Source: Marmoricola sp.
Lineage (GTDB): Bacteria > Actinomycetota > Actinomycetes > Propionibacteriales > Nocardioidaceae
Reading direction: 5' to 3'
DNA: 64,000 nt
NCBI GenBank assembly: GCA_025964775.1
Contig: JAOPYE010000040.1
Span: 1-64,000, forward strand
Shown: positions 1-64,000 of the stretch, one piece after another
Numbering within the stretch: position 1 is the first letter of the stretch
Layout of the letters: every line of letters starts with the position of its first letter
The notes under the pieces: generated by a model
The model's input: the letters and a program-made list of their open reading frames with translations, nothing else
Databases searched by the model: none
Told to the model about the DNA's origin: nothing
Made by a program: the position numbers and the translations under genes

Positions 1-2
1 AG

Positions 3-590
3 CTCTCGATCCACCACGTGCTCACCAAGGGCGTGCCGCCCACCGAGGTGATGGCGACCACCGAGGACGGCGTCGACCTGCTGCCCGCGACGATCGAGCT
101 CGCCCGTGCCGAGGCCGACCTGCTCACCCGGACCGGCCGCGAGTACGTCATCCGGACCGTGGTCGAAGAGCTCGACGACGACTACGACTGGGTCCTGCTC
201 GACTGCCCGCCCTCGCTCGGCGTGCTCACCGTGGCGGCGCTCACGGCAGCGACCGGGGTCCTGATCCCGCTGCAGTGCGAGACGCTCTCGCACCGCGGCG
301 TCGGCCAGCTGCTCGACACCGTCCACGACGTGCGCCGCTTCACCAACCGTGAGCTCGAGGTGTGGGGCGTCCTGCCGACCCTGTACGACGGCCGCACCAC
401 ACACGCGCGCGCCGTACTCGAGACGATCTCGGAGACCTACGACCTCGCGGTGATCGAGCCGGCGATCCCGAAGTCGATCCGGTTCGCCGAGGCTCCCGCG
501 ACAGGCCGGTCGATCCTGACCACCGCCACGTCCACCAAGGGCGCCCAGGCCTACCGCGAGGTTGCTGCCAACCTCCTGCGCAGGGCCTGA
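3..590 (+). CDS. ParA-family ATPase, 5' end outside window
   Basis: C-terminal part of a ParA/MinD-type Walker ATPase. The frame is open from base 3 with no start, so the gene begins upstream and its Walker A motif is not visible. What is visible includes a Walker B-like stretch (DYDWVLLDCPP), then QCETLSHRG and the GVLPTLYDGRT segment typical of chromosome- or plasmid-partitioning ParA proteins. ParA proteins use ATP-dependent DNA binding to segregate or position cargo. No parB follows; a convergent helicase gene begins 10 bp downstream. In mycobacteria a ParA-like gene also sits next to the rhlE-type helicase, so this is probably that chromosomal orphan paralogue and not the oriC-linked parA. 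Confidence 0.9.
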   Translation, partial: LSIHHVLTKGVPPTEVMATTEDGVDLLPATIELARAEADLLTRTGREYVIRTVVEELDDDYDWVLLDCPPSLGVLTVAALTAATGVLIPLQCETLSHRGVGQLLDTVHDVRRFTNRELEVWGVLPTLYDGRTTHARAVLETISETYDLAVIEPAIPKSIRFAEAPATGRSILTTATSTKGAQAYREVAANLLRRA

Positions 591-599
591 GCCGGAGGT

Positions 600-2096
600 T
601 TACTCTGCAGCAGCCTGCTGGGCCGTGCCCGTTGCCGGTCCGTCTCCACCGCGCGTACGCCGACGGTTGCGGTTGCGCGGCGCGCGCGCCGGCTTGTCGC
701 CATCAACAGTCGAAGCCGTCGCGACCGGAGCCACGGCTGCCGGAGCCTCGTTGCGGCCCGACGTCCGTGCCCGACCACCGCCGCTGCGCGAGCCGCTGTC
801 GCGGTTGCCCTCGCGACCGCCACGCCCGCCGCCGCCCTTGCGGTCATCGGTGCGCGGCTGGCGCGGGATGACGACCTGGCCCTCGGGGATGAGGCGTCCC
901 TTGGTGCCGGGCGCGATGCCCATGTCGTGGAAGAAGTGCTCGGAGCTGGAGTACGTCTCCGGCGGGTCCTCGAACGGAAGCTCGAGCGCCTTGTTGATCA
1001 TCTTCCACCGGGCCAGGTCGGCCCAGTCGACGAACGTCACCGCGATGCCGGTGGCGCCGGCGCGGCCGGTACGACCGATCCGGTGGATGTAGGTCTTCTC
1101 GTCCTCGGGGCAGGTGTAGTTGATGACGTGGGTCACGCCGGTGACGTCGATGCCGCGGGCGGCCACGTCGGTGGCCACCAGGACGCGGAGCTTGCCGTCG
1201 CGGAACTTCGCCAGCGCCTTCTCACGAGCGGTCTGGGCCATGTCGCCGTGCAGCGGACTGGCGTCGAAGCCGCGCTCGGTGAGCTCATCCGCGATGCGCT
1301 GCGACTGGCGCTTGGTGCGGGTGAAGATGATCGTCAGGCCCGAGCCCTCGGCCTGCAGGATGCGGCCGATCATCTCGGGCTTGTCCAGGTCGTGGGCCTG
1401 GTAGATGAACTGTGCCGTGGCCGGGACGGTCTGGTTGTCGTAGGACGACTCGGCCCGGATGTTCATCGGGTGGCGCATGTGGGTGCGCGCCAGCGCGACG
1501 ATGGCGCTCGGCATCGTCGCCGAGAACAGCATCGTCTGCCGGGTCTCCGGGGTCTTGGCCAGGAGGCGTTCCACGTCGGGCAGGAAGCCGAGGTCGAGCA
1601 TCTCGTCGGCCTCGTCGAGGACCAGGCTCTTGACGTGGGAGATGTCCAGGGCGCGGCGGTTCATCAGGTCGATGAGGCGACCCGGCGTACCGACGACGAC
1701 CTCGACGCCCGTCTGCAGTGCTTCGAGCTGTGGCTCGTAGGGCACGCCGCCGTACACGGTGAGGACGCGGATGCCGCGGTCCTTGCCGGCGAGCTGGAGG
1801 TCGCTGGACACCTGGAGCGCGAGCTCGCGGGTCGGGGCGACGATCAGGGCCTGCGGCTTGCCGGGCGCCACGAGCTCTTCGTAGTCGGGGTCGTGCGGCG
1901 CGACCGCGCGCTGCAGGACCGGGATGCCGAAGGCCAGCGTCTTGCCGGTACCCGTGCGGGCCTGGCCGATCAGGTCGGTCCCCATCAGGGCGACCGAGAG
2001 GGTCATCTCCTGGATGGCGAAGGGAGTGGTGATGCCGCCGCGCTCGAGCGCGTCGCAAATCTCGGGGAGTACCCCGAGGTCTCGGAAGGTGGTCAG
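600..2096 (-). CDS. DEAD-box ATP-dependent RNA helicase (RhlE-like)
   Basis: Superfamily 2 RNA helicase. Seen: Walker A ARTGTGKT, PTRELA, the DEAD box in LVLDEADEMLD, SAT, a VATDVAARGIDV segment and HRIGRTGRAG, followed by a basic, glycine- and arginine-rich tail like other RNA-binding helicases. The first ATG (2006, giving 468 aa) lies inside the Q-motif region. The frame upstream encodes the expected FRDLGVLPEI and GITTPFAIQEMT, so the protein must start earlier. No ATG, GTG or TTG exists in frame before an upstream TAG near 2238. CTG at 2096 (used here) or CTG at 2180, which follows GGGGA, are candidates. The likely role is RNA unwinding in ribosome assembly or mRNA decay. It converges on parA and is divergent from the MiaE-like gene. 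Confidence 0.88.
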   Translation of the reverse strand: MTTFRDLGVLPEICDALERGGITTPFAIQEMTLSVALMGTDLIGQARTGTGKTLAFGIPVLQRAVAPHDPDYEELVAPGKPQALIVAPTRELALQVSSDLQLAGKDRGIRVLTVYGGVPYEPQLEALQTGVEVVVGTPGRLIDLMNRRALDISHVKSLVLDEADEMLDLGFLPDVERLLAKTPETRQTMLFSATMPSAIVALARTHMRHPMNIRAESSYDNQTVPATAQFIYQAHDLDKPEMIGRILQAEGSGLTIIFTRTKRQSQRIADELTERGFDASPLHGDMAQTAREKALAKFRDGKLRVLVATDVAARGIDVTGVTHVINYTCPEDEKTYIHRIGRTGRAGATGIAVTFVDWADLARWKMINKALELPFEDPPETYSSSEHFFHDMGIAPGTKGRLIPEGQVVIPRQPRTDDRKGGGGRGGREGNRDSGSRSGGGRARTSGRNEAPAAVAPVATASTVDGDKPARAPRNRNRRRTRGGDGPATGTAQQAAAE

Positions 2097-2241
2097 GATC
2101 TTGCCGTTCTGTGTGCTCGAAAATTTCGAGTGGGGCGAAGGTGCGGCTGCCTCCCCGTTCGCCTGAGCGGTGTCGTCCAGGTGTGTTCCCCGGTCGTGTC
2201 CGGGCGCTGACGGGGGCCGTCTACCGGTTCCAGTCTATCGG

Positions 2242-2247
2242 TACGCT
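2242..2247 (+). promoter_or_regulatory. -10 element, leaderless start of MiaE-like gene
   Basis: TACGCT lies 6 nt before the ATG at 2254, the TANNNT-to-start spacing expected for a leaderless actinobacterial transcript. There is no Shine-Dalgarno sequence before this ATG, which supports the reading. Confidence 0.5.
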
Positions 2248-2253
2248 CCCCGT

Positions 2254-2979
2254 ATGACCGAAATCGCCGATTCGACGCCCACGCCCGCTCGCGAGGCCGA
2301 CGTTCCGGTGGCCTTCCAGGACCCCGGGTACCGGGCGGCCGTCGTGGACCTCCTCGGGGCCATCGCGTACGGCGAGATCTCGGCGTTCGAGCGCCTGGCC
2401 GAGGACGCGAAACTGGCGCCGACGCTCGCCGACAAGCTCGCACTGGGCAAGATGGCGACGGTCCAGTTCAACCACGTCGAGCCCCTGATCGCCCGGATCG
2501 CAGCTCTTGGCTCCGAGCCGATGGACGCGATGGAGCCGTTCGTCGTGCCCTTCGACGCCTTCCACGCCAAGACCGCGCCGAGCAACTGGCTCGAGGGCCT
2601 GATCAAGGCCTACGTGGGCGACGGGCTGGCGGCCGACTTCTACCGCGAGGTGGCAGCGTTCCTCGACGCCGACACCCGCGACCTGATCATCACGTCACTG
2701 GCCGACGCCGGGCACTCGGCGTTCGTCGTCGAGCGCGTCGGTGAGGCGATCGCCGCCGATCCGCGGGTCGGGGGAGCGCTGGCGCTCTGGGGCCGCCGGT
2801 TGATGGGCGAGGCGCTCTCGCAGGCCCAGCGCGTCGCCGCCGAGCGTGACTCGCTGGCAGCGCTGCTTGCCGGAGGCGTCGACCGCCCCGGCCTGGACCT
2901 GGCCGCGCTCGGACGGATGTTCAGCCGGTTGACCGAGAACCACGCGCACCGGATGGCCGAGCTGCACCTCAGCTCCTGA
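2254..2979 (+). CDS. Ferritin-like fold protein, MiaE-like (tRNA hydroxylase family)
   Basis: A 241-aa, mostly helical protein resembling the actinobacterial MiaE_2/ferritin-like family, related to tRNA-(ms2io6A)-hydroxylase. Seen: Glu- and His-bearing helices (YGEISAFERLAEDA, QFNHVEPL, a late NHAHRMAEL) that could provide carboxylate and histidine ligands for a di-iron site. Enzymatic activity has not been established for this actinobacterial branch as far as I know. The ATG at 2254 is chosen over longer in-frame starts because a TACGCT -10 box sits 6 nt upstream. It is divergent from the helicase gene, and its 3' end overlaps the convergent DUF3107 gene by 11 bp. The same set (helicase, MiaE-like, DUF3107, TetR, MoeZ) is conserved in mycobacteria. 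Confidence 0.85.
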   Translation: MTEIADSTPTPAREADVPVAFQDPGYRAAVVDLLGAIAYGEISAFERLAEDAKLAPTLADKLALGKMATVQFNHVEPLIARIAALGSEPMDAMEPFVVPFDAFHAKTAPSNWLEGLIKAYVGDGLAADFYREVAAFLDADTRDLIITSLADAGHSAFVVERVGEAIAADPRVGGALALWGRRLMGEALSQAQRVAAERDSLAALLAGGVDRPGLDLAALGRMFSRLTENHAHRMAELHLSS

Positions 2980-3190
2980 AGCCGACCTGCCCAGCGGTGC
3001 TCGTCGAGATCTCGATGTAGGCGAGCTTCTCGGCCGGTACGACGATCCGGCGTCCCTTCACGTCGGTGAGGGACAGCAGCCCACCGTCGCCGAGCGCCTT
3101 GTTCACCAGCTTCTCGACCGCGTCGGCGTCGAGCGCGGTGTCGACGGTCAGTTCGCGGTTGGCGTGGGTCACGCCGATCTTGACCTCCAT
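2969..3190 (-). CDS. DUF3107 family protein
   Basis: A 73-aa protein beginning MEVKIGVTHANREL and containing VKGRRIVVPAEKLAYIEI, clear hallmarks of actinobacterial DUF3107 (mycobacterial TB9.4 type). The function is unknown. Start: the ATG at 3190 is preceded by AGGAGG about 10 nt upstream; longer in-frame starts lack this. It lies just downstream of, and on the same strand as, the TetR regulator, with a 55-bp gap, so the two may be co-transcribed. It overlaps the convergent MiaE-like gene at its 3' end. Confidence 0.9.
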   Translation of the reverse strand: MEVKIGVTHANRELTVDTALDADAVEKLVNKALGDGGLLSLTDVKGRRIVVPAEKLAYIEISTSTAGQVGFRS

Positions 3191-3245
3191 GCGGAGGACC
3201 TCCTGTGTTGTGGTGCGGTGGATGCTGCTGGGTGGCGCGACCGGA

Positions 3246-3914
3246 TCAGGCAGGCTCGTCGGCTCGCGGATAACCGCGGATGCCACGCCAGGCGAGCCCG
3301 GCGACGAGGCTGGCCGCATCGATCTGGCCGAGGCTGCCCTCCTCGATGGTGCCAGCGCTGGTCAAACGGTCCTGCAGCCAGAACCGGGCACTGACCTGTC
3401 CCATTCCCACCAGCGCCACGGCCAGCAGCCTCGACGCCTCGCCCGGCAGGCCGGTGTCGTCGCGGATCACGTGGGCGATCAGGTCGGCACATTCGGAGGT
3501 GACCCGGTCGATGCGCTCGCGCACCGCCGGCTCGTTGGTCAGGTCGGACTCGAAGACCAGCCGGAACTCGCCCTGGTCGCTCGCGACGTAGGTGTAGAAC
3601 GCCTGCATCGTGGCTGCGACGCGCTGCTTGTTGTCGTCGGTCGACTCCAGCGCGACCCGGGTGCCGTCGATGACCTTGTCGACGGCCTGGTCCAGCAGCG
3701 CCAGGTACAGGTCGAGCTTGCCGGGGAAGTGCTGGTAGAGCACCGGCTTGGAGACGCCGGCCCGTTCGGCGATGTCGTCCATGGCGGCGGCGTGGTAGCC
3801 CTGGGCCACGAACACCTCGAGCGCCGATTCGAGCAGCTGGGCACGGCGGGCACGGCGCGGCAGGCGAGCGCCGCGGGGCGCGGGCTGGTCGCCGGTGGTC
3901 GCCGGGGTGCTCAA
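3246..3914 (-). CDS. TetR/AcrR family transcriptional regulator
   Basis: A 222-aa repressor-type protein. The N-terminal helix-turn-helix reads ALEVFVAQGYHAAAMDDIAERAGVSK, followed by PVLYQHFPGKLDLY, the standard TetR DNA-recognition region at about residues 27-70. The C-terminal helical ligand domain is divergent and its ligand cannot be predicted. The start is a TTG at 3914 with GGAGG about 10 nt upstream; no better in-frame ATG or GTG exists near the HTH. The same frame stays open far upstream, antisense to moeZ, but that part is a shadow. It is divergent from moeZ across a 249-bp intergenic region where its operator would be expected; I see no convincing palindrome there. Confidence 0.92.
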   Translation of the reverse strand: MSTPATTGDQPAPRGARLPRRARRAQLLESALEVFVAQGYHAAAMDDIAERAGVSKPVLYQHFPGKLDLYLALLDQAVDKVIDGTRVALESTDDNKQRVAATMQAFYTYVASDQGEFRLVFESDLTNEPAVRERIDRVTSECADLIAHVIRDDTGLPGEASRLLAVALVGMGQVSARFWLQDRLTSAGTIEEGSLGQIDAASLVAGLAWRGIRGYPRADEPA

Positions 3915-4163
3915 CGCGTGGCCTCCGTGGTCGGGTCTATGTCGTGCTCCGGGGTCCGACGGATGTCGTGACCGATCTGGGCGGGAGCCTACTCTGCGCG
4001 CGAGGGCTGGTCCGAGGACGCCGCCGGGTTCCAGATGGCGGACCCGCCCGGTGTTGTCGCGTGATCGAGGGGAACACTGGAGCCTTCGGAGATGTTCTGC
4101 CCTCGTCCGTGTCACCAGATCCACCGAGATGTTGAACGCCCAGAAGTCGCACCGAGGAGTGTC

Positions 4164-5363
4164 GTGTCCCTGCCCGCCCTGGTCGAGCCAGCCGCTGAGC
4201 TGAGCATCGACGAAGTACGCCGTTACAGCCGCCACCTGATCATCCCCGACGTGGGCATGACCGGGCAGAAGCGGCTCAAGAACGCCAAGGTGCTGGTGAT
4301 CGGCGCCGGCGGTCTCGGCAGTCCGGCGCTGCTCTACCTGGCCGCGGCCGGCGTCGGCACCCTGGGCATCGCCGAGTTCGACACCGTCGACGAGTCCAAC
4401 CTCCAGCGCCAGGTCATCCACGGCGTCAGCGACATCGACAAGCCGAAGGGCCAGTCGGCCAAGGAGTCGATCGCCGAGATCAACCCGTACGTCACGGTGG
4501 TCCTGCACACCGAGCGCCTGGACAACGACAACGTGTTCGACGTCTTCCGCGGCTACGACCTGATCGTCGACGGCACCGACAACTTCGCGACGCGCTACAT
4601 GGTCAACGACGCGGCGTACTTCCTGAAGATCCCCTACGTCTGGGGCTCGATCTACCGGTTCGACGGACAGGCATCCGTCTTCGCGCCCTCGATGGTCGAC
4701 GACGCGCCGTGCTACCGCTGCCTGTACCCCGAGCCCCCGCCGCCCGGCATGGTCCCGAGCTGTGCCGAGGGCGGCGTGCTCGGCGTGCTCTGCGCCAGCA
4801 TCGGCTCGATCCAGGTCAACGAGGCCATCAAGCTGCTCACCGGCATCGGCGACCCGCTCGTCGGCAAGCTCATGATCTATGACGCCCTCGAGATGGAGTA
4901 CCGCAAGCTGAAGGTCCGCAAGGACCCGAACTGCGCGCTCTGCGGCGAGCACGCCACGGTGACCGAGCTGATCGACTACGAGACCTTCTGCGGCGCGATC
5001 AGCGAGGACGCGGCCGAGGCTGCGGCCGACGCCACCATCTCGGTCGTGACCCTGGAGCACATGCTCAAGGAGCGCGAGGAGGGCACCCGTGACTTCGTGC
5101 TCATCGACGTCCGCGAGCCGAACGAGTTCGAGATCAACCGGATCCCGGGCTCGGTGCTGATCCCGAAGGGCGACTTCCTCAACGGGAGCGCACTCGAGCA
5201 GCTCCCGTCGGACAAACCGATCGTCCTCCACTGCAAGAGCGGGGTCCGCTCGGCCGAGTGCCTCGCCATCGTGAAGGGTGCCGGGTACGCCGACGCCGTG
5301 CACGTGGGCGGTGGCGTCGTCGCCTGGGTGAACCAGATTGACCCCTCGCAGCCGACATACTGA
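4164..5363 (+). CDS. moeZ: Adenylyltransferase/sulfurtransferase MoeZ
   Basis: A 399-aa, two-domain protein. The N-terminal E1-like ThiF/MoeB domain has the nucleotide motif GAGGLGSPAL (about residues 52-61) and two CxxC zinc pairs (CYRC and CALC). The C-terminal rhodanese domain carries the active-site loop HCKSGVRS. This architecture activates the C-terminal glycine of sulfur-carrier proteins (MoaD, CysO and similar) by adenylation and then transfers sulfur, serving molybdopterin, cysteine and thio-cofactor synthesis. GTG at 4164 follows GAGGAG and gives the canonical N-terminus. A strong hairpin terminator follows. moaE lies elsewhere in the window (36,714), consistent with a complete molybdopterin pathway in the genome. 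Confidence 0.95.
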   Translation: MSLPALVEPAAELSIDEVRRYSRHLIIPDVGMTGQKRLKNAKVLVIGAGGLGSPALLYLAAAGVGTLGIAEFDTVDESNLQRQVIHGVSDIDKPKGQSAKESIAEINPYVTVVLHTERLDNDNVFDVFRGYDLIVDGTDNFATRYMVNDAAYFLKIPYVWGSIYRFDGQASVFAPSMVDDAPCYRCLYPEPPPPGMVPSCAEGGVLGVLCASIGSIQVNEAIKLLTGIGDPLVGKLMIYDALEMEYRKLKVRKDPNCALCGEHATVTELIDYETFCGAISEDAAEAAADATISVVTLEHMLKEREEGTRDFVLIDVREPNEFEINRIPGSVLIPKGDFLNGSALEQLPSDKPIVLHCKSGVRSAECLAIVKGAGYADAVHVGGGVVAWVNQIDPSQPTY

Positions 5364-5381
5364 CCGGCACCAGCAACTCGC

Positions 5382-5418
5382 ACAGCGCCCGGCCTCGTGA
5401 CCTGAGGGCGGGCGCTGT
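5382..5418 (+). terminator. Intrinsic terminator after moeZ
   Basis: A perfect 10-bp inverted repeat (ACAGCGCCCG, 5382-5391, with CGGGCGCTGT, 5409-5418), 17-nt loop, followed by a short T-containing tail (CGTTGTTC). It lies 18 bp after the moeZ stop codon. Confidence 0.7.
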
Positions 5419-5458
5419 CGTTGTTCAGGACCTCACCACGTTGACGGGGGTCTTCCGC

Positions 5459-6303
5459 ATGTCTGCCCTGCCCAAACGCCTGATGGCCGCCCTCGGGGTT
5501 CTTCCACTCGTGCTCGTGGTGCTGGCGGCGGCGCCCACTGACGCCGCTCGCGCCTGGGCGCCGGAGGCGACCGCGACGATCACGCCGGGCGTCCAGATGT
5601 ACACCGGGGACGCCCAGTGCACCGGCAACTTCGTGTTCCGCGACCGGGCCGGGCACGTCTACGTCGGGTACGCCGCGCACTGTGCCGGCCGTGGCCAGGA
5701 CACCGACACCAACGGCTGCACAACCCCGACCAACCCGGTCGGGACCAAGGTCGACTTCGTCACCGGGGGCAACTTCCTCTTCGCGGGCACCACGGTCGGA
5801 ACCGGGCGCTTGGCCTACACCTCGTGGGGCACGATGCAGCGGTTGAAGACCCGGAACGCGAACCGTTGCGCGTACAACGACTTCGCGCTGGTGCGGGTGG
5901 ACCGGGCCAGCGTCTGGAAGGTCAACCCCACAGTCCCTGGCTTCGGGGGCCGAGCGGTGTCGCTCCACTGCTGTCGGCAGGTGCGCCGGTCTACACGGTC
6001 GGCAGCTCGTCGCTGCGCGGATCGAGCGCGCAGAAGACCGGAAACGTCCTGGCCCGTGTCGGTGGCGGGCTGGCCTACTCGGTCAACACCAGCAACCCGG
6101 GGATCCCCGGAGACTCCGGCAGCGGCTTCATGGACTCGTTCGGCCGGGTTGCCGGCGTGCTGTCGACGATCAACATCGGGCTCAGCCTGACGCCGGTCTC
6201 CAACACGATGGGCAACCTGGGAGCCGAGCTCGCGTGGGCCCAGAAGTACTCCGGGATCAGGGGCCTCCGGCTGGTCCGCGGGACGCGGGCCTTCAGGCCC
6301 TAG
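5459..6303 (+). pseudogene. Secreted trypsin-like serine protease, single-base frameshift
   Basis: The N-terminus from ATG 5459 is a signal peptide (basic SALPKRL, hydrophobic core, AAPTDAARA cleavage region). A chymotrypsin-fold domain follows, with His in GYAAHCAG and Asp in YNDFALVRVD. The frame is then lost at the G5 run 5945-5949. The +1-shifted frame continues with PSGVAPLLSAGAPVYTVG and the nucleophile motif GIPGDSGSGF, ending at 6303. A sixth G would restore one ORF of about 281 aa with a full His-Asp-Ser triad. Without it the protein ends in unrelated sequence lacking the serine. The cause may be sequencing error, real decay or slippage. A TTG at 5441 in the same frame is a less likely start. 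Confidence 0.85.
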
Positions 6304-6306
6304 GCT
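6301..6306 (+). promoter_or_regulatory. -10 element, leaderless start of Atl-like gene
   Basis: TAGGCT overlaps the stop codon of the protease frame and lies exactly 6 nt before the GTG at 6313, matching the recurring leaderless-start spacing in this window. Confidence 0.45.
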
Positions 6307-6312
6307 CGGCGG

Positions 6313-6678
6313 GTGGCAGAGCCTGACTTCGAGGACTACGCCGAGCAGGTGCTGCTGATCGTCGAGCAGATCCCGCGCGGTCGGGTGACGACGTACGGGC
6401 TCATCGCCGAGGTGCTCCACGACGCGCTGGGTCGCGGCGGACCGCGGACCGTCGCCGGGGTCATGGCCCGGGACGGCGCGTCGGTGACCTGGTGGCGGGT
6501 GGTCCGCGCCGATGGTTCGCTGCCCGAGGCACTGGCCGTCGAAGCCCGTCAGGAGTACCTCGGCGAAGGAACACCGCTGCGTCCGTCAGGTGCTGTCGAC
6601 CTCACCACGGCGATCTGGCTGCCGCCGATGGTGCCGCCGGCAATCCACAGCCTCGAGCCCGGATCGGTGGACAACTAG
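6313..6678 (+). CDS. Alkyltransferase-like (Atl) DNA-binding protein, MGMT family
   Basis: A 121-aa protein with the winged-helix DNA-binding part of O6-alkylguanine-DNA alkyltransferases: IPRGRVTTYGLIAEVL, then GGPRTVAGVMARDG and TWWRVVRADGSLP. In true MGMT the active site is PCHRV; here that position is WWRV, so the acceptor cysteine is replaced by tryptophan. This marks the Atl subfamily, which binds O6-alkylguanine lesions without repairing them and hands them to nucleotide excision repair. GTG at 6313 is supported by a -10 box 6 nt upstream. It lies upstream of the AdnAB helicase-nuclease genes, as the related gene does in mycobacteria from memory. Confidence 0.9.
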   Translation: MAEPDFEDYAEQVLLIVEQIPRGRVTTYGLIAEVLHDALGRGGPRTVAGVMARDGASVTWWRVVRADGSLPEALAVEARQEYLGEGTPLRPSGAVDLTTAIWLPPMVPPAIHSLEPGSVDN

Positions 6679-6731
6679 GCCTTGCCTGTGGACAGAGATG
6701 CCGTATCTGTGGAGGACACGCCGAACAACGA

Positions 6732-6759
6732 GAATTCCCCGAAATAGTTGGGGAAATTC
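6732..6759 (+). promoter_or_regulatory. AT-rich imperfect inverted repeat, possible operator
   Basis: GAATTCCCC (6732-6740) faces GGGGAAATTC (6750-6759), nearly self-complementary with one bulged A. It is unusually AT-rich for this genome and lies just upstream of a possible -35/-10 (TTGCGC 6762-6767; TACAAC 6786-6791) of the structured-RNA candidate. It could be a regulator site or the end of the preceding transcript. Confidence 0.3.
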
Positions 6760-6797
6760 CCTTGCGCAGGGGGAGTCGAGGGGCATACAACTTGCTC

Positions 6798-6976
6798 ACG
6801 CGATCCCTTCGGGGAGAGTTGATCGGCTCGGAGACGAGGATCCATCCGGCGGGGCAACCCGCCGCTTCGGCAGTGATGTGTCGAAGGGTTTCTCGAGGAG
6901 GAGCAGGTCGATCGGAGGCATCACCCGAGGATCAATCGAAGGCCCCGTGCAACTCATACTTGGACGGGGCCTTCAC
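6798..6976 (+). ncRNA. Candidate structured non-coding RNA
   Basis: This 338-bp gap has no convincing ORF but several nested stems. Seen: CCC-TTCG-GGG (6805-6814, a UUCG tetraloop); CGGCGGG-GCAA-CCCGCCG (6847-6864, a GNRA tetraloop on a 7-bp stem); and a long-range closing helix in which TTGATC plus CTCGG (6819-6831, two-base bulge) pairs with CCGAGGATCAA (6925-6935). A strong terminator hairpin ends it at 6939-6973. I do not recognise the family: it lacks tmRNA and RNase P signatures and the C-rich loops of 6C RNA. It could be a small RNA, a 6S/Ms1-like RNA or a leader of the esterase gene. Confidence 0.45.
6939..6973 (+). terminator. Intrinsic terminator, 10-bp stem
   Basis: AAGGCCCCGT (6939-6948) pairs perfectly with ACGGGGCCTT (6964-6973) across a 15-nt AU-rich loop, followed by CACCTTTCCC. 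It ends whatever transcript crosses 6680-6940 and precedes the esterase promoter. Confidence 0.65.
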
Positions 6977-7004
6977 CTTTCCCGGAACTCCCCGGACGGT
7001 GCGC

Positions 7005-7010
7005 TAGCGT
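7005..7010 (+). promoter_or_regulatory. -10 element, leaderless start of esterase gene
   Basis: TAGCGT lies 6 nt before ATG 7017 and there is no Shine-Dalgarno sequence, so transcription probably starts at the ATG. Confidence 0.5.
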
Positions 7011-7016
7011 CCCCGC

Positions 7017-7901
7017 ATGGCCGCCCTGTCCCGTCGTGCTCTGCTCCTCGGTGGTTCCGGGGCAGTTGCCGTGAGCGCGGTCGGGGTCGGCGGCCTCCTG
7101 GTCGAGCACGACGTGCTCCCGGGCCGCGTTCGGCTCGACAAGCTGCTCGGTCTCGACGGCGCCTCGGCGCCGATCCCTGATGTCACGCCGGGCGCCCGGT
7201 ACGACGGCTCGTTCACCTCGGCGGCTCGTCGGGGAGCGCAGACGGCATGGTCGCTGTCGGTGCCTCCCGGTGTCGCATCAGCGGGCCTGCCGCTGCTGGT
7301 GTGCCTGCACGGCGCCGGAGGGGACCATCGCGCGGCGTTCGACGATCTCGGGATCGACCGGTTCCTGGCGCAGGCGACCGCGGCAGGGGTGCCGCCGTTC
7401 GCGGTGGCCTCGGTCGACGGCGGCGAGCACAGCTACTGGCATCCGCGCGCCGACGGCAGCGATGCCGGGGCGATGGTGACCGACGAACTGATTCCGTTGC
7501 TGCGCAAGAAGCTCGGCCTGGGTGCGCGGTGCGGGCTGTACGGCTGGTCGATGGGCGGGTTCGGCGCCCTGCGACTGGCGATGCGCGGCGCCGGCGCCGC
7601 TGCGGTCGTCGCGTGCAGCCCGGCCCTGTTCACGTCGTACCCGAGTTCGGCGCCGGGTGCCTTCGACGATGAGGCCGACTTCCGGCGCCAGGGCCTGCAC
7701 GATCAGGGAGCACTGTTCCCCCACGTTCCGGTGCGCATCGACATCGGCAGGGGAGACCCGTTCTACGTCGCCGTCCGTGACTTCGTCGCGCAGATGTCTC
7801 CTGCTCCTGCCGGCGGCTTCGAGGCCGGCGACCACACCGACGGGTACTGGCGCCGGATGCTGCCCGACCAGCTCGCCTTCGTCGGCAGCCATCTCGCCTG
7901 A
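7017..7901 (+). CDS. Secreted alpha/beta-hydrolase (esterase D / antigen 85-like)
   Basis: A 294-aa predicted exported hydrolase. Residues 5-12 (SRRALLLG) followed by a hydrophobic stretch look like a twin-arginine signal. The domain has CLHGAGGDHR (oxyanion region), the nucleophile elbow GWSMGG (Ser at about residue 181), an acidic residue in RIDIGRGDP and His in AGDHTDGYW, giving a plausible Ser-Asp-His triad. This fold covers carboxylesterases and mycolyl- or acyl-transferases; the substrate cannot be told from sequence. It has its own leaderless promoter and stands between the RNA candidate and adnA, 42 bp upstream of adnA. Confidence 0.85.
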   Translation: MAALSRRALLLGGSGAVAVSAVGVGGLLVEHDVLPGRVRLDKLLGLDGASAPIPDVTPGARYDGSFTSAARRGAQTAWSLSVPPGVASAGLPLLVCLHGAGGDHRAAFDDLGIDRFLAQATAAGVPPFAVASVDGGEHSYWHPRADGSDAGAMVTDELIPLLRKKLGLGARCGLYGWSMGGFGALRLAMRGAGAAAVVACSPALFTSYPSSAPGAFDDEADFRRQGLHDQGALFPHVPVRIDIGRGDPFYVAVRDFVAQMSPAPAGGFEAGDHTDGYWRRMLPDQLAFVGSHLA

Positions 7902-7943
7902 GGCGCGCTGGCGCTTGTCGGACCCGGATGATGAGGTGACGTC

Positions 7944-10900
7944 GTGACCAGTCCGACGTACCGCCTCGCACGTCCGGCTGCTCAACAGGCACCTCCGGTC
8001 CTCGACCCCGACCAGCAGCGGGTGGTCGACCACCCGGGCGGCCCGCTCCTGGTGCTGGCCGGCCCCGGCTCGGGCAAGACGACGACCCTGGTCGAGGCGA
8101 TCGTCGACCGGATCGAGAGCCGTGGTGCCGGACCGGCCCAGGTGCTCGCGCTCACGTTCAGCCGCAAGGCCGCCGAGCAGGTCCGCGACCGTGTGGTCGG
8201 GAGGCTCCGGCAGACGACGGCCTCAGACCTCAGCTCGACGTTCCACTCCTTCGCCTACGGTCTCGTCCGCGAGTTCGACACGGACCTGTACGACGGCCCG
8301 TTGCGGTTGCTGTCGGCGCCCGAGGCCGACGTGGTCATCGCGGAGCTGTTGCACGACTCACCGGAATCAGTGACCTGGCCGGACTCCCTGAGGATCGCGG
8401 CCGGCACCCGGGGGTTCGCGCGCGAGGTCGGAGCGGTGCTGGCCCGGGCCCGGGAGAAGGGCCTCGATGAGCACGCCCTGACGCGGTTGGGACGTGAGCA
8501 CGGGATCGAGGAGTTCGTCGCCGCGGGATGGTTCCTCGACCAGTACCTCGCCAACCTCGACCAGCAGTCGGCGACCGACTACGCCGATCTGATCAGGCGT
8601 GCGGTGATCGTCGCCGAGGAGCACCGCGACGTGTTGCGCGCGCGCTTCCGGCACGTCTTCGTGGACGAGTACCAGGACACCGACCCCGGTCAGGTCGCGC
8701 TGCTCAAGGCGATCGCAGGGGACGGCGCTGACCTGACCGTCGTCGGTGATCCGTACCAGGCGATCTACGGATTCCGTGGAGCCGACGTCCGCGGCATCCT
8801 CGACTTCCCGTCGGTGTTCACGACCCGGGACGGTGCTTCGGCGGACGTTGCCGTCCTCGGCACCACCCGCCGGTTCGGGACACGCGTGCTCGCCGGGGTC
8901 CAGCGGGTGGCCGGCCGGATCCCGCTGAACGGGAGCATCGCCGAAGACGTCCGGACCCGGTTCCTGGCACCCCAGGTTCACCCGGACACTCCGGAGGGCC
9001 GGGTCGAGGTGTTCACCTTCGACACCGAGCGGGCCGAGGTCGAACGGATCGCCGACCTGCTGCGCCGGGCCCATCTGGAGCACGGGGTGAGCTGGGCCGA
9101 CATGGCCGTGCTGGTGCGCTCGGGCCGCGCCTCGATCCCGGGTCTGCGGCGGGCGCTGACCACGGCCGGCGTACCGGTGGAGGTCAGCGCGGACGAGACG
9201 CCGCTGTCACGGGAACCTGCCGTCCAGCCGCTGCTGGAGGCGCTGCGGGCGGCGGTCAACCTGGACAACGAGGACGTCGCCGATCCCGACTACCTGGACA
9301 CCATCCGGGCCGAAGGGCTGCTCACCTCGTCGCTCGCGGGCCTGGATGCCACCGATGTCCGTGCGCTGGCCAGGACGCTGAGGTCGGCGGAGAAGGTCGC
9401 TGCGGTCGCCGAGGGCCGTGCGGTCCGGTCCTCGCCGGACCTGCTCCGCGCCGCCCTGATCGAGCCCGGGATGCTCGACGGCGCCGAGGGATCGGCAGCG
9501 GCGCGCGCCATCCGCCTGGCCGAGCTCCTGCACCGGGCGAAGGCTCTGGTCGGTGTCGGGGCCTCGGTCGCCGAGGTGCTCTGGGCCGTGTGGGACGGCA
9601 CCGGATGGCCCGACCAGCTGCGTCGGGCGACCGAACGTCCCGGTGCGGCCGGGAGGCTCGCCCATCGTGACCTCGACGCCATCTGCGCCCTGTTCGAGAG
9701 CGCCGAGCGCGCCGAGGGCCAGCTCGGGCACGCGAGCGTCCGCTCGTTCCTCGACACCATCGCCGGCCAGGAGATCCCGGCCGACACCCTGGCGGACAAG
9801 GGCATCCGCGGCGAGACGGTGCGGCTGCTCACCGCCCACCGGTCCAAGGGACTCGAGTGGCGCCTGGTCGTCGTCGCCCACGTGCAGGAGGCCACCTGGC
9901 CGGACCTGCGCCGCCGAGCCACCCTGCTGCAGGCGGGCAGGATCGGAGCCGACCGGTACGGCGTCCCGGTGCTGCAGCCCGACACCACCCAGCGCGAGCT
10001 GATCGCCGAGGAGCGCCGGCTGTTCTACGTCGCGTGCACGCGGGCCCGCGAGCGGCTGGTCGTCACCGCGGTGGCGTCGCCCGACGAGGACGGTGACCAG
10101 GCCTCGCGGTTCCTGGCCGAGCTCGGGGTCACCGTCGAGCACCGGTCCGGTCGTCCACCGCGGCCCCTGTCACTGGACGGCGTGGTCAGCGAGCTGCGTC
10201 GTACCGCCGCGGACCCGGCGACCTCCGAGGCGCTGCGGGATGCTGCCGTACGCCGGCTCGCAGCGCTGGCCCAGCAGAGCGACGGGTCGAGAACCCTGGT
10301 GCCGGCAGCCGATCCGTCGACCTGGTGGGGGACCCGGGCCCGGTCCGTCTCCGGTCACCCCGTGCGTCCTGCGGAACAACCGGTGACGCTGTCGGCGAGT
10401 GCCCTCGCCGGTCTCGGTGACTGTCCGGCGAAGTGGTTCCTGGAACGCGAGGCCGGCGGCGCGAGCGCGTCCAGCCAGTCCCAGGGCTTCGGCAACGTCG
10501 TGCATGCCGTCGCCGACCGGATCGCCCGCGGTGACCTCAAGGCCGACCCGGAAACGATCGCGGACCTGATGGTGCACGTCGACCTCGTCTGGGACCAGCT
10601 GCCGTTCCGTACACCGTGGTCGCGGGAACGCGAGCGCGCCGAGATCGAGCGGGCGCTGACCCGCTTCGTGCACTGGCACCTGCGTCCTGGTGCACGCACG
10701 GTCCTGGCCACCGAGCAGGAGTTGAGTGCCGAGGTGACGTTGCCGGGTGGGCAGCGGGTCAGCCTGCACGGCTTCGCCGACCGGCTCGAAGTCGACGACG
10801 ACGGCCGCGTGATCGTGGTCGACCTCAAGACCGGCAAGTACCCACCACCCGACAAGGAGCTCGCGGACAACCCACAGCTCGGTCTCTATCAGTACGCCGT

Positions 10901-11180
10901 CGCGGCCGGTGCGGTCGACGGCCTGACCGGAGAGCCGACCGCGCCCGGTGGCGCAGAGCTCTGGCAGCTGCGCAAGGAGGTGCGGGGAAGCCTCAAGGTC
11001 CAGCAGCAGGGACCCCAGGAGCCCGGGCCGGACGGCCTGCTCGCAGTCGAGCGACAGCTCGCCGAGGCGGTCGCGGTCGTCCGCGACGAGCGCTTCGAGG
11101 CCCGACCGGGAACCGTGTGCGACCACTGCGATTTCACCGCGCTCTGCCCGGCGAAGAACGCCGGGACGGTGCTGTCATGA
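7944..11180 (+). CDS. adnA: AdnA: UvrD-like helicase with RecB-type nuclease
   Basis: A 1078-aa subunit of the actinobacterial AdnAB double-strand-break end-resection machine. Seen: Walker A GPGSGKTTT (about residue 44), TFSRKAAEQV, DExx box VDEYQDTDPGQ, GDPYQAIYGFRG, LTAHRSKGLEWRLV and YVACTRARERL. The C-terminal nuclease has the PD-(D/E)XK core VVDLKTGKYPP, and an early Cys (GDCPAKW) with a late CDHCDFTALC cluster that would bind a 4Fe-4S cluster. GTG at 7944 follows GAGGTGA. It overlaps adnB by 4 bp (ATGA), so the two are translationally coupled, fitting heterodimer formation. Confidence 0.93.
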   Translation: MTSPTYRLARPAAQQAPPVLDPDQQRVVDHPGGPLLVLAGPGSGKTTTLVEAIVDRIESRGAGPAQVLALTFSRKAAEQVRDRVVGRLRQTTASDLSSTFHSFAYGLVREFDTDLYDGPLRLLSAPEADVVIAELLHDSPESVTWPDSLRIAAGTRGFAREVGAVLARAREKGLDEHALTRLGREHGIEEFVAAGWFLDQYLANLDQQSATDYADLIRRAVIVAEEHRDVLRARFRHVFVDEYQDTDPGQVALLKAIAGDGADLTVVGDPYQAIYGFRGADVRGILDFPSVFTTRDGASADVAVLGTTRRFGTRVLAGVQRVAGRIPLNGSIAEDVRTRFLAPQVHPDTPEGRVEVFTFDTERAEVERIADLLRRAHLEHGVSWADMAVLVRSGRASIPGLRRALTTAGVPVEVSADETPLSREPAVQPLLEALRAAVNLDNEDVADPDYLDTIRAEGLLTSSLAGLDATDVRALARTLRSAEKVAAVAEGRAVRSSPDLLRAALIEPGMLDGAEGSAAARAIRLAELLHRAKALVGVGASVAEVLWAVWDGTGWPDQLRRATERPGAAGRLAHRDLDAICALFESAERAEGQLGHASVRSFLDTIAGQEIPADTLADKGIRGETVRLLTAHRSKGLEWRLVVVAHVQEATWPDLRRRATLLQAGRIGADRYGVPVLQPDTTQRELIAEERRLFYVACTRARERLVVTAVASPDEDGDQASRFLAELGVTVEHRSGRPPRPLSLDGVVSELRRTAADPATSEALRDAAVRRLAALAQQSDGSRTLVPAADPSTWWGTRARSVSGHPVRPAEQPVTLSASALAGLGDCPAKWFLEREAGGASASSQSQGFGNVVHAVADRIARGDLKADPETIADLMVHVDLVWDQLPFRTPWSRERERAEIERALTRFVHWHLRPGARTVLATEQELSAEVTLPGGQRVSLHGFADRLEVDDDGRVIVVDLKTGKYPPPDKELADNPQLGLYQYAVAAGAVDGLTGEPTAPGGAELWQLRKEVRGSLKVQQQGPQEPGPDGLLAVERQLAEAVAVVRDERFEARPGTVCDHCDFTALCPAKNAGTVLS

Positions 11181-14100
11181 CCGGGCCTCTCACGATCGCG
11201 ACCCCGGCGGACCTGCGACGGGTCATGGGCACCGACTTCGAGGTGAGCCATGCTCAGTTCGCGGCGATCACGGCTCCGCTGGAACCGGCCGTGGTGATCG
11301 CAGGAGCCGGGTCCGGCAAGACCGAGGTGATGGCCGCTCGGGTGGTGTACCTGGTCGGGACCGGCCAGGTGCGAGCCGACGAGGTGCTCGGTCTCACCTT
11401 CACCACCAAGGCCACCGCTTCGCTGGCCCGGCGGATCAATGCCGCCCTGGACGCAGCCGGGCTCACCACGCCCGAGCAGCCCGTTGCCGGCTCCGCCGAG
11501 GTGGAGATCCTCGAGCCGACGGTGGCGACGTACAACGCCTACGCGACTGTCCTGCTCTCCGAGCACGGCCTCCGCATCGGCCACGAGTCCGACACCCGGG
11601 TGATGGCCGATGCCTCCCGCTACCAGCTTGCGGCACGTGCGGTGGACCAGCACCGGGGACGCGTCGAGCTGCTGACCGACAGCCCGTCGCACGCGATCGA
11701 CGCCCTGCTGGCGCTGGACGGTGCGATGGCCGAGCACCTCGTGGAGATCGAGGACGTGCTCGACTTCCAGCGCCGGCAGCGGCCGCACTTCGAGCAGGCA
11801 CTTGCGGCCTCCAAGGCCAAGGCCGACCTGGTCAAGGTGCTCAGCAAGATGGACGAGCGCGAGGAGCTGCTCGCGCTGGTCGCCGGCTACCGGCGGCTCA
11901 AGGCCCGCTACGGGCTGATGGATTTCTCCGATCAGATCTCGCTGGCCGCGAAGCTCGCTCTCGGTCACGCGGAGGTCGGTCGGATCGAGCGCGAGAAGTA
12001 CCGGGTCGTGCTGCTCGACGAGTACCAGGACACCTCAGTGGCCCAGGCCCGGATGCTTGCTGCGCTGTTCTCCGGGCCGGTCCTCGCCGAGGGGCGCGGA
12101 CACGCGGTCACCGCCGTCGGGGACCCCAACCAGGCGATCTACGGGTGGCGTGGTGCCTCGGTCTCGAACATCCTCAACTTCGACCAGTTCTTCTCGTCCG
12201 CCGACGGCGAGGTGGCGACGTACCAGCTGGTGGTCAACCGGCGTTCGGACCGCCGGATCCTTGAGGTCGCCAACCACCTGGCCGCACCGTTGTACGCCGC
12301 CTCGGACCACGTCGAACCGCTGGAGCCCAAGGAGGGTGCCCTCGACGGTGTCGTCCGGGCGAGCGTCCACGAGACCTATGCCGACGAGCTGACCTGGCTG
12401 GCAGCCCAGGTCCGCGAGGCGTGGAATGCCGACGGCGGCTGGCGCGAGATCGGCGTGCTGACCCGCGACAACGAGCACGCGGCCGACGTGTTCGACGCGC
12501 TCACCTCGGCAGGCGTCCCGGTCGAGATCGTGGGGCTCAAGGGCCTGATCCGGCTTCCCGAGGTCACCGAGGTGGTGGCCACCCTCGCCGTGCTGCAGGA
12601 CCTGACCGCGAACGCCGACCTGCTCGCGCTGCTGTCCGGACCGCGCTGGGCGATCGGACCACGCGACCTCGCCGTGCTCGGTCGCCGTGCCCGGGAGCTC
12701 GCCGGAGCCGGTCCGGGCCGCAACGAGCAGCTCAGTGTGGCCGAGGAGCTCGACCGCGCGGTCGCAGGAGCCGACCCGACCGAGGTGCTCTCGCTCGGCG
12801 ACGCCCTCGATGATCCGGGCGACCTGCCGTACGCCGAGGAAGCACGCGAGCGCTTCGGGCTGCTCTCCGCCGAGCTGCGCAGCCTGCGCCGGCACGCGGG
12901 GGAGCCGCTGCTCGACCTGATCCGGCGGATCATCGACACCACCGGCCTGGACGTGGAGCTCGCGTCCTCGGTGTCGGTTGCTGCGAGGGCCCGTCGCGAC
13001 AACCTCGACCTGTTCGTGAAGGCTGTCGCGGACTTCCAGGCGGTCGACGGTCAGGTCACGCTGACGGCACTGCTGGCCTGGCTCAATGCCGAGGACGAGA
13101 TGGGCACCGGTCTTGACGTGGCGACTCCGTCGGAAGCGGACTCGGTCAAGTTGCTGACCGTGCACCGGGCCAAGGGGCTGGAGTGGGACTCGGTCTTCCT
13201 GGTCGGGGTCTGCGAGCAGAAGTTCCCGGTGACCCGCGGGCGCAGCCAGTGGACGACGGTCTCCTCGGTGATGCCGACGGCTCTTCGCGGAGACGCCCTG
13301 GACCAGCCGCAGCTCGGTGGCTACGAGAAGAAGGACCTGGACGCCCTCAAGGTTGCGTCGCGGGCACACGAGGACACCGAGCAGCTTCGGCTCGGGTACG
13401 TCGCCTTCACCCGGGCGCGGCACCTGCTGTCGGTGTCGTCGTACCTGTGGCGCGACAGCAGGCAGTCTCCGCTCGGGCCGTCGCCGTACCAGGTAGCCGT
13501 GCAGGACGTCATGGACAGTTGGGGCGAGCAGCCTGAGTCGTGGCTGGACAAACCGGCCGACGGCACCCCGAATCCGCTGCACGCCATCCAGCCGGCGTTC
13601 GCCTGGCCGGCACTCGAGCACACGGCCGAGGCGGGCCGCCGGCTTGTGGCTGCCGAGCTCGTCCGTGCTGCGATGACCGGGATGCCATCGCTCGAGGACC
13701 ACGGTCTGGACGTGGTCGAGGCCGCGCGGGTCGCGGACTGGGACTCCGAGATCGCAAGCCTCTTGGCCGAGGCGCGAGCCGACGACGTGAGCGAACGGCT
13801 GGTGCCGCGTCCGGTGAGCCTCTCGGCGTCGTCGGTGCTCCGACTGGCCGAGGATCCCGACGAGTTCGCCCGTTCGCTGGCCAGGCCGATGCCGCGGCCG
13901 CCGTCACGAGCGGCCCGGTTCGGCACCCGGTTCCATGCCTGGGTCGAGCAACGCTTCGACCAGCAGCAGATGCTCGATCCCGACAAGCTGCCCGGCCGGG
14001 GGGACGCCGGCATCGACGACGGCGCCGACCTTGCCGCCGTCATTGCGGCGTTCGAGGCCGGGCCGTTCGCCGAACGAGTCCCGCACGCGATCGAAGCTCC

Positions 14101-14410
14101 GTTCGCACTCGTCCTGGGGGGTCAGGTGATCCGCGGCCGGATCGATGCCGTGTACGCCGAACCCGGTGGAGGCTGGCTCGTCGTCGACTGGAAGACCGGA
14201 TCGGCCGCGGGCTCAGATCCCTTGCAGCTGGCCATCTACCGGTGCGCCTGGGCTGAGCTGGTCGGCGTGCCGGTCGAGGAGGTGCGGGCGGTGTTCCACT
14301 ACGTCAGGGACGGGTCGAGTGTCGAGCCGCAGGATCTTCCTGATCGTGGTGAGCTGGAACGCCTCGTTCAACTGGGCCACGTGGCTGAGGATTTGCCGCA
14401 ATCACTTTGA
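11177..14410 (+). CDS. adnB: AdnB: UvrD-like helicase with RecB-type nuclease
   Basis: A 1077-aa partner of AdnA. Seen: Walker A GAGSGKTEVM, TFTTKATASLARR, DExx box LLDEYQDTSVAQ, GDPNQAIYGWRG, LTVHRAKGLEWDSVF, YVAFTRARHLL, and a C-terminal nuclease core RIDAVY with VVDWKTGSAAG and QLAIYR. In mycobacteria AdnB is the main motor and both subunits cut DNA; the intact ATPase and nuclease motifs here suggest both subunits are active. ATG 11177 overlaps the adnA stop. No Fe-S cysteine set is visible at its C-terminus. Followed 30 bp later by an unrelated gene with its own promoter. Confidence 0.93.
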   Translation: MTGPLTIATPADLRRVMGTDFEVSHAQFAAITAPLEPAVVIAGAGSGKTEVMAARVVYLVGTGQVRADEVLGLTFTTKATASLARRINAALDAAGLTTPEQPVAGSAEVEILEPTVATYNAYATVLLSEHGLRIGHESDTRVMADASRYQLAARAVDQHRGRVELLTDSPSHAIDALLALDGAMAEHLVEIEDVLDFQRRQRPHFEQALAASKAKADLVKVLSKMDEREELLALVAGYRRLKARYGLMDFSDQISLAAKLALGHAEVGRIEREKYRVVLLDEYQDTSVAQARMLAALFSGPVLAEGRGHAVTAVGDPNQAIYGWRGASVSNILNFDQFFSSADGEVATYQLVVNRRSDRRILEVANHLAAPLYAASDHVEPLEPKEGALDGVVRASVHETYADELTWLAAQVREAWNADGGWREIGVLTRDNEHAADVFDALTSAGVPVEIVGLKGLIRLPEVTEVVATLAVLQDLTANADLLALLSGPRWAIGPRDLAVLGRRARELAGAGPGRNEQLSVAEELDRAVAGADPTEVLSLGDALDDPGDLPYAEEARERFGLLSAELRSLRRHAGEPLLDLIRRIIDTTGLDVELASSVSVAARARRDNLDLFVKAVADFQAVDGQVTLTALLAWLNAEDEMGTGLDVATPSEADSVKLLTVHRAKGLEWDSVFLVGVCEQKFPVTRGRSQWTTVSSVMPTALRGDALDQPQLGGYEKKDLDALKVASRAHEDTEQLRLGYVAFTRARHLLSVSSYLWRDSRQSPLGPSPYQVAVQDVMDSWGEQPESWLDKPADGTPNPLHAIQPAFAWPALEHTAEAGRRLVAAELVRAAMTGMPSLEDHGLDVVEAARVADWDSEIASLLAEARADDVSERLVPRPVSLSASSVLRLAEDPDEFARSLARPMPRPPSRAARFGTRFHAWVEQRFDQQQMLDPDKLPGRGDAGIDDGADLAAVIAAFEAGPFAERVPHAIEAPFALVLGGQVIRGRIDAVYAEPGGGWLVVDWKTGSAAGSDPLQLAIYRCAWAELVGVPVEEVRAVFHYVRDGSSVEPQDLPDRGELERLVQLGHVAEDLPQSL

Positions 14411-14433
14411 CGCGGCTTTCGTTGCGGTAGCGT
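14407..14433 (+). promoter_or_regulatory. Promoter, leaderless start of exported hypothetical
   Basis: TTGACG (14407-14412), a 15-nt spacer (short), then TAGCGT (14428-14433), and ATG after 7 more nt. It overlaps the end of adnB. Confidence 0.5.
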
Positions 14434-14440
14434 CCGCCGC

Positions 14441-15031
14441 ATGAGCCAGCGAAGGAGCCCAGATCCTACGACGACTCGGTCGGCGATCGTGGTTGCGGCA
14501 GTCGTGGTCCTGATTGTCGTCGTGGCTAGCGTCTATTGGTTCGCGATCCGGGACTCGGGCAACGACAAGAAGGTGACGACGAACGCCGAGCAGACCTTCA
14601 CCGCTCCGGGCCGTTCGTTCTCCTTCAAGTACCCGGGATCGTTCGTGCAGAAGACCGGAATCGGCGCCAAAGGCTACATCTGGATTGCGGGTGTGGGCGC
14701 CTACGACCTGCTGGACGTGAAGCGACTCGACAACAAGCCGACCTCGGCTGCCCGCATCGAGACGAGCGTCAGGCAAACGTTGGCCGCTCAGATCGGGACG
14801 GTAATCGTTTCGGAGGGCACCGACCAACGCGGCGGCATCCCCATGGTGACGTTCCAGGTCCAGAGCACGATCAACGGGCTTCCGTTGCATTCCAAGCTGA
14901 TCTACTTCACTGCCAACGCCGTGACCTGGCAACTCGAGTGTGAATCACAGAGCCAGGGCCCCACGATCGACGCCGCCTGCGCACGGGCTCTCGCCACGTT
15001 CACCGCGATAGCGCCTCAACCTGCGTCCTGA
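14441..15031 (+). CDS. Hypothetical membrane-anchored exported protein
   Basis: A 196-aa protein I do not recognise firmly. Residues 1-13 are polar or basic; residues 14-36 form one transmembrane helix (AIVVAAVVVLIVVVASVYWF); the rest is predicted outside the membrane. The outer domain has FTAPGRSFSFKYPGSFVQKTG and late LECESQSQG and ACARALATF, a PsbP/lipoprotein-like pattern with two cysteines that may form a disulfide. No lipobox is present. It has its own leaderless promoter just behind adnB. A role at the cell envelope is inferred only from the topology. Confidence 0.75.
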   Translation: MSQRRSPDPTTTRSAIVVAAVVVLIVVVASVYWFAIRDSGNDKKVTTNAEQTFTAPGRSFSFKYPGSFVQKTGIGAKGYIWIAGVGAYDLLDVKRLDNKPTSAARIETSVRQTLAAQIGTVIVSEGTDQRGGIPMVTFQVQSTINGLPLHSKLIYFTANAVTWQLECESQSQGPTIDAACARALATFTAIAPQPAS

Positions 15032-15064
15032 GGGTCCCAGCGGCCGACCTCGCCCGGAATGATG

Positions 15065-15072
15065 AATTGTCC
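15065..15072 (+). promoter_or_regulatory. AATTGTCC motif upstream of collagen-like gene
   Basis: AATTGTCC, followed by a GACATGTC palindrome (15074-15081). The same or a near-identical octamer occurs upstream of the flagellar, sortase-linked and pilin genes in this window. It is a possible shared regulator site, 204 bp before the start codon. Confidence 0.3.
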
Positions 15073-15275
15073 TGACATGTCGGAATGAGCGTTTGACGCC
15101 TTGGTTACGGGTGATCGGACGTTTGCCGGACGTGGTCTAGGCCGTCTGGGCCGTCCTTTCAGGAGACCTTACGGGCGCGTGATCCGCGCCATATGGTGAC
15201 GACGTTTTGCTACGAGGAGTGGGCTCTCGGCATCCGTCGCCGACCTGACCTCCCTCACCAGTCGGAGGTCTCACG

Positions 15276-17507
15276 GTGGTCAACAACAAGTTCCGGCGAG
15301 CCGGTCGCGACGCGGCCGTCTTCATGGCCGGTCTGTCAACACTGGCAGTCTTCGGCAGCACCGCCGCGCAGGCGGCCACCATCCCGTCACCGGACGGGAC
15401 CTTCTACGGCTGTTACGCGACGTCCGACTCGCCGTACTACTTGATCTACCTCTACCTGACGGTTGGCGGTCCGGCGCCGACGATCTACCAGAAGGGTGAG
15501 GTCCGCGTCGTCCAGCAGGGCGAGGCCTGCCGCTCCTACGAGGTGCCGATCACCTGGAACCAGAAGGGCGCGACCGGTGCCACCGGTGCAACCGGGCAAG
15601 CTGGCCCGCAAGGCGTGACAGGAGCTACAGGCGCGGCCGGCACCAACGGAACCAACGGAACCAACGGAACCAACGGAACCAACGGTGCGACTGGTGCTAC
15701 CGGCGCTACCGGCGCTACCGGCGCTACCGGCGCGGCCGGCACCAACGGAATCAATGGAACCAACGGAACCAACGGTGCGACTGGTGCTACGGGTGCTCCT
15801 GGTCAAGCCGGTACAAACGGTGTGACTGGCGCGACCGGTGCCCCGGGTGCGACCGGTGCGCCTGGTACCAACGGCACGAACGGCGCGACTGGTGCCCCGG
15901 GTGCGACCGGTGCTACTGGTGCACCTGGTACCAACGGTACGAACGGTACGAACGGTACGAACGGCATCGACGGCACCAACGGTGCGACCGGTGCGCCGGG
16001 TACCAACGGCACGAACGGAACCAATGGCATCGATGGCACCAACGGTGCTACTGGAGCTACCGGCGCTCCGGGTGCGACTGGTGCTCCTGGTCAAGCTGGT
16101 ATCGACGGTGTGACCGGTGCTACCGGTGCCCCGGGTGCGACCGGAGCGCCGGGTACCAACGGCACGGACGGGACCAACGGCATCGATGGAACCAACGGTG
16201 CGACGGGTGCGACCGGTGCTCCGGGTACCAACGGCACGAACGGAACCAACGGCATCGACGGGACGAACGGTATCGATGGCACTAACGGTGCCACCGGTGC
16301 CACCGGAGCTACCGGTGCTCCGGGTGCGACGGGTGCGCCTGGTCAGGCTGGTCTCGACGGTGTGACCGGTGCTACCGGTGCCCCGGGAGAGACCGGAGCG
16401 CCGGGTACCAACGGCACGGGCGGGACCAACGGCATCGATGGCACTAACGGTGCGACGGGTGCGACCGGTGCGCCGGGTACCAACGGCACGAACGGGACCA
16501 ACGGCATCGACGGAACCAACGGTGCGACCGGTGCTCCGGGTACCAACGGCACGGACGGAACCAACGGCATCGACGGGACCAACGGCATCGATGGCACTAA
16601 CGGTGCCACCGGAGCCACCGGAGCCACCGGAGCTACCGGTGCTCCGGGCGCGACGGGTGCGCCTGGTCAGGCTGGTGTCGACGGCGTGACCGGTGCTACC
16701 GGTGCCCCGGGTGCGACCGGAGCGCCGGGTACCAACGGCACGGACGGGACCAACGGCATCGATGGCACTAACGGTGCGACCGGCGCGACGGGCGCGACTG
16801 GTGCGACGGGAGCTGCTGGCACCAACGGAACCAACGGCACCAACGGCACCAACGGTGTGACTGGCGCTACCGGCGCTCCTGGTCAAGCCGGTACCAACGG
16901 TGTGACCGGTGCTACCGGTGCGACGGGTGCCACCGGATCGACCGGCGCGACGGGTGCTGCGGGAACCAACGGAACCAACGGCACTAACGGCACCAACGGT
17001 GCGACTGGCGCTACCGGTGCTCCTGGTCAAGCCGGTACCAACGGTGTGACCGGAGCGACGGGTGCCACTGGAGCGACCGGTGCTGCGGGCACGAATGGAA
17101 CTAACGGTGCCACTGGAGCGACGGGTACTGCAGGCACGAACGGTGCTACGGGAGCCACCGGAGCGCCAGGGACGAACGGGACCAATGGTGCGACGGGTGC
17201 TACAGGTGCCACCGGTCCGGCCGGGTCCATCTCGGCGCCGACCATCGTGCTCGGGACGAAGGTGGTCGTCGGTAACAACTCGACGGTCGGACAGACCTTC
17301 AGCTCGACGGCGACATGCACCGGCGGCAAGATCCTGATGGCCGGCGGATACCGGATCGACAACACCGGCTCGGGCAAGGCCGCGGCCGCCGAGAGTTACC
17401 CCAGTACTCCGGGTGCAAATGGGACGTGGACGGCAACAGCCACCGTCCTGGTGAGTGCCAATGGGTCGAGCGCCCCGGGGATCACTGCCTACGCAGTCTG
17501 CGAGTAG
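15276..17507 (+). CDS. Secreted collagen-like G-X-Y repeat protein
   Basis: A 743-aa protein in three parts. (1) A signal peptide ([19 protein letters not shown]... to AQAA, about residue 34) and a small N-terminal domain with two cysteines. (2) Residues 98-650 form an unbroken G-X-Y repeat (about 184 triplets), mainly [15 protein letters not shown] and GID. (3) A 93-aa C-terminal domain ([18 protein letters not shown] ... AVCE). Such repeats form collagen triple helices; abundant Thr in the Y position may be glycosylated, as in Bacillus exosporium proteins. No LPXTG or membrane anchor is visible, so how it is held at the surface is unclear. GTG 15276 follows GGAGGT. A bidirectional terminator follows. 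Confidence 0.92.
15567..17225 (+). repeat. Collagen-type coding repeat, about 184 G-X-Y triplets
   Basis: Each 9-bp unit encodes Gly-X-Y, with larger recurring blocks such as [16 protein letters not shown]. Synonymous codons vary between copies (ggt/ggc, acc/act/acg), so the DNA is less uniform than the protein. Copy-number change by slippage or recombination, and assembly collapse, are both possible here. Confidence 0.95.
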
Positions 17508-17523
17508 CACGCTCAAGGAGCAA

Positions 17524-17553
17524 CGAAGGGCCCGTCTCCGGACGGGCCCTTCG
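17524..17553 (+). terminator. Bidirectional intrinsic terminator
   Basis: A perfect 13-bp stem (17524-17536 with 17541-17553) with a TCCG loop, centred between the convergent collagen-like and deoD-type genes. It can end transcripts from both sides. Confidence 0.8.
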
Positions 17554-17565
17554 TGCTATCCGGGC

Positions 17566-18276
17566 TCAATCCAGCCCTGCTGCCAACGCAATCTCGACCA
17601 TCGCTCCGAAGGTCCGCTCGCGCTCGGCGGCTGTCGTCTCCTCGCCAGTGACGATGTGATCGGACACCGTGCAGATCGCGAGCGCCCTCCGCTTGTACGA
17701 CGCCGCGAGCGTGTACAGCGCGGAGGCTTCCATCTCGACGGCCAGTACGCCGTGGTCCACCAGCGGCTTGGCGAGCTCGGCGGCTCGCGGGTTGTAGAAG
17801 CTGTCGGAGGAATACAGCAGCCCGACGTGCGAGGTGACGTCGTCGCGGGCACGCGCGGCATCGACGGCGCCCCGGAGGAGGTCGAAGTCGGCGACGGGTG
17901 CGTAGTCGAGCCCCAGGAACCGGTGGCGGTTGATCGCTGAGTCCGTGCACGCGCCGGACGCGATGACGACATCGCGCAGGGCCAGGTCGGTGCTCAGGGC
18001 GCCGCAGGAGCCGACCCGGATGATGCTCTGTACGTCGTACTCGCTGAACAGCTCGTTGACATAGATCGCCATGGACGGTTGGCCCATACCGGACCCCTGG
18101 ACCGACACCGGCTGTCCCTGCCAGGCCCCGGTGAAGCCGTACATCCCGCGGACCTCGGTGTAACAGGTCGCGTCGTCGAGGAAGGTCTCGGCGATCCACT
18201 TCGCCCGCAGCGGGTCCCCCGGCAGCAGCACCGTCGGAGCGACCTGGCCGGCCTGGGCGCCGATATGGGTGCTCAT
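17566..18276 (-). CDS. deoD: DeoD-type purine-nucleoside phosphorylase
   Basis: A 236-aa hexameric-type purine-nucleoside phosphorylase, cleaving purine (deoxy)ribonucleosides with phosphate to the base and (deoxy)ribose-1-phosphate in the cytoplasm. Seen: TVLLPGDPLRAKWIAE (phosphate site), YTEVRGMYGFTG, SGMGQPSM, RVGSCGAL, VEMEASALY (nucleoside site) and ICTVSDHI. Length matches the family. The ATG at 18276 is preferred over upstream in-frame starts because the canonical N-terminus begins near there and TACGTT lies 6 nt upstream. Single gene with a shared terminator; it serves purine salvage. Confidence 0.94.
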   Translation of the reverse strand: MSTHIGAQAGQVAPTVLLPGDPLRAKWIAETFLDDATCYTEVRGMYGFTGAWQGQPVSVQGSGMGQPSMAIYVNELFSEYDVQSIIRVGSCGALSTDLALRDVVIASGACTDSAINRHRFLGLDYAPVADFDLLRGAVDAARARDDVTSHVGLLYSSDSFYNPRAAELAKPLVDHGVLAVEMEASALYTLAASYKRRALAICTVSDHIVTGEETTAAERERTFGAMVEIALAAGLD

Positions 18277-18282
18277 GGGGCA

Positions 18283-18288
18283 AACGTA
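18283..18288 (-). promoter_or_regulatory. -10 element, leaderless start of deoD
   Basis: On the minus strand TACGTT lies 6 nt before ATG 18276, with no Shine-Dalgarno sequence between. Confidence 0.5.
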
Positions 18289-18327
18289 GCGTCCGTCTGA
18301 ACACCGGTGCATGCGCACTTCCGCCAC

Positions 18328-18333
18328 TAGGCT
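18328..18333 (+). promoter_or_regulatory. -10 element, leaderless start of DUF6941-like gene
   Basis: TAGGCT lies 7 nt before ATG 18341. It decides the start over an in-frame ATG at 18311 that precedes it. Confidence 0.5.
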
Positions 18334-18340
18334 GCGAGCC

Positions 18341-18766
18341 ATGCGTATCGATGTCGTGCTCTGTGATTACGGTCAGGTCTCAGGCGACAAGCTGTTCATC
18401 AGCGGCGGCGGGATCGACCGCATGTACGTGCCGGTCGGCAAGGGTCCGCACGTCGTCAACTTCTGCATCGCCGGCACCGTGACCGTGCCACCCTCGCAGG
18501 CCGTCCAGGACCACACGCTCAGCCTGCGTCTCGAGACCGAGGACGACGAACCGGCTGCGCTCTTCGGTGACACCTCCGGGGCAGTGGTCGGTGGTCAGCT
18601 GCATCTGAGCGGCAGCTCGGCGCCGGCCATCGACGACCAGACGATCGCGTTCGCGTTCAACTTCCAGGGCGTGCCGCTGGCCGAGGTCGGGGGCTACGAG
18701 ATGGTCTGCAGCCTCGACGGTGAGGACCTTCGTCGGATCTTCTTCCGTGTCGAAGCCGTCAACTGA
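18341..18766 (+). CDS. DUF6941-like hypothetical protein
   Basis: A 141-aa protein starting MRIDVVLCDYGQVSGDKLFISGGGI, rich in beta-strand patterns and ending GEDLRRIFFRVEAVN. This resembles the small actinobacterial DUF6941 family, whose function is unknown. There is no signal peptide or membrane segment. The leaderless promoter supports this start. The glycosyltransferase-like gene begins 12 bp downstream with its own ribosome site, so the pair is probably an operon. Confidence 0.7.
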   Translation: MRIDVVLCDYGQVSGDKLFISGGGIDRMYVPVGKGPHVVNFCIAGTVTVPPSQAVQDHTLSLRLETEDDEPAALFGDTSGAVVGGQLHLSGSSAPAIDDQTIAFAFNFQGVPLAEVGGYEMVCSLDGEDLRRIFFRVEAVN

Positions 18767-18778
18767 AGAAGGACCGCC

Positions 18779-19879
18779 ATGGCTCCGCAGATCTGCCTGA
18801 CGATGATCGTCAAGGACGAGGCGCACATCATCCGCCGCTGTCTCGAGGTCGCGCGACCGATGTTCGACACCTGGGTCATCGTCGACACCGGATCGACCGA
18901 CGGCACGCAGGACGTCATCCGCGATGTGCTGGCCGGCGTCCCAGGACAGTTGCACGAGCGGCCGTGGAAGGACTTTGCACACAACCGGACCGAGGCGATC
19001 GAGCTGGCCAGGGGCATGGCTGACTACCTGTTGTTCGTCGATGCCGATGACAACCTGCGCGTCCCCGATGGGTTCGTGCGGCCCGAGCTGACCGCCGAGG
19101 CGTACGAGCTCGAGTTCCGCCTGGGAGCGATCCTCTACCGGCGGACGTGCCTGGTGCGCAGCGACCTGCCCTGGCGGTTCGAAGGGGTGATCCACGAGTA
19201 CCCGACGCTGGGCCGGACGTACGTGCCCGAGTGTCTTGCCGGCCCGCTGATGGACTGCACACGGGACGGAAATCGAAGCGCGCAGAGCGACGTCGACAAG
19301 TACTCCCAGGACGCAGCCATCCTCGAAGCAGCTCTGGCCGACGACCCGTCGAACACCCGCTACGCGTTCTACCTGGCACAGAGCTACCGGGACTCGTTGC
19401 AGCCGGAGAAGGCGCTGACGGCGTACGAGCACCGATCGACGATGGGCGGGTTCGACCAGGAAGTCTACATCGCTCTGCTCCAGGCCGCGCGGGTTGCTCG
19501 CGGCCTGGGCAGCCCGCCGGCCGAGGTCATCGACAGGTTGTTGCGTGCGTACGATGCCCGACCTTCGCGTGTCGAGGCACTCGGTGATCTTGCGATCCTG
19601 TGCCGCGAACTGGGCGGTCGCTGGGGCTCGGCGCTGATGTTTGCCGAGCGCGGGCTAGCGATTCCACCGTCCCAGGACTCCTTGTTCGTCGAACCCGCTT
19701 GGCACTCCTGGCGGCTGCTGGACGAGAAGTCGATCGCGCTGTACTGGCTCGAGGACTACAAGGCATCACTGGAGGCGTGCGACCTGCTCCTCGACAAGGG
19801 AGTGGTGCCGAAGGACCAGCGAGACCGGGTGCGCGAGAACCACCGCTTCGCCGCCGAGAAGCTCGGCGTCCGCCGCTGA
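18779..19879 (+). CDS. Glycosyltransferase family 2 protein with C-terminal helical repeats
   Basis: A 366-aa cytosolic protein. The N-terminal 200 residues are a GT-A fold: LTMIVKDEAHIIRRCLE, VIVDTGSTDGTQDVI and the metal-binding DxD in LLFVDADDN. It then has ARYAFYLAQSY-type alpha-helical repeats (TPR-like) to the end. This layout is common in bacterial transferases that glycosylate surface proteins or build small glycans; the sugar and acceptor are unknown. ATG 18779 follows GAAGGA. It lies directly upstream of a secreted protein and a sortase, and downstream of a Thr-rich collagen-like protein, making a surface glycoprotein target possible but unproven. Confidence 0.85.
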   Translation: MAPQICLTMIVKDEAHIIRRCLEVARPMFDTWVIVDTGSTDGTQDVIRDVLAGVPGQLHERPWKDFAHNRTEAIELARGMADYLLFVDADDNLRVPDGFVRPELTAEAYELEFRLGAILYRRTCLVRSDLPWRFEGVIHEYPTLGRTYVPECLAGPLMDCTRDGNRSAQSDVDKYSQDAAILEAALADDPSNTRYAFYLAQSYRDSLQPEKALTAYEHRSTMGGFDQEVYIALLQAARVARGLGSPPAEVIDRLLRAYDARPSRVEALGDLAILCRELGGRWGSALMFAERGLAIPPSQDSLFVEPAWHSWRLLDEKSIALYWLEDYKASLEACDLLLDKGVVPKDQRDRVRENHRFAAEKLGVRR

Positions 19880-19972
19880 CCGTTGCGGTCCACATGGTCG
19901 GCGAAGTGGCGTTCGTCCCCAAGCCAGGGCAGGTGCATGGCCCGGTGCCCGACCCCCGGCGAGGCTGTCGCC

Positions 19973-21739
19973 ATGTCCCCATCTCGTCGCCGCTCCGTCC
20001 TCGTCGCCCTGCTGCTCGTCATCACCGGAACCTTCGCCCTGATCGTGGTGTCCCCAGGCGCGTTGCGACCGGCTGCCGCGGCCTCCGTCGTGCCTCAGGC
20101 GTCGTGTCGAGCGGCGAATCCGAACCTGGTGCACGGCGTGTGCCTGAAGTACGCGTCGCGATCCGGCACCGGCTTCACCTGGATCGGGACCCTGCGAGCG
20201 GACAACGGCCGGGTGTTCTTCTGCATCGACTACCTCTACGACTCCCGCATCGCCGGCAACGCGACGGTGATCGGCACGCACGGGCTGGTCAACCAGTTCG
20301 GCAGCCACGTCGGTGCCGCCGAGGTGGCTGCGCTGAACGAGGTGATCTCGAGGTGGGCCGCCCACGGGTCGACCGGCAGCGACAACCGGGATGCGGCGAT
20401 CGGCCTGATCATCCGGGAAGTGATGTCGGACGGCACTCGCTCGGACGGCACCGTGGTCTATCCACGAGGGTTGCGCGTCGGCGGCACGGTCCTCGCACCG
20501 GTAGGTGGCCTGTCCGGACCTGTTCTGGACCTGGCCCGTTCGATGTGGGCCCAGGGATCGGCGCAGCGGGGCCCCTGGCGGGTGTCGCTGACGACGTCCA
20601 GTGCCGCTGGTCTACCCCTCGGGACCACCCGCAGCTACCGCATCTCGGTCGTCTCGTCGTCCAACCGGCTGGTGACCGGTGCTCGGGTGACCTTCACCTG
20701 CACGGGCCCGATCACCTGCCCCGGGCCGCTGACGACCACCGCCGCGGGATCGACGGTCGCGGTGAGACCCACAGCCATGGGTCCGTACTCCATCCGGGCA
20801 ACGGTGACCGGGCCTGCCGCGGACGGCACGCTGTACCGGGTCGGCACCTGGCGCACCCACGGCGGTACTGCTGCGCGCGACAACGGGGTGCAGCGAGGCT
20901 GGATCGCCAAGAATGCCCCGGCCTCAGCCACGGTGTCGGCGACCTCGGTGGTCGTGAAGGGCACCCCGCAGGTCGCCACGACGGCCTCGGTGGCGAACGC
21001 TGTCCCCGGTACGCCGCTACGCGATCTCGTCAGCGTCACGAGCCTGCCTGCCGGCTACCAGCAAACGGCGACCGCGACGTTGTACGGACCCTTCGACGCC
21101 CAGCCGGGAGCGACGTCGTGCATCCTCGACCGGATCGTCGGGCGGGTGTCGTTCCCGCTGGTGGCGAACGGCTCGCTCACCACGCCGGCGGTCACCGTCA
21201 CCGAACCGGGCTACTACGTCTGGACCGAGTCCCTGCCCGGCGATGTCCGCACCAACCCGGTGACCACCGCCTGCGGCCTGAGCGCCGAGACGACCCTGGT
21301 CCGACCTGCGCCCGTGACGGCCACGACTCCGCGGGTGCACACGGTTGCATCGGGGCAGCACGCTCTGGTGGGCGGCCGCGTGCACGACGACGTGAGGGTG
21401 GACGGCCTGGCAACCGGTGCGAGCACGCCGGTCGAGTGGACCCTGCTCGGTCCGATCGCTCCCAGGCAAGGATCCTGCGCCGGCCTCGACTGGTCGCACG
21501 CGCCGGTCCTCGCCCGCGGTTCGTTCGTCGTCACCCATGACGGCACCTGGCGTACGGCGGACACGGTCCTGCGCGCCCCGGGGTGCGTGACCTACGCCGA
21601 GCGGCTGGTCGGCTCGCCCACGTCGGCGGCCGTCAGCACCCAGCCGGGTGTCGCCGCCGAGACCGTGCTCGTGACTCGACCCGTGACCCAGATAGTGCCG
21701 GAGATCCCGTCCGGCCCGTTCAGCGCGGGCACGCGATGA
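19973..21739 (+). CDS. Secreted multi-domain surface protein next to sortase
   Basis: A 588-aa exported protein. Residues 1-35 form a signal peptide (SPSRRRSVLVALLLVITGTF ... AAAA). An N-terminal domain (about residues 40-190) contains CRAANPNLVHGVCLKYASRSG and NGRVFFCIDYLYDS, similar in flavour to thioester-adhesin domains, though I cannot find the partner glutamine motif. About four Ig-like beta domains follow. The C-terminus ends VPEIPSGPFSAGTR with no LPXTG and no transmembrane tail. ATG 19973 is chosen for the signal peptide; its ribosome site is weak. It overlaps the sortase gene by 4 bp (ATGA), so the two are coupled. Confidence 0.8.
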   Translation: MSPSRRRSVLVALLLVITGTFALIVVSPGALRPAAAASVVPQASCRAANPNLVHGVCLKYASRSGTGFTWIGTLRADNGRVFFCIDYLYDSRIAGNATVIGTHGLVNQFGSHVGAAEVAALNEVISRWAAHGSTGSDNRDAAIGLIIREVMSDGTRSDGTVVYPRGLRVGGTVLAPVGGLSGPVLDLARSMWAQGSAQRGPWRVSLTTSSAAGLPLGTTRSYRISVVSSSNRLVTGARVTFTCTGPITCPGPLTTTAAGSTVAVRPTAMGPYSIRATVTGPAADGTLYRVGTWRTHGGTAARDNGVQRGWIAKNAPASATVSATSVVVKGTPQVATTASVANAVPGTPLRDLVSVTSLPAGYQQTATATLYGPFDAQPGATSCILDRIVGRVSFPLVANGSLTTPAVTVTEPGYYVWTESLPGDVRTNPVTTACGLSAETTLVRPAPVTATTPRVHTVASGQHALVGGRVHDDVRVDGLATGASTPVEWTLLGPIAPRQGSCAGLDWSHAPVLARGSFVVTHDGTWRTADTVLRAPGCVTYAERLVGSPTSAAVSTQPGVAAETVLVTRPVTQIVPEIPSGPFSAGTR

Positions 21740-22419
21740 TCCGGATGCTGATGCTGGCCGCCGGTCTGATCACCGCGGTCGTCCTGGTGGTCATTCTCCG
21801 ACCCGGGACCGGCACCGTGGTCGGGCCGGGCAACCTCTCGGTGTCAGCACGACCAGCGGTCCGGGTCACGGCGGACCGCAATCACTTCCGGCCGGTTGGA
21901 AGCGTCCGCCCGCGCTTCCTGCACAACACCTACCGGGCGCCCAGCGGGTTGGTGGTCCCGGGTGCGGGTGGGACGCTGCGGATCCCGAGCCTGGGGGTAT
22001 CCGCCCCGGTCGACGTGGTCGGTCTGGACGGCACCACGATGGCGATCCCGAACAACCCGCGTCGGGTCGGGTGGCTCAGGACGACCGCGACCCTCGAGGA
22101 CCTTGTAGGTGCGAGTGTGCTCTCGGGCCACGTCTCCGACGAGCGCGACGTGCCGGGTGCGCTCGCCCGGCTCGGTGCGCTGCGGCCTGGAGCTGTCATC
22201 GTCTGGATCGCGCACGGCGTCGAACGCAGGTTCGTCGTCAGCGGGATCGCGCGGTACCCACGCAGTCAGGGAGTGCCGGCCTCGGTGTTCCGTACCGATG
22301 GCGCCCACGTCCTCAACCTGGTCACCTGCACGGACCGCGTCGCCACACCGGGCGGCGGGTTCCACTACCGGTCCAACCTGGTCGTGACAGCGCGTGCCGG
22401 ACCTCACAGCCTGCGCTGA
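21736..22419 (+). CDS. Class F-like sortase
   Basis: A 227-aa membrane transpeptidase. One N-terminal transmembrane helix (MLMLAAGLITAVVLVVIL) is followed by an external beta-barrel: LRIPSLGVSAPVDVVGLDGTT, catalytic His in VLSGHVSDE, Cys in LNLVTCTDR and Arg in FHYRSNLVV. Sortases cut a sorting motif in exported proteins and attach them to the cell wall. The upstream coupled gene would be the natural client, but it lacks a recognisable sorting signal. Followed 25 bp later by an independently promoted peptidase gene. Confidence 0.9.
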   Translation: MIRMLMLAAGLITAVVLVVILRPGTGTVVGPGNLSVSARPAVRVTADRNHFRPVGSVRPRFLHNTYRAPSGLVVPGAGGTLRIPSLGVSAPVDVVGLDGTTMAIPNNPRRVGWLRTTATLEDLVGASVLSGHVSDERDVPGALARLGALRPGAVIVWIAHGVERRFVVSGIARYPRSQGVPASVFRTDGAHVLNLVTCTDRVATPGGGFHYRSNLVVTARAGPHSLR

Positions 22420-22431
22420 TGAGAGTGGGAC

Positions 22432-22437
22432 TAGCCT
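22432..22437 (+). promoter_or_regulatory. -10 element, leaderless start of M3 peptidase
   Basis: TAGCCT lies exactly 7 nt before ATG 22445 and excludes the longer in-frame start at 22394. Confidence 0.5.
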
Positions 22438-22444
22438 GCGAATC

Positions 22445-24352
22445 ATGACGCCGCTCGAGCCGCTGACGCTTCCCGACGATCCTTCGACGTGGAGTGCCTG
22501 GCTCGATGAGCGCGGGCGGGACTCGTTGCGCACCGCGGCCGACCAGATCGCGGCCCTCAAGACGGCGCGACCAGGTGACTCGGCGATCTTGCAGCTGTGG
22601 AACGACGCGGCCATCTCGATCTCGAACGCCACCGGCATCACCAGCCTGCTGTCATCGGTCCACCCCGACCCGGAGGTGATCGAGCAGGCCGAGGGCATAG
22701 AGATCGAGGTCGGCAGGTTCATCTCCGACCTGCACACCGATCACGAGGTCTTCGAGCTGTTGTCCTCGATCCGCACGGCCGCCCTCGACGACGGCGCGCG
22801 CCGTGTGCTGGCGCACGGTTTGCGCTCCTTCCGCCGGTCCGGGGTCGATCGCGACGAGGAGACGCGGACGCGGGTCCGCGAGCTCAACGAGCGCGAGACC
22901 GAGCTCAGCCAGGCGTTCTCGCGCAACATCCGCGACGGTCGCCGTACCGCGAAGGTGTCGGTCGAGTCGCTGGCCGGCCTCCCCGAGGACTTCGTGGCCG
23001 GCCACCCGGCCGGTGACGACGGTCAGGTCGCGATCACCACCGAGTACCCGGACATGCTTCCCTTCCTGACCTTCAGCGGCGATCCCGACGCCCGCCGTGC
23101 GGTTGCCCACGAGTACTTCAACCTGGGTTGGCCCGAGAACGACGCCGTCCTCGGTGACCTGCTGCGGCTGCGGCGCGAGAAGGCCCAGCTCGTCGGGTAC
23201 GCCGACTGGCCGGACTTCGACGCCGAGATCAAGATGATCGGCAAGGGCGCCGCGATCGCCGAGTTCATCGCCCAGGTCACCGCCGACGCCGGGAACGCCG
23301 CTCAGCGCGAGTTCGCCGTACTCGCCGAGCGTGGCGCCCAGGACGGGATCACCGAGATCGACGTCTCGAACTGGCGCTACTGCTTCGAGGCCGTCAAGCG
23401 CGAGCAGTACGGCGTCGACGCCCAGGAGATCCGGCGCTATTTCGAGTTCGCCAAGGTCCACAGCGGCCTGCTGGAGGTGACCGGGCGACTCTTCGGGCTC
23501 TCGTACGAGCCGGTCGAGGCGCCGACCTGGCACCCCGAGGTCACCTCGTACGACGTGCACCTCGACGGCGAGCGCCTCGGGCGGATCCATCTGGACCTGC
23601 ACCCCCGCGATCGCAAGTACAACCACGCCGCGCAGTTCGACCTCGTGTCGGGTGTACGCGACCGTCAGCTCCCCGAAGGTGTCCTGGTCTGCAACTTCCC
23701 GCGCGGCCTGATGGACCACGACCAGGTCGTCACGCTCTTCCACGAGTTCGGGCACCTGATGCACCACGTGCTCGCCGGACGACACGAGTGGGTGCAGTTC
23801 TCCGGGGTCGCTACCGAGTGGGACTTCGTCGAGGCACCGTCGCAGATGCTCGAGGAGTGGGCCTGGGACGCGACGGTTCTCCAGGTCTTCGCCACTGACG
23901 AGGCCGGCACCCCGATCCCGACCGCACTGGTCGAGCGGATGCGCGCCGCCGACGAGTTCGGCAAGGCGCTGCTCGCCCGGACCCAGATGATGTACGCCGC
24001 GATGTCGTACCGCTTCCACCTCGAGGTACCCGACGACCTCACGAAGCGACTCTTCGAGCTCTACCGCGAGTTCAGCATGCTCAAGCCGCTGGAGGACACG
24101 CACCTGCACGCCGGCTTCGGCCACCTCGACGGGTACTCGTCGGCGTACTACACCTACATGTGGTCACTCGTGATCGCGAAGGACATGTTCAGCGCCTTCG
24201 ATCCCGACGACCTGTTCGACGAGACCCTGGCTCACCGCTATCGCGACACGATCCTTGCTCCGGGCGGATCGCGCGATGCCGCCGACCTGGTCGCCGCGTT
24301 CCTCGGGCGGCCCTACGACACCGAAGCCTTCACGGCATGGCTGAACCGTTGA
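22445..24352 (+). CDS. M3 family zinc metallopeptidase (oligopeptidase)
   Basis: A 635-aa, mostly helical cytosolic oligopeptidase of the thimet oligopeptidase/Dcp family. The zinc site is HEFGHLMHH (about residues 434-442), with the third ligand Glu in FVEAPSQMLEEWAWD; also YYTYMWS near the C-terminus, typical of the family substrate loop. There is no signal peptide. These enzymes break short peptides made by ATP-dependent proteases. Start supported by a leaderless promoter. Its last 16 bp overlap the nudC start. Confidence 0.93.
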   Translation: MTPLEPLTLPDDPSTWSAWLDERGRDSLRTAADQIAALKTARPGDSAILQLWNDAAISISNATGITSLLSSVHPDPEVIEQAEGIEIEVGRFISDLHTDHEVFELLSSIRTAALDDGARRVLAHGLRSFRRSGVDRDEETRTRVRELNERETELSQAFSRNIRDGRRTAKVSVESLAGLPEDFVAGHPAGDDGQVAITTEYPDMLPFLTFSGDPDARRAVAHEYFNLGWPENDAVLGDLLRLRREKAQLVGYADWPDFDAEIKMIGKGAAIAEFIAQVTADAGNAAQREFAVLAERGAQDGITEIDVSNWRYCFEAVKREQYGVDAQEIRRYFEFAKVHSGLLEVTGRLFGLSYEPVEAPTWHPEVTSYDVHLDGERLGRIHLDLHPRDRKYNHAAQFDLVSGVRDRQLPEGVLVCNFPRGLMDHDQVVTLFHEFGHLMHHVLAGRHEWVQFSGVATEWDFVEAPSQMLEEWAWDATVLQVFATDEAGTPIPTALVERMRAADEFGKALLARTQMMYAAMSYRFHLEVPDDLTKRLFELYREFSMLKPLEDTHLHAGFGHLDGYSSAYYTYMWSLVIAKDMFSAFDPDDLFDETLAHRYRDTILAPGGSRDAADLVAAFLGRPYDTEAFTAWLNR

Positions 24353-25233
24353 GCGCCCCGATCGCCTTCTCGATCAACACCCACGACCGGATTGCCGAAC
24401 GCCGCAACGACGAAGCCTGGTTCGGGCAGGTGTGGGCCGATCCGGCGACGCGCGTGCTGGTGCTGGCAGGCACACGGCTGGGTCTGGTCGACGGCAAGGT
24501 CGCCTGGGTGTCACCGGACGAGGCACCTGAGGGCATCAAGGTGCTCCTGGGTGAGCGCGACGGGCAGGTCCACGTCGCCGTGATCGCCCCGGCCGAGACA
24601 GCCGGGGAAGGGTGGGCCGGCCTGCGCGGGCTCGTGACCGCCATCGACGAGGACCAGGCGCCGTTCCTGGTGCACGCCTTCGGCATCGCCGAGTGGATCT
24701 GGGCGACCCGGCACTGCATCCGCTGCGGGGGGCTCTACGAACCGATGATGCTCGGCCACGTGCTGCGCTGCACCAATTGCGGCCGTGAGGAGTTCCCGCG
24801 CACGGATCCCGCAGTGATCATGGTCGTGACCGACGGCGAGTATCCCGACGACCGCTGTCTGCTCGGTCGCCATCCGGCCTGGCCACCCGGTCGGTACTCG
24901 ACGCTGGCCGGCTTCGTCGAACCAGGGGAGTCGATCGAGGCCGCGGTACGCCGTGAGGTCCTCGAGGAGTCGGGTATCCACGTCGGCGACGTGGCCTACT
25001 TCGGCAGCCAGCCCTGGCCGCTGCCACGCAGCCTGATGATCGGCTGCATCGCCCGGGCGGTCTCGACGGAGGTCACGGTCGACGGTCACGAGATCGAGGA
25101 CGCGCAGTGGTTCACGCGGACCGAGATGCGCGAACAGGCGGAAGCCGGCACGTTGGTCCTGCCGGGAGGCATCTCGATCTCCCGGTCACTCATCGAGCAC
25201 TGGTACGGCGCGCCGCTGCCCGGTCAGTGGTAG
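24337..25233 (+). CDS. nudC: NAD(+) diphosphatase NudC (Nudix)
   Basis: A 298-aa Nudix hydrolase cleaving NAD(H) to NMN(H) and AMP and, in characterised homologues, removing NAD caps from RNA. Seen: a four-cysteine zinc site (CIRCGG and CTNCG, about residues 128-150), the Nudix box GFVEPGESIEAAVRREVLEESG, and SQPWPLPRSLM, the NADH-pyrophosphatase signature downstream of the box. ATG 24337 overlaps the M3 peptidase by 16 bp. It lies near mycoredoxin and uvrD2 as in mycobacteria. Its 3' end overlaps a possible small convergent gene by 10 bp. Confidence 0.93.
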   Translation: MAEPLSAPIAFSINTHDRIAERRNDEAWFGQVWADPATRVLVLAGTRLGLVDGKVAWVSPDEAPEGIKVLLGERDGQVHVAVIAPAETAGEGWAGLRGLVTAIDEDQAPFLVHAFGIAEWIWATRHCIRCGGLYEPMMLGHVLRCTNCGREEFPRTDPAVIMVVTDGEYPDDRCLLGRHPAWPPGRYSTLAGFVEPGESIEAAVRREVLEESGIHVGDVAYFGSQPWPLPRSLMIGCIARAVSTEVTVDGHEIEDAQWFTRTEMREQAEAGTLVLPGGISISRSLIEHWYGAPLPGQW

Positions 25234-25430
25234 TCGCACCACATCTCGGCAAGCTCGATGACCGGGATGGTGACCCGACAGGCGGGGTCGACGGGCAGGC
25301 CCGCGCCGCGGCCAGCATCAAGCGCAGCGCGGCGCTGCAAGCAGAAGTCGGGCACCGCGCAGAAGTCGCAGCGACGCGGTAAGCCGATGGCGCAAGGGGA
25401 TCTGGACGGCGCCCCCGCCGACCGGACCAC
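25224..25430 (-). CDS. Possible small Cys-rich protein
   Basis: A possible 68-aa product from GTG 25430. The second half looks protein-like: LPRRCDFCAVPDFCLQ with three spaced cysteines, then a fourth in DPACRVTIPVIELAEMWCDYH and a fifth near the end, which could bind zinc or an Fe-S cluster. There is no clear Shine-Dalgarno sequence, and the upstream part (SAGAPSRSP) is low-complexity. It lies between mrx1 and the 3' end of nudC on the mrx1 strand, so it could be expressed by read-through. I do not recognise a family; it may be a remnant or chance ORF. Confidence 0.4.
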   Translation of the reverse strand: MVRSAGAPSRSPCAIGLPRRCDFCAVPDFCLQRRAALDAGRGAGLPVDPACRVTIPVIELAEMWCDYH

Positions 25431-25438
25431 AGAAGCCC

Positions 25439-25480
25439 GCCGCAGGCGAAACGCCGCAGGCGAAACGCCGCAGGCGAACC
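25439..25480. repeat. Three tandem 14-bp repeats
   Basis: GCCGCAGGCGAAAC at 25439-25452 and 25453-25466, and GCCGCAGGCGAACC (one change) at 25467-25480. They abut the stop codon of mrx1. Copy number may vary among strains. Confidence 0.85.
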
Positions 25481-25732
25481 TCAGGCGACCAGCGAAGCCA
25501 GCTTCGCCTTGACCTGCGCCAGCGACGGGTTCGTCTGGGCGCTGCCGTCGGGGTAGACGAGCGTCGGGACGGTCTGGTTGCCGCCGTTCGCTGCCATCAC
25601 GAGGTCCGCAGCCGCAGGATCCTGCTCGATGTCCACAACGTCGAACGCGATGCCTTCGCGCTCGAGCTGGCCCTTGAGACGGTGGCAGTAGCCACACCAG
25701 GGCGTGGAGTACATCGTGAACTGGCCGGACAT
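25481..25732 (-). CDS. mrx1: Mycoredoxin (glutaredoxin-like)
   Basis: An 83-aa thioredoxin-fold protein with the redox centre CGYC (in MYSTPWCGYCHRLK) and the cis-proline motif TVPTLVYPDG. Mycoredoxins use mycothiol to reduce mixed disulfides in actinobacteria, the counterpart of glutaredoxin with glutathione. Length and motifs match. ATG 25732 is preceded by a GAGAGGGGA ribosome site; the longer in-frame extension is antisense to uvrD2. It is divergent from uvrD2 and adjacent to it as in mycobacteria. Confidence 0.93.
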   Translation of the reverse strand: MSGQFTMYSTPWCGYCHRLKGQLEREGIAFDVVDIEQDPAAADLVMAANGGNQTVPTLVYPDGSAQTNPSLAQVKAKLASLVA

Positions 25733-25825
25733 CTCGATGTCCCCTCTCGCAACTAGGCTGCAACCCGAAGGCAGGCCCCTGAAAATGAGGCACCGTAGCA
25801 ACCAGACCAGAGGGTGAATCATTCC

Positions 25826-27904
25826 GTGACGCTTCCCGGCAGCGCCGACCGGCTGCTCGACGCGCTCGACCCGGAGCAGCGCGCAGTCGCCGAGGCCCTG
25901 CGAGGCCCGGTGCGGGTGCTCGCCGGAGCCGGGACGGGCAAGACCCGGGCCATCACCCACCGGATCGCGTACGGCGTGGCGACCGGCGTCTACAACCCCT
26001 CCGAGGTCCTCGCCGTCACGTTCACCACGCGCGCCGCCGGCGAGATGCGCACCCGGCTGCGCTCCCTGGGAGCGCCGGGTGTCCAGGCCCGTACGTTCCA
26101 CTCGGCGGCCCTGCGCCAGCTGCGGTACTTCTGGCCCCGGGTGTACGGCGGGGAACCGCCCGAGCTCACCGCCTCGAAGATCCCGGTCGTCGCCGCGGCC
26201 GCCCGCCGCAACCGTCTCGACGTCGACCAGACCCGGCTCCGCGACCTGGCCAGCGAGATCGAGTGGTCCAAGGTCACCAACGTCCGGCCCGACGACTACG
26301 TGAGGCTCGCGCCGCAGCACGGCCGCGAGGTCACCGGCGTCGATGCCGCCTCGGTCGCGCATGTGTTCTCGACGTACGAGGAGCTCAAGCGCGAGCAGGG
26401 CCGGATGGACATGGAGGACGTGCTGCTGATCGGAGCGGCCCTGCTGACCGAGGACGACCGGGTCGCGGCTCAGGTGCGCAGCCAGTACAAGTGGTTCGTC
26501 GTGGACGAGTTCCAGGACGTCAGCCCGATCCAGGCCGCCCTGCTCGACCTGTGGCTCGGCGGCCGCAACGAGATCTGCGTCGTCGGCGACCCGGCCCAGA
26601 CGATCTACTCGTTCGCCGGCGCGCGGGCGGCTTACCTGACCGAGTTCAGCCGAAAGTACGAGGCCGTCACCAGTGTCGAGCTGGTCCGTAACTACCGCTC
26701 GACGCCGCAGGTGATCGCCGCCGCAAACAGCCTGCTCGCGGGCACCGCGACCGGCTCGGTGCAGCTGCGCGCCCAGCAGCCCGCCGGCGAGGAGGTTCGC
26801 TGGTTCGAGGCTTCCGACGAGGTCGCCGAGGCCGCCGCGGTGGCCGACCGGATCGCCGAGCTGCGCGCCGCCGGGGTGCCGTTGCGGGAGATGGCCGTGC
26901 TCTTCCGGATCAACGCCCAGTCCGAGACGTTCGAGGAAGCACTCGCCTCGCGTTCCATCCCGTACGTCGTGCGCGGCGCCGCGCGCTTCTTCGAGCGTCC
27001 CGAGGTGCGCCAGGCGCTCGCCCTGCTCCGGGCCAGCCTGCGGGCGGGCGAGGCGGCCCGCGACGGCATGCTCGAGCAGATCCGCGCCGTACTCGGCGGG
27101 ATGGGCTGGAGCACCGAGGCGCCCACGGCCCGCGGTCAGGCCCGGGACCGGTGGGAGTCGCTGATGGCGCTCGTCTCCCAGGCCGAGGAGTACGCGACCA
27201 GCGAGCTCGCCCCGACCCTCGAAGGTTTCGTCGCCGAGCTGGACCGGCGCGCCTCCGAGCAGCACGCACCGGTGGCCGAGGGCGTCACCCTGGCCACCCT
27301 GCACACCGCCAAGGGCCTCGAGTGGGACGCAGTCTTCCTCGCCGGCATGCAGGAGGGCTCGATGCCGATCTCCTACGCCGACACCCCGGCGGCGGTCGAG
27401 GAGGAGCGTCGGCTGCTCTACGTCGGGGTCACCCGGGCGCGCAAGCACCTGATGCTGTCGTGGTCCCTGGCCCGCAACCCGGGGGGCCAGTCCCGCCGCA
27501 AGCCGTCGCGCTTCCTGGCCGGGCTGCGTCCGGAGTCGGCGACCGACCGGGCAGCAGCCACGACCAGCAGTTCGAGCCGCCGGCGCGCCAAGGCCTCCAT
27601 GTGCAAGCTGTGCCAGCGGCCGCTGGCGACCTCGCGCGAGCGCAACCGCGGGTTCTGCAGCGACTGCCCGATCCCGTACGACGAGGAGCTCTTCGAGTCG
27701 CTGAAGGCGTGGCGCCGCGTGCGGGCCGAGGACGAGAGCGTGCCGGCGTTCGTGGTCTTCTCCGACGCGACGCTGGAGGCACTCGCCGAGGTGCGGCCGA
27801 CCAACCGCCACGGCCTGCTGCGGATCAACGGGATCGGCGCGGCAAAACTCGAGAAATATGCCGATGACGTGCTCGACGTTCTCGCCGGAAAGAAATCCGG
27901 ATAA
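25826..27904 (+). CDS. uvrD2: ATP-dependent DNA helicase UvrD2
   Basis: A 692-aa superfamily 1A 3'-to-5' helicase. Seen: Walker A AGAGTGKTRA, TFTTRAAGEM, DExx VVDEFQDVSPIQ, GDPAQTIYSFAGA, LHTAKGLEWDAVFL and YVGVTRARKHL. UvrD2-specific features follow: a four-cysteine zinc module (CKLC ... CSDC) and a C-terminal HRDC domain (VFSDATLEALAEVRPTNRHGLLRINGIG). GTG 25826 fits AGAGGGTGA at a normal distance; GTG 25814, in frame, begins directly after AGAGG and is less likely. Mycobacterial UvrD2 is essential. The whiB7 promoter overlaps its stop codon. Confidence 0.94.
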   Translation: MTLPGSADRLLDALDPEQRAVAEALRGPVRVLAGAGTGKTRAITHRIAYGVATGVYNPSEVLAVTFTTRAAGEMRTRLRSLGAPGVQARTFHSAALRQLRYFWPRVYGGEPPELTASKIPVVAAAARRNRLDVDQTRLRDLASEIEWSKVTNVRPDDYVRLAPQHGREVTGVDAASVAHVFSTYEELKREQGRMDMEDVLLIGAALLTEDDRVAAQVRSQYKWFVVDEFQDVSPIQAALLDLWLGGRNEICVVGDPAQTIYSFAGARAAYLTEFSRKYEAVTSVELVRNYRSTPQVIAAANSLLAGTATGSVQLRAQQPAGEEVRWFEASDEVAEAAAVADRIAELRAAGVPLREMAVLFRINAQSETFEEALASRSIPYVVRGAARFFERPEVRQALALLRASLRAGEAARDGMLEQIRAVLGGMGWSTEAPTARGQARDRWESLMALVSQAEEYATSELAPTLEGFVAELDRRASEQHAPVAEGVTLATLHTAKGLEWDAVFLAGMQEGSMPISYADTPAAVEEERRLLYVGVTRARKHLMLSWSLARNPGGQSRRKPSRFLAGLRPESATDRAAATTSSSSRRRAKASMCKLCQRPLATSRERNRGFCSDCPIPYDEELFESLKAWRRVRAEDESVPAFVVFSDATLEALAEVRPTNRHGLLRINGIGAAKLEKYADDVLDVLAGKKSG

Positions 27905-27939
27905 ATGATTTGCGCCCCCTGTTAGCGCGGGCGTACCTT
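27900..27939 (+). promoter_or_regulatory. whiB7 promoter with AT-rich upstream block
   Basis: TTGCGC (27910-27915), an 18-nt spacer, then TACCTT (27934-27939). Just upstream of the -35 is GATAAATGATT, AT-rich and very unusual in this genome. Characterised WhiB7-controlled promoters have an AT-rich stretch beside the -35, bound by the WhiB7 AT-hook, so autoregulation is expected. It overlaps the end of uvrD2. Confidence 0.7.
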
Positions 27940-28012
27940 TTCCCCAGTCCCACTGCGCACTGACGGCCCCGACAAGGCCGGCGCCCAACGCCCCGAAGGA
28001 GGTGCACGACCC

Positions 28013-28213
28013 ATGAACATCAACCAGTCCTGGCTCAATGAAACCGTGACGCGGTCGACCTCCGTCGTGCGCGTCCACGGTTTTGGCATGGGTGACGTGT
28101 GCCCGATGGCTGCCGGTTACACCGCCAGCTCGTCGACGACGAAGCGTCACGCAGATGCCATCAAGGCCAACCCGGTTGCGGGCCGCCAGCCTTGGAGTCC
28201 ACCTGTCACATGA
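28013..28213 (+). CDS. whiB7 leader ORF (attenuator uORF), 66 codons
   Basis: ATG 28013 is preceded by a very strong AAGGAGGTG. The product (MNINQSWLNETVTRSTSVVR ..., ending WSPPVT) has no recognisable domain. Its position in the whiB7 5' leader, before an intrinsic terminator and with its final codons containing the 5' strand of an antiterminator, marks it as a regulatory leader ORF. In other actinobacteria translation of such ORFs senses ribosome-targeting antibiotics: smooth translation favours termination and stalling favours read-through to whiB7. The peptide itself may be non-functional. It ends with PP-V-T just before the stop; prolines slow ribosomes, which may matter. Confidence 0.8.
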   Translation: MNINQSWLNETVTRSTSVVRVHGFGMGDVCPMAAGYTASSSTTKRHADAIKANPVAGRQPWSPPVT

Positions 28214-28276
28214 GTTCACCACTCATCGACCGGCACCTCCAAGGCCGCGAATCCCAACCAAGGGATCCGCGGCCTT
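28189..28276 (+). promoter_or_regulatory. whiB7 attenuator: antiterminator/terminator pair
   Basis: Terminator: AAGGCCGCG (28241-28249) pairs with CGCGGCCTT (28268-28276), extended after one mismatch by ATCCC (28251-28255) with GGGAT (28262-28266), followed by a T-rich tail (28279-28285). Antiterminator: GCCTTGGAG (28189-28197) is perfectly complementary to CTCCAAGGC (28237-28245), which takes over the terminator's 5' arm. A small hairpin, ATGAGT (28210-28215) with ACTCAT (28221-28226), nests inside and contains the leader stop codon. A ribosome at that stop would cover 28189-28197 and let the terminator form. Confidence 0.8.
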
Positions 28277-28332
28277 CGTGTTTCTCAAACAGTTTCAACC
28301 AGCGATCGACACAGAGAAGAAGGAGGTGACAC

Positions 28333-28608
28333 ATGACCATCAGCGTTCTCGACCCCACGAGCTTCGATGAGGAGCTGCTGCCCTGCCGGGTGAACTCAGC
28401 AGAGCTGTTCTTCGCCGAATCACCCAGTGACGTGGAGCTCGCCAAGGCCTTGTGCCAGGGCTGTCCGGTTCGCACGGAGTGCCTCGCCGGCGCTCTCGAG
28501 CGCCGGGAGCCGTGGGGTGTCTGGGGAGGTGAGCTGTTCCAGTCCGGAGCAGTGATCCCCCGCAAGCGCCCACGCGGTCGCCCGCGCAAGAACCCCGTCG
28601 CAGCCTGA
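28333..28608 (+). CDS. whiB7: WhiB7 transcriptional activator
   Basis: A 91-aa WhiB-like Fe-S protein. Four cysteines (Cys18, then CQGC and EC around residues 41-50) ligate the 4Fe-4S cluster; EPWGVWGGEL is the sigma-factor-binding loop; the C-terminal RGRPRKNP is the AT-hook that distinguishes WhiB7. It binds the principal sigma factor region 4 and switches on intrinsic multidrug-resistance genes. ATG 28333 follows AGGAGGTGA. Expression is expected to be controlled by the leader ORF and terminator upstream and by autoactivation. Gene order uvrD2-whiB7-ABC1 kinase is as in mycobacteria. Confidence 0.95.
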   Translation: MTISVLDPTSFDEELLPCRVNSAELFFAESPSDVELAKALCQGCPVRTECLAGALERREPWGVWGGELFQSGAVIPRKRPRGRPRKNPVAA

Positions 28609-28690
28609 AGCCCAGGCCCGGCAACAGCCTGAGAGCCCCTCGACCACTGAACGGAATGACATGACCCAGACCTTCGAACGGAGCAACACG

Positions 28691-28855
28691 ATGAGCCTCA
28701 TCGCAACCGATCTGGCGCGCGAGCATATGAGCGCGCGCCTCGAGCAGGCGCAGAGTGCGCGTCGCGGGCACCAGCTCGCGGCCGCAAGGCGCCTCTCCCG
28801 CAAGGCTGAGCGCGCCGCTGCCCAGGCGCGTCTGGCTCTTGCCCGCGTGATCTGA
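28691..28855 (+). CDS. Small helical hypothetical protein downstream of whiB7
   Basis: About 54 aa from ATG 28691 (preceded by CGGAG at 7 nt): MSLIATDLAREHMSARLEQA, then an Arg- and Ala-rich helix ending ARLALARVI. An in-frame ATG at 28661 would add ten residues. There are no cysteines and no signal peptide. It looks like a basic amphipathic helix of unknown role. It sits 82 bp behind whiB7 with no terminator between, so it is probably co-transcribed with whiB7, and the 21-bp-stem terminator follows it. Confidence 0.55.
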   Translation: MSLIATDLAREHMSARLEQAQSARRGHQLAAARRLSRKAERAAAQARLALARVI

Positions 28856-28867
28856 GTAGTACGCACA

Positions 28868-28896
28868 TTTCGAGACGGTCGCTGCGCGACCTCCTC
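28868..28896. repeat. REP-like element, copy 1 (TTCGAGACGG...CTCCTC)
   Basis: TTTCGAGACGG, hairpin GGTCGC-TGC-GCGACC (28877-28891), CTCCTC. The layout is shared with the copy at 29,226. From memory, similar short elements are abundant in Nocardioides genomes. Confidence 0.6.
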
Positions 28897-28936
28897 CATG
28901 CAAGCACCTGACTTCTCGTCGATCGCGGGAAACAGC

Positions 28937-28994
28937 AAGGCCGGACCGACGGCGACACGTTTTTCACCGACACTGTCGCCGTCGGTCCGGCCTT
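28937..28994 (+). terminator. Very strong terminator hairpin, 21-bp perfect stem
   Basis: 28937-28957 is perfectly complementary to 28974-28994 with a 16-nt loop containing TTTTT. It ends the whiB7 operon. The loop's T-run makes classic tail placement unclear, so it may also block transcription from the opposite side. Confidence 0.75.
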
Positions 28995-29022
28995 CGTCAT
29001 GTCCTGGCCATTGTTGGGCGCG

Positions 29023-29028
29023 TACGGT
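29023..29028 (+). promoter_or_regulatory. -10 element, leaderless start of small zinc-ribbon gene
   Basis: TACGGT lies 6 nt before GTG 29035, which decides this start over ATG 28999. Confidence 0.45.
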
Positions 29029-29034
29029 GACCGG

Positions 29035-29208
29035 GTGGGAACGACCACCGTGACGTGCGCCTTCTGCGGGACGACTGCGCCCGCCGACCCTGCTCCGCTG
29101 ACCTGGACGTCGAGCACCGAACGCGGCCGGCTTCAGTGGTTCTGCGACACGTGCTCGCGCGAACACCTGCGTGCGATGGAGTCGAAGCTCGACTCCGAGT
29201 GGTGGTGA
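29035..29208 (+). CDS. Small zinc-ribbon protein
   Basis: A 57-aa protein with two CxxC pairs, CAFCGTT and CDTCSREHL, separated by about 26 residues: a classic zinc ribbon. The C-terminal helix ends ESKLDSEWW. I do not recognise a named family, but similar small proteins are common in actinobacteria. It has its own leaderless promoter. It is convergent with the ABC1-type kinase gene, with a REP-like repeat between. Confidence 0.7.
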   Translation: MGTTTVTCAFCGTTAPADPAPLTWTSSTERGRLQWFCDTCSREHLRAMESKLDSEWW

Positions 29209-29225
29209 GGGTCCTGGCTCGCGCC

Positions 29226-29256
29226 CTTCGAGACGGGCCTGACGGCCCTCCTCAGG
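29226..29256. repeat. REP-like element, copy 2
   Basis: CTTCGAGACGG, hairpin GGGCC-TGAC-GGCCC (29235-29248), CTCCTCAGG. It overlaps the stop codon and last codon of the ABC1-kinase gene and can act as its terminator. Confidence 0.6.
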
Positions 29257-30583
29257 AACCGAATCCTGGCAGTGACTCGGTGAGGATCTGCCGGAACGGC
29301 ACGGTCGCGCCGAGCTGGCTCAGGACTCCGACACCGCCGACCCAGGTGCGGTGGATCAGCAGGTACGACGGCGGCATGTTGAGCCTGGTCATCACCGAGA
29401 AGGCGTCGCCCTTCGGGTCGTTGACCCGCCGGAACTGCTCCTGCATCCAGGCTCGCGAGAACGTGAACTGCTCGACCTTCGCGGGCTCGACGAACGGTCC
29501 GAGGTAGGACTTGAGCTGCTCGGCGTCGACCCGGATCCGCTCGCGGATGAAGCCTTCCTCGCGGAACGCGTCAACCAGCGCGTCGTAGTCGTCGATGCAC
29601 GCGATCCGGATCAGCGACCCGAGTGCCCGCGGCAGGCCGCGCTCGGCGAGCCGGGCGACGGCGCCGAAGTCGAGAACTCCGAGTCGGTCAGGGCTGCCGT
29701 CGACTCCGGGGACCGTGCGGAAGTTCCCGGGGTGCGGATCGGCGTGCAGCATCCCGGTGCGCGCGGGGGAGCCGAAGATGAATCGCACGAACAGCTGGCC
29801 GTAATGGTCGCGCTCGGCCTGGCTGCCGTCACGGATGACCTGGGCGAGCGAGCCGCTGCTCTCCAACCAGTCGGTGACCAGGACCTGCTCGGTGCCGGCC
29901 ACGACGCCCGGCACCACGATCTCCGGGTCGTCGGCGTACTCGGCTGCGAACACGGTCTGGGCTTCGGCTTCGAGCCTGTAGTCGAGTTCCTCGGTCACGC
30001 GCTCCTCGAGCTCGGCGACCAGGGCCTTGACGTCGATGCCGGGAAAGACCGGTCCGATGCCACGGGCGATCCGGCCGAGCTGGCGCAGGTCGCTGCGCAT
30101 CGCGTCGGAGGCACCGGGGTACTGGACCTTGATCGCGACCTCGCGTCCGTCCGCCCAGCGTCCCCGGTGAACCTGGCCGATCGAGGCCGCAGCCGCGGGC
30201 ACGGGGTCGAGCTCGACGAGTCGGTCCTTCCAGTCGGCGCCCAGCTCGCGCGCCAGAATCTCGCGGACCGTGATCGTCGGCATCGGGGGAGCCGAGTCCT
30301 GCAGGCGGGTGAGTTCTTCGCGGTAGGGCCCGGCCATGTCCTCGGGCAGGGCGGCCTCGAAGATCGACATCGCCTGCCCGAGCTTCATCGCGCCGCCCTT
30401 GAGCTCGCCCAGGGTGCGGAACAGCTGCTCGGCCGTGCGTTGCTGAAGGTCGCTCATCACGGCGTCCGCGGGCGCCCCGCCCAGGCGCTTGCCCAGACCG
30501 ATGGCGCTGCGACCGGCGTACCCGAGCGGCAGGGCCGCGAGCCTGGCGGTCCTGGCCACGGCCTTGCGGGGAAGGTCGGTCAT
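29252..30583 (-). CDS. ABC1/AarF (UbiB-like) atypical kinase
   Basis: A 443-aa UbiB-family protein. Seen: the family-defining KxGQ motif in GGAMKLGQAMS, an Ala-rich loop replacing the glycine loop (AAAASIGQVHRG), lysine in VAIKVQYPG, HADPHPGNF (catalytic loop) and VLDFGAVA (metal-binding DFG). These proteins are ATPases/kinases linked to isoprenoid-lipid metabolism; in actinobacteria the partner is unknown. It overlaps the upstream TOMM-binding-like gene by 4 bp (ATGA), so the two act from one transcript. The same pair lies beside whiB7 in mycobacteria from memory. Confidence 0.92.
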   Translation of the reverse strand: MTDLPRKAVARTARLAALPLGYAGRSAIGLGKRLGGAPADAVMSDLQQRTAEQLFRTLGELKGGAMKLGQAMSIFEAALPEDMAGPYREELTRLQDSAPPMPTITVREILARELGADWKDRLVELDPVPAAAASIGQVHRGRWADGREVAIKVQYPGASDAMRSDLRQLGRIARGIGPVFPGIDVKALVAELEERVTEELDYRLEAEAQTVFAAEYADDPEIVVPGVVAGTEQVLVTDWLESSGSLAQVIRDGSQAERDHYGQLFVRFIFGSPARTGMLHADPHPGNFRTVPGVDGSPDRLGVLDFGAVARLAERGLPRALGSLIRIACIDDYDALVDAFREEGFIRERIRVDAEQLKSYLGPFVEPAKVEQFTFSRAWMQEQFRRVNDPKGDAFSVMTRLNMPPSYLLIHRTWVGGVGVLSQLGATVPFRQILTESLPGFGS

Positions 30584-31452
30584 GAACCCATTGTGTCCGA
30601 CGCCCGGGCACCCAGGTCGGTGGCCCAGGAGCAGCTGCAGTCGGGATGCCTGAGCCAGCGTGTCCGGCTGATCCGGGCGAGGTCTCCTCCGAGCTCGATC
30701 GTCGTCGACCAGCTCGCCGGACGGCGTCCTTCGGCGAGGGTCACCAGGTCACGCACGGCCCACCCCAGCGCGAGGGCGGCCAGCGCGGTGTCGCACGGCG
30801 CTGCGACACCGTCGTGTCGTACCGCTGCCAGGTGACGATCCAGCATCAGTGGGTAACGCGGGTTCGAGACGCTCCGGTGGCTGTCGAGGCAGCGCAGGCA
30901 AGCCGTGTGTCCCGGCACGACCAGCGGGCCCACGACCACACCGGCGCCGAGCGCGCGGACTGGCAGGTGGCTGATCCCGGCGTGCAGCCACCGGTCGGTG
31001 TCCTCGCGGTCGATCTCCCCGTGTCCCGGGAGCAGGACCGCACGGGGACCGACGTCGGGCGCGACGACCCTCAGGCCTGCGGCGTCCAGCAGCGGGACCG
31101 GGTCGATGCCCAGCGAGCCCGAGATCGCGATCGGGGCGGCCCGCCTGGCCCGGAGCCTGTGGTCCAGGAGCGCTGGGTCCTCGGCGGCGAGCGCCGCGAC
31201 GTCGCTGCCCCGGTAGCCGGGGGGCGACAGCAGGTCCGCGTCGACGAGCACAGGTGCCAGCAGCTTCAGGGCAGCGCGGCCCGGTGGATCGACGGGCGGA
31301 GCCTCGCCCCGGTCGATCGCTGCCAGGGCTCGGCGTACGGGCGCAGTGGCCGGCACCCTGAGCGCCGCCCCGGCGCCCGCGCCGATCTGGATCTCATCGG
31401 TGCCGCGGGCGATGGCGCGAAGGCCGGGAAGCAGTACGAGTCGTCGAGCCAT
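30580..31452 (-). CDS. TOMM-precursor-leader-binding-like protein (ThiF/E1-related)
   Basis: A 290-aa protein resembling proteins annotated as TOMM precursor leader peptide-binding (ocin-ThiF/cyclodehydratase N-terminal type). Seen: PVRALGAGVVVGPLVVPG, CLRCLDSHRS (a CxxC pair), and late CDTALAALALGWAVRDLVTLAEG and PDCSCSW, E1-like features with zinc-type cysteines but no clear ATP motif. No thiazole/oxazole precursor peptide or YcaO cyclase is visible nearby, so natural-product function is doubtful. Coupling to the ABC1 kinase suggests a shared housekeeping role. TAGCGT lies 8 nt before ATG 31452. Confidence 0.75.
   Translation of the reverse strand: MARRLVLLPGLRAIARGTDEIQIGAGAGAALRVPATAPVRRALAAIDRGEAPPVDPPGRAALKLLAPVLVDADLLSPPGYRGSDVAALAAEDPALLDHRLRARRAAPIAISGSLGIDPVPLLDAAGLRVVAPDVGPRAVLLPGHGEIDREDTDRWLHAGISHLPVRALGAGVVVGPLVVPGHTACLRCLDSHRSVSNPRYPLMLDRHLAAVRHDGVAAPCDTALAALALGWAVRDLVTLAEGRRPASWSTTIELGGDLARISRTRWLRHPDCSCSWATDLGARASDTMGS
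30590..30595 (-). promoter_or_regulatory. Possible internal -10 element for ABC1 kinase
   Basis: CACAAT on the minus strand, 6 nt before ATG 30583, inside the end of the upstream gene. It is weak but matches the CACAAT-N6-start arrangement at 51,427. Confidence 0.3.
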
Positions 31453-31460
31453 GCCGAGGG

Positions 31461-31466
31461 ACGCTA
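31461..31466 (-). promoter_or_regulatory. -10 element before TOMM-binding-like gene
   Basis: TAGCGT on the minus strand, 8 nt upstream of ATG 31452. Confidence 0.45.
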
Positions 31467-31520
31467 GGCACCGGGAGCGCGGGGCGCCAACGGCCCTCCA
31501 CAGCGCCCCGGGAACGGCAA

Positions 31521-31557
31521 ACGGCGGGCGCCCACCCGAAGGTGGAGCTCCCGCCGT
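31521..31557 (-). terminator. Terminator hairpin after DUF5679 gene
   Basis: ACGGCGGG (31521-31528) pairs with CCCGCCGT (31550-31557); an inner stem CCACC/GGTGG closes a CGAA loop. It lies 70 bp downstream of the minus-strand DUF5679 stop codon. Confidence 0.6.
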
Positions 31558-31626
31558 CTTGCTGAGTGTCCCGCCGGCCTCAGCCGCCAGGGTTCAGCAT
31601 TGCTTTCGGTGCCGTGAGGCGTTGCC

Positions 31627-31785
31627 TCAGGCGCGACCGAGGATGCGGTTCAGCTTGGTTCCGCACACGGGGCAGACGGCCTTGGCCATCTTGGTGCCCT
31701 TGTCGTTGACCTCGATGTGGCCTTCAGCCTCACGCTTTGCCTTGCACTTGACGCAGTAGAACTCGCCGCTCCAGCTCTCCGCCAT
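31627..31785 (-). CDS. DUF5679 zinc-ribbon protein
   Basis: A 52-aa protein: MAESWSGEFYCVKCKAKREA, then AVCPVCGTKLNRILGRA. Two CxxC pairs form a zinc ribbon; the sequence matches the small actinobacterial DUF5679 family of unknown function. ATG 31785 follows AAGGAGG at a normal distance. Divergent from the enoyl-CoA-hydratase-like gene. Confidence 0.9.
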   Translation of the reverse strand: MAESWSGEFYCVKCKAKREAEGHIEVNDKGTKMAKAVCPVCGTKLNRILGRA

Positions 31786-31989
31786 GACGGCCTCCTTGTT
31801 TCTGTTGCCTGGTCGTCGCGGCGGGAGTCTGGGGGAAGACCCGCCGGGGTCCGTTCAGGACCAATTCGACCCTAGACCACGCACGGCCCCAAACGGTGCA
31901 TCGGGGGGTCCCCCGTACGGGTGTGTCCCGGCGTGTCTTTTCGGCTGTGAGATGCCTCGCGCGCCCGGTTTCGGCCCGTTGGGCACCGG

Positions 31990-31995
31990 TAGCCT
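31990..31995 (+). promoter_or_regulatory. -10 element, leaderless start of enoyl-CoA hydratase gene
   Basis: TAGCCT lies 7 nt before ATG 32003. It rules out the long in-frame extension toward 31784. Confidence 0.5.
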
Positions 31996-32002
31996 CACGC
32001 GC

Positions 32003-32809
32003 ATGCCTGAAGAGTCTGCAGCCCTGACCGACCTCCGCCTGGAACGGCCAGCCCCTGGAGTGGCCCGCCTGGTGCTCGACAACCCGGCCCAGCGCAACGC
32101 GATGTCGGACGCGATGACCGCCTCCTGGGGCGTCGCCCTGGACGAGCTGGCGGCGGACCCGGACGTGCGGGTCGTCGTGGTCACCGGTGAGGGCAGCGCC
32201 TTCTGTTCGGGCGGCAATCCCGCCTGGATCGCGAGCGAGCCGGACGCCGAGGTCGACTACCTGCGCACCCGGATGATCGGGTTCTACCGCGCCTGGCTGG
32301 CGATCCGTCGCCTCGAGGTGCCGACGATCGCGGCGATCAACGGGCCGGCCGTCGGTGCGGGCCTGTGCCTCGCCCTCGCCTGCGACATCCGGTACGCCGC
32401 GGCGGGCGCGAAGCTCAGCGCGCCGTTCGTGAAGCTGGGCATGAACCCCGGGATGGCTGCCACCTACCTGCTGCCGAACGTGGTCGGCGAGGCGAACGCG
32501 CGCGAGCTGCTGCTGACCGGGCGCACCGTCGATGCCGACGAGGCGCGCACACTCGGGCTGGTCAGCCGGGTGTTCGCGCCCGAGACGTTCGCGGCTGAGG
32601 TGCAGGGGATCGCCGAGGGCATCGCCGCGACGGCACCGATCCCGAGCCGGTACACCAAGGTCGCCCTGCGCGACGGCGGCCACGCGGACTTCGAGCGCGC
32701 CGTGCAGTGGGAGGCGCTGGCCCAGCCGATCACGCTCGCGACCGCGGATCTCCAGGAGGGGGTCCGCGCGGCGAAGGAGAAGCGCCCCGCGAACTTCAAG
32801 GGACGGTGA
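32003..32809 (+). CDS. Enoyl-CoA hydratase/isomerase family protein
   Basis: A 268-aa crotonase-fold protein. Seen: RNAMSDAMTASW, VVTGEGSAFCSGGNPAWI (oxyanion hole) and INGPAVGAGLCLALACDIRYAA (second oxyanion hole and trimer helix). At the usual glutamate region it reads KLGMNPGMAATYLLPNVVG: the first catalytic-type acid position is not the standard E, so hydration or isomerisation of acyl-CoA cannot be specified. Monocistronic: leaderless promoter before it, long-stem terminator after it. Confidence 0.88.
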   Translation: MPEESAALTDLRLERPAPGVARLVLDNPAQRNAMSDAMTASWGVALDELAADPDVRVVVVTGEGSAFCSGGNPAWIASEPDAEVDYLRTRMIGFYRAWLAIRRLEVPTIAAINGPAVGAGLCLALACDIRYAAAGAKLSAPFVKLGMNPGMAATYLLPNVVGEANARELLLTGRTVDADEARTLGLVSRVFAPETFAAEVQGIAEGIAATAPIPSRYTKVALRDGGHADFERAVQWEALAQPITLATADLQEGVRAAKEKRPANFKGR

Positions 32810-32837
32810 CACACGTGCGGGCGGTCGAGCGTGGAGA

Positions 32838-32909
32838 AGGCCCCCGACCGGCGCCGCTGCGTGCTCGCCTTCCCCTTGCTCACACTCATCCGGACCCGGT
32901 CGGGGGCCT
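32838..32909 (+). terminator. Terminator, 14-bp stem with long loop
   Basis: AGGCCCCCGACCGG (32838-32851) pairs perfectly with CCGGTCGGGGGCCT (32896-32909), 44-nt loop, tail CTTCTGCG. It follows the enoyl-CoA hydratase gene. Confidence 0.6.
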
Positions 32910-32979
32910 CTTCTGCGCGTCACGCTAGGCGAGCGCCTACCGCCGGTCAATGCCGGAATCGGGCCGTTTGGCCACAGCC

Positions 32980-33032
32980 TGTGGATAACCCTGTGGATAG
33001 GGTGTGGACATCCACCCGTGTGCTGTGGATCA
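32980..33032. promoter_or_regulatory. Cluster of four DnaA-box-like sites
   Basis: TGTGGATAA (32980-32988, exact reverse complement of the TTATCCACA consensus), TGTGGATAG (32992-33000), TGTGGACAT (33003-33011) and TGTGGATCA (33024-33032). All are in one orientation, with starts 12, 11 and 21 bp apart, so they are helically phased. They sit directly upstream of the PHP/PolX-like gene. They may let DnaA regulate that gene or act as a DnaA-titration site. No dnaA or dnaN is near, so this is not oriC. Confidence 0.65.
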
Positions 33033-33057
33033 CGCCCGGATAGGGACAATGGGGCCT

Positions 33058-34146
33058 GTGGCGAGCGATTCACGGCCCGATCCAGGGAAACCGTACGACG
33101 ACGGTCCGGTGGCAGCATTGCGCCGGATCGCGTTCCTGCTCGAACGCAGTCGTGCCGAGACCTACAAGGTCAAGGCCTTCCGGTCGGCCGCGGCGACGAT
33201 CCTGCCGCTGGAACCGGACGACGTCGCTGCCCGTGCGAGCAGCGGAACGCTGCGCGACCTGCCCGGCATCGGCGCCTCCACCGCCGAGGTGATCGAGGCG
33301 GCCGCGGCGGGCCGGCTGCCGGAGCGGCTCGCGAAGCTCGAGGCCGAGACCGGCGGCCCGCTCGTCGAGGGCGGTGACCTGGTACGCGCGGCACTGCGCG
33401 GGGACCTGCACAGCCACAGCGACTGGTCCGACGGTGGCTCGCCGATCGAGGAGATGGCGTTCACGGCGATCGAGCTCGGGCACGAGTACCTGGTGCTCAC
33501 CGATCACTCGCCACGCCTCAAGGTCGCCAACGGCCTCTCGGTCGCTCGCCTGACCCGACAGCTCGAGATCGTCGAGGCGATCAACGAGCACCTCGGCCCT
33601 TCGACGGGCTCAGGACACGCGGCAGGCTTTGCGCTGCTGAAGGGCATCGAGGTCGACATTCTCGACGACGGGTCCCTCGACCAGACCGAGGAGATGCTGG
33701 CGCGGCTCGACCTCCGGGTCGCATCCGTGCACTCCAAGCTCGCCATGGACCGGGGCCTGATGACGCGGCGCATGGTCGCCGCCGTGCAGAATCCGTTCAC
33801 GAACGTGCTCGGGCACTGCACCGGGCGGCTGGTCACCGGCAACCGTGGCAAGCGCGGCCAGTCGGAATTCGATGCGGCCGAGGTCTTCGCTGCGTGCGTC
33901 GAGAACGACGTGGCCGTCGAGATCAACGCCCGGCCCGAGCGTCGGGACCCACCGACCAAGCTCCTCGAGCTGGCGATCGAGGCGGGCTGCCTGTTCTCGA
34001 TCGACTCCGATGCGCACGCGCCCGGGCAGCTCGACTTCCAGGTCTACGGGTGCGCGCGGGCGCAGGAGCTCGGGCTGGACCCCGAACGCATCGTGAACAC
34101 GTGGTCGAAACAGCGGCTGGTGTCGTGGGCTGAAAGCAAGATTTAG
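33058..34146 (+). CDS. PHP-domain protein with PolX-like N-terminal HhH region
   Basis: About 362 aa. The N-terminal 100 residues resemble the helix-hairpin-helix domain of PolX (VAALRRIAFLLERSRAETYKVKAFR, LPGIGASTAEVI). The remainder is a PHP phosphoesterase: DLHSHSDWSDGG, LTDHSPR, KGIEVDIL, ASVHSKL, LGHCTGRL and SIDSDAHAP supply the expected His/Asp/Glu metal ligands. The polymerase domain of full PolX is absent. Likely a metal-dependent DNA end-processing nuclease, inferred. GTG 33058 has GACAAT 7 nt upstream; ATG 33049 in frame is the alternative. A short palindromic repeat at 33,597 adds residues inside the domain. Confidence 0.85.
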   Translation: MASDSRPDPGKPYDDGPVAALRRIAFLLERSRAETYKVKAFRSAAATILPLEPDDVAARASSGTLRDLPGIGASTAEVIEAAAAGRLPERLAKLEAETGGPLVEGGDLVRAALRGDLHSHSDWSDGGSPIEEMAFTAIELGHEYLVLTDHSPRLKVANGLSVARLTRQLEIVEAINEHLGPSTGSGHAAGFALLKGIEVDILDDGSLDQTEEMLARLDLRVASVHSKLAMDRGLMTRRMVAAVQNPFTNVLGHCTGRLVTGNRGKRGQSEFDAAEVFAACVENDVAVEINARPERRDPPTKLLELAIEAGCLFSIDSDAHAPGQLDFQVYGCARAQELGLDPERIVNTWSKQRLVSWAESKI

Positions 34147-34160
34147 GGGGTCCGGCAGAG

Positions 34161-34166
34161 TACCTT
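34161..34166 (+). promoter_or_regulatory. -10 element, leaderless start of YgjP-like gene
   Basis: TACCTT lies 6 nt before ATG 34173. Confidence 0.45.
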
Positions 34167-34172
34167 CTCGCC

Positions 34173-34688
34173 ATGAGGCCCGAGGTTGAGGTCCGGCGCT
34201 CTGCACGACGTACCAGGACGGTGTCGGCGTACCGCAAGGACGGCAAGGTGATCGTGATGATTCCTGCGCGGTTCACCCGCGCCGAGGAGTCCGAGTGGGT
34301 GGACACCATGCTCGGCAAGCTCGAGAAGACGGCTCACCGGGGTCGTCGTACCGACGAGCAGCTGATGAAGCGGGCACGCGAGATGAGTCGCGAGTACCTG
34401 CACGGCAAGGCCAAGCCGGCCTCGGTGCGCTGGGTCGACAACATGAACAGCCGCTGGGGATCCTGTACGACGGGCGAAGGCACCATCCGCCTCTCCGACC
34501 GCCTGCAGACGATGCCGGTGTGGGTCGTGGACTACGTGCTCCTGCACGAGCTGGCTCACCTGCTCGAGCCGAGCCACAACCAGCGCTTCTGGCACTGGGT
34601 CGACAAGTACCCGCGAGCCGAGCGCGCCAAGGGCTACCTCGAGGGCGTCGCGTCCGCAGCCAACCTCGACCTCGGCGACTGCGACTAG
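34173..34688 (+). CDS. YgjP-like M48-type metal-dependent hydrolase
   Basis: A 171-aa protein with the zinc motif HELAHLLEPSHNQRFW (HExxH, then a downstream His), preceded by RWGSCTTGEGTIRLSDRL, the signature of the YgjP/DUF45 (SprT-like) family. These are presumed zinc metallopeptidases; substrates are unknown in actinobacteria. No signal peptide. The stop codon TAG shares a CTAG with the stop of the convergent Nudix gene. Confidence 0.88.
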   Translation: MRPEVEVRRSARRTRTVSAYRKDGKVIVMIPARFTRAEESEWVDTMLGKLEKTAHRGRRTDEQLMKRAREMSREYLHGKAKPASVRWVDNMNSRWGSCTTGEGTIRLSDRLQTMPVWVVDYVLLHELAHLLEPSHNQRFWHWVDKYPRAERAKGYLEGVASAANLDLGDCD

Positions 34689-35230
34689 CCCAGCCGCGCC
34701 CGGGCCAACCGGATCAGGTCCAGCATGTCGGGCTCATCGGTCGGCAGGTCGTCGACGTCGAACCACCTGATGTCCAGCGACTCGTCACTGACCACCGGCA
34801 CGTCGCTCGCGCCGAGTCGGGCCAGGAACCGTACGTCGAGGTGACGCACCGTCCCGCGCGGGTTGCAGAAGTCGACCGCGTGCAGGGAGAGGTGCACCGG
34901 GACCGGGTCGAGGACGAGATCCGGTAGCCCCGACTCCTCGGTCGCCTCGCGCAGCGCAGCCGCGGCCAGGGTGGCGTCCTCGGGCTCGAGGTGGCCGCCG
35001 AACGCGAACCAGCGCTGGGCCTTGCGGTGCAGGTTCAGCAGCACGTGGGAACCGTCCGCGTCGAGCACCAGCGCCCCGGCCGTGAGGTGATCGGGGAAGC
35101 AGGCCTTCGCCAGTCCCTCGGGCTCCCGGAGCAGGTGGTCGACGTACTCCAGCCGCCACTTCTCCTGGGCCTCGTCGGGCGCGTTCCAGGTCGTCAGCGC
35201 CGCGACGGCGTCGGCATGCAGGTCGCTCAT
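34685..35230 (-). CDS. Nudix hydrolase family protein
   Basis: A 181-aa protein with a Nudix-type box FGGHLEPEDATLAAAALREATEESG (GX5EX7REXXEE-like, with H in the loop), preceded by VLLNLHRKAQRW. It cleaves nucleoside-diphosphate-linked compounds; the substrate is not predictable. ATG 35230 overlaps the stop of the DUF2342 gene by 4 bp, so the two are translationally coupled. Longer in-frame starts are inside the upstream gene. Confidence 0.88.
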   Translation of the reverse strand: MSDLHADAVAALTTWNAPDEAQEKWRLEYVDHLLREPEGLAKACFPDHLTAGALVLDADGSHVLLNLHRKAQRWFAFGGHLEPEDATLAAAALREATEESGLPDLVLDPVPVHLSLHAVDFCNPRGTVRHLDVRFLARLGASDVPVVSDESLDIRWFDVDDLPTDEPDMLDLIRLARARLG

Positions 35231-36606
35231 GCAGTCGGTGCTGACGGCGGGTCGGCGTCGTCCGGGTTGGCGTCGTCGGGTTTGGCGCCGTCGATCAGGT
35301 CGGCGATCGCCTTGTCGAACGCGTCGTCGGCGAGGGACACCGGCGTCTCGAGGTCCTCGCGGAACCCCAGCGGGTCGTCGAGATCCTCCGGCGTCGGCAG
35401 CAGGTCCGGGTGCGCCCAGACGGCGTCGCGGGCCTCGTGACCCTGGCGCGATCGCAGCGAGCCCCACAACGCCGAGGCATCGCGCAGGCGGCGCGGACGC
35501 AGCTCGAGGCCGACCAGCGCGGCGAACGTCTCCTCCGCCGGCCCACCGGCTGCCCTGCGGCGACGGATGGCTTCCTGGAGCTTGGCGGCCGACGGCATCC
35601 GTTCGGCGGTGGCCTGACCGACGACCTCATCCACCCAGCCCTCGACCAGCGCGAGCGTCGTCTCGAGCCTGACCAGCGCCGCGGTCTGCGACGGTTGCTG
35701 CTTGGGCTCGAAGAGTCCGCCGTTGATCGCCTCGGCGATCGCCTCCGGGTTGGACGGGTCCAGGCTGCCGAGTGACGCCTCGATCCCGCTGATGTCGATC
35801 GTGACGCCGCGACCGAAGTCCTCGACCGCCGCGATTAGGTGCTGGCGCAACCACGGCACATGGGCGAACAGGCGCTGGTGCGCGGCTTCGCGCAGAGCCA
35901 GGTAGAGCAGGACGTCGTCCTCGGAGACGTCGAGTCCCTGGGCGAACGCCGCGACGTTGTGCGGCAGCAGCGCAGCCTTGCCGGCCGGGCCGAGGGGGAG
36001 GCCGATGTCCGAGGCGGTCAGCACGTCGCCGGAGAGCTCGCCGAGAGCCTGGCCCACCTGCGAGCCGAACATCGCACCGCCGGCCTGCGAGATCATGCCG
36101 ATCAGCGGGCCGGCCATCGCACGGGCCTCCTCGGGCAGCGCTGTGCCCATCGCACCGACGACGTGCTCGGCGACCGGCTCGACCAGGATCCGCCAGACCG
36201 CGGTGGTCTCCTCGATCCACTCGGCGCGGCTCCACGCCGCCGTGGTGGTGATGCCGGAGGGCAGTGACGTGGTGTCGTCGAGCCAGTGGTCGGCCAGGCG
36301 CAGCGCGTCCGCCACGCGGGTCTGCGCAGCCCGGTCCTGGCTCGGGTCGGGCTCGGCGGCAGCGGTCTTGCGCGCGATGTCGGTGGCGAGCTGCCAGTTG
36401 ACCGAGCCTTCGTAGGGCTGCATCAGCGACTGCAGCTGGCCCATCAGGGCGTTCAGGTCGAGGTTGCTCAGGTCCGGGAGGCCACCGGCGGCACCCAGGG
36501 AGCCGAACATGGCCTCGAACGGCGTGCCCTTGAACGGGTTCTCAGCGGAGTTTTCCTCGGGCTCTTCAGGGAGTCCACCGGGGCCGTTGCCGGCGTCGTT
36601 GCTCAT
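35227..36606 (-). CDS. DUF2342 zinc-dependent metalloprotease family protein
   Basis: A 459-aa protein matching the actinobacterial DUF2342/F420-biosynthesis-associated family. Seen: an acidic N-terminus, PFKGTPFEAMFGSLG, SVNWQLATDIAR, MISQAGGAMFGSQVGQALGEL, and the helix LYLALREAAHQRLFAHVPWL, where the HExxH-like signature is expected (here E-A-A-H-Q). Activity is unverified. TAACTT lies 6 nt before the ATG at 36606. It is the first gene of a two-gene operon with the Nudix gene and is divergent from moaE. Confidence 0.88.
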   Translation of the reverse strand: MSNDAGNGPGGLPEEPEENSAENPFKGTPFEAMFGSLGAAGGLPDLSNLDLNALMGQLQSLMQPYEGSVNWQLATDIARKTAAAEPDPSQDRAAQTRVADALRLADHWLDDTTSLPSGITTTAAWSRAEWIEETTAVWRILVEPVAEHVVGAMGTALPEEARAMAGPLIGMISQAGGAMFGSQVGQALGELSGDVLTASDIGLPLGPAGKAALLPHNVAAFAQGLDVSEDDVLLYLALREAAHQRLFAHVPWLRQHLIAAVEDFGRGVTIDISGIEASLGSLDPSNPEAIAEAINGGLFEPKQQPSQTAALVRLETTLALVEGWVDEVVGQATAERMPSAAKLQEAIRRRRAAGGPAEETFAALVGLELRPRRLRDASALWGSLRSRQGHEARDAVWAHPDLLPTPEDLDDPLGFREDLETPVSLADDAFDKAIADLIDGAKPDDANPDDADPPSAPTA

Positions 36607-36612
36607 GCCTCC

Positions 36613-36618
36613 AAGTTA
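36613..36618 (-). promoter_or_regulatory. -10 element before DUF2342 gene
   Basis: On the minus strand TAACTT, then GGAGGC, then ATG 36606: a leaderless spacing of 6 nt, though GGAGG overlaps the spacer. Confidence 0.45.
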
Positions 36619-36700
36619 CCGGCAGCCTGTACAGGGCCCCAACGACGCGACTCCCGACCCCCGGCCTGCTACGCGTTGCCGGGGGTCGGGAGGCGCACCG

Positions 36701-36706
36701 TAGGCT
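36701..36706 (+). promoter_or_regulatory. -10 element, leaderless start of moaE
   Basis: TAGGCT lies 7 nt before GTG 36714, with no Shine-Dalgarno sequence. Confidence 0.5.
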
Positions 36707-36713
36707 CACCTCT

Positions 36714-37160
36714 GTGACCTCCGTTTCGCTCCCGACCGCGGTGCGCCTGCTGGGCATCCGCGACGAGCCGCTCGACGTGGCGGAGGTGACCGCTGCGGTC
36801 TCGGACCCGGCGGCCGGAGGAGTCAACGTGTTCGTCGGAGCGGTCCGCAACCACGACGAGGGCCACGACGTGGTCCGGCTGGAGTACACGGCGCACCCGT
36901 CCGCCCTCGAACGGCTCGCAGAGGTCGCCGCCGAGGTGGCGGCCGAGTTCGACGTGATCGCGCTCGCTGCGGTGCACCGGACCGGAGTGCTGGGCGTCGG
37001 CGACGTGGCCGTCGTGTCGGCGGCCTCGGCCGCGCATCGCGACGTCGCCTTCGATGCCTCGCGCGCCCTGATCGACCGGATCAAGCAGAGCGTGCCGATC
37101 TGGAAGCACCAGACCTACGCCGACGGCACCGACGCCTGGGTTGCACCGGCCGACTGCTGA
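36714..37160 (+). CDS. moaE: Molybdopterin synthase catalytic subunit MoaE
   Basis: A 148-aa large subunit of molybdopterin synthase. Seen: VFVGAVRNHDEGHDVVRLEY, AAVHRTGVLGVGDVAVVSAASAAHRDVAFDASRALID and the catalytic lysines in RIKQSVPIWKHQTY. With thiocarboxylated MoaD it inserts two sulfurs into cPMP. MoeZ, which charges MoaD, is at 4164. Convergent with the flagellar chaperone genes. Confidence 0.95.
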   Translation: MTSVSLPTAVRLLGIRDEPLDVAEVTAAVSDPAAGGVNVFVGAVRNHDEGHDVVRLEYTAHPSALERLAEVAAEVAAEFDVIALAAVHRTGVLGVGDVAVVSAASAAHRDVAFDASRALIDRIKQSVPIWKHQTYADGTDAWVAPADC

Positions 37161-37178
37161 GCGACGACCGAGTCGGTA

Positions 37179-37505
37179 TCAGGCCTCCCGGTCGAAGTAG
37201 ACCGGCCCGGCCGGCATCCGGCCGGTGATGTCGATGACCCTGGCTGTGAAGGTGATCTGCTTCCGGGCGTTCTCCAGCGCCGCGGCCAGATCCTTCGCGG
37301 CCACCTGCTGACGAGCCAGGAGTTCCCGGGCGCGGACGGCGAGGTCGACGGGCATCGAGTCGAGTGCTGCCACTGGCTTCCAGGGGTCGAGGGGAGCGCT
37401 GTCGAGTCCGCGGAGCAGGCGTTCGACGGCGATCACGTCGAGCTCGAGACGCTCCAGCTCGGTTTCCCAGACTGCGCGAAGACGCTCGCTGTTCACCGCG
37501 GTCAC
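37179..37505 (-). CDS. Small flagellar protein, FliT-like
   Basis: A 108-aa helical protein (RLRAVWETELERLELDVIAVERLLRG ... LLARQQVAAKDLAAALENARKQ) with no cysteine-rich or membrane segment. Position after fliS suggests a FliT-type flagellar chaperone or export adaptor, but the sequence alone does not prove it. GTG 37505 overlaps the fliS stop codon by 4 bp (GTGA), so it is translationally coupled. It is the last gene of the fliD-fliS transcript. Confidence 0.7.
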   Translation of the reverse strand: MTAVNSERLRAVWETELERLELDVIAVERLLRGLDSAPLDPWKPVAALDSMPVDLAVRARELLARQQVAAKDLAAALENARKQITFTARVIDITGRMPAGPVYFDREA

Positions 37506-37909
37506 GCACCCTTCTTCAACGTGGCCAGCGCCGGGCTGCCACCTGATTCCAGGGCCGCCTCGCGCCAGGTGTCGGCCAGGACCGAGACCAGACCCAGGCA
37601 CTCATCGGTGATGGTGGCGTCCTTGCGGACGTTGGCCTCGACCAGGCGGCGGTACAGGAACGCGTACAGCGAATCCAGACGGGGGCCGCCGTCGAACTCG
37701 TCGGCCTTCAGGCTGACGCGCAGCTCGAGCACGATCCTCTGCGCGTGGGTGAGCTGACGATGGACCTCCTCGAGGTCGCGTCGGTGCTGTGCTTCCAGGC
37801 CGCGCTGGACGTCGAGGACCAGGCGGTCGAAGAGCATCACGAGCAAGCGGGCCGGGCTGGCGGTGGCGACTGAAGCATCCATGTACGTCGCACGCGCGGT
37901 GGTCATCAT
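37502..37909 (-). CDS. fliS: Flagellar export chaperone FliS
   Basis: A 135-aa helical protein beginning TTARATYMDASVATASPARLLVMLFDRL, the FliS family start, then AQRIVLELRVSLKADEFDGG and LYAFLYRRLVEANVRKD. FliS binds the flagellin C-terminus and prevents premature polymerisation. The start follows GGAAGG. It lies between fliD and the FliT-like gene. Confidence 0.92.
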   Translation of the reverse strand: MMTTARATYMDASVATASPARLLVMLFDRLVLDVQRGLEAQHRRDLEEVHRQLTHAQRIVLELRVSLKADEFDGGPRLDSLYAFLYRRLVEANVRKDATITDECLGLVSVLADTWREAALESGGSPALATLKKGA

Positions 37910-37927
37910 GAGGGTTGCCTTCCGTAG

Positions 37928-39307
37928 CTATCCCAGTGGATTTGAAGATGACGATGAAGATGAAGATGACGGCGTGAGGCCCAACGCCGAATTCAGGTAG
38001 CTTGACTGGCTGTTCAACTGGCTCAGAGCGGTCTGCATCGCGGTGAACTGCTCCTGAAGGCTCGCCTGACGCAGCGCCAACCGGGCGTCCCAATCGGCGA
38101 TGCTGGCGGTCAGCTCGGTGATGGTGGAGTTGTGGTTGGTGATCGAGGTGGTGATGCTGCCGGTGACCGGGTCGCTGGCGGCGTTGGCAATGGTCTGGAT
38201 CCGGTTCGCGAACCCATTGGCTGCCTTGGTGAACTTCGCCGCCGTACCGGCCGGGTCGGCGGTGTAGGCGGCCTGGAACGTCGCGGCGTCCCAGGTCATG
38301 GCGCCGTACCGGTCGAGCTGGATCCCGATACTGGCCAGTGAGGTGCCGTCGGTGGGGTAGACGGCGTCGAGCAGGTTGTTCCCGAGCTGCTGGATCCCGC
38401 TGTCGGTCGACAGCGGGCCTGCGGACTGGCCGCTGGTCCCGGGCGCGGTCAGGGTGTTGATCTTGGTCAGTGCTGCGTTGATCGAGGTGACGAAGCCCCC
38501 GACCGCCGAGGTCATCGACGTGGCGTCCTGGGTGACCGAGAACGTGACCGTGGTGTTGGCCGGAGCCGTCGGATCCAGGGTGATGCTCAGGCCGTTGGCG
38601 ATGTTGGCGAACGTGTTGTTGGCCGAGTGCACGGTGTCGCCGCCGATGGTGATCGAGGCGTCCGAGCCGGCGGTGACGGTGGCACCGCCGAGGATGGCCG
38701 AACCGTCGAGGTTCGTCATGGTGAAGTTCGAGGCCGCACCTGACGTCGCCGAGACGACCTGGAGCCGGTAGGTACCGTCGTCGAGCTTGGTGGTCGTGGC
38801 CTTCAGGCCGGTGCCGGTGGCGTTGATCGCGGCGATCATTCCACCGAGGGTGTTGTTGCTGCTGTCGAGTTGCTCGGTGCTGCCGTCGGCCCGGGTGATC
38901 AGGAACTTCGGGGACCCGGTGGTGACGGTGTCGGTCAGGGCTGCGGTGTTGTTGAACCGGAGCTGCTGGGCGCTCGCGGTGCTCCCGACCGTCACGCTGA
39001 GCGAGCCGGTCTGCGCGCCGCTGTTCGCGGTCGCGGTGACCAGGGTGTTCGAGCTGGTGACCGTGACCGGGTTCCAGTAGGTCGGATCGGCCAGGGTTGC
39101 AGCGCTGGTGGCCAGGTTGGCGAAGGTGGTGTTCAGATCCTGCAGCGTGGTGACGTTCTGCTGCTCGGTGGTCTTCTGGGCCTTGAGGTTGTTCTGGGTC
39201 TGAGCTTCGAGCGACATCAGCTGGGTGATGATCGAGTTGGTGTCGACGCCGTTGGTCAAGCCGCTGAGGCTCGCCAGACCGGCAGGGGTAACGCTCGTGG
39301 TGACCAT
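37928..39307 (-). CDS. fliD: Flagellar hook-associated protein 2 (filament cap, FliD)
   Basis: A 459-aa cap protein. N-terminal FliD domain: LASLSGLTNGVDTNSIITQLMSLEAQTQNNLKAQ; Ser/Thr-rich central D2-D3 domains; C-terminal FliD domain with ITTSITNHNSTITELTASIADWDARLALRQASLQEQFTAMQ (split here for length in description only). It ends in nine or more serines, then NPLG; the DNA there is a simple TCA/TCT codon tract (37,934-37,964) that could slip. AGGAGG precedes ATG 39307. It forms the cap that helps flagellin assemble. Confidence 0.93.
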   Translation of the reverse strand: MVTTSVTPAGLASLSGLTNGVDTNSIITQLMSLEAQTQNNLKAQKTTEQQNVTTLQDLNTTFANLATSAATLADPTYWNPVTVTSSNTLVTATANSGAQTGSLSVTVGSTASAQQLRFNNTAALTDTVTTGSPKFLITRADGSTEQLDSSNNTLGGMIAAINATGTGLKATTTKLDDGTYRLQVVSATSGAASNFTMTNLDGSAILGGATVTAGSDASITIGGDTVHSANNTFANIANGLSITLDPTAPANTTVTFSVTQDATSMTSAVGGFVTSINAALTKINTLTAPGTSGQSAGPLSTDSGIQQLGNNLLDAVYPTDGTSLASIGIQLDRYGAMTWDAATFQAAYTADPAGTAAKFTKAANGFANRIQTIANAASDPVTGSITTSITNHNSTITELTASIADWDARLALRQASLQEQFTAMQTALSQLNSQSSYLNSALGLTPSSSSSSSSSNPLG

Positions 39308-39347
39308 CGCTCGGGCCCTCCTGTTGTTGAACGAACTCGGCGTACCC

Positions 39348-39377
39348 GGCGGGGACTTCGAGGTCGAAGTCCCCGCC
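39348..39377 (-). terminator. Terminator hairpin after flagellin gene
   Basis: A 14-bp perfect inverted repeat (39348-39361 with 39364-39377) with a two-base centre, 20 bp after the flagellin stop codon on the minus strand. It probably limits read-through from abundant flagellin mRNA into fliD. Confidence 0.7.
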
Positions 39378-39396
39378 AGGAGCTACGCCGTGTGAC

Positions 39397-40179
39397 TCAC
39401 TGCAGCAGCTTGAGCACGCTCTGCGGGGCCTGGTTGGCCTGAGCGAGCATCGCGGTGCCGGCCTGCGACAGGATGTTCGCGCGGGTGAAGTTCACCATCT
39501 CGTGAGCCATGTCGGTGTCCCGGATCCGGCCCTCCGACGCCGAGAGGTTCTCGACCTCGACGTTGAGGTTGTTGATGGTGTGCTCGAACCGGTTCTGGAT
39601 CGCACCGAGGTTGCCACGGAGGGCAGACGTCGCCGTGATGGCCGAGGTCACCGTGGTGTTGTCGGTGATCGCCAGGCTGGACGTGTCCACCTTGCCGGAC
39701 AGGTCGACGGTCAGCACGTCGGTCGGGTCGGTGCCCACCTGGAAGTTCGTGGACGCGTTGCCGCCGAAGAGGGCGACACCGTTGAACTTGGTGGTGTTCT
39801 GGATCCGGTCGATCTCCGAGCTCAGAGCCGTGAACTCCGACGACAGAGCCGCCTGCGAGTCCGAGTTCTGGGTGCCGTTGTTGTACTGAACCGCCAGGTC
39901 GTTCATGCGCTGGAGCATGGAGTGGACCTCGGTCAGGGCACCTTCAGCAGTCTGCGCGACGCTGATGCCGTCCTGGGCGTTGGTCACGCCGACACCGAGA
40001 CCGCCGATCTGCGAACGCAGACCCTCGGAGATGGCCAGACCGGCCGCGTCGTCGGCGGCCCGGTTGATCCGGTAGCCGCTGGACAACTTCTCGAGCGAGC
40101 TGGACAGCTGGCCCTGCGTGACCGACAAGTTGCGGTACGCGTTCATCGCGTCGATGTTCTGGTTGATGATGAGACTCAT
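39397..40179 (-). CDS. fliC: Flagellin
   Basis: A 260-aa short flagellin. N-terminal D0/D1: MSLIINQNIDAMNAYRNLSV, SSSLEKLSSGYRINRAADDAAGLAISEGLRSQI; C-terminal D0: GRIRDTDMAHEMVNFTRANILSQAGTAMLAQAN, QSVLKLLQ. The variable middle is small, so the filament surface is compact. GGAAGG sits 8 nt before ATG 40179. Partners: FliS chaperone, FliD cap, FlgK/FlgL junction proteins, FliW, all nearby. Confidence 0.95.
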   Translation of the reverse strand: MSLIINQNIDAMNAYRNLSVTQGQLSSSLEKLSSGYRINRAADDAAGLAISEGLRSQIGGLGVGVTNAQDGISVAQTAEGALTEVHSMLQRMNDLAVQYNNGTQNSDSQAALSSEFTALSSEIDRIQNTTKFNGVALFGGNASTNFQVGTDPTDVLTVDLSGKVDTSSLAITDNTTVTSAITATSALRGNLGAIQNRFEHTINNLNVEVENLSASEGRIRDTDMAHEMVNFTRANILSQAGTAMLAQANQAPQSVLKLLQ

Positions 40180-40290
40180 GATGGTTTCCTTCCTGGATGA
40201 TCGAGTCGTGTTGCTAGGGCCCGTCCTTGGGCCCGTGCCGTGTTCATCGGCGGCACGTGGTGGCGGCTGAGAGATTTCTGGCGATCACTT

Positions 40291-40345
40291 CGACGACCGG
40301 GATGCGACGACCGGATGCGACGACCCAGATGCGACGACCGGGAGA
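40291..40345. repeat. Four tandem 13-14-bp repeats upstream of flagellin
   Basis: Units starting CGACGACC at 40291, 40305, 40318 and 40332 (CGACGACCGGGATG and variants). They lie between fliA (ending 40373 on this strand) and flagellin, about 110-165 bp upstream of its start. Possible regulator binding sites or copy-number-variable spacer. Confidence 0.7.
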
Positions 40346-40372
40346 GCGACGCCCCGATGGGACGGCGCTGGA

Positions 40373-41224
40373 CTACGCGGTTTCGTCGAGGCGACGGTCA
40401 GGAACCGTGCGGCGAAGCGATGACGCGTGCCGGGTGGCGACCGCGGCGAAGTAGGTCTCGCGACGCCGGGCTGCCGAGCCGGTCGGTCGGGTGTGTGCCT
40501 GCAGCAGGCTCGGGTCGAGCTCGTGGTTCAGAGCGTCGCGCAGCAGCACCAGGGCTTCGGCGCGCATCTGGGAGACCCGGGACTCGGTGACGCCGAGCTC
40601 GGCGGCGATCTCGGCCATCGGGCGCTCCTCGAGGAAGTAGTCGGAGACCACGATCCGCAGACGCTCGGGAAGTTCGGCGACGGCCTCGACCAGGTAGGCC
40701 AGCCGCTCGCGGTGCTCGACGATCTGTTCGGGGGTCGGGCCACCCGAGGGGAGCAGGTCGTCGAGCGAGGCGTCCTGGGCTCCCTGGAGGGACAGCACCT
40801 GTGCGCGAGCGATGTCGTCCTCGTTCTGGGCGATCTCGGCCATGCTTATCCCGGCCGCCTCGGCGACCTCCAGGGGACTCGGAACGCGACCGAGGATGCC
40901 GGCCAGCTGGGACCGGGTCGCGTCGAGGTCACGGGCACGGCGGCGTACCGAACGCGAGGCCCAGTCGATGCCTCGCAGCTCGTCGAGGATGGCACCGCGG
41001 ACGCGGGTGGCGGCGTACCGGGCGAACGGCACCCCGCGCTCAGGGTCGAAGGACTTGCTGGCCTGTACCAGGGCGGCGAGCCCGGCGGAGGTGAGATCGT
41101 CGCGACTGACGTGGTTGGGTACCCGGCCCATGGTCTCGCGGACGATGTGAGTCACAACGGGGATGCTGCTCGTGATCAGCGCGTCCCGCTCGGCGGTTTC
41201 GACGTTCTCCCTCATAACGGACAC
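40373..41224 (-). CDS. fliA: RNA polymerase sigma factor for flagellar operons (FliA/WhiG type)
   Basis: A 283-aa sigma-70 group 3 factor. Region 2: DDLTSAGLAALVQASKSFDPERGVPFARYAATRVRGAILDELR; region 3: VPSPLEVAEAAGISMAEIAQ; region 4: ELPERLRIVVSDYFLEERPMAEIAAELGVTESRVSQMRAEAL. It directs transcription of late flagellar genes or, in WhiG-type relatives, development; next to flagellin the first is likely. GTG 41224 or ATG 41215 could be the start; neither has a clear ribosome site. No anti-sigma FlgM is visible nearby. Confidence 0.92.
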   Translation of the reverse strand: MSVMRENVETAERDALITSSIPVVTHIVRETMGRVPNHVSRDDLTSAGLAALVQASKSFDPERGVPFARYAATRVRGAILDELRGIDWASRSVRRRARDLDATRSQLAGILGRVPSPLEVAEAAGISMAEIAQNEDDIARAQVLSLQGAQDASLDDLLPSGGPTPEQIVEHRERLAYLVEAVAELPERLRIVVSDYFLEERPMAEIAAELGVTESRVSQMRAEALVLLRDALNHELDPSLLQAHTRPTGSAARRRETYFAAVATRHASSLRRTVPDRRLDETA

Positions 41225-41234
41225 ATTGGTTGGT

Positions 41235-41262
41235 AATTGTCCGCTTTGATAGGTATATGTCC
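41235..41262. promoter_or_regulatory. Paired AATTGTCC / ATATGTCC motifs
   Basis: AATTGTCC (41235-41242) and ATATGTCC (41255-41262) lie 20 bp apart in the divergent region between fliA and the flgN-like gene, in an AT-rich patch. The second continues as CGATATTGC, nearly identical to the site at 53,987. A possible shared regulator site. Confidence 0.4.
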
Positions 41263-41432
41263 CGATATTGCACGGTTAGTCCCGTAAGTCGGGACCTACG
41301 GCATCGAGCGACTGGCCCGAATTGACTACTCCGGGGACGATTATCTCCGCAGAAATCTCTCAACTCCGTATTCACGGGCCGATGGGATGGGTCAAGGGAC
41401 TCCGCTCGGGGAGCCATCGACGAAGGGCCGAC

Positions 41433-41912
41433 ATGGAAAAGCTGTCGCAGATCCTCATGCGTGAGCGCGAGCTACTGGAGACGCTGCTGTTCAAGCTCGA
41501 GACAGAGCAGATGGTGCTGGCCAATGGCCGCACCCGCTGGCTGATGCGTACTGCCCGCGAGGTCGATGCCGTCCTGACGACCATCCGGGAGACCGAGATC
41601 CTGCGCTCGGTGGCCTCCGACCACGTCGCGGCATCGATGGGGCTGGAGCACAACCCCAGCCTCCGGGCGCTCGCCGCTGCGGCCGACGAGCCCTGGCGCA
41701 CGATCCTGAGCGAGCACCACGAGGCCTTCGTGAGCGTGACCCGCGAGATCGGTGCACTGGCCGAAGCGAACCGCGACCTGATCACGGTCGGCTACCGGTC
41801 CGCACGCGAGACCCTGATGGGCATCACGGACACCTCGGCGAGCTACAGCGCCGACGGCTCGGTCACCACGACCGGCGACTCGCGCAGCCGCCTGCTCGAC
41901 TGGAGCCTGTAG
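41433..41912 (+). CDS. flgN: FlgN-like flagellar chaperone
   Basis: A 159-aa helical protein: EKLSQILMRERELLETLLFKLETEQMVLANG, then RTAREVDAVLTTIRETEILR, matching FlgN-type chaperones that escort FlgK and FlgL to the export gate. ATG 41433 follows GAAGGG. Its stop codon is directly followed by the flgK ATG, as expected for a chaperone and its client. First gene of the plus-strand flagellar operon. Confidence 0.85.
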   Translation: MEKLSQILMRERELLETLLFKLETEQMVLANGRTRWLMRTAREVDAVLTTIRETEILRSVASDHVAASMGLEHNPSLRALAAAADEPWRTILSEHHEAFVSVTREIGALAEANRDLITVGYRSARETLMGITDTSASYSADGSVTTTGDSRSRLLDWSL

Positions 41913-43307
41913 ATGACCTCGACCTTCTCGTCCCTGAACACTGCGCTGAGTGCCCTCAAGTACAACAGTGCTGCCCTCGAGGTCGCGAGCGGCAACATCG
42001 CCAACGTCAACACCACCGGCTATGCCCGCCGGCTGATCACTGCCGAAACGGTGGGCCCGTCCACCCAGCCGGCGATGTGGTCCCGGTCGGTCGGCACCGG
42101 TGACGGTGTCGCGGTGGGGAGCATCGCCCGCGACGTCGACCCGCTCCTGGACGCCCAGGCACGTCGTCAGCACGGGAGCCAGTCCTACCTCGACGTCCAG
42201 CAGACGTCGCTCCAGCGCGTCGAGACCGGGTTCAACGAGCCCGGCCCGTCCGGCGTCGCCGCCGCGATCGCCGACTTCCGCACCTCGTGGCACGACCTGG
42301 CCAACAACCCCGGCAGCGACGCCGCACGTTCGGAGGTGCTCGGCAAGGCGGCCACGCTGGCCAGCGCGATCCAGACCCAGGCGAGCAACATCGATGCCGA
42401 GTCGAACGATCAGCGGACCCGCGCCGTCAACGACGTCAGCGAGGTCAATTCGATCGCCACCGAACTGGCCTCGACCAACAAGGCCATCGCGGCGGCAACC
42501 CAGAACGGCACCGATGTCAGCACCCTGCTCGACACCCGTGACCAGCTCGGCATGCGCCTCTCCGAGCTCACCGGCGCGACCTCGACCGTGCGCCCCGACG
42601 GCGGCTTCGATGTCTCCGTGAACGGAGTGGCACTCGTCAGCGGTGCGACCGCCGGCACGCTGCAGATCAGCTCCGGCATCACCTCGACCGGCGCCAGTGA
42701 CGGCAACCCGCTCTCCTTCGCGATCACCGACAGCAACGGGACGACCACGATCCCGGCGGGCATGACCGGCGAGATCGGTGGCGTCACCAATCTGCTGACC
42801 AACGTCCTTCCGGCGTACTCGCAAGGTCTCGACGCCGTCGCCCAGCAGTTGGCCGACGAGATCAACACCCAGCACGAGGCCGGGTACGACGCTGCCGGCA
42901 ACCCCGGTGCCGCCTTCTTCAGCTACGACCCGGCGCACCCTGCTGCCTCCCTCGCGGTCGCCATCACCTCCACCTCCGGTCTCGCCGCGTCGAGCGTCCC
43001 GGGCGGCGGCCTCGATGCGGCGAACGCCACCGCGATGGCCGGTTCGACGACCGTCGAGTCGTCGTACCAGCAGCTGATCAACGGTTTCGGCACGCAGGTC
43101 GACTCGATCAACCGGACAGCCACCAACCAACAGGTCCTGACCACCCAGGTCGACTCGTCACGCAGTCAGCTCTCCGGGGTCAGTACCGACGAGGAGATGA
43201 CGGCCATGCTCGCGTCCCAGCGCGCGTATCAAGCCGCGTCCCGGGTGATGACCACCGTGGACTCGATGCTCGACACCCTGATCAACCACACCGGGCTGGT
43301 GGGGTGA
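41913..43307 (+). CDS. flgK: Flagellar hook-associated protein 1 (FlgK)
   Basis: A 464-aa junction protein. N-terminus: SSLNTALSALKYNSAALEVASGNIANVNTTGYARR (flagellar rod/hook consensus ANVNTTGY); C-terminus: STDEEMTAMLASQRAYQAASRVMTTVDSMLDTLI. It joins hook and filament with FlgL. Its ATG immediately follows the flgN stop. Stop TGATG overlaps the flgL start. Confidence 0.95.
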   Translation: MTSTFSSLNTALSALKYNSAALEVASGNIANVNTTGYARRLITAETVGPSTQPAMWSRSVGTGDGVAVGSIARDVDPLLDAQARRQHGSQSYLDVQQTSLQRVETGFNEPGPSGVAAAIADFRTSWHDLANNPGSDAARSEVLGKAATLASAIQTQASNIDAESNDQRTRAVNDVSEVNSIATELASTNKAIAAATQNGTDVSTLLDTRDQLGMRLSELTGATSTVRPDGGFDVSVNGVALVSGATAGTLQISSGITSTGASDGNPLSFAITDSNGTTTIPAGMTGEIGGVTNLLTNVLPAYSQGLDAVAQQLADEINTQHEAGYDAAGNPGAAFFSYDPAHPAASLAVAITSTSGLAASSVPGGGLDAANATAMAGSTTVESSYQQLINGFGTQVDSINRTATNQQVLTTQVDSSRSQLSGVSTDEEMTAMLASQRAYQAASRVMTTVDSMLDTLINHTGLVG

Positions 43308-44197
43308 TGACCCTCCAGCGCGTCACGGACGCGATGATGGTGCAGAGCTCCCTGGCGTCGATGCAGAGCAACCTCTCGCAGCTCGCGGCCACCCAGCAGC
43401 AGCTGTCCTCGGGTCGCAAGCTCAACGTGCCCTCGGACTCTCCGACCGACACCACCTCAGCCATGCGGCTGCGGTCCTCGATCGCCGACACCCAGCAGTA
43501 CTCCCGCAACGCGCAGGACGGCGACGCCTGGCTCGGTCAGGCCGACACCGCCCTGACCAGTGCCAACGACCAGCTGATGCGGGCTCAGGACCTGGCGCTC
43601 CAGGGAGCCAACCTGGGGGCCACGAGCTCGGCGTCGCTCAACGCCCTGGCCGCCGAGGTCGACCAGATCAAGGCGGGCATGATCGACGCCGCGAACACCA
43701 GCTACCTCGGCCGGCCGGTCTTCGGTGGTATCACCTCCGGGGCCAAGGCGTACGACGACACCGGCGCCTACATCGGCTCGCCCGGGGTGGTGAACCGGAC
43801 GATCGCGCCCGGATCGACCCTGCGGGTCGACACCGACGGCCAGGCTGCCTTCGGGCCCGCCGGGAACTCGGTCTTCGACCACCTGACGGCGCTCTCGACG
43901 GCGCTGCGCTCGGGCGACCAGGCGGGGATCAGCGCGAGCATCAGTGCGTTGAGTGCCGACCACGACCAGATCAGTGCAGCCCAGACCGACGTCGGCACCC
44001 GCCAGACGCGGATCGAGGCGGCGGACCAGACGGCCCAGGACAAGCTGCTGAGCCTGCAGACCTCGCTGACGAGTGTGGAGAACGTCGACCTGCCGAAGAC
44101 GATCATGAATCTGCAGATGCAGCAGACGGCGTACCAGGCCTCGCTTGCCGCGACGTCGCGGGTGATGCAGCAGAGCCTGCTGGACTACCTGAAATGA
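43307..44197 (+). CDS. flgL: Flagellar hook-associated protein 3 (FlgL)
   Basis: A 296-aa flagellin-like junction protein. N-terminus: LQRVTDAMMVQSSLASMQ, SQLAATQQQLSSGRKLNVPSDSPT; C-terminus: [32 protein letters not shown] 43307 overlaps the flgK stop (TGATG); GTG 43304 is one codon longer in frame. It overlaps fliW by 4 bp. Confidence 0.94.
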   Translation: MTLQRVTDAMMVQSSLASMQSNLSQLAATQQQLSSGRKLNVPSDSPTDTTSAMRLRSSIADTQQYSRNAQDGDAWLGQADTALTSANDQLMRAQDLALQGANLGATSSASLNALAAEVDQIKAGMIDAANTSYLGRPVFGGITSGAKAYDDTGAYIGSPGVVNRTIAPGSTLRVDTDGQAAFGPAGNSVFDHLTALSTALRSGDQAGISASISALSADHDQISAAQTDVGTRQTRIEAADQTAQDKLLSLQTSLTSVENVDLPKTIMNLQMQQTAYQASLAATSRVMQQSLLDYLK

Positions 44198-44592
44198 GCA
44201 CGCTCACGCTCGAGATACCGGTCATCGAACTGGTGCACCCGATGCCAGGTTTTCCGGGCAGGTCCCGGTTCGCACTGGTCCGGCTCGACGACGAGGCCGA
44301 CCTATGCCAGCTGCGGTCCCTGGACGACCCGAACCTGCGATTCCTGGTCATCCCGCCGGCGTCGTTCTTCCCGAACTACGCGCCGACGGTCTCCGACGAC
44401 GTCGTCGCCGACCTGGAGATCACTTCGGCCGACGACGTGATCGTCCTGCTGGTCCTGAACGCGGGGGACTCGCTGGCAGACACCACCGCCAACCTGATGG
44501 CGCCGGTCGTCGTGAACACAGTGACCAGGAAGGCAAGTCAGGTCATCCTGGATGACCCGGCTTTTCCGATTGCTGCCCCTCTCGTGGCGTAG
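44194..44592 (+). CDS. fliW: Flagellar assembly factor FliW
   Basis: A 132-aa protein: [70 protein letters not shown], a clear FliW. It binds flagellin and, when free, binds CsrA and relieves translational repression of flagellin mRNA. ATG 44194 overlaps the flgL stop. csrA follows, giving the FliW-CsrA-flagellin partner switch. Confidence 0.94.
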
Positions 44593-44595
44593 CCT
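44590..44595 (+). promoter_or_regulatory. -10 element at end of fliW
   Basis: TAGCCT overlaps the fliW stop codon and lies 6 nt before an ATG at 44602, the same spacing as the leaderless starts elsewhere. It could give csrA an independent promoter. Confidence 0.4.
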
Positions 44596-44601
44596 CACTG
44601 T

Positions 44602-44778
44602 ATGGTCGCGCACTCCGATCCCAATGCCTGCTGCGCGACGCCATCCGCGGCGCCCAGCCGCGTTGCCGTCAGTCGACGGCCAAACCCGGGCCGTCTCCTT
44701 CCGGCGCCTTGCTGGACACCACGCCTGACGTCGCTCGCGACGGCAGCGGATCGGAGTGCCCGACCATGCTGGTCCTGA
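44602..44778 (+). CDS. Possible leaderless 58-codon ORF overlapping csrA start
   Basis: From ATG 44602: [20 protein letters not shown] ..., ending RPCWS with its stop (44776-44778) inside csrA codons 4-5. It has no recognisable domain and is Pro/Arg-rich. The leaderless-type promoter before it is the only support. If translated it would deliver ribosomes across the csrA start and could couple or block csrA translation. It may be chance. Confidence 0.3.
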
Positions 44779-45002
44779 GTCGCCGCGTCGGTGAGAGCAT
44801 CGTCATCGGCGATGACGTCACCGTCACGATCCTTGAAGTGCGCGGCGACATCGTGCGGGTCGGTATCGACGCCCCGCGGTCGGTCGCGGTGCACCGCGCC
44901 GAACTGCTCGAGCAGCTGGGGACCAGCAACCGCGAGGCGGCGTCGCCGAGCGACGACGCTGTCGCGTCCCTGAGCGAAGCGCTGCGCGGCAAGCAGGACT
45001 GA
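44766..45002 (+). CDS. csrA: Carbon storage regulator CsrA
   Basis: A 78-aa RNA-binding protein: [44 protein letters not shown] (positions 1-44, given in parts: [17 protein letters not shown]), with the standard RNA-contact residues, and a 25-residue longer C-terminal tail as in FliW-regulated CsrA proteins. It represses flagellin translation by covering its ribosome site. The flagellin leader here has GGAAGG in its ribosome site. ATG 44766 follows CGGAG. Confidence 0.93.
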
Positions 45003-45123
45003 CGTCCCGACGATGCCCGGCCCGGTGGTCCAGCCCACAGAGACCCGTGGCCTGCGGGGTTAGGCCCCTTCCTCATGTCCCTCGCCCCGGTGCCGATGAG
45101 CACCGGTGTCATAGGGAGGCAGT

Positions 45124-47376
45124 GTGGACGACGATGCCGAGATCATCGCCGAGTTCCTCGTGGAGAGCCACGAGAACCTCGATCAGCTCGACCGTGACCT
45201 GGTCGAGCTCGAACGTCAACCCGGTTCACGGGAGCTTCTCTCGAGCATCTTCCGCACGATCCACACCATCAAGGGCACCAGCGGCTTCCTGGCGTTCAAC
45301 CGTCTCGAAGCACTGACCCACGTCGGGGAGAACCTGCTCTCCAAGCTCCGCGACGGCGAGATGGAGATGACCGGTCCGGTCACCGAGCCCCTGCTGTCGA
45401 TGGTCGACACGGTGCGGGCGCTCCTGGGTTCTGTCGAGGCCACCGGCACGGACACTGCCGCTGGCGTCGACGTCGATGCGGTCGTGGCGGCGCTCCGCGC
45501 GGTCCTCGAAGGTGGCGCGGCGGTCTGGGAGGAGCCTGCCGATGCCCCGGGGATTGCGGAGCCCGTCACGACGCCGGAGGTCGACTTGCCCGAGGCCGAG
45601 GTGACCGAGGTCGAGCTCGGCGACGGCGACGGCCCGCCGCGCCTCCTCGGCGAGATCCTGATCGAGCGCGGGGTCGTGACCGACGCCGAGATCGCGGAAG
45701 CACTGGCCGAGCAGAAGACGCCGGCCGACGACGATGGCGAGCCGCGGCGTGGGGTCGTCGACTCCTCGGTCCGCGTGGACGTCGAGCTCCTCGACAGCCT
45801 GGTGCAGCTCGTCGGTGAACTCGTCCTGACCCGCAACCAGGTGATGCAGCGCACCGAGAACGTCGACGACATCGAGCTCGTCCGGGCAGCCCAGCGTCTC
45901 GACCTGGTCGCGAGCGAGCTGCAGGAAGGGATCATGAAGACCCGGATGCAGCCCATCGGCCAGGTCTGGTCGAAGATGCCCCGCATCGTGCGTGACCTCG
46001 CCGTCCAGCTGGGTCGCGAGGTGAACCTCGAGATGGAGGGCCACGAGACCGAGCTCGACCGCTCGCTCCTCGAGGCGCTGAAGGGCCCCCTGACGCACCT
46101 GGTCCGCAACGCGCTGGACCACGGCATCGAGCAGCCCGCGGACCGGGTCGCCGCCGGCAAGGCCGCGGCCGGACGTCTGCTGCTGCGGTCCTTCCACGAG
46201 AGCGGCCAGGTCGTCGTCGAGATCAGCGATGACGGCAAGGGGATCGATCCGGACCTGATCGCGAGGGTCGCGATCGAGCGTGGGCTCATCACCCGTGACC
46301 AGGCTGCCCGGATGGAGACCCGCGAGATCGTGAACCTGATCTTCCGGCCCGGCTTCTCCACGGCCACCGAGGTCACCAACGTCTCCGGACGAGGCGTCGG
46401 GATGGACGTGGTCCGTACCAACATCGAACGCATCGGCGGCACTGTCGACATGCAGAGCCAGGTCGGGATCGGTACGACGTGCCGGGTCCGGATCCCGCTC
46501 ACGCTGGCGATCATCCCGGCGCTCGTCATCGGCGAGGGCGAGGAGACCTACGCGATCCCGCAGGCGAACCTCGTGGAGCTGGTCCGGCTCGAGGCCGACG
46601 ACCTGGCCGGCAGCGTCGAGGAGCTTGCCGGCGCACCGTTGCTGCGCCTGCGCGGCCACCTGCTTCCGCTGGTCTCGATGGCCGAGGTGCTGGGCCGGGC
46701 GCGACCCGCCTTCGAGTCCCTGACGATCGTGGTCGTCCAGGCCGACGACCTGCGCTTCGGCATCTGCGTCGACGAGGTGCACGACACCCAGGAGATCGTC
46801 GTCAAGCCGATCGGTCGCCAGCTCAAGGCGCTCCCGACCTATGCGGGCGCGACGATCATGGGTGACGGCCGGGTCGCGCTGATCCTGGACGTGCCCGGGA
46901 TCGCCCACGCCCACGCAATGGCCCAGAACCCGCGCTCGGACGCCGCGAAGGCGACCGGCGAGGCCGAGAGCACCGCCTTGCTGGTCCTCGAGGTCGGCGG
47001 TGGCAGTCGGGCCGCCCTGCCCCTGCGAGAGGTGTCGCGTCTCGAGGAGTTCTCGGTGGACCGGATCGAACGTTCTGGCAGTGCCGAAGCGGTCCAGTAC
47101 CGCGACGGGATCCTGCCGCTCGTCAGGCTCGCACCGGCGATCGGGCTCGTCGAGAGTGTGCGCGACGACGACCAGGTCTCCGTCGTGGTGCACGAGTCCG
47201 GCACCAGCCGGATCGGCATCGTCATCGACCGTGTGCTCGACGTGATCGACGTGACCGTGGTCTGCAGCGACGTCGGTCGTCGCGCCGGCGTGCTCGGGTC
47301 CGCGGTCATCGGCGACCGGGTCACCGACCTCGTCGACCTCGACGCGGTCGTCGCCCTCTCCGGAGCAGGTGCCTGA
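45124..47376 (+). CDS. cheA: Chemotaxis histidine kinase CheA with tandem CheW domains
   Basis: A 750-aa kinase. P1 Hpt: [16 protein letters not shown] (phospho-His in IHTIKG, about residue 48). A linker at about 175-200 reads [22 protein letters not shown], like half an MshEN/GspE N-terminal motif. P3 dimerisation, then P4 ATPase: [12 protein letters not shown] (N box), SDDGKGID (G1), [10 protein letters not shown] (G2). Two CheW-like P5 domains follow (about 480-610 and 625-745). No typical P2 CheY-binding domain is visible. GTG 45124 follows AGGGAGG. It overlaps cheW by 1 bp. Confidence 0.94.
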
Positions 47377-47849
47377 TGGGACAGCGATCGCAGTACTGCA
47401 CCTTCTGGGTCGACGGGCTCTTCTTCGGCGTCGCTGTCAGCGGGGTCCAGGAGGTCCTGCGCTACCAGCCGCTGACCGCCGTACCGTCGGCGCCGGAGGC
47501 CATCCAGGGCCTGATCAACCTGCGCGGCCAGATCGTCACGGCCGTCGACCTGCGCTGCCGGATCGGGCTTCCGCCCCGTGCCGAGGGCGACCTGCCCATG
47601 AACGTGATCGTCCGCAGTCGCGGCGAGGTCGTCAGCCTCCTCGTCGACGACATCGGCGACGTGATCACAGCGCAGGATCAAAACGGCGGCGACCTCGAGC
47701 TCGAGGCCGTCCCCGCAAACGTGCCGTCCGTGGTCCAGGACGTCGTCACGGGAGTGCTCGCGCTCCCGGACGCGGTCCTGCTCGTCCTGGACGCCGATCG
47801 TGCAGCCGATGTCTCGGTTGTGCCCGAAACCACCGGAGGAACCTCATGA
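47376..47849 (+). CDS. cheW: Chemotaxis coupling protein CheW
   Basis: A 157-aa adaptor that links receptors and Che[55 protein letters not shown] (quoted in parts: [30 protein letters not shown]). ATG 47376 overlaps the cheA stop (TGATG); the receptor gene overlaps its own stop (ATGA). With the two CheW domains in CheA the array has several coupling units. Confidence 0.93.
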
Positions 47850-50101
47850 CCGAACTCGACACCGCCGCCGCGAACGGCAGCGTCAACGGCACCACTGCTG
47901 GCCGCTCGCGCAAGGTTGCGCGCGTCGACGACGCGACGCGTCCTGCGGCGGTCCTCGACGCACTCGCGACGCGGGTGCTGGTCACCGACTGCGACGGCAC
48001 GATCACCTACGCCAATGCGGCGAGCCTGGACGGAGCCCGTGCGCTTGCCGACTGGCTGGAGCTCGGATCGGGCGCGATCCTCGGCCAGCCGCTCGACCTC
48101 TTCAGCCCGCGCTTGGCTGTCGGCCAGGACCTCCCGTACGACATCGAGGTCGACCTCGGACCGGCCACCCTGGCCTTCCACGTCGCTGGGGCGACCGACG
48201 GCGACGGAGCGATGGTCACCTGGGACGACGTCACCGAACGCCGTGCGCAGGACCGCGACGTCGCCCGGGTCACCTCGATGATGGAGAACTCGCCGACGAA
48301 CATGATGTTCGCCGACCGCGAATTCGTGATCACCTACATGAACCCTGCCTCGCTGGAGACCCTCGGCGGGCTCCAGGAGCACCTGCCGGTGAAGGCCTCC
48401 GAGGTGGTCGGCTCCAGCCTGGACATCTTCCACAAGACGCCGGCGTACCAGCGCGGGATCCTGGTCGATGACGCGAACCTGCCGCGTCGCGCCAACATCA
48501 GTGTCGGTCCGGAGACCTTGGACCTGCTGGTCTCGGCGATCCGCGACGACCAGGGCGAGTACATCGGCGCGATGGCGACCTGGGAGGTCATCACCGACCG
48601 CCTTCGCGGCGAGCGCGAGGTCGCCGAGGCCACCGCCGACACCACCGCGGTCAACAACGTCCTGGCCAGCCTGAGTTCGGCCGCCTCGGTCGACCAGGCC
48701 ATCCAGCTCGCACTGGACACCGTCCGCCGCGACTTCGGGTGGGCCTACGGCTCGTACTGGAAGATCGACGAGCTCGACAACACGTTGAAGTACGTCCAGG
48801 AGTCGGGTGACGCCGGCGAGGAGTTCCGCAGGGTGACCCTGTCGGCCTCGTTCGCCGAAGGTGTCGGCCTGTCGGGTCGTGCCTGGAAGAGTCGCGACCT
48901 GTTCTTCACCCAGGACATCGGAGAGATGACGGACTGCGTCCGCGCTCCGGTCGCGCAGACGGTCGGCGTCAAGTCCGGCGTCTGCTTCCCGATCATCGTG
49001 GCGGGCGGCGTCATCGGCACGATGGACTTCTTCGCGACCGAGACCCTGCACCCGTCCGACCAGCGCCTCGAATCGCTACGCAACGTCGGTCGGCTGGTGT
49101 CCCAGGCAGTCGAGCGTCTCGACAAGGAGACGGCGACGCGTGAGGCTGCTGCCGAGCTCGCCAGCAAGGTCGACCTGGTGCTCGAGGTCGTCCGGGCCGC
49201 CGGTCAGGGTGACTTGACCCGGGAGATCCCGGTCGATGGTGACGACGCCATCGGCCAGCTCGCGGCAGGGCTCGGCTCGCTGCTGGAGACGCTGCGTGCC
49301 TCGATGACGAACATCGGCACGACCGCGGACACCCTTGCACTGGCCTCGGAGCAGCTGACGATCCTGTCCCAGGGCATGGGCGACGGAGCGACGGCTACCT
49401 CGGACCGGGCTGCCAGCGCCTCAGGGGCTTCGGTCCAGGTCTCGGCCAGCATCCAGACCGTGGCAACCGCCGCCGAGGAGATGACAGCCAGCATCCGGGA
49501 GATCGCGAAGAACGCGACCGAGGCGGCGACCGTCGCGACGGGTGCGGTCGGAGTCGCGAGCTCGGCGCAGGGCACGGTGGCCAGCCTCGGTGAGTCCAGC
49601 GCCGAGATCGGCCAGGTCATCAAGGTGATCACCTCGATCGCTCAGCAGACCAACCTGCTCGCCCTCAACGCGACGATCGAGGCCGCGCGGGCCGGGGATG
49701 CCGGCAAGGGATTCGCCGTGGTCGCCAACGAGGTCAAGGAGCTCGCCAAGGAGACGGCACGGGCGACCGAGGACATCGGCCAGAAGATCGAGGCGATCCA
49801 GTCCGACACCCAAGGAGCCGTCGCCGCGATCGCGGAGATCTCTGAAGTGATCGGCCGGATCAATGACATCCAGACCACGATCGCCTCCGCAGTGGAGGAG
49901 CAGACGGCCACCACCAACGAGATCGCCCGCAGCGTGACCGAGGCGGCGGCCGGCGCCAACGGCATCGCTGAGGACGTGACGCAGGTGGCCAGTGCTGCCG
50001 AGGACACCCGTCAGGGCGCGCAGAACACCCTGCAGTCCGCGACCGACCTCGCGGGGATGGCCGCCGAGCTCAAGGGCCTCGTCGGCAAGTTCACCGTGTA
50101 G
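47846..50101 (+). CDS. Soluble methyl-accepting chemotaxis protein (PAS-PAS-GAF-HAMP-MA)
   Basis: A 751-aa cytoplasmic receptor with no transmembrane segment. Two PAS-like domains (about 40-130: [17 protein letters not shown]; 140-260: [25 protein letters not shown]), a GAF domain (about 280-420: [18 protein letters not shown]), a HAMP-like linker (about 440-490: [21 protein letters not shown]) and the signalling hairpin with [23 protein letters not shown] and GAF domains suggest sensing of redox, oxygen or a cytoplasmic ligand. Coupled to cheW. No cheB, cheR or cheY is in the window. Confidence 0.94.
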
Positions 50102-50103
50102 AG

Positions 50104-50200
50104 GTTGAACGGGCCCGAAATGTCGGTTGAGTGGGTGATATTGCTCGTCCACTCAACCGACAGACCGGCCCACTCAACCGACAGACCGGGCCCGTTGAAC
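50104..50200. repeat. Nested inverted repeats with duplicated arm (alternative hairpins)
   Basis: Outer arms: GTTGAACGGGCCCG (50104-50117) with CGGGCCCGTTGAAC (50187-50200). Inner arm TGTCGGTTGAGTGG (50121-50134) is perfectly complementary to two direct copies of CCACTCAACCGACA (50149-50162 and 50170-50183, period 21). So two mutually exclusive 14-bp inner stems can form inside the outer stem. It lies between the convergent receptor and response-regulator genes and can terminate both. Confidence 0.85.
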
Positions 50201-50210
50201 GGGTCTTGGG

Positions 50211-50852
50211 TCAGCGGGGCAGAAGCCGCGAGGCGAGCAGTGCTGCCTGGGTACGACGCTGGACACCCAGGGTCGACAGGATCCGGGTGACGTGGTTCTT
50301 CACGGTCTTCTCCGCCAGGTAGAGGCGAAGGCCGATCTCGCGGTTCGTGAGGCCTTCGGCCAGCAGCTCGAGGATGCGCATCTGCTGATCGGTCAGGCCG
50401 GACAGCTCCTCGGGTGCGGTCGAGGTCTGTTCGATCCACTGGATGACGCGGCGCGCCATCTGGGGGTCGATCAACGACTGGCCACTGGCGACTGCCCGTA
50501 CGGAGCTGAGCAGCGAGTCGCCCTCGACCTCCTTGAGGATGTAGCCGGCGGCTCCGGCGCGGATCGCGGCAACGATGGCCTCTTCGTCGTCGTAGCTGGT
50601 CAGGATCAGGCAGCGCACTGCCGGGACGAGGTCGCGCAACTGGGCACAGAGGTCGATCCCGGAGCCATCCGGCAGTCGGGCATCGAGCAACGCCACGTCC
50701 GGAGCGAGCTTGGCGATGCGCTCGGCGGTCCCGAACACGGTGCTGGCCTCACCGACGATCTCGACGTCACCCTCGGACTCGAGCAGGGCTCGTACACCCC
50801 GGCGCACGATGTCGTGGTCGTCGAGGAGGAAGACACGCAGTGGCGAGGTCAT
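50211..50852 (-). CDS. NarL/FixJ (LuxR-type) response regulator
   Basis: A 213-aa two-component regulator. Receiver: RVFLLDDHDIVRRGVRALLE, phospho-Asp in VALLDARLPDGSG, conserved T/S in LILTSYDDEEA and Lys in YILKEVEG. C-terminal LuxR helix-turn-helix: LTDQQMRILELLAEGLTNREIGLRLYLAEKTVKNHVTRIL (in parts: LTNREIG; AEKTVKNHV). It resembles DevR/DosR. No sensor kinase adjoins it. Divergent from the 51,034 gene across a 181-bp AT-richer region containing the palindrome CGGTCTATACCG (50,925-50,936). Confidence 0.92.
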   Translation of the reverse strand: MTSPLRVFLLDDHDIVRRGVRALLESEGDVEIVGEASTVFGTAERIAKLAPDVALLDARLPDGSGIDLCAQLRDLVPAVRCLILTSYDDEEAIVAAIRAGAAGYILKEVEGDSLLSSVRAVASGQSLIDPQMARRVIQWIEQTSTAPEELSGLTDQQMRILELLAEGLTNREIGLRLYLAEKTVKNHVTRILSTLGVQRRTQAALLASRLLPR

Positions 50853-51033
50853 CTTCAGGTTCTATCTCTCCTGGGAGGGGTCACGAGCCGTTTTCGGCCC
50901 ACAACGGAGGATTCGGTACAAACGGTCTATACCGCCCCGACAAAAAATGTAGCAAAAGGGACGTAACCGGCGTGACGTTTTGTCGTTATTCCCTCCGAAG
51001 GCGTTCAATGCATGGCAGGGGAGAGGGAAGTCA

Positions 51034-51426
51034 ATGGAGCTCATCGAGATCGAGTTGTCGGAGTTCACGCGCCGGAGCCGTTCGTTCGTCGTGACCCACC
51101 GGGGCGCTGCGCTGACGCGCGGTCTTGAGTACGGCGAGCGCGTGCTGGTCCGCGACCACGATGGCTATCGCACGGCAGTCGTGGCCGACATCGACTTCGA
51201 CGTCGACGACACCTCCTACCGCCTGGTCCTCGGCGGACCGGTCTCCGACGAGATGGCCGAGGTGCACCTGATCGGTGACGTCGAGCCCTCTGTCCCGCGT
51301 GCTGCACCTTCCGTGCCGGCACCCCGGGTCTCGATCGACGACATCGCCGACCTGCTCGCCCGCTCGGGCGCCGCCCACCGGATCCCGCTCCAACGACAGG
51401 TGGCACGGCGGCTTCTGGAGCGGTGA
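51034..51426 (+). CDS. Conserved hypothetical protein
   Basis: A 130-aa protein: MELIEIELSEFTRRSRSFVVTHRGAAL, VLVRDHDGYRTAVVADIDFDVDDTSYRLVLGGP (quoted in parts), then a Pro-rich linker and a short C-terminal helix IDDIADLLARSG. Mostly beta at first; no membrane segment or cysteines. I do not recognise a family. ATG 51034 follows GAGAGGGAAG. The 181-bp divergent region to the response regulator suggests the two could be controlled together. Confidence 0.75.
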   Translation: MELIEIELSEFTRRSRSFVVTHRGAALTRGLEYGERVLVRDHDGYRTAVVADIDFDVDDTSYRLVLGGPVSDEMAEVHLIGDVEPSVPRAAPSVPAPRVSIDDIADLLARSGAAHRIPLQRQVARRLLER

Positions 51427-51432
51427 CACAAT
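51427..51432 (+). promoter_or_regulatory. -10 element, leaderless start of DtxR-family gene
   Basis: CACAAT lies 6 nt before GTG 51439, overlapping the end of the previous gene. Confidence 0.4.
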
Positions 51433-51438
51433 GTCGGC

Positions 51439-52125
51439 GTGAGTGACCTGATCGACACCACCGAGATGTACCTCCGCACGATCTACGAGCTCGTGGAGGA
51501 GGACATCGTCCCGCTGCGTGCACGGATCGCGGAGCGGTTGCACCAGAGTGGCCCGACCGTGAGCCAGACCGTCGCACGCATGGAGCGCGACGGACTGGTC
51601 ACCGTCCAGGGCGATCGCCACCTCGAGCTCACCGAGGCCGGACTTCACGCCGCGACCCGGGTGATGCGCAAGCACCGTCTCGCCGAGCGCCTGCTGGTCG
51701 ACGTGATCGGCCTGGACTGGGAGCTCGTGCACGCCGAGGCCTGCCGGTGGGAGCACGTGATGAGTGAGAGCGTCGAGCGCAGGTTGCTGGAGCTCCTCGA
51801 TCACCCGACCGAGTCGCCGTACGGGAACCCGATCCCGGGGCTGGCCGAGCTCGGCGAGTCCATCGACGCCGAGGACTTCATGTCCGGGGTCGCGTCGCTC
51901 AGTGACGTCGCCGGTCCCGAGACCTCGCGGGTCCAGGTCCGCCGCATCTCCGAGGAGATGCAGAAGGACGAGGTCCTCATGTCGGTACTGCGCCGGATCG
52001 GAGCCCAGCCGGGGGAGTCCGTCGCCGCCGTGTCGACGCCCGAGGGCGTGCTGCTCGGCAGCGGTGGCGAGACGGCAGAGATCATCGACGAGGCGGCGCA
52101 GCACATCTTCGTGCACCGCATCTAG
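51439..52125 (+). CDS. DtxR/IdeR/MntR family metal-dependent regulator
   Basis: A 228-aa repressor. N-terminal winged helix: SDLIDTTEMYLRTIYELVEE, RIAERLHQSGPTVSQTVARMERDGLV; dimerisation and metal-binding region: HRLAERLLVDVIGLDWELVHAEACRWEHVMSESVE (Cys, His, Glu ligands like IdeR); C-terminal SH3-like domain. The Cys (EACRWEH) favours iron, as in IdeR/DtxR, over manganese. It controls siderophore or storage genes in relatives. GTG 51439. Confidence 0.93.
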   Translation: MSDLIDTTEMYLRTIYELVEEDIVPLRARIAERLHQSGPTVSQTVARMERDGLVTVQGDRHLELTEAGLHAATRVMRKHRLAERLLVDVIGLDWELVHAEACRWEHVMSESVERRLLELLDHPTESPYGNPIPGLAELGESIDAEDFMSGVASLSDVAGPETSRVQVRRISEEMQKDEVLMSVLRRIGAQPGESVAAVSTPEGVLLGSGGETAEIIDEAAQHIFVHRI

Positions 52126-52152
52126 TTCGGCTCTGCGAGCAGGGAGCCTCCG

Positions 52153-52419
52153 CTACCCGTACCGCAGTTGGGCTCGCGCCCGGGCTTTCGCGGCCTCGAC
52201 CTCGCGATCCTTCGGGGGAGCGCTGGAGGTCAGGTGCTCGAGCAGGTGGCGAGTGGCGTGGGCGACCTCGAGCACGGCCTCGTCGAAGGCGGCCTGGTTG
52301 GCCTGCGACGGCTTGGTCGTGCCGCTCACCTTGCGCACGTACTGCAGGGCAGCAGCATGCACCTCGTCGCGGGTGGCCGGCGGCTCGAAGTTGTGAAGGG
52401 TTCGGATGTTGCGGCACAT
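52153..52419 (-). CDS. DUF2277 family protein
   Basis: An 88-aa protein: MCRNIRTLHNFEPPATRDEVHAAALQYVRKVSG (quoted in parts: CRNIRTLHNFEPPAT; ALQYVRKVSG), the DUF2277 signature, ending EAAKARARAQLRYG. Function unknown; small helical, widespread in actinobacteria. TACGTT lies 6 nt before ATG 52419, which supports this start over upstream in-frame codons. Confidence 0.92.
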   Translation of the reverse strand: MCRNIRTLHNFEPPATRDEVHAAALQYVRKVSGTTKPSQANQAAFDEAVLEVAHATRHLLEHLTSSAPPKDREVEAAKARARAQLRYG

Positions 52420-52425
52420 GCCGCC

Positions 52426-52431
52426 AACGTA
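52426..52431 (-). promoter_or_regulatory. -10 element, leaderless start of DUF2277 gene
   Basis: TACGTT on the minus strand, spacer GGCGGC, then ATG 52419. Confidence 0.5.
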
Positions 52432-52492
52432 CGACGCCCGGGCCCGGAGATCACGCGGGATCGCAGGGGATTGGCTCGGGGTCAGGCGTGAG

Positions 52493-52498
52493 TAGGCT
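52493..52498 (+). promoter_or_regulatory. -10 element upstream of reductase gene
   Basis: TAGGCT, giving a predicted transcription start near 52505 and a 36-nt leader containing the ribosome site CAGGAG before GTG 52541. Confidence 0.4.
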
Positions 52499-52540
52499 GG
52501 ATGCGATTCCCGCTCTCTTCCTTTGGCCCAGGAGTACGCC

Positions 52541-53710
52541 GTGGCAGCAACGCGTGATTTCGACATCGTGGTCTTCGGAGCAACCGGCTTCACCGGTGAG
52601 CTCACCGCCGCCTACCTGGCCGAGAACGCCCCGGCGGACTGCCGCTGGGCGCTGGCGGGTCGCAACACCGAGAAGCTCGAGGCGGTCCGCAAGCACTTGG
52701 CGCGGCTGAACCCGGCCTGCGCGGACCTCACGCTGCTCCGTGCCGACACCTCCGATCCGGCCTCGATCCAAGCTGTCGCCGAGAGCACCAAGGTCGTCAT
52801 CACGACGGTCGGCCCCTACCTGCAGTTCGGAGAGCCGCTGGTGGCAGCCTGCGCAGCGGCCGGCACCGACTACGTGGACCTCACCGGTGAACCCGAATTC
52901 GTCGACCTGATGTACCTGGCCCACCACGACACCGCGCTGGCCAGCGGAGCCCGGATCGTGCACGCGTGCGGGTTCGACTCGATCCCGCACGACCTCGGTG
53001 CGATGTTCACCGTCGGCACCCTCCCCGCAGGTGAGGCGATCAAGGTCCGGGGTGTGGTGCGCAGCGGTGCCCAGTTCTCCGGCGGCACCTTCCACTCCGC
53101 CATGGGTGCGATGTCGCGCCAGGGCGAGGCCAGGAAGGCGCTGGCCAAGCGGCGCGCGAAGGAAGGCCGCCCCGAAGGGCGCAAGGTCCGCTGGGTCCAG
53201 GGCGCGCCGGGTCGTGACAGCGTCCTCGGCTACTGGTTGCTGCCGATGCCGACGATCGATCCGCTGGTCGTGACCCGCTCGGCAGCCGCGCTCGACTCCT
53301 ACGGTCCGGACTTCACCTACAGCCACTTCGCCGGCCTCAAGACCCTGCGCTACACGATCGGCGGCTCGCTCGCGGTCGGCTCGATGGTCGTCGCGGCGAA
53401 CATCCCGCCGTTGCGCAACGCGCTGAAGAAGCGGATCAAGCAGGGCGACGGTCCCTCGGAGTCGCGCCGTGCCAAGTCGTGGTTCACCGTCGACTTCGTC
53501 GGTGAGTCCGGTGGTACGACGGTCCACACCCGTGTGTCCGGCGGCGACCCTGGTTACACCGAGACCTCGAAGATGCTGGCCGAGGCGGCCCTGAGCCTCG
53601 CGTTCGACGACAACCCCCCGACGGCGGGCCAGCTCACGCCCGCGGTCGCCATGGGCGAACACCTGCTGGCCCGGCTCCAGAAGGCAGGCATCACGTTCCA
53701 GGTCGTCTGA
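52541..53710 (+). CDS. Saccharopine dehydrogenase-like reductase
   Basis: A 389-aa Rossmann-fold protein: FDIVVFGATGFTGELTAAYLAENAP (nucleotide motif GATGFTG, about residues 15-21), AGRNTEKLEAV, TTVGPYLQFGEPLVAACA and YVDLTGEPEFVDLMY, as in the trans-acting enoyl reductase/saccharopine dehydrogenase-like family. In mycobacteria a relative (Rv2953) reduces lipid intermediates. Here no polyketide genes adjoin, so the substrate is unknown. GTG 52541 follows CAGGAG. Confidence 0.9.
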   Translation: MAATRDFDIVVFGATGFTGELTAAYLAENAPADCRWALAGRNTEKLEAVRKHLARLNPACADLTLLRADTSDPASIQAVAESTKVVITTVGPYLQFGEPLVAACAAAGTDYVDLTGEPEFVDLMYLAHHDTALASGARIVHACGFDSIPHDLGAMFTVGTLPAGEAIKVRGVVRSGAQFSGGTFHSAMGAMSRQGEARKALAKRRAKEGRPEGRKVRWVQGAPGRDSVLGYWLLPMPTIDPLVVTRSAAALDSYGPDFTYSHFAGLKTLRYTIGGSLAVGSMVVAANIPPLRNALKKRIKQGDGPSESRRAKSWFTVDFVGESGGTTVHTRVSGGDPGYTETSKMLAEAALSLAFDDNPPTAGQLTPAVAMGEHLLARLQKAGITFQVV

Positions 53711-53725
53711 ACACCTCGCGGTCGG

Positions 53726-53798
53726 TGCCCCAGGCAGGAGTCGAACCTGCGACCTTTCGCTTAGGAGGCGGCTGCTCTATCCACTGAGCTACTGGGGC
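53726..53798 (-). tRNA. tRNA-Arg (anticodon CCU)
   Basis: A 73-nt cloverleaf on the minus strand. Acceptor GCCCCAG/CTGGGGC, D stem GCTC/GAGC, anticodon loop CTCCTAA (anticodon CCT, AGG codon), T stem GCAGG/CCTGC with TTCGACT loop. The 3' CCA is not encoded. The anticodon stem is GCCGC against GCGAA: three good pairs near the loop and two mismatches (G27-A43 and C28-A42) at its base. Confidence 0.93.
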
Positions 53799-54055
53799 CG
53801 GACGTGCTGCCGCCCTCGGCGCCTGCAAGTCGAGGGTGAGTCTAGTGAAGGTCAGGCGGTGCACTGACATGGGTGCCTGCAACGCCAGGCAACTTGATTC
53901 ACGCAGAATGCCCCGATTGGACTGCCCAAGAGACCGGCTTTTCCGCCGCTGATACGGATTCCCGATTTTGAGTTCTTTTCATCACGATATGTCCGATATT
54001 GCGGCCTAGACCGCAGCGGGGAAGCGTTGGTGCTAACGCCGTGCCAAGAGGTTCC
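53799..54055. other. Intergenic region with AT-rich patch
   Basis: After the tRNA there is no gene until the small ORFs at 54,056. Around 53,940-54,000 the DNA becomes AT-rich (GATTTTGAGTTCTTTTC, ATATGTCCGATATT), consistent with a promoter region for the surface-protein gene. I see no tRNA or terminator beyond these. Confidence 0.6.
53987..54014 (+). promoter_or_regulatory. ATATGTCC motif and CCTAGACCGC element
   Basis: ATATGTCC (53987-53994), GATATTGC, then CCTAGACCGC (54005-54014) within a GCGG-N6-CCGC palindrome. The same two elements (AATTGTCC and GCTAGACCGC) occur before the pilin gene, and ATATGTCC-CGATATTGC occurs before the flagellar genes. Confidence 0.4.
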
Positions 54056-54124
54056 ATGGACCATCGGCCGACGAATCCGTCGCCGTCGCATCACTGTCTG
54101 GTCCGTTCTTGGGGGACGAAATGA
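54056..54124 (+). CDS. Upstream ORF 1, 22 codons
   Basis: ATG 54056, preceded by AAGAGG, encodes MDHRPTNPSPSHHCLVRSWG plus two residues. Its stop overlaps the ATG of the next small ORF (ATGA at 54121-54124). Probable regulatory or coupling ORF; the peptide has no known motif. Confidence 0.45.
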   Translation: MDHRPTNPSPSHHCLVRSWGTK

Positions 54125-54189
54125 CAGGTTCAACCCGGTTACTCGGGAACCTACATCTACGAAAAGGATCCGGGGGCTACATCCCATGA
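54121..54189 (+). CDS. Upstream ORF 2, 22 codons
   Basis: ATG 54121, preceded by GGGGGACGAA, encodes MTGSTRLLGNLHLRKGSGGY plus IP. Its TGA (54187-54189) overlaps the ATG (54186) of the surface-protein gene. Ribosomes ending here would be placed on the main start codon, whose own ribosome site is weak. Confidence 0.5.
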   Translation: MTGSTRLLGNLHLRKGSGGYIP

Positions 54190-55277
54190 CCTACACATCT
54201 CAAGCCAACAAGCGCGGGCTTCGTCGCGTCGCGACGCTGCTCGCCGCGCTCGGCATGCTGGTCATGTCCAGCGGCCTGGTACTGATCATGTCGGCGTCCA
54301 GCGCGAATTCAGTGGCAGCGCCCAAATACTTCGTCTGCAAGTTCGTGACGACGCCCGGCGCCGGTGAGCACCTGCAGACGGGCCAGAACCCGATCGACGT
54401 GTCGGCCAACGCCATCCCCGAGGACCCGGTGGTCGTCGGCTCGTCCTTCGCCGACGCGCAGGGACGCTCCTTCGTACTGGCGCAGGACGTCGGCCAGCCG
54501 ACGCCCGACGTGAGCGCCTGCGTCCCGATTCCCAAGGATGCGACCGCGGCCGTGACCTTCGTCGATCCGGGCTGCGCGAACCAGAACACTCCGAGCTACT
54601 CCACGAGCGGTGACCACGTGACCTTCGCGGTGACTGCCGGAAGTGTCGCAGCGAGCACGAGCGTCACCGTGACCGCCACCGCTGACACCGGTCACGAGTT
54701 CTCGGACGGAAGCACCAGCATGGACTTCACCCATGCCTTCGGTGACCCGGTGAATCTCGAGGGCCCGCCGTGCGTGATCGTGGGGCCGCCGAACGTGGTG
54801 ACCCCGGTCGCTCCGACCTTCACCGACCCGACGTGTGACACTGCTCCGTCGTACACGCTGCCCAGCGCGCCGGTCCTCACGCGGAAGCTGACGGGCCCGG
54901 TGTTGCAGACCAAGGACGTCCTCGGCGTGGAGTACGTCGTGACGGGGTCCCTGACTTCTGGTGGCACCGTTGACGTCGACGCGACGCCGATCGCGCCGAA
55001 CGTCTTCGCGACTGATCCTGCGCCGACGTCGCACTGGGAGCACACCTTCACGACGCCGACCGGCTGCAGCACCACGGTGGTGTCTCCGCCGACGCAGGTG
55101 AAGTCCGTGCACCACACGGCCGTCACCCCGACGCTGGTTCACGCGGGCCTCATCAGCACGGCTACGCCGGACCTGCGTGGACAGCGCGGTCTCGAGCTGA
55201 TGATCGCCGGTCTCCTCCTCCTGGTTGCAGGTGGCGGACTCGGCCTGGTCCGCCCGGGTGGCAAGTCGCACAGCTGA
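54186..55277 (+). CDS. Secreted, membrane-anchored surface protein (sortase-linked)
   Basis: A 363-aa protein. Signal peptide: NKRGLRRVATLLAALGMLVMSSGLVLIMS, cleavage near ANSVA. The exported part is Thr- and Val-rich with several cysteines (YFVCKFVTTPG, SACVPIPKD, PGCANQN, PTCDTAPS), suggesting disulfide-stabilised Ig-like domains. The C-terminus ends with a transmembrane helix (LELMIAGLLLLVAGGGLGL) and a basic tail (RPGGKSHS), the layout of a sortase substrate, but no standard LPXTG is visible before it (TATPDLRGQRG precedes). A class F-like sortase follows. ATG 54186 begins the signal peptide; a TTG at 54027 in frame is unlikely. Confidence 0.82.
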   Translation: MTYTSQANKRGLRRVATLLAALGMLVMSSGLVLIMSASSANSVAAPKYFVCKFVTTPGAGEHLQTGQNPIDVSANAIPEDPVVVGSSFADAQGRSFVLAQDVGQPTPDVSACVPIPKDATAAVTFVDPGCANQNTPSYSTSGDHVTFAVTAGSVAASTSVTVTATADTGHEFSDGSTSMDFTHAFGDPVNLEGPPCVIVGPPNVVTPVAPTFTDPTCDTAPSYTLPSAPVLTRKLTGPVLQTKDVLGVEYVVTGSLTSGGTVDVDATPIAPNVFATDPAPTSHWEHTFTTPTGCSTTVVSPPTQVKSVHHTAVTPTLVHAGLISTATPDLRGQRGLELMIAGLLLLVAGGGLGLVRPGGKSHS

Positions 55278-55292
55278 TCCGAACAAGGAAGG

Positions 55293-55327
55293 GAGCGGCG
55301 CTCGCGGGAATCTCCGCAGCGCCGCTC
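55293..55327 (+). terminator. Terminator hairpin between surface protein and sortase
   Basis: GAGCGGCGCT (55293-55302) pairs with AGCGCCGCTC (55318-55327), 15-nt loop, tail TCAGCCTTCT. It lies 15 bp after the surface-protein stop, so the sortase has its own promoter (TAACAT at 55349-55354, 5 nt before its start). Confidence 0.6.
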
Positions 55328-55359
55328 TCAGCCTTCTCGTGGTCGGTCTAACATCAGAC

Positions 55360-56709
55360 GTGTCTCGCAAGCCTCGCAAGCGCCCAGTCCCGCGGAACCT
55401 CCCTGAGCCAGGGCAGGGTCCGCGGGATTTGGCGCGTGAGGCACCGGAGGAGCCGCAAGTCGAGGGCTGGATCTTCGATCCGCCGACCCAGCGTGAGGCA
55501 CCCGGGCTCGAGCAGCTCCCGATCGACGCCCTGGTGGCCGAGGCCCTGAAGGCGCGCAGTGCACCCGCTCCAGTCGTCTCAACTCCAGACTCCCCGGCCG
55601 GCGACTCCCCGGTCGCCAGCCCCCCGGTCGTCGAGCTTGCCGAGACGCCTGAACCGCCGGCAGAGACCTCCGAGGCCACCAGCACCGGCTGGGTCTACCA
55701 GGCCTCGGTAGGCGAGCAGTGGGCGCCCGGGGCCCAGGTGCAGGTCGTTCCAGCCCGGGACATGCCCGACATCGACGTCCCGGTGCACGAGGAGGAGCCC
55801 GAAGCACAGGGCTGGGTCTTCACCGAAGCGGCGACAGCCGAGCCGGAGACCGATCCGGGCTCCGCGTCGGACTGGATCTTCGCCGAGCCGCCGGCGCGAA
55901 CCTTGACGGTTGTCGCTGAACCCGAGAAGGAGCCCGAGGACCCCTTCCCGGTCGTCAAGAGACCGAGGATCGGCAAACGCCGTCGCGAGCTGCGTCCCGC
56001 CGAGCGGGCTCGGGTGCGCGGGATGCAGGTGGCCCTGGTCACGGTGCTGTTGGCGCTCTGTGCCGTGATCCCGTTTGCCGTGCCCCAGATTGCCAGTCTC
56101 TTCGGCGACGCGGTGCCGAAGAACCCGGGCGCCGTCATCACCGACCCGCCGGTTGCGCCGATCACGCAGAGCCCCCAGGTGCTCACGAGTCCTGCTCCGT
56201 CGATCGTCGCCCAACGCCTCGCCGCCGCCGGTGTTCCGCTCGAGGTCAGCGTTCCGCGGCTCCACGTCGACTCGGTGGTGATCCCGATCAGCGGTCAGAG
56301 CGGCGAGCTTCTCCCGCCGAGCGATCCCCAGGAGCTCGGCTGGTGGCAGGAGGGCCGGCAGGTCGGCGCCCGACAGGGGTCTGCCGTCGTGACGGGGCAC
56401 ACGGTGCACACCGGCGGAGGCGCCTTCGACCACCTCGGCGAGCTCGTGCCCGGCGACCGCATCCGGGTGCGCACCAGCGCGGGCTGGATCACCTACGAGG
56501 TTCAGAAGTCGCAGACCGTGACAGTGGCACAACTGGCAGCCACGGCCGATCAGATCTTCCAGCAAGCCGGGCCTGGAAGGCTCGTCCTGATCACCTGCAG
56601 CAACTTCAACGGAGTCGTCTACCTGACGAACTCAGTGGTGTACGCCGTCCCGATCAAGGACGCGCCGTTCGCGGCGGCCGGGGCGGGCCAGCTGACCCAC
56701 GGGACCTGA
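55360..56709 (+). CDS. Class F-like sortase with long cytoplasmic N-terminal region
   Basis: A 449-aa protein. Residues 1-225 are disordered, acidic and Pro-rich, followed by a basic patch and one transmembrane helix (MQVALVTVLLALCAVIPFAV, about 227-247), so this tail is in the cytoplasm. It carries four G/D-W-[IV]-[FY] motifs (W37, W111, W152, W172). The outer catalytic domain has His in VVTGHTVHTG, Cys in LVLITCSNF and a C-terminal strand near VVYLTNSVVY; the usual Arg is not obvious (N in LTNS). GTG 55360. Substrate is probably the upstream surface protein. Confidence 0.88.
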   Translation: MSRKPRKRPVPRNLPEPGQGPRDLAREAPEEPQVEGWIFDPPTQREAPGLEQLPIDALVAEALKARSAPAPVVSTPDSPAGDSPVASPPVVELAETPEPPAETSEATSTGWVYQASVGEQWAPGAQVQVVPARDMPDIDVPVHEEEPEAQGWVFTEAATAEPETDPGSASDWIFAEPPARTLTVVAEPEKEPEDPFPVVKRPRIGKRRRELRPAERARVRGMQVALVTVLLALCAVIPFAVPQIASLFGDAVPKNPGAVITDPPVAPITQSPQVLTSPAPSIVAQRLAAAGVPLEVSVPRLHVDSVVIPISGQSGELLPPSDPQELGWWQEGRQVGARQGSAVVTGHTVHTGGGAFDHLGELVPGDRIRVRTSAGWITYEVQKSQTVTVAQLAATADQIFQQAGPGRLVLITCSNFNGVVYLTNSVVYAVPIKDAPFAAAGAGQLTHGT

Positions 56710-56752
56710 GGCCCGATCCGGAACAAACCCGACTTTTCGCATTTCGAGAACG

Positions 56753-56789
56753 AATTGTCCATTTTAGTGCGACCGTTGGGCTAGACCGC
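56753..56789 (+). promoter_or_regulatory. AATTGTCC and GCTAGACCGC elements before pilin
   Basis: AATTGTCC (56753-56760) and GCTAGACCGC (56780-56789), 107-143 bp before the pilin start, matching the pair at 53,987-54,014 and the octamers at 15,065 and 41,235. Confidence 0.4.
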
Positions 56790-56895
56790 TATTCCGGGAC
56801 CCAGCGTTCCCGTCACAGCTACCACCGCTCGTAGTTAGCGTTCTAAGCCACAACGGCAGCGCTTGAGCTGCACCCACCAATCCGGGAGAAACACC

Positions 56896-57258
56896 ATGCG
56901 CAATGCTGTTAACAGGGCTCGTAAGTCCGAATCGGGCTTCACCCTCATCGAACTTCTGATCGTCATCGTGATCCTGGGCGTCCTCGCTGCGATCGTGGTG
57001 TTCTCGGTCAGCAATATTACAAACAAGGGCGACAAGGCGGCGTGCCAGAGCACGGTCGCGGAGATTGACACCGCGTATGAGGCCGCCGTTGCGCAGGGTA
57101 CTGCGACTTCGACAGCCGTCAACGTCTCAACGCTCGGGGCGTACTTCCACGCAGGCGTAGCACCCACAACAGTGACGAACACGGCGGGCACCACCGTGAC
57201 TCTGACCACGGTCGCCGCTGCCGACGCTCTCGTGGCATCCGGCGGGGGCTGCGCCTGA
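56896..57258 (+). CDS. pilA: Type IV major pilin (PilA-like)
   Basis: A 120-aa prepilin. Short basic leader MRNAVNRARKSESG cleaved before FTLIELLIVIVILGVLAAIVV, with Glu at mature position 5. Two cysteines (KAACQS and the terminal GGGCA) probably form the D-loop disulfide. GGGAGAA precedes ATG 56896. First gene of the pilus operon, separated from pilT by a hairpin, which would give more pilin than motor proteins. Its sequence is less GC-rich than its neighbours. Confidence 0.93.
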   Translation: MRNAVNRARKSESGFTLIELLIVIVILGVLAAIVVFSVSNITNKGDKAACQSTVAEIDTAYEAAVAQGTATSTAVNVSTLGAYFHAGVAPTTVTNTAGTTVTLTTVAAADALVASGGGCA

Positions 57259-57267
57259 TCTGAACAC

Positions 57268-57300
57268 GAGGAGGGCCGTCGGAGTACGGCGGCCCTCCTC
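57268..57300 (+). terminator. Partial terminator between pilA and pilT
   Basis: GAGGAGGGCC (57268-57277) pairs with GGCCCTCCTC (57291-57300), tail TCCGTCCC without a T-run. A weak terminator or mRNA-stabilising hairpin that would leave pilin mRNA in excess. Confidence 0.6.
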
Positions 57301-57324
57301 TCCGTCCCAGGAGAGGGTGAGTCC

Positions 57325-58425
57325 TTGTTCCATCATGTGCACCGCATCGGCGACCGGGTCGACCGCATGCTCGAGGCGCTCTGGGAAGCGCGGGGCACCG
57401 ACCTGCTGTTGACCGTCGGACTGCCTCCGATGATCCGGGTCGACGGGGAATTGAATCCGATCTCTGGCGAGGCATCGTTGCTTCCGGACGACACGAATGC
57501 GCTGCTTGCAGAGGTCCTCACGGCCGAGCAAGGCGAAGCCTGGTCACTGGAGCACGAGTACGACTTCTCATTCTCCTGGCGCGAGAATGCTCGGATCCGT
57601 GGCAACGCCTTCACCCAACGTGGGATGACCGCCGTGGCGCTGCGAATGATTCCCCGCCATATCCCCACGCCGGACCAACTTGGCCTGCCGACGATCCTCC
57701 AGGATCTGGCGCTCAAGCATCAGGGGCTCATCCTCATGACGGGCCCGACTGGCTCCGGCAAGTCCACGACATTGGCGTCGCTCGTCGACCTGATCAACAC
57801 GAACCGGGCATGCCACATCATCACTGTCGAGGACCCGATCGAGTACGTCCACGACCACAAACGCGCCGCCGTGAACCAGCGCGAAGTCGGGACCGATACC
57901 GGGACCTTCAACAAGGCACTGCGTTCGGTGCTGCGCGAGGACCCCGACGTCCTCCTGGTTGGTGAGATGCGCGACCTTGAGTCGATCGCGTTCGCGTTGA
58001 CGGTTGCCGAGACCGGTCACTTGGTGTTCGCAACGCTGCACACGAACGACACTGCCCAGTCGATTGGCCGCATGATCGATGTCTTCCCGGCTGAGCAGCA
58101 GGCCCAGATCCGGGTTCAGCTCGCGTCGGCGCTCAGTTGTGTGGTCTACCAGCGCCTGATCCCGAAGGTCGGGGGAGGCATGGTCGCGGCCTATGAGGTG
58201 CTCGTGGCAACCCCGGCCGTCCGCAACCTGATCAAGGAGGGCAAGACGCATCAGTTGCGCAACTCGCTGCTCACAGGATCCCAGGACGGGATGGTCACGC
58301 TGGAGCAGACTCTCTCTACCCTGGTGCAGGCCGGAATCGTGACCGAAGAGGACGCCATCGCGCGTAGCCTGTACCCCAAGGACATTGAATCCCGGCCGCG
58401 CTTCACCGCCGGCGCGAGCGCATGA
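57325..58425 (+). CDS. pilT: Type IV pilus retraction ATPase PilT-like
   Basis: A 366-aa secretion ATPase: Walker A GPTGSGKSTT, Asp box VEDPIEYVH, Walker B DVLLVGEMRD, His box TGHLVFATLHTND and the PilT-type AIRN...-like end VRNLIKEGKTHQLRNSL. No zinc-binding cysteines, as in PilT. It drives pilus retraction or twitching. TTG 57325 follows GAGAGGGTGA; the next in-frame ATG (57,367) would remove part of the N-terminal domain. Confidence 0.92.
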   Translation: MFHHVHRIGDRVDRMLEALWEARGTDLLLTVGLPPMIRVDGELNPISGEASLLPDDTNALLAEVLTAEQGEAWSLEHEYDFSFSWRENARIRGNAFTQRGMTAVALRMIPRHIPTPDQLGLPTILQDLALKHQGLILMTGPTGSGKSTTLASLVDLINTNRACHIITVEDPIEYVHDHKRAAVNQREVGTDTGTFNKALRSVLREDPDVLLVGEMRDLESIAFALTVAETGHLVFATLHTNDTAQSIGRMIDVFPAEQQAQIRVQLASALSCVVYQRLIPKVGGGMVAAYEVLVATPAVRNLIKEGKTHQLRNSLLTGSQDGMVTLEQTLSTLVQAGIVTEEDAIARSLYPKDIESRPRFTAGASA

Positions 58426-58441
58426 GGCAGGCAAGGACCCG

Positions 58442-60184
58442 ATGAAACTCCAGCGGGGGCGACGCAAAAAGGTCGAGGTCGACCAGACTGGTCCGACAGC
58501 GGCGGAGCGCAATCAGCAACTCGCGCAAGCACTCACCGACACGCAAGCTGTGAGTCAGGCCGAGATCGACGCAGCCCTGCTTTCGGGTGGTCCGGGCGAT
58601 CTGGGCGATTGGCTGATCGCGAAAGGCGCGATCCACGATCGCGACCTCGCTGCGGCCCTTGCAGACCACTACAAGGTCTCCGTGCTGGACTTTCGTGAAC
58701 TGACCCCTGCGCCTGAGGCGTTGGCGCTGATGCCCCCTGTGAGGGCCAACTCATTGCGGGTGCTCCCGATCTCGGTGGCTGACGGAGTCGCGACGGTCGC
58801 GGTGCTCGATCCTGCTCCGTCGGTCGTCGCTGAACTTGCCGCAGCAGTGGGCGTTGCAGTCGTCCCGGTAGTAGCCACCCGACGCGACCTGCAGCGCGCC
58901 CTCGGCACGGCCTACAGCGCGGTCAAGGAGGTCGGCTCGCAGATCAGCGAGTTCGAAGCTCGCGACGCGCTCCGGATCGAGGCTTCCCGCCTCGAGAACT
59001 CGAATGCGAGTGAGGATGCCCCCGTCGTCCGCGTGGTGCAGATGATCATCACCCAGGGTCTGAGAGACCGGGCATCGGACATCCACATCGAACCCTTCGG
59101 GGACCGAGTCCGTGTCCGCTACCGGATCGATGGCGCCCTCAACGACGTCCTGGACCTGCCTGGTTCGATCGGCCCCGCGATTGTCAGTCGGGTCAAGATC
59201 CTCGGTGAGATGAACATCGTCGAGCGCCGGCGTCCGCAGGACGGCCAGATCAGCATGGAGGTCGAGAACCGCAGCGTTGACATCCGGGTGTCGACCACGG
59301 CGGTGATCGGCGGCGAGAAGGTCGTGATGCGGCTGCTCGACAAGAGCCGTCCGCTATTTAAGCTCGAACAACTCGGCATGCCCGCCGACACGGCCGAGCG
59401 CTACACCGCGTTGATCAAGTCGCCGTACGGCATGGTCATCTGTGCGGGCCCCACGGGCGGGGGCAAGACCACCACCCTGTACGCCTCCCTCGGTGAGTTG
59501 GACAGCGTCGATCGCAACATCATGACGATCGAGGACCCTGTCGAGTACACCTTCGACTCGATCAACCAGATCCAGATCAATGAACAGGCGGGCGTCACGT
59601 TCTCAGCGGGACTGAAGTCCATTCTGCGCCAGGACCCCGACGTCATCCTTGTCGGGGAGGTCCGTGACGTCGAGACCGCGAGGATCGCCGTGCAGTCGGC
59701 GCTGACCGGTCACCTGGTGCTCTCGTCCCTGCACGCCACCGAGGCGGTCTCGGCGCTCTACCGGCTGCTCGACATGGGCATCGAGCCTTTCCTGATCGCC
59801 TCCTCAGTCAGTGCAATCGTCTCTCAGCGGCTCGTCCGGCGCAGTTGCACCTCGTGCCTGGAGTCTTACAACCCGTCTCCGGACGAGATCGACTTCCTGC
59901 GCACCTTTGGTGGCCAGGAGCCGACGGGCGGGTTCGCGCACGGTGTCGGCTGCAACTTCTGCGCGCACACCGGCTACCTCGAGCGGATCGGCGTGTACGA
60001 GCTGTTGGTGGTGACCGATGAGGTCCGCGAAATGATCGTCGACCGTGTCCCCCACGAGGAGATGCGCAAGTTGGCGATCAGCCAGGGAATGCGCACTCTG
60101 CAGGAACAGGGCGTGCGGCTGGTCATGGACGGCATCACGACTGCCACCGAGGTCATGCGCTCCATCTACGTCGCGGGGGTCTGA
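58442..60184 (+). CDS. pilB: Type IV pilus assembly ATPase PilB-like
   Basis: A 580-aa GspE/PulE-type motor. N-terminal MshEN-like domain ([44 protein letters not shown]), then [21 protein letters not shown], Walker [21 protein letters not shown] and [14 protein letters not shown] zinc site: CTSC ... CNFC. It extends the pilus. MshEN domains can bind c-di-GMP in other systems. ATG 58442 follows AAGGA. Confidence 0.93.
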
Positions 60185-60186
60185 GC

Positions 60187-61392
60187 ATGCCGAAGTTTGC
60201 CTACGAGGGCACGACGCTCGAAGGTGTGCCGGTCAAGGGAACCGAGCGAGCAGGCAGCCGAGGGGATGCTGAGGTAGCGCTCTACGAGCGTGAACTACGT
60301 GACCTCAAGGTCACCGAGAAAACGAGCATCCTTCAGCTCGAGATCACCGGTCCGCGGATCAAACGTGCCGAGGTGATGCACCTGTCGCGGCAGATGGCGG
60401 CCTTCCTACGCGCTGGCCTCCCGATCCTGGATGCCGTGCACTCCATCGGCGCCGAGGCGGAGAACTCCTCGGTCCGTCGGATGATGAATGACATCGAAGA
60501 CGGACTCCGAAGGGGCGAGCGGTTCTCGGACTGTCTGGAGCGCCACCCGAAAGCGTTCCCGAGTTTCTACCGGGGCATTGTGCGTTCGGCTGAACTCACT
60601 GGCGAACTGGACACGGTGCTCGCGCGGTTGGCGCTGTACCTCGAACGCGATCTCGAAGCTCGCCGCAAGGTCAAGTCCGCTTTGATCTATCCGCTCGTGA
60701 TCGCTGGGATGTCTAGTGTCACCGTCGTGGTTCTTGCGGTGTACGTATTGCCGAAGTTCAAGACGTTCTTTGCCAGCCTGCACGCAAAGTTGCCGTTACC
60801 CACTCGGATGCTTCTCGGTTTCACGGACTTCCTGGGAAACTGGTGGTGGGCTCTTCTGGGTGGCGCCGCACTGATCGCTCTGCTTGTTTGGGTCGCTTTG
60901 CGTTTTGAGAATGGTCGTTACGCGCGCGACGTGTTGATTCTCAGGACGCCCGTTCTCGGCGAGGCCATCCAGTACGCCCTGGTCGAGCGCTTCTGCCGAG
61001 TACTTTCGTCGATGGTCGGTGCCGGCGTGAACCTTCCTGAGGCACTGCGGGTCACCACCGAATCGTTGCGCAACCTGGTGTTCGTTCGGAGATTGGGCGA
61101 GGTCAGCGAAGCGATGCTCGAGGGGCAAGGGATCGCTGCGCCCCTGGCACGTACGAAGTTGTTCCCCGGCACCGCCACCCAGATGCTTCGGGTCGGTGAG
61201 GAAACCGGCTCGCTGGACACGCAGCTCCAAGTGACGGCCGAGTACTACGAAGTCGAGCTGGACTACAAGATCAAGAAGCTGACAGCGCTGTTCGAACCCG
61301 CGGTGATCATCTTTATGGGCTTGATCGTGGGGTTCGTCGCGGTCGCGTTGATCTCAGCCATGTACGGGATCTTCAATCAGGTCAATGTCTGA
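60187..61392 (+). CDS. pilC: Type IV pilus inner-membrane platform protein PilC-like
   Basis: A 401-aa GspF-family protein: two repeats of the T2SSF domain (LSRQMAAFLRAGLPILDAVHSIGAEAEN; RFCRVLSSMVGAGVNLPEALRVTTES), and three to four membrane segments (LVIAGMSSVTVVVLAVYVL, WWALLGGAALIALLVWVAL, AVIIFMGLIVGFVAVALISAMY). It couples PilB and PilT to the pilin strand. It overlaps the next prepilin gene by one base (TGATG). Confidence 0.93.
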   Translation: MPKFAYEGTTLEGVPVKGTERAGSRGDAEVALYERELRDLKVTEKTSILQLEITGPRIKRAEVMHLSRQMAAFLRAGLPILDAVHSIGAEAENSSVRRMMNDIEDGLRRGERFSDCLERHPKAFPSFYRGIVRSAELTGELDTVLARLALYLERDLEARRKVKSALIYPLVIAGMSSVTVVVLAVYVLPKFKTFFASLHAKLPLPTRMLLGFTDFLGNWWWALLGGAALIALLVWVALRFENGRYARDVLILRTPVLGEAIQYALVERFCRVLSSMVGAGVNLPEALRVTTESLRNLVFVRRLGEVSEAMLEGQGIAAPLARTKLFPGTATQMLRVGEETGSLDTQLQVTAEYYEVELDYKIKKLTALFEPAVIIFMGLIVGFVAVALISAMYGIFNQVNV

Positions 61393-61868
61393 TGCGCACA
61401 CGCCGAGGGCGGGGGCAGCAACTCGACCGGGGCGAAACCCTCGTCGAGATCCTCGTCTCGATCGCGATTCTGGGCATTGCCGCGATCGCTATCCTCGTTG
61501 GTCTGCAACTCGCCATCAAGGCCTCAGACATCCAGCGCAAAGAGACGACCGGCGGCGCGTACGTTCGCAACTACGCCGAGGCGCTCGAGAATTACGTTGC
61601 CGCGGCCAACTCAAACTACGTCGCCTGCGCGTCGACCGCGACGTACGGGCCCAGCACGGTCGGATTCAGTGCGCCCAGTGGATATACGGCCTCGGTGCTG
61701 TCGGTTCAGAGTGTTTCCGCGACAGGAGCGCTCAGTACCTGCACCACCGATACCGGCGTAGAGGCAGTGACGTTGAGTGTCGCAAGTTCCGACAACAAAG
61801 CTAACGAGAAGCTGATGGTGCTAATTCGGAAGGCATGCGTCGGGACCGGAGCGTCGCCATGTTCGTAA
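61392..61868 (+). CDS. Minor pilin (prepilin-like, PilV/GspI type)
   Basis: A 158-aa prepilin: basic RTRRGRGQQLDRG then ETLVEILVSIAILGIAAIAILVGLQL. The cut site is G/E here with E at position 1 (not F). Two cysteines in the body (YVACAS, SPCS). It probably starts the pilus with the two following proteins. ATG 61392 overlaps the pilC stop. The base composition is less GC-rich than upstream genes. Confidence 0.85.
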   Translation: MRTRRGRGQQLDRGETLVEILVSIAILGIAAIAILVGLQLAIKASDIQRKETTGGAYVRNYAEALENYVAAANSNYVACASTATYGPSTVGFSAPSGYTASVLSVQSVSATGALSTCTTDTGVEAVTLSVASSDNKANEKLMVLIRKACVGTGASPCS

Positions 61869-62497
61869 GCATGCGCCGTCGCTCGAATGGTAGTGATGGG
61901 TTCACCCTCATTGAGCTGGTAGTCGCGATCACCATCATGGGGGTCGTGATGGTGTCGCTGACTGGCGTCGTGCTCGCGTACTTCCAGCACACAAGAACGA
62001 CCGCAGCACGTCTCAATGAGTCCGCAGCCATGGAATTCGTGGCCGCCTACTGGCAGCGAGATGTGTCCAGTATCGGGGTGCGGTCGACGACCTACAACAC
62101 CACAACGCATACCTTCACCTCGCAGAACTCCGTCAATGTGACGTTGCCGTCGGGTTGTACGGCCGCCGCAGGAACCAAGCTGATCACCCTCGCTTGGAAC
62201 GAATACACATTTACGAGCCCGAACAGTCCGACGCTCGACACTGTGACGTATTACGCGAACGGCGCGACCTTGGCGAGGGTTCGCTGCTCCGGCGGCAACG
62301 TCACATCGTCGACCGCGCTTTCCTCGCGACTCTCCGGAACGCCGTCGGTCTCTTGTGATGGCGGCACCTGCGCGAGCCTGACCTCGCCCCCGAATGTCAT
62401 CACCATGAACCTGACCGTGCTCGACACGACCAACGACCAGGCTGGCGCGCATCCATACAACGTTGTGCTGACCGGTGATCGGAGACAATCGTCATGA
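61859..62497 (+). CDS. Minor pilin (prepilin-like, PilW/GspJ type)
   Basis: A 212-aa prepilin: MFVSMRRRSNGSDG then FTLIELVVAITIMGVVMVSLTG. The mature part is Ser/Thr-rich with three or four cysteines. ATG 61859 follows CGGAG and overlaps the previous gene by 10 bp; ATG 61835 is an upstream alternative. It overlaps the next gene by 4 bp (ATGA). Confidence 0.85.
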   Translation: MFVSMRRRSNGSDGFTLIELVVAITIMGVVMVSLTGVVLAYFQHTRTTAARLNESAAMEFVAAYWQRDVSSIGVRSTTYNTTTHTFTSQNSVNVTLPSGCTAAAGTKLITLAWNEYTFTSPNSPTLDTVTYYANGATLARVRCSGGNVTSSTALSSRLSGTPSVSCDGGTCASLTSPPNVITMNLTVLDTTNDQAGAHPYNVVLTGDRRQSS

Positions 62498-64000
62498 ACA
62501 AACTCAGGAAAGATGAGGGCGCGAGCCTGATCTTGGCGATCCTGATCGTCACGACAATTTCTCTCGTGGTCGTTGCCTTGCTGACCCAGGGTTCGAGCAG
62601 TCTGCGTGTCACGCTCGCCGTCCGCAGCGTCGCCGACTCGTCGTACAGCGCAGATGGCGCCGCTCAGATCGCGATCAACAATCTCCGGGCAGGCACGGGC
62701 TTCGGTAGCAATCCGAACGAGGCCGGTTTCAACAATGGCAATGACGGCGCGGGTTGTTTCGGCAACTCAGTGGGCTTGGGTAATACCGACAATCTCCCTC
62801 TTTCGTCGTCGTTCTACACCCCGTACGGCAGCGGCGGCGGGAACTCGGCTTATGTCCAGTGCACCCCCGAGACCGGTACCGGTGCTCAGGGGTCGCCTGT
62901 GATCATCAGCTCTACCAACAAGCCAGGTCAGGCGATCCTCACCCTCGACACGACCAACTCCGACGGCCTCGATTTCGGGCACAGCAGTGAGACGAATACG
63001 GTGCACGGTTCCGTGACATCCGACTCGGGTCTGCAAGTGAAGAACAACTCCAGCCTTAACGTGACCGGGACCGGCGTCTCGATCAACGCCAATAGTGCTA
63101 CCGGCGGATGTCAACAGGCAGTTCAGGTCAACGGCGTCAATACACCCTGCGGAACCACGAGTATCCCGGATCCGAACTACGCGGCGCCGTCGGTCACGCC
63201 TGCGTTCCCCGCGACCCCGACCTGTCCTACCTCCAACAACGGTCCTGAGATCTTCTACCCCGGCGTTTACACGATGACGCCAGACACCGCCGGCGTCGGC
63301 TCGCAAACAATCACGATCACGGTCAGCAGTGGGTCTGCCGGTACTTTCACCCCGACACTCACTGCGCCAACCGGATATCCGGTGGCCACTGCACAGGCGT
63401 GGAACGTTACGCCGGCGGCCATGCAGACCAGCCTGCGGAACTCGTGGGGCATCCCCGTCACGGTCACCGGGACACAGACGACGGCCACCGTCGCCGGAAG
63501 TTACGCGATCACTTTCCCCGGCGTTTTGGGCACGACACCTGCCCTGACGGTAGCGGGAGTCGGGCTCGGAGTCGGGAAGACGGTGACGCGATCGACGACC
63601 ACTGCCGGGAAGGCATCGTGCGCCCCCACGACTGTCGGTTGGTATTACTTCGCGCCACAGGACTCAGTAACCACCGGCGTCTACTACTTCAACTGGTCGG
63701 GCAGTTGGGGTCTGTCCGGCACTGCGGTCGGCGGGACCCTCGCGACGAACAAACTTGGCACCACGGCTGGCGGGTCAACGATCGCGCCTGCGGGCAACGC
63801 TCTCGCGCCCACGCAGCCGGGAGCCTGCGTCAATCCGATCAAGGACCCCAACGCCGTCGGCGACGAGTTCGTTTTCGGCGGGACGGCCCAACTGCATCCG
63901 AGTAGCACGTCGCTGAAGGAGTTCTGCGCCACCTACAACGGCACCACGTCGATTCCGACGGTGGTCTACGGACTCAAGAGTTCAGTAGGAACTGCACCGG
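62494..64000 (+). CDS. PilX-like large pilus protein, 3' end outside window
   Basis: An open frame of 502 codons running off the window. N-terminus: MNKLRKDEGASLILAILIVTTISLVVVALLT, a PilX/GspK-like membrane anchor without the usual FTLIE. The exported part is Ser/Thr/Gly-rich with several Cys. Within it, about residues 270-360 (SAGTFTPTLTAPTGYP, VTPAAMQTSLRNSWGIPVTVTG) resembles the TFTLTFNG/AALQAAL repeats of phage or surface proteins. GGAGAC precedes ATG 62494. Last gene of the pilus operon in view. Confidence 0.85.
   Translation, partial: MNKLRKDEGASLILAILIVTTISLVVVALLTQGSSSLRVTLAVRSVADSSYSADGAAQIAINNLRAGTGFGSNPNEAGFNNGNDGAGCFGNSVGLGNTDNLPLSSSFYTPYGSGGGNSAYVQCTPETGTGAQGSPVIISSTNKPGQAILTLDTTNSDGLDFGHSSETNTVHGSVTSDSGLQVKNNSSLNVTGTGVSINANSATGGCQQAVQVNGVNTPCGTTSIPDPNYAAPSVTPAFPATPTCPTSNNGPEIFYPGVYTMTPDTAGVGSQTITITVSSGSAGTFTPTLTAPTGYPVATAQAWNVTPAAMQTSLRNSWGIPVTVTGTQTTATVAGSYAITFPGVLGTTPALTVAGVGLGVGKTVTRSTTTAGKASCAPTTVGWYYFAPQDSVTTGVYYFNWSGSWGLSGTAVGGTLATNKLGTTAGGSTIAPAGNALAPTQPGACVNPIKDPNAVGDEFVFGGTAQLHPSSTSLKEFCATYNGTTSIPTVVYGLKSSVGTAP

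Follow-up and report, generated by a model that had tools for sequence, protein, structure and literature searches.

How transcription of whiB7 is controlled is the question raised by the DNA between a uvrD2-like helicase gene and whiB7 in Marmoricola sp. (Nocardioidaceae; assembly GCA_025964775.1, contig JAOPYE010000040.1, forward strand), where we analyzed a window of 64,000 nucleotides. The 91-residue product of the downstream gene displays, as read from its translation, four cysteines, a GVWGG motif and a C-terminal AT-hook-like RGRPRK stretch, which we take to be the motifs of WhiB7. Our WhiB7 search recovered a best match of 6.5e-34 or better in 37 of the 39 genomes searched (own included), and the Pfam match together with the layout in relatives places the leader directly 5' of a whiB7 orthologue, as in the whiB7/wblC uORF attenuators. 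The helicase gene is the upstream neighbour of whiB7 and is given as context, being outside the switch. We propose that the leader is very probably a ribosome-mediated transcription attenuator, the parts, their conservation, the co-variation of the arms, the geometry and the predicted folds having been observed here (Table 1). Such uORF-mediated attenuation of whiB7/wblC has been published for Streptomyces and mycobacteria, according to passages of PMC11550727 and PMC9618640 citing Lee, Lee and Roe 2022, work also cited in the corresponding passages of PMC13393426 and PMC12421871. The whiB7 leader switch is thus already described, and what is new here is the Nocardioidaceae host genome.

Table 1. 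Coordinates of the whiB7 leader and adjoining features in the window
Feature	Position	Strand	Basis
UvrD-family helicase gene with HRDC domain (uvrD2-like)	25814..27904	+	Pfam UvrD-helicase 3e-53, UvrD_C 1.5e-49, HRDC 1.2e-20
AT-rich block AAATGAT, directly 5' of the -35	27903..27909	+	inspection; pattern in relatives
-35-like hexamer TTGCGC	27910..27915	+	inspection; pattern in relatives
-10-like hexamer TACCTT (TANNNT)	27934..27939	+	inspection; pattern in relatives
Shine-Dalgarno of leader ORF, AAGGAGG	27996..28002	+	inspection; relatives
Leader ORF (uORF), 66 codons, ending ...GRQPWSPPVT*	28013..28213	+	translation; relatives
Antiterminator 5' arm GCCTTGGAG, across Q-P-W-S codons	28189..28197	+	script-checked complementarity; folds
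Upper antiterminator hairpin holding leader stop codon	28202..28233	+	fold; stop enclosure in relatives
CACCTCC, complement of whiB7 ribosome site; possible second function	28234..28240	+	full-leader fold
Antiterminator 3' arm CTCCAAGGC, overlapping base of terminator 5' arm	28237..28245	+	complementarity; fold
Intrinsic terminator hairpin (predicted)	28241..28276	+	-25.7 kcal/mol; covariation
Weak U-tract CGTGTTTCTC	28277..28286	+	inspection; relatives
Shine-Dalgarno of whiB7, AAGGAGG	28320..28326	+	inspection; comparison
whiB7, 91 aa	28333..28608	+	Pfam Whib 8.6e-16

At the promoter, an earlier note on this DNA had pointed to an AT-rich block at the -35, and AAATGAT indeed adjoins TTGCGC, which is separated from TACCTT by an 18-nt spacer. 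A pattern of AT block, TTG and TANNNT, composed after the sequences had been seen, occurs upstream of 93 of the 98 leader ORFs tested against 0.3 expected from mononucleotide shuffles; as a sequence pattern this is a WhiB7-type promoter, with its AT block by the -35. The block is presumably the contact expected for the WhiB7 AT-hook. It also overlaps the stop codon of the helicase gene. Judging from the -10 hexamer, transcription would start at about 27946. A generic scan returned no sigma-70 promoter and missed the terminator hairpin ahead of whiB7, giving two other sites instead, so that promoter and terminator alike are identified by inspection and by being conserved in relatives.

The predicted terminator lies between the uORF and whiB7 and is followed by a weak U-tract; an alignment of 78 sequences gives it 11 consensus pairs, 7 of which show one two-sided change or more, and its upper stem is near-invariant in sequence. 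Upstream of it the leader contains, as the earlier note had stated, a 66-codon ORF with a strong ribosome site, an arrangement shared with the whiB7/wblC uORF attenuators. The ribosome site and the placement of the stop codon (UGA, 28211-28213) suggest that this ORF is translated. Across eight relatives the three codon positions of the ORF body have taken up substitutions about equally (453, 460 and 422), giving no coding signature there, and ORF length ranges from 49 to 147 codons in the 76 relatives bearing TGGAG. The 66 codons contain no control-codon run, the longest run of a single residue being SSS.

The perfect 9-bp antiterminator claimed previously proved exact to the base, the 5' arm GCCTTGGAG being the script-checked reverse complement of the 3' arm CTCCAAGGC. 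Runs of at least 9 against the terminator arm arose in 0.84% of 5000 dinucleotide shuffles of the whole ORF region and in 0.38% of 5000 shuffles of the last 66 nt. Between the end of the 5' arm and the leader stop lie 13 nt. Above this arm the 28202-28207 region pairs with the 28228-28233 region, and a tip hairpin, ATGAGT/ACTCAT (28210-28215/28221-28226), contains the UGA. The leader stop does, then, sit in a small hairpin as had been proposed, which folding identifies as the antiterminator's own tip and not a separate structure. Antiterminator and terminator are predicted to be mutually exclusive, with a stalled ribosome freeing the former; when the entire leader is folded without translation, the minimum-energy structure retains the terminator and lacks the antiterminator, implying that the attenuation model needs kinetics.

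For comparison we collected 110 upstream loci, which reduced to 107 distinct regions (own included) after removal of 3 duplicates, and a hairpin terminator with a leader ORF was found in 101 of these; the other six (L041, L055, L057, L066, L073 and L076) were left out, their terminators falling below the chosen cut-off. Removal of L034, a near copy of L011, gave 100 sequences. At least four ORF assignments look wrong (L023, L029, L078 and L083), and the 78-sequence alignment omits these along with L034 and 18 of the 96 others as near-identical. Across these relatives, whose shared kinship makes the counts non-independent, 95 of 100 sequences have 7 or more pairs closing around the leader stop and extending to the terminator arm, versus 35.8 expected from shuffles, and the antiterminator region is more stably folded than its shuffles, with a mean z of -3.2 (79/100 below -2). 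Run on alignment A1, RNAalifold recovered the terminator and not the antiterminator, since the latter competes with it and a one-base offset between the A and AA classes puts its arms out of register; hence the antiterminator was tested sequence by sequence.

The last 12 codons of the 100 ORFs hold 80 TGG codons, followed in 76 cases by AGN (AGT 40, AGA 21). Three reading frames of the window seldom use either codon (AGA 0 of 155 Arg, AGT 2 of 84 Ser), and the preference for them after TGG implies conservation of the RNA and not of the peptide alone. The distance from TGGAG to the stop is 10 nt in 37, 13 nt in 37 and 16 nt in 2 of the 76. Furthermore, the arm lengths covary: TT/AA (12) and T/A (55) combinations stand against T/AA (5) and TT/A (2), with the other 26 of the 100 unclassified, and the Marmoricola arms, being TT/AA, exceed the commoner T/A class by one pair. 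When synonymous codons were redrawn with the peptide fixed, the observed mean arm match of 6.81 bases compared with 5.72, a modest excess over chance (19/100 sequences at p<0.05; 0.033 for the window's own), and in 26 of 100 sequences the longest match is just 4 or 5 bases. A candidate outer helix joining CGGGT of the leader ORF to ACCCG of the upper terminator arm reaches 4 or more outer pairs in 46 of 100; synonymous redraws gave 5.02 against 5.70 observed, 6 of 76 reached p 0.05, and it is not claimed. Taken part by part, the comparisons point to selection on every named element, and the switch that the earlier note had called complete has all its parts in place.

In a stall scan of the RNA as it stands ahead of synthesis of the terminator 3' arm, the arms are predicted to form all 9 pairs with the ribosome at codons 1-54, 8 at codon 55, 5 at codon 56 and none from codon 57, in agreement with the earlier expectation that a stall before the stop would free the antiterminator. 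With the terminator 3' arm present, the prediction falls to 5-6 arm pairs at codons 7-8, 15-17, 25-26, 36-37 and 52-56, and to 0 at codon 9. A passage of PMC13236596 gives, for another leader in Mycobacterium, a 26-nt ribosome footprint centred on the codon, by which a ribosome at the leader stop would cover about 28199-28225. Given the 13 nt between the 5' arm and the stop, it would mainly sit in the antiterminator tip; the masking suggested earlier thus holds in that the antiterminator would be excluded, chiefly through occupancy of the tip and not by covering 28189-28197. We envisage that RNA polymerase would start near 27946, with a ribosome following on the leader ORF. In unstressed cells, translation would arrive at the stop before the polymerase completes the terminator, keeping the antiterminator open, so that the terminator would fold and transcription end. 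A stall within about the first 54 codons, brought on by ribosome antibiotics or amino-acid shortage, would let GCCTTGGAG pair with the emerging CTCCAAGGC; this pairing would use up the terminator base, and the polymerase would read through into whiB7. WhiB7 made from the read-through transcript would then raise its own promoter via the AT block. The kinetic competition, the autoregulation and the antibiotic response are drawn by analogy from Streptomyces and mycobacterial whiB7/wblC experiments, via citing papers.

A constitutive leader, in which an ordinary terminator tunes basal whiB7, the ORF is incidental and induction lies wholly at the promoter through WhiB7 autoactivation, would accord with the promoter pattern (93/98), the terminator kept in the equilibrium full-leader fold and the lack of a coding signature in the ORF body. 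However, it leaves unexplained the fixed arm-to-stop distance, the codon choice after TGG, the paired change in arm length and the stop enclosure (95/100 vs 35.8), and we consider it very unlikely. Slightly less credible still is an amino-acid-specific attenuator of the ilv or trp type, in which control codons, such as the Trp codon of the arm, would report on a single charged tRNA. The conserved Trp codon with Gly four codons earlier and an identical terminator/antiterminator layout would suit it, but the ORF offers no residue run beyond SSS, the leader body varies among relatives, and the Trp codon (61) belongs to the pairing arm, where a stall would give no arm pairing. Amino-acid starvation also induces whiB7/wblC, as stated in a passage of PMC11550727; such induction is compatible with both ribosome stalling in general and an amino-acid-specific device. 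The least probable of the three is a ligand-binding riboswitch or protein-binding leader acting on the terminator, for which the almost invariant upper stem might speak: the leader has no Rfam match at gathering score, and its conserved parts, namely the ORF end, the stop and the two arms, fit the ribosome as sensor.

The ribosome-mediated attenuator favored here is closest to the whiB7/wblC attenuation of Lee, Lee and Roe 2022, which, from the passages citing it, shares the gene, the leader ORF, the intrinsic terminator and an antiterminator responding to disturbed translation. Streptomyces loci (such as L086, L093 and L098-L103) show the same layout; by contrast the Marmoricola arms are of the TT/AA class, and its leader is known from comparative sequence. 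Burian and Thompson reportedly described attenuation in the mycobacterial whiB7 5' UTR in 2018. In passages of Dinan 2014 (PMC4128351), that region likewise has a uORF about 10 nt past a Shine-Dalgarno and then a terminator, with about 350 nt from start site to whiB7 versus about 386 estimated here; that paper maps transcripts of M. bovis and M. marinum, whereas our leader is delineated by comparison. The ilvBNC leaders of Mycobacterium and Corynebacterium, in passages of PMC13236596 and PMC11109978, also use a uORF stall that favors antiterminator over terminator, and in Mycobacterium a ribosome at the uORF stop occludes the antiterminator (PMC13236596); unlike the Marmoricola leader, they carry a run of branched-chain control codons. 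In the ABC-F resistance leaders are5sc and tiaA, as covered in part of PMC12421871, an antibiotic-stalled uORF ribosome is likewise thought to flip terminator to antiterminator, but their peptides of three and nine residues stall at the start codon, in contrast to a track of 66 codons.

Several conserved traits of the leader end go beyond what arm pairing explains: a Gly exactly four codons before the Trp in 68 of 76 relatives, which the TGGAG arm does not need; the Pro codons kept after the Trp; the A/U third bases outside the pairing (AGU/AGA in 61 of 76 AGN codons), with CCA the codon after the AGN position in 49 of 80 as against 4 of the 86 Pro codons sampled; and the near-invariant upper terminator stem. 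The Gly-x3-Trp-Ser/Arg-Pro-Pro signature with slow codons, at a fixed 10 or 13 nt ahead of the stop, could keep a terminating ribosome within the tip for as long as the terminator takes to be made. The full-leader fold pairs CACCTCC with the whiB7 ribosome-site region, and the CCUCC closing the antiterminator may hide that site in read-through RNA lacking the antiterminator; in raw counts, taken without shuffle control, the antiterminator state leaves the site more accessible in 15 of 31 cases and less so in 1 of 31. We regard the joint reading, a dwell timer at the ORF end that may also include this occlusion, as speculative and rather improbable.

The covariance model R1 has one strong match in the genome, the whiB7 leader element at 103 bits, all further matches scoring at most 28.1 bits. 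The next two are a hairpin that follows a frame identified as EF-Tu-like by inspection (L114, 28.1 bits) and another plain hairpin (L115, 27.3 bits), both rejected; R1 also scores 25.7 bits on the opposite strand of the whiB7 terminator. A second WhiB7-like gene (C40:45111-45329, 55% identity) has no R1 match, and its upstream DNA lacks a comparable leader. Matches occur in 192 of 296 genomes of the class (own included), and WhiB7 adjoins all 29 best-scoring new R1 loci. In one same-family genus without the element, 8 of the 8 genomes listed are without WhiB7 at 1e-15, and 7 of 20 non-matching genomes checked have WhiB7 without a recognised leader. Across the whole window, the Rfam 15 models at gathering score matched only a tRNA (53726-53798), leaving the whiB7 leader unmatched.

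These results underpin, by sequence comparison, a resistance switch known in a few model actinobacteria, and one recognisable element, lacking an Rfam match in this window, spans much of the class. As the covariance model finds it, the model can serve to locate leaders that lack annotation and to test the stop-antiterminator geometry. The conserved leader end is a concrete feature to test in turn and, were the dwell timer real, it would make the OFF state robust.

In the window, which belongs to a genome of 3.9 Mb in 53 contigs, a UvrD-family helicase gene and whiB7 are separated by a leader that measures about 386 nt from a predicted transcript start. The AT-rich block at the -35, the 66-codon leader ORF with its ribosome site and the 9-bp antiterminator pairing claimed in an earlier note are all present here, and each arm of nine bases is the exact reverse complement of the other.

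Features of the whiB7 leader and its flanks
Feature	Position	Basis or remark
UvrD-family helicase gene	25814-27904	upstream flank of whiB7 leader
AT block AAATGAT	27903-27909	sequence reading
TTGCGC		directly after AT block, then 18-nt spacer; sequence reading
TACCTT	27934-27939	sequence reading
AAGGAGG before leader ORF	27996-28002	sequence reading
Leader ORF, 66 codons	28013-28213	sequence reading
Antiterminator 5' arm GCCTTGGAG	28189-28197	sequence reading
Leader stop UGA	28211-28213	sequence reading
Antiterminator 3' arm CTCCAAGGC	28237-28245	sequence reading
Terminator hairpin (predicted)	28241-28276	then tail with some T
AAGGAGG before whiB7	28320-28326	sequence reading
whiB7	28333-28608	Pfam Whib, 8.6e-16

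Shuffled sequence matched the terminator arm over nine bases in 0.84% or 0.38% of cases, according to which stretch was shuffled; taken alone this is moderate evidence, and relatives were therefore compared. WhiB7 protein relatives, mostly from Nocardioidaceae, gave 110 loci including our own (107 distinct), of which 101 had a terminator hairpin below -18 kcal/mol with a leader ORF ending nearby; dropping one near copy left 100. Many of the leader ORFs end in [A/P]-W-[S/R]-P-P. In 76 of the 80 cases with a TGG codon among the last twelve codons the next codon was AGT (40), AGA (21), AGC (13) or AGG (2); across three frames of the window AGA accounts for 0 of 155 Arg codons and AGT for 2 of 84 Ser codons. 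The ORF and arm pair as CTTGG with CCAAG in 12 of the 100 sequences and as CTGG with CCAG in 55, with 7 mixed and 26 unclassified; at one related locus, L017, GCTTGGAG lies opposite CTCCAAGC. When codons were redrawn with the peptide fixed, the arm match exceeded chance only modestly (6.81 observed against 5.72; 19/100 at p < 0.05), partly because Trp has a single codon. As these sequences are related, counts among them overstate independence.

Folded from a stretch lacking the terminator 3' arm, the antiterminator of the window pairs 28189-28197 with 28237-28245, 28202-28203 with 28232-28233 and 28205-28207 with 28228-28230, and ends in a tip (28210-28215 with 28221-28226) that contains the stop codon. 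Over the 100 sequences this fold has a mean z of -3.2 against shuffles (z < -2 in 79), and at least seven pairs reaching the terminator arm enclose the stop in 95/100, against 35.8 expected from shuffles; the enclosing hairpin forms in all 76 sequences with TGGAG and in 19 of the 24 without it. Thus the small hairpin proposed earlier does hold the leader stop, but as the upper part of the antiterminator rather than as a separate element. A 26-nt ribosome footprint, as used in PMC13236596, would when centered on the stop span about 28199-28225, that is the tip, with both arms outside it. Hence a ribosome at the stop is predicted to exclude the antiterminator, as previously suggested, though through the tip and not by covering 28189-28197. 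Across the 76 TGGAG sequences the end of this motif lies 10 nt (37), 13 nt (37) or 16 nt (2) from the stop while leader length ranges from 49 to 147 codons, and such a near-fixed distance is what a mechanism based on a ribosome at the stop would predict.

We simulated stalls at each codon, taking free RNA to begin 14 nt beyond the codon center. In window RNA ending before the terminator 3' arm, nine arm pairs formed for stalls at codons 1-54, eight at 55, five at 56 and none from 57 on. With the 3' arm included, nine pairs survived in the lowest-energy fold for most stall positions; their number fell to five or six for stalls at codons 7-8, 15-17, 25-26, 36-37 and 52-56, and a stall at codon 9 left none. 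At equilibrium the entire leader is predicted to fold with the terminator in place, so the attenuation model depends on the sequence in which events occur as the RNA is transcribed; in the same fold CACCTCC pairs with the whiB7 ribosome-site region.

Substitutions in the ORF body of eight relatives are spread evenly over codon positions (453, 460 and 422), so the body behaves more as a length of translated track than as a selected peptide. The exception is a short G-F/Y-G-M-G-D/E stretch (28079-28096, codons 23-28, GFGMGD in the window), which the alignment shows in each of the eight close relatives, unlike much of the remaining body, which drifts. Some conserved features go beyond what arm pairing accounts for. 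Toward the leader end, a Gly codon lies exactly four codons ahead of TGG in 68/76, the codon after TGG has A or U as third base in 61/76, and CCA is the second codon after TGG in 49/80; in the folds shown, these third bases and CCA sit outside the arm pairing. Ten of the 11 consensus pairs of the terminator stem are identical in at least 71 of 78 sequences, and its six upper pairs, unused by the antiterminator arm, in 61 to 78 of 78, a conservation that would seem to exceed the apparent need of a free hairpin. An outer helix with the leader ORF was tested and proved unconvincing. Two further readings have low probability: that the leader end makes the ribosome dwell, and that CCUCC hides the whiB7 ribosome site, which is predicted to be more open in the antiterminator state in 15/31, with the opposite in 1/31. 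In the window CACCTCC (28234-28240, antiterminator 3' region) and GGAGGTG (28322-28328, whiB7 ribosome site) form a seven-base complement; the Streptomyces loci listed carry CACCTTCC, with five matching bases at most.

Just 3' of whiB7 lies a small basic ORF, MSLIATDLAREHMSARLEQAQSARRGHQLAAARRLSRKAERAAAQARLALARVI (28661-28855, likely true start ATG 28691), lacking Pfam or NCBIfam matches at 0.001. It has matches at 80/110 loci (own and three duplicates included), Streptomyces among them, and 78 of these share the strand of the WhiB7 match and lie no more than 500 nt beyond it; conservation starts at about the second Met in the nine sequences printed. A perfect 21-base inverted repeat follows (28937-28957 with 28974-28994), a likely candidate for an end-of-operon terminator. 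A second WhiB7-like gene in the same genome (L112, G000:C40:45111-45329) is 55% identical, with an RGRPRR end; judged by eye, the frame before it on its own strand is LysR-type-like, and an attenuator leader was not seen there. Several same-genus genomes have matches that score like it.

The mechanism is already known for whiB7/wblC: PMC11550727, PMC9618640, PMC13393426, PMC13236596 and PMC12421871 describe or mention it, citing Lee, Lee and Roe 2022, and PMC4128351 proposed it earlier for mycobacterial whiB7. The comparison across actinobacteria is therefore presented without any claim to priority. Among the titles and abstract starts listed by literature searches that did not use the family name, none concerned this leader in Nocardioidaceae, and Rfam 15 has no match within the leader. 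Our covariance model of the element, R1 (140 positions, 11 pairs), finds one strong place in its own genome (103 bits; the runner-up, 28 bits, follows an EF-Tu-like frame) and has a match in 192 of the 296 class genomes, its own among them (0.001, stricter filters), with WhiB7 adjoining in all 29 of the 29 best-scoring new loci. In the other 104 genomes R1 had no match; of 20 of these that were examined, 13 lack WhiB7 at 1e-15, including all eight listed for one same-family genus, and 7 have it with the leader unrecognized.

The WhiB7 AT-hook contacts AT-rich blocks of the kind found here. A pattern that combines an AT-rich block with TTG and TANNNT, suitably spaced and drawn up after the sequences had been seen, lies upstream of 93/98 leader ORFs against 0.3 expected from mononucleotide shuffles (2/100 loci with too little DNA left out), which supports a putative positive loop at the whiB7 promoter.
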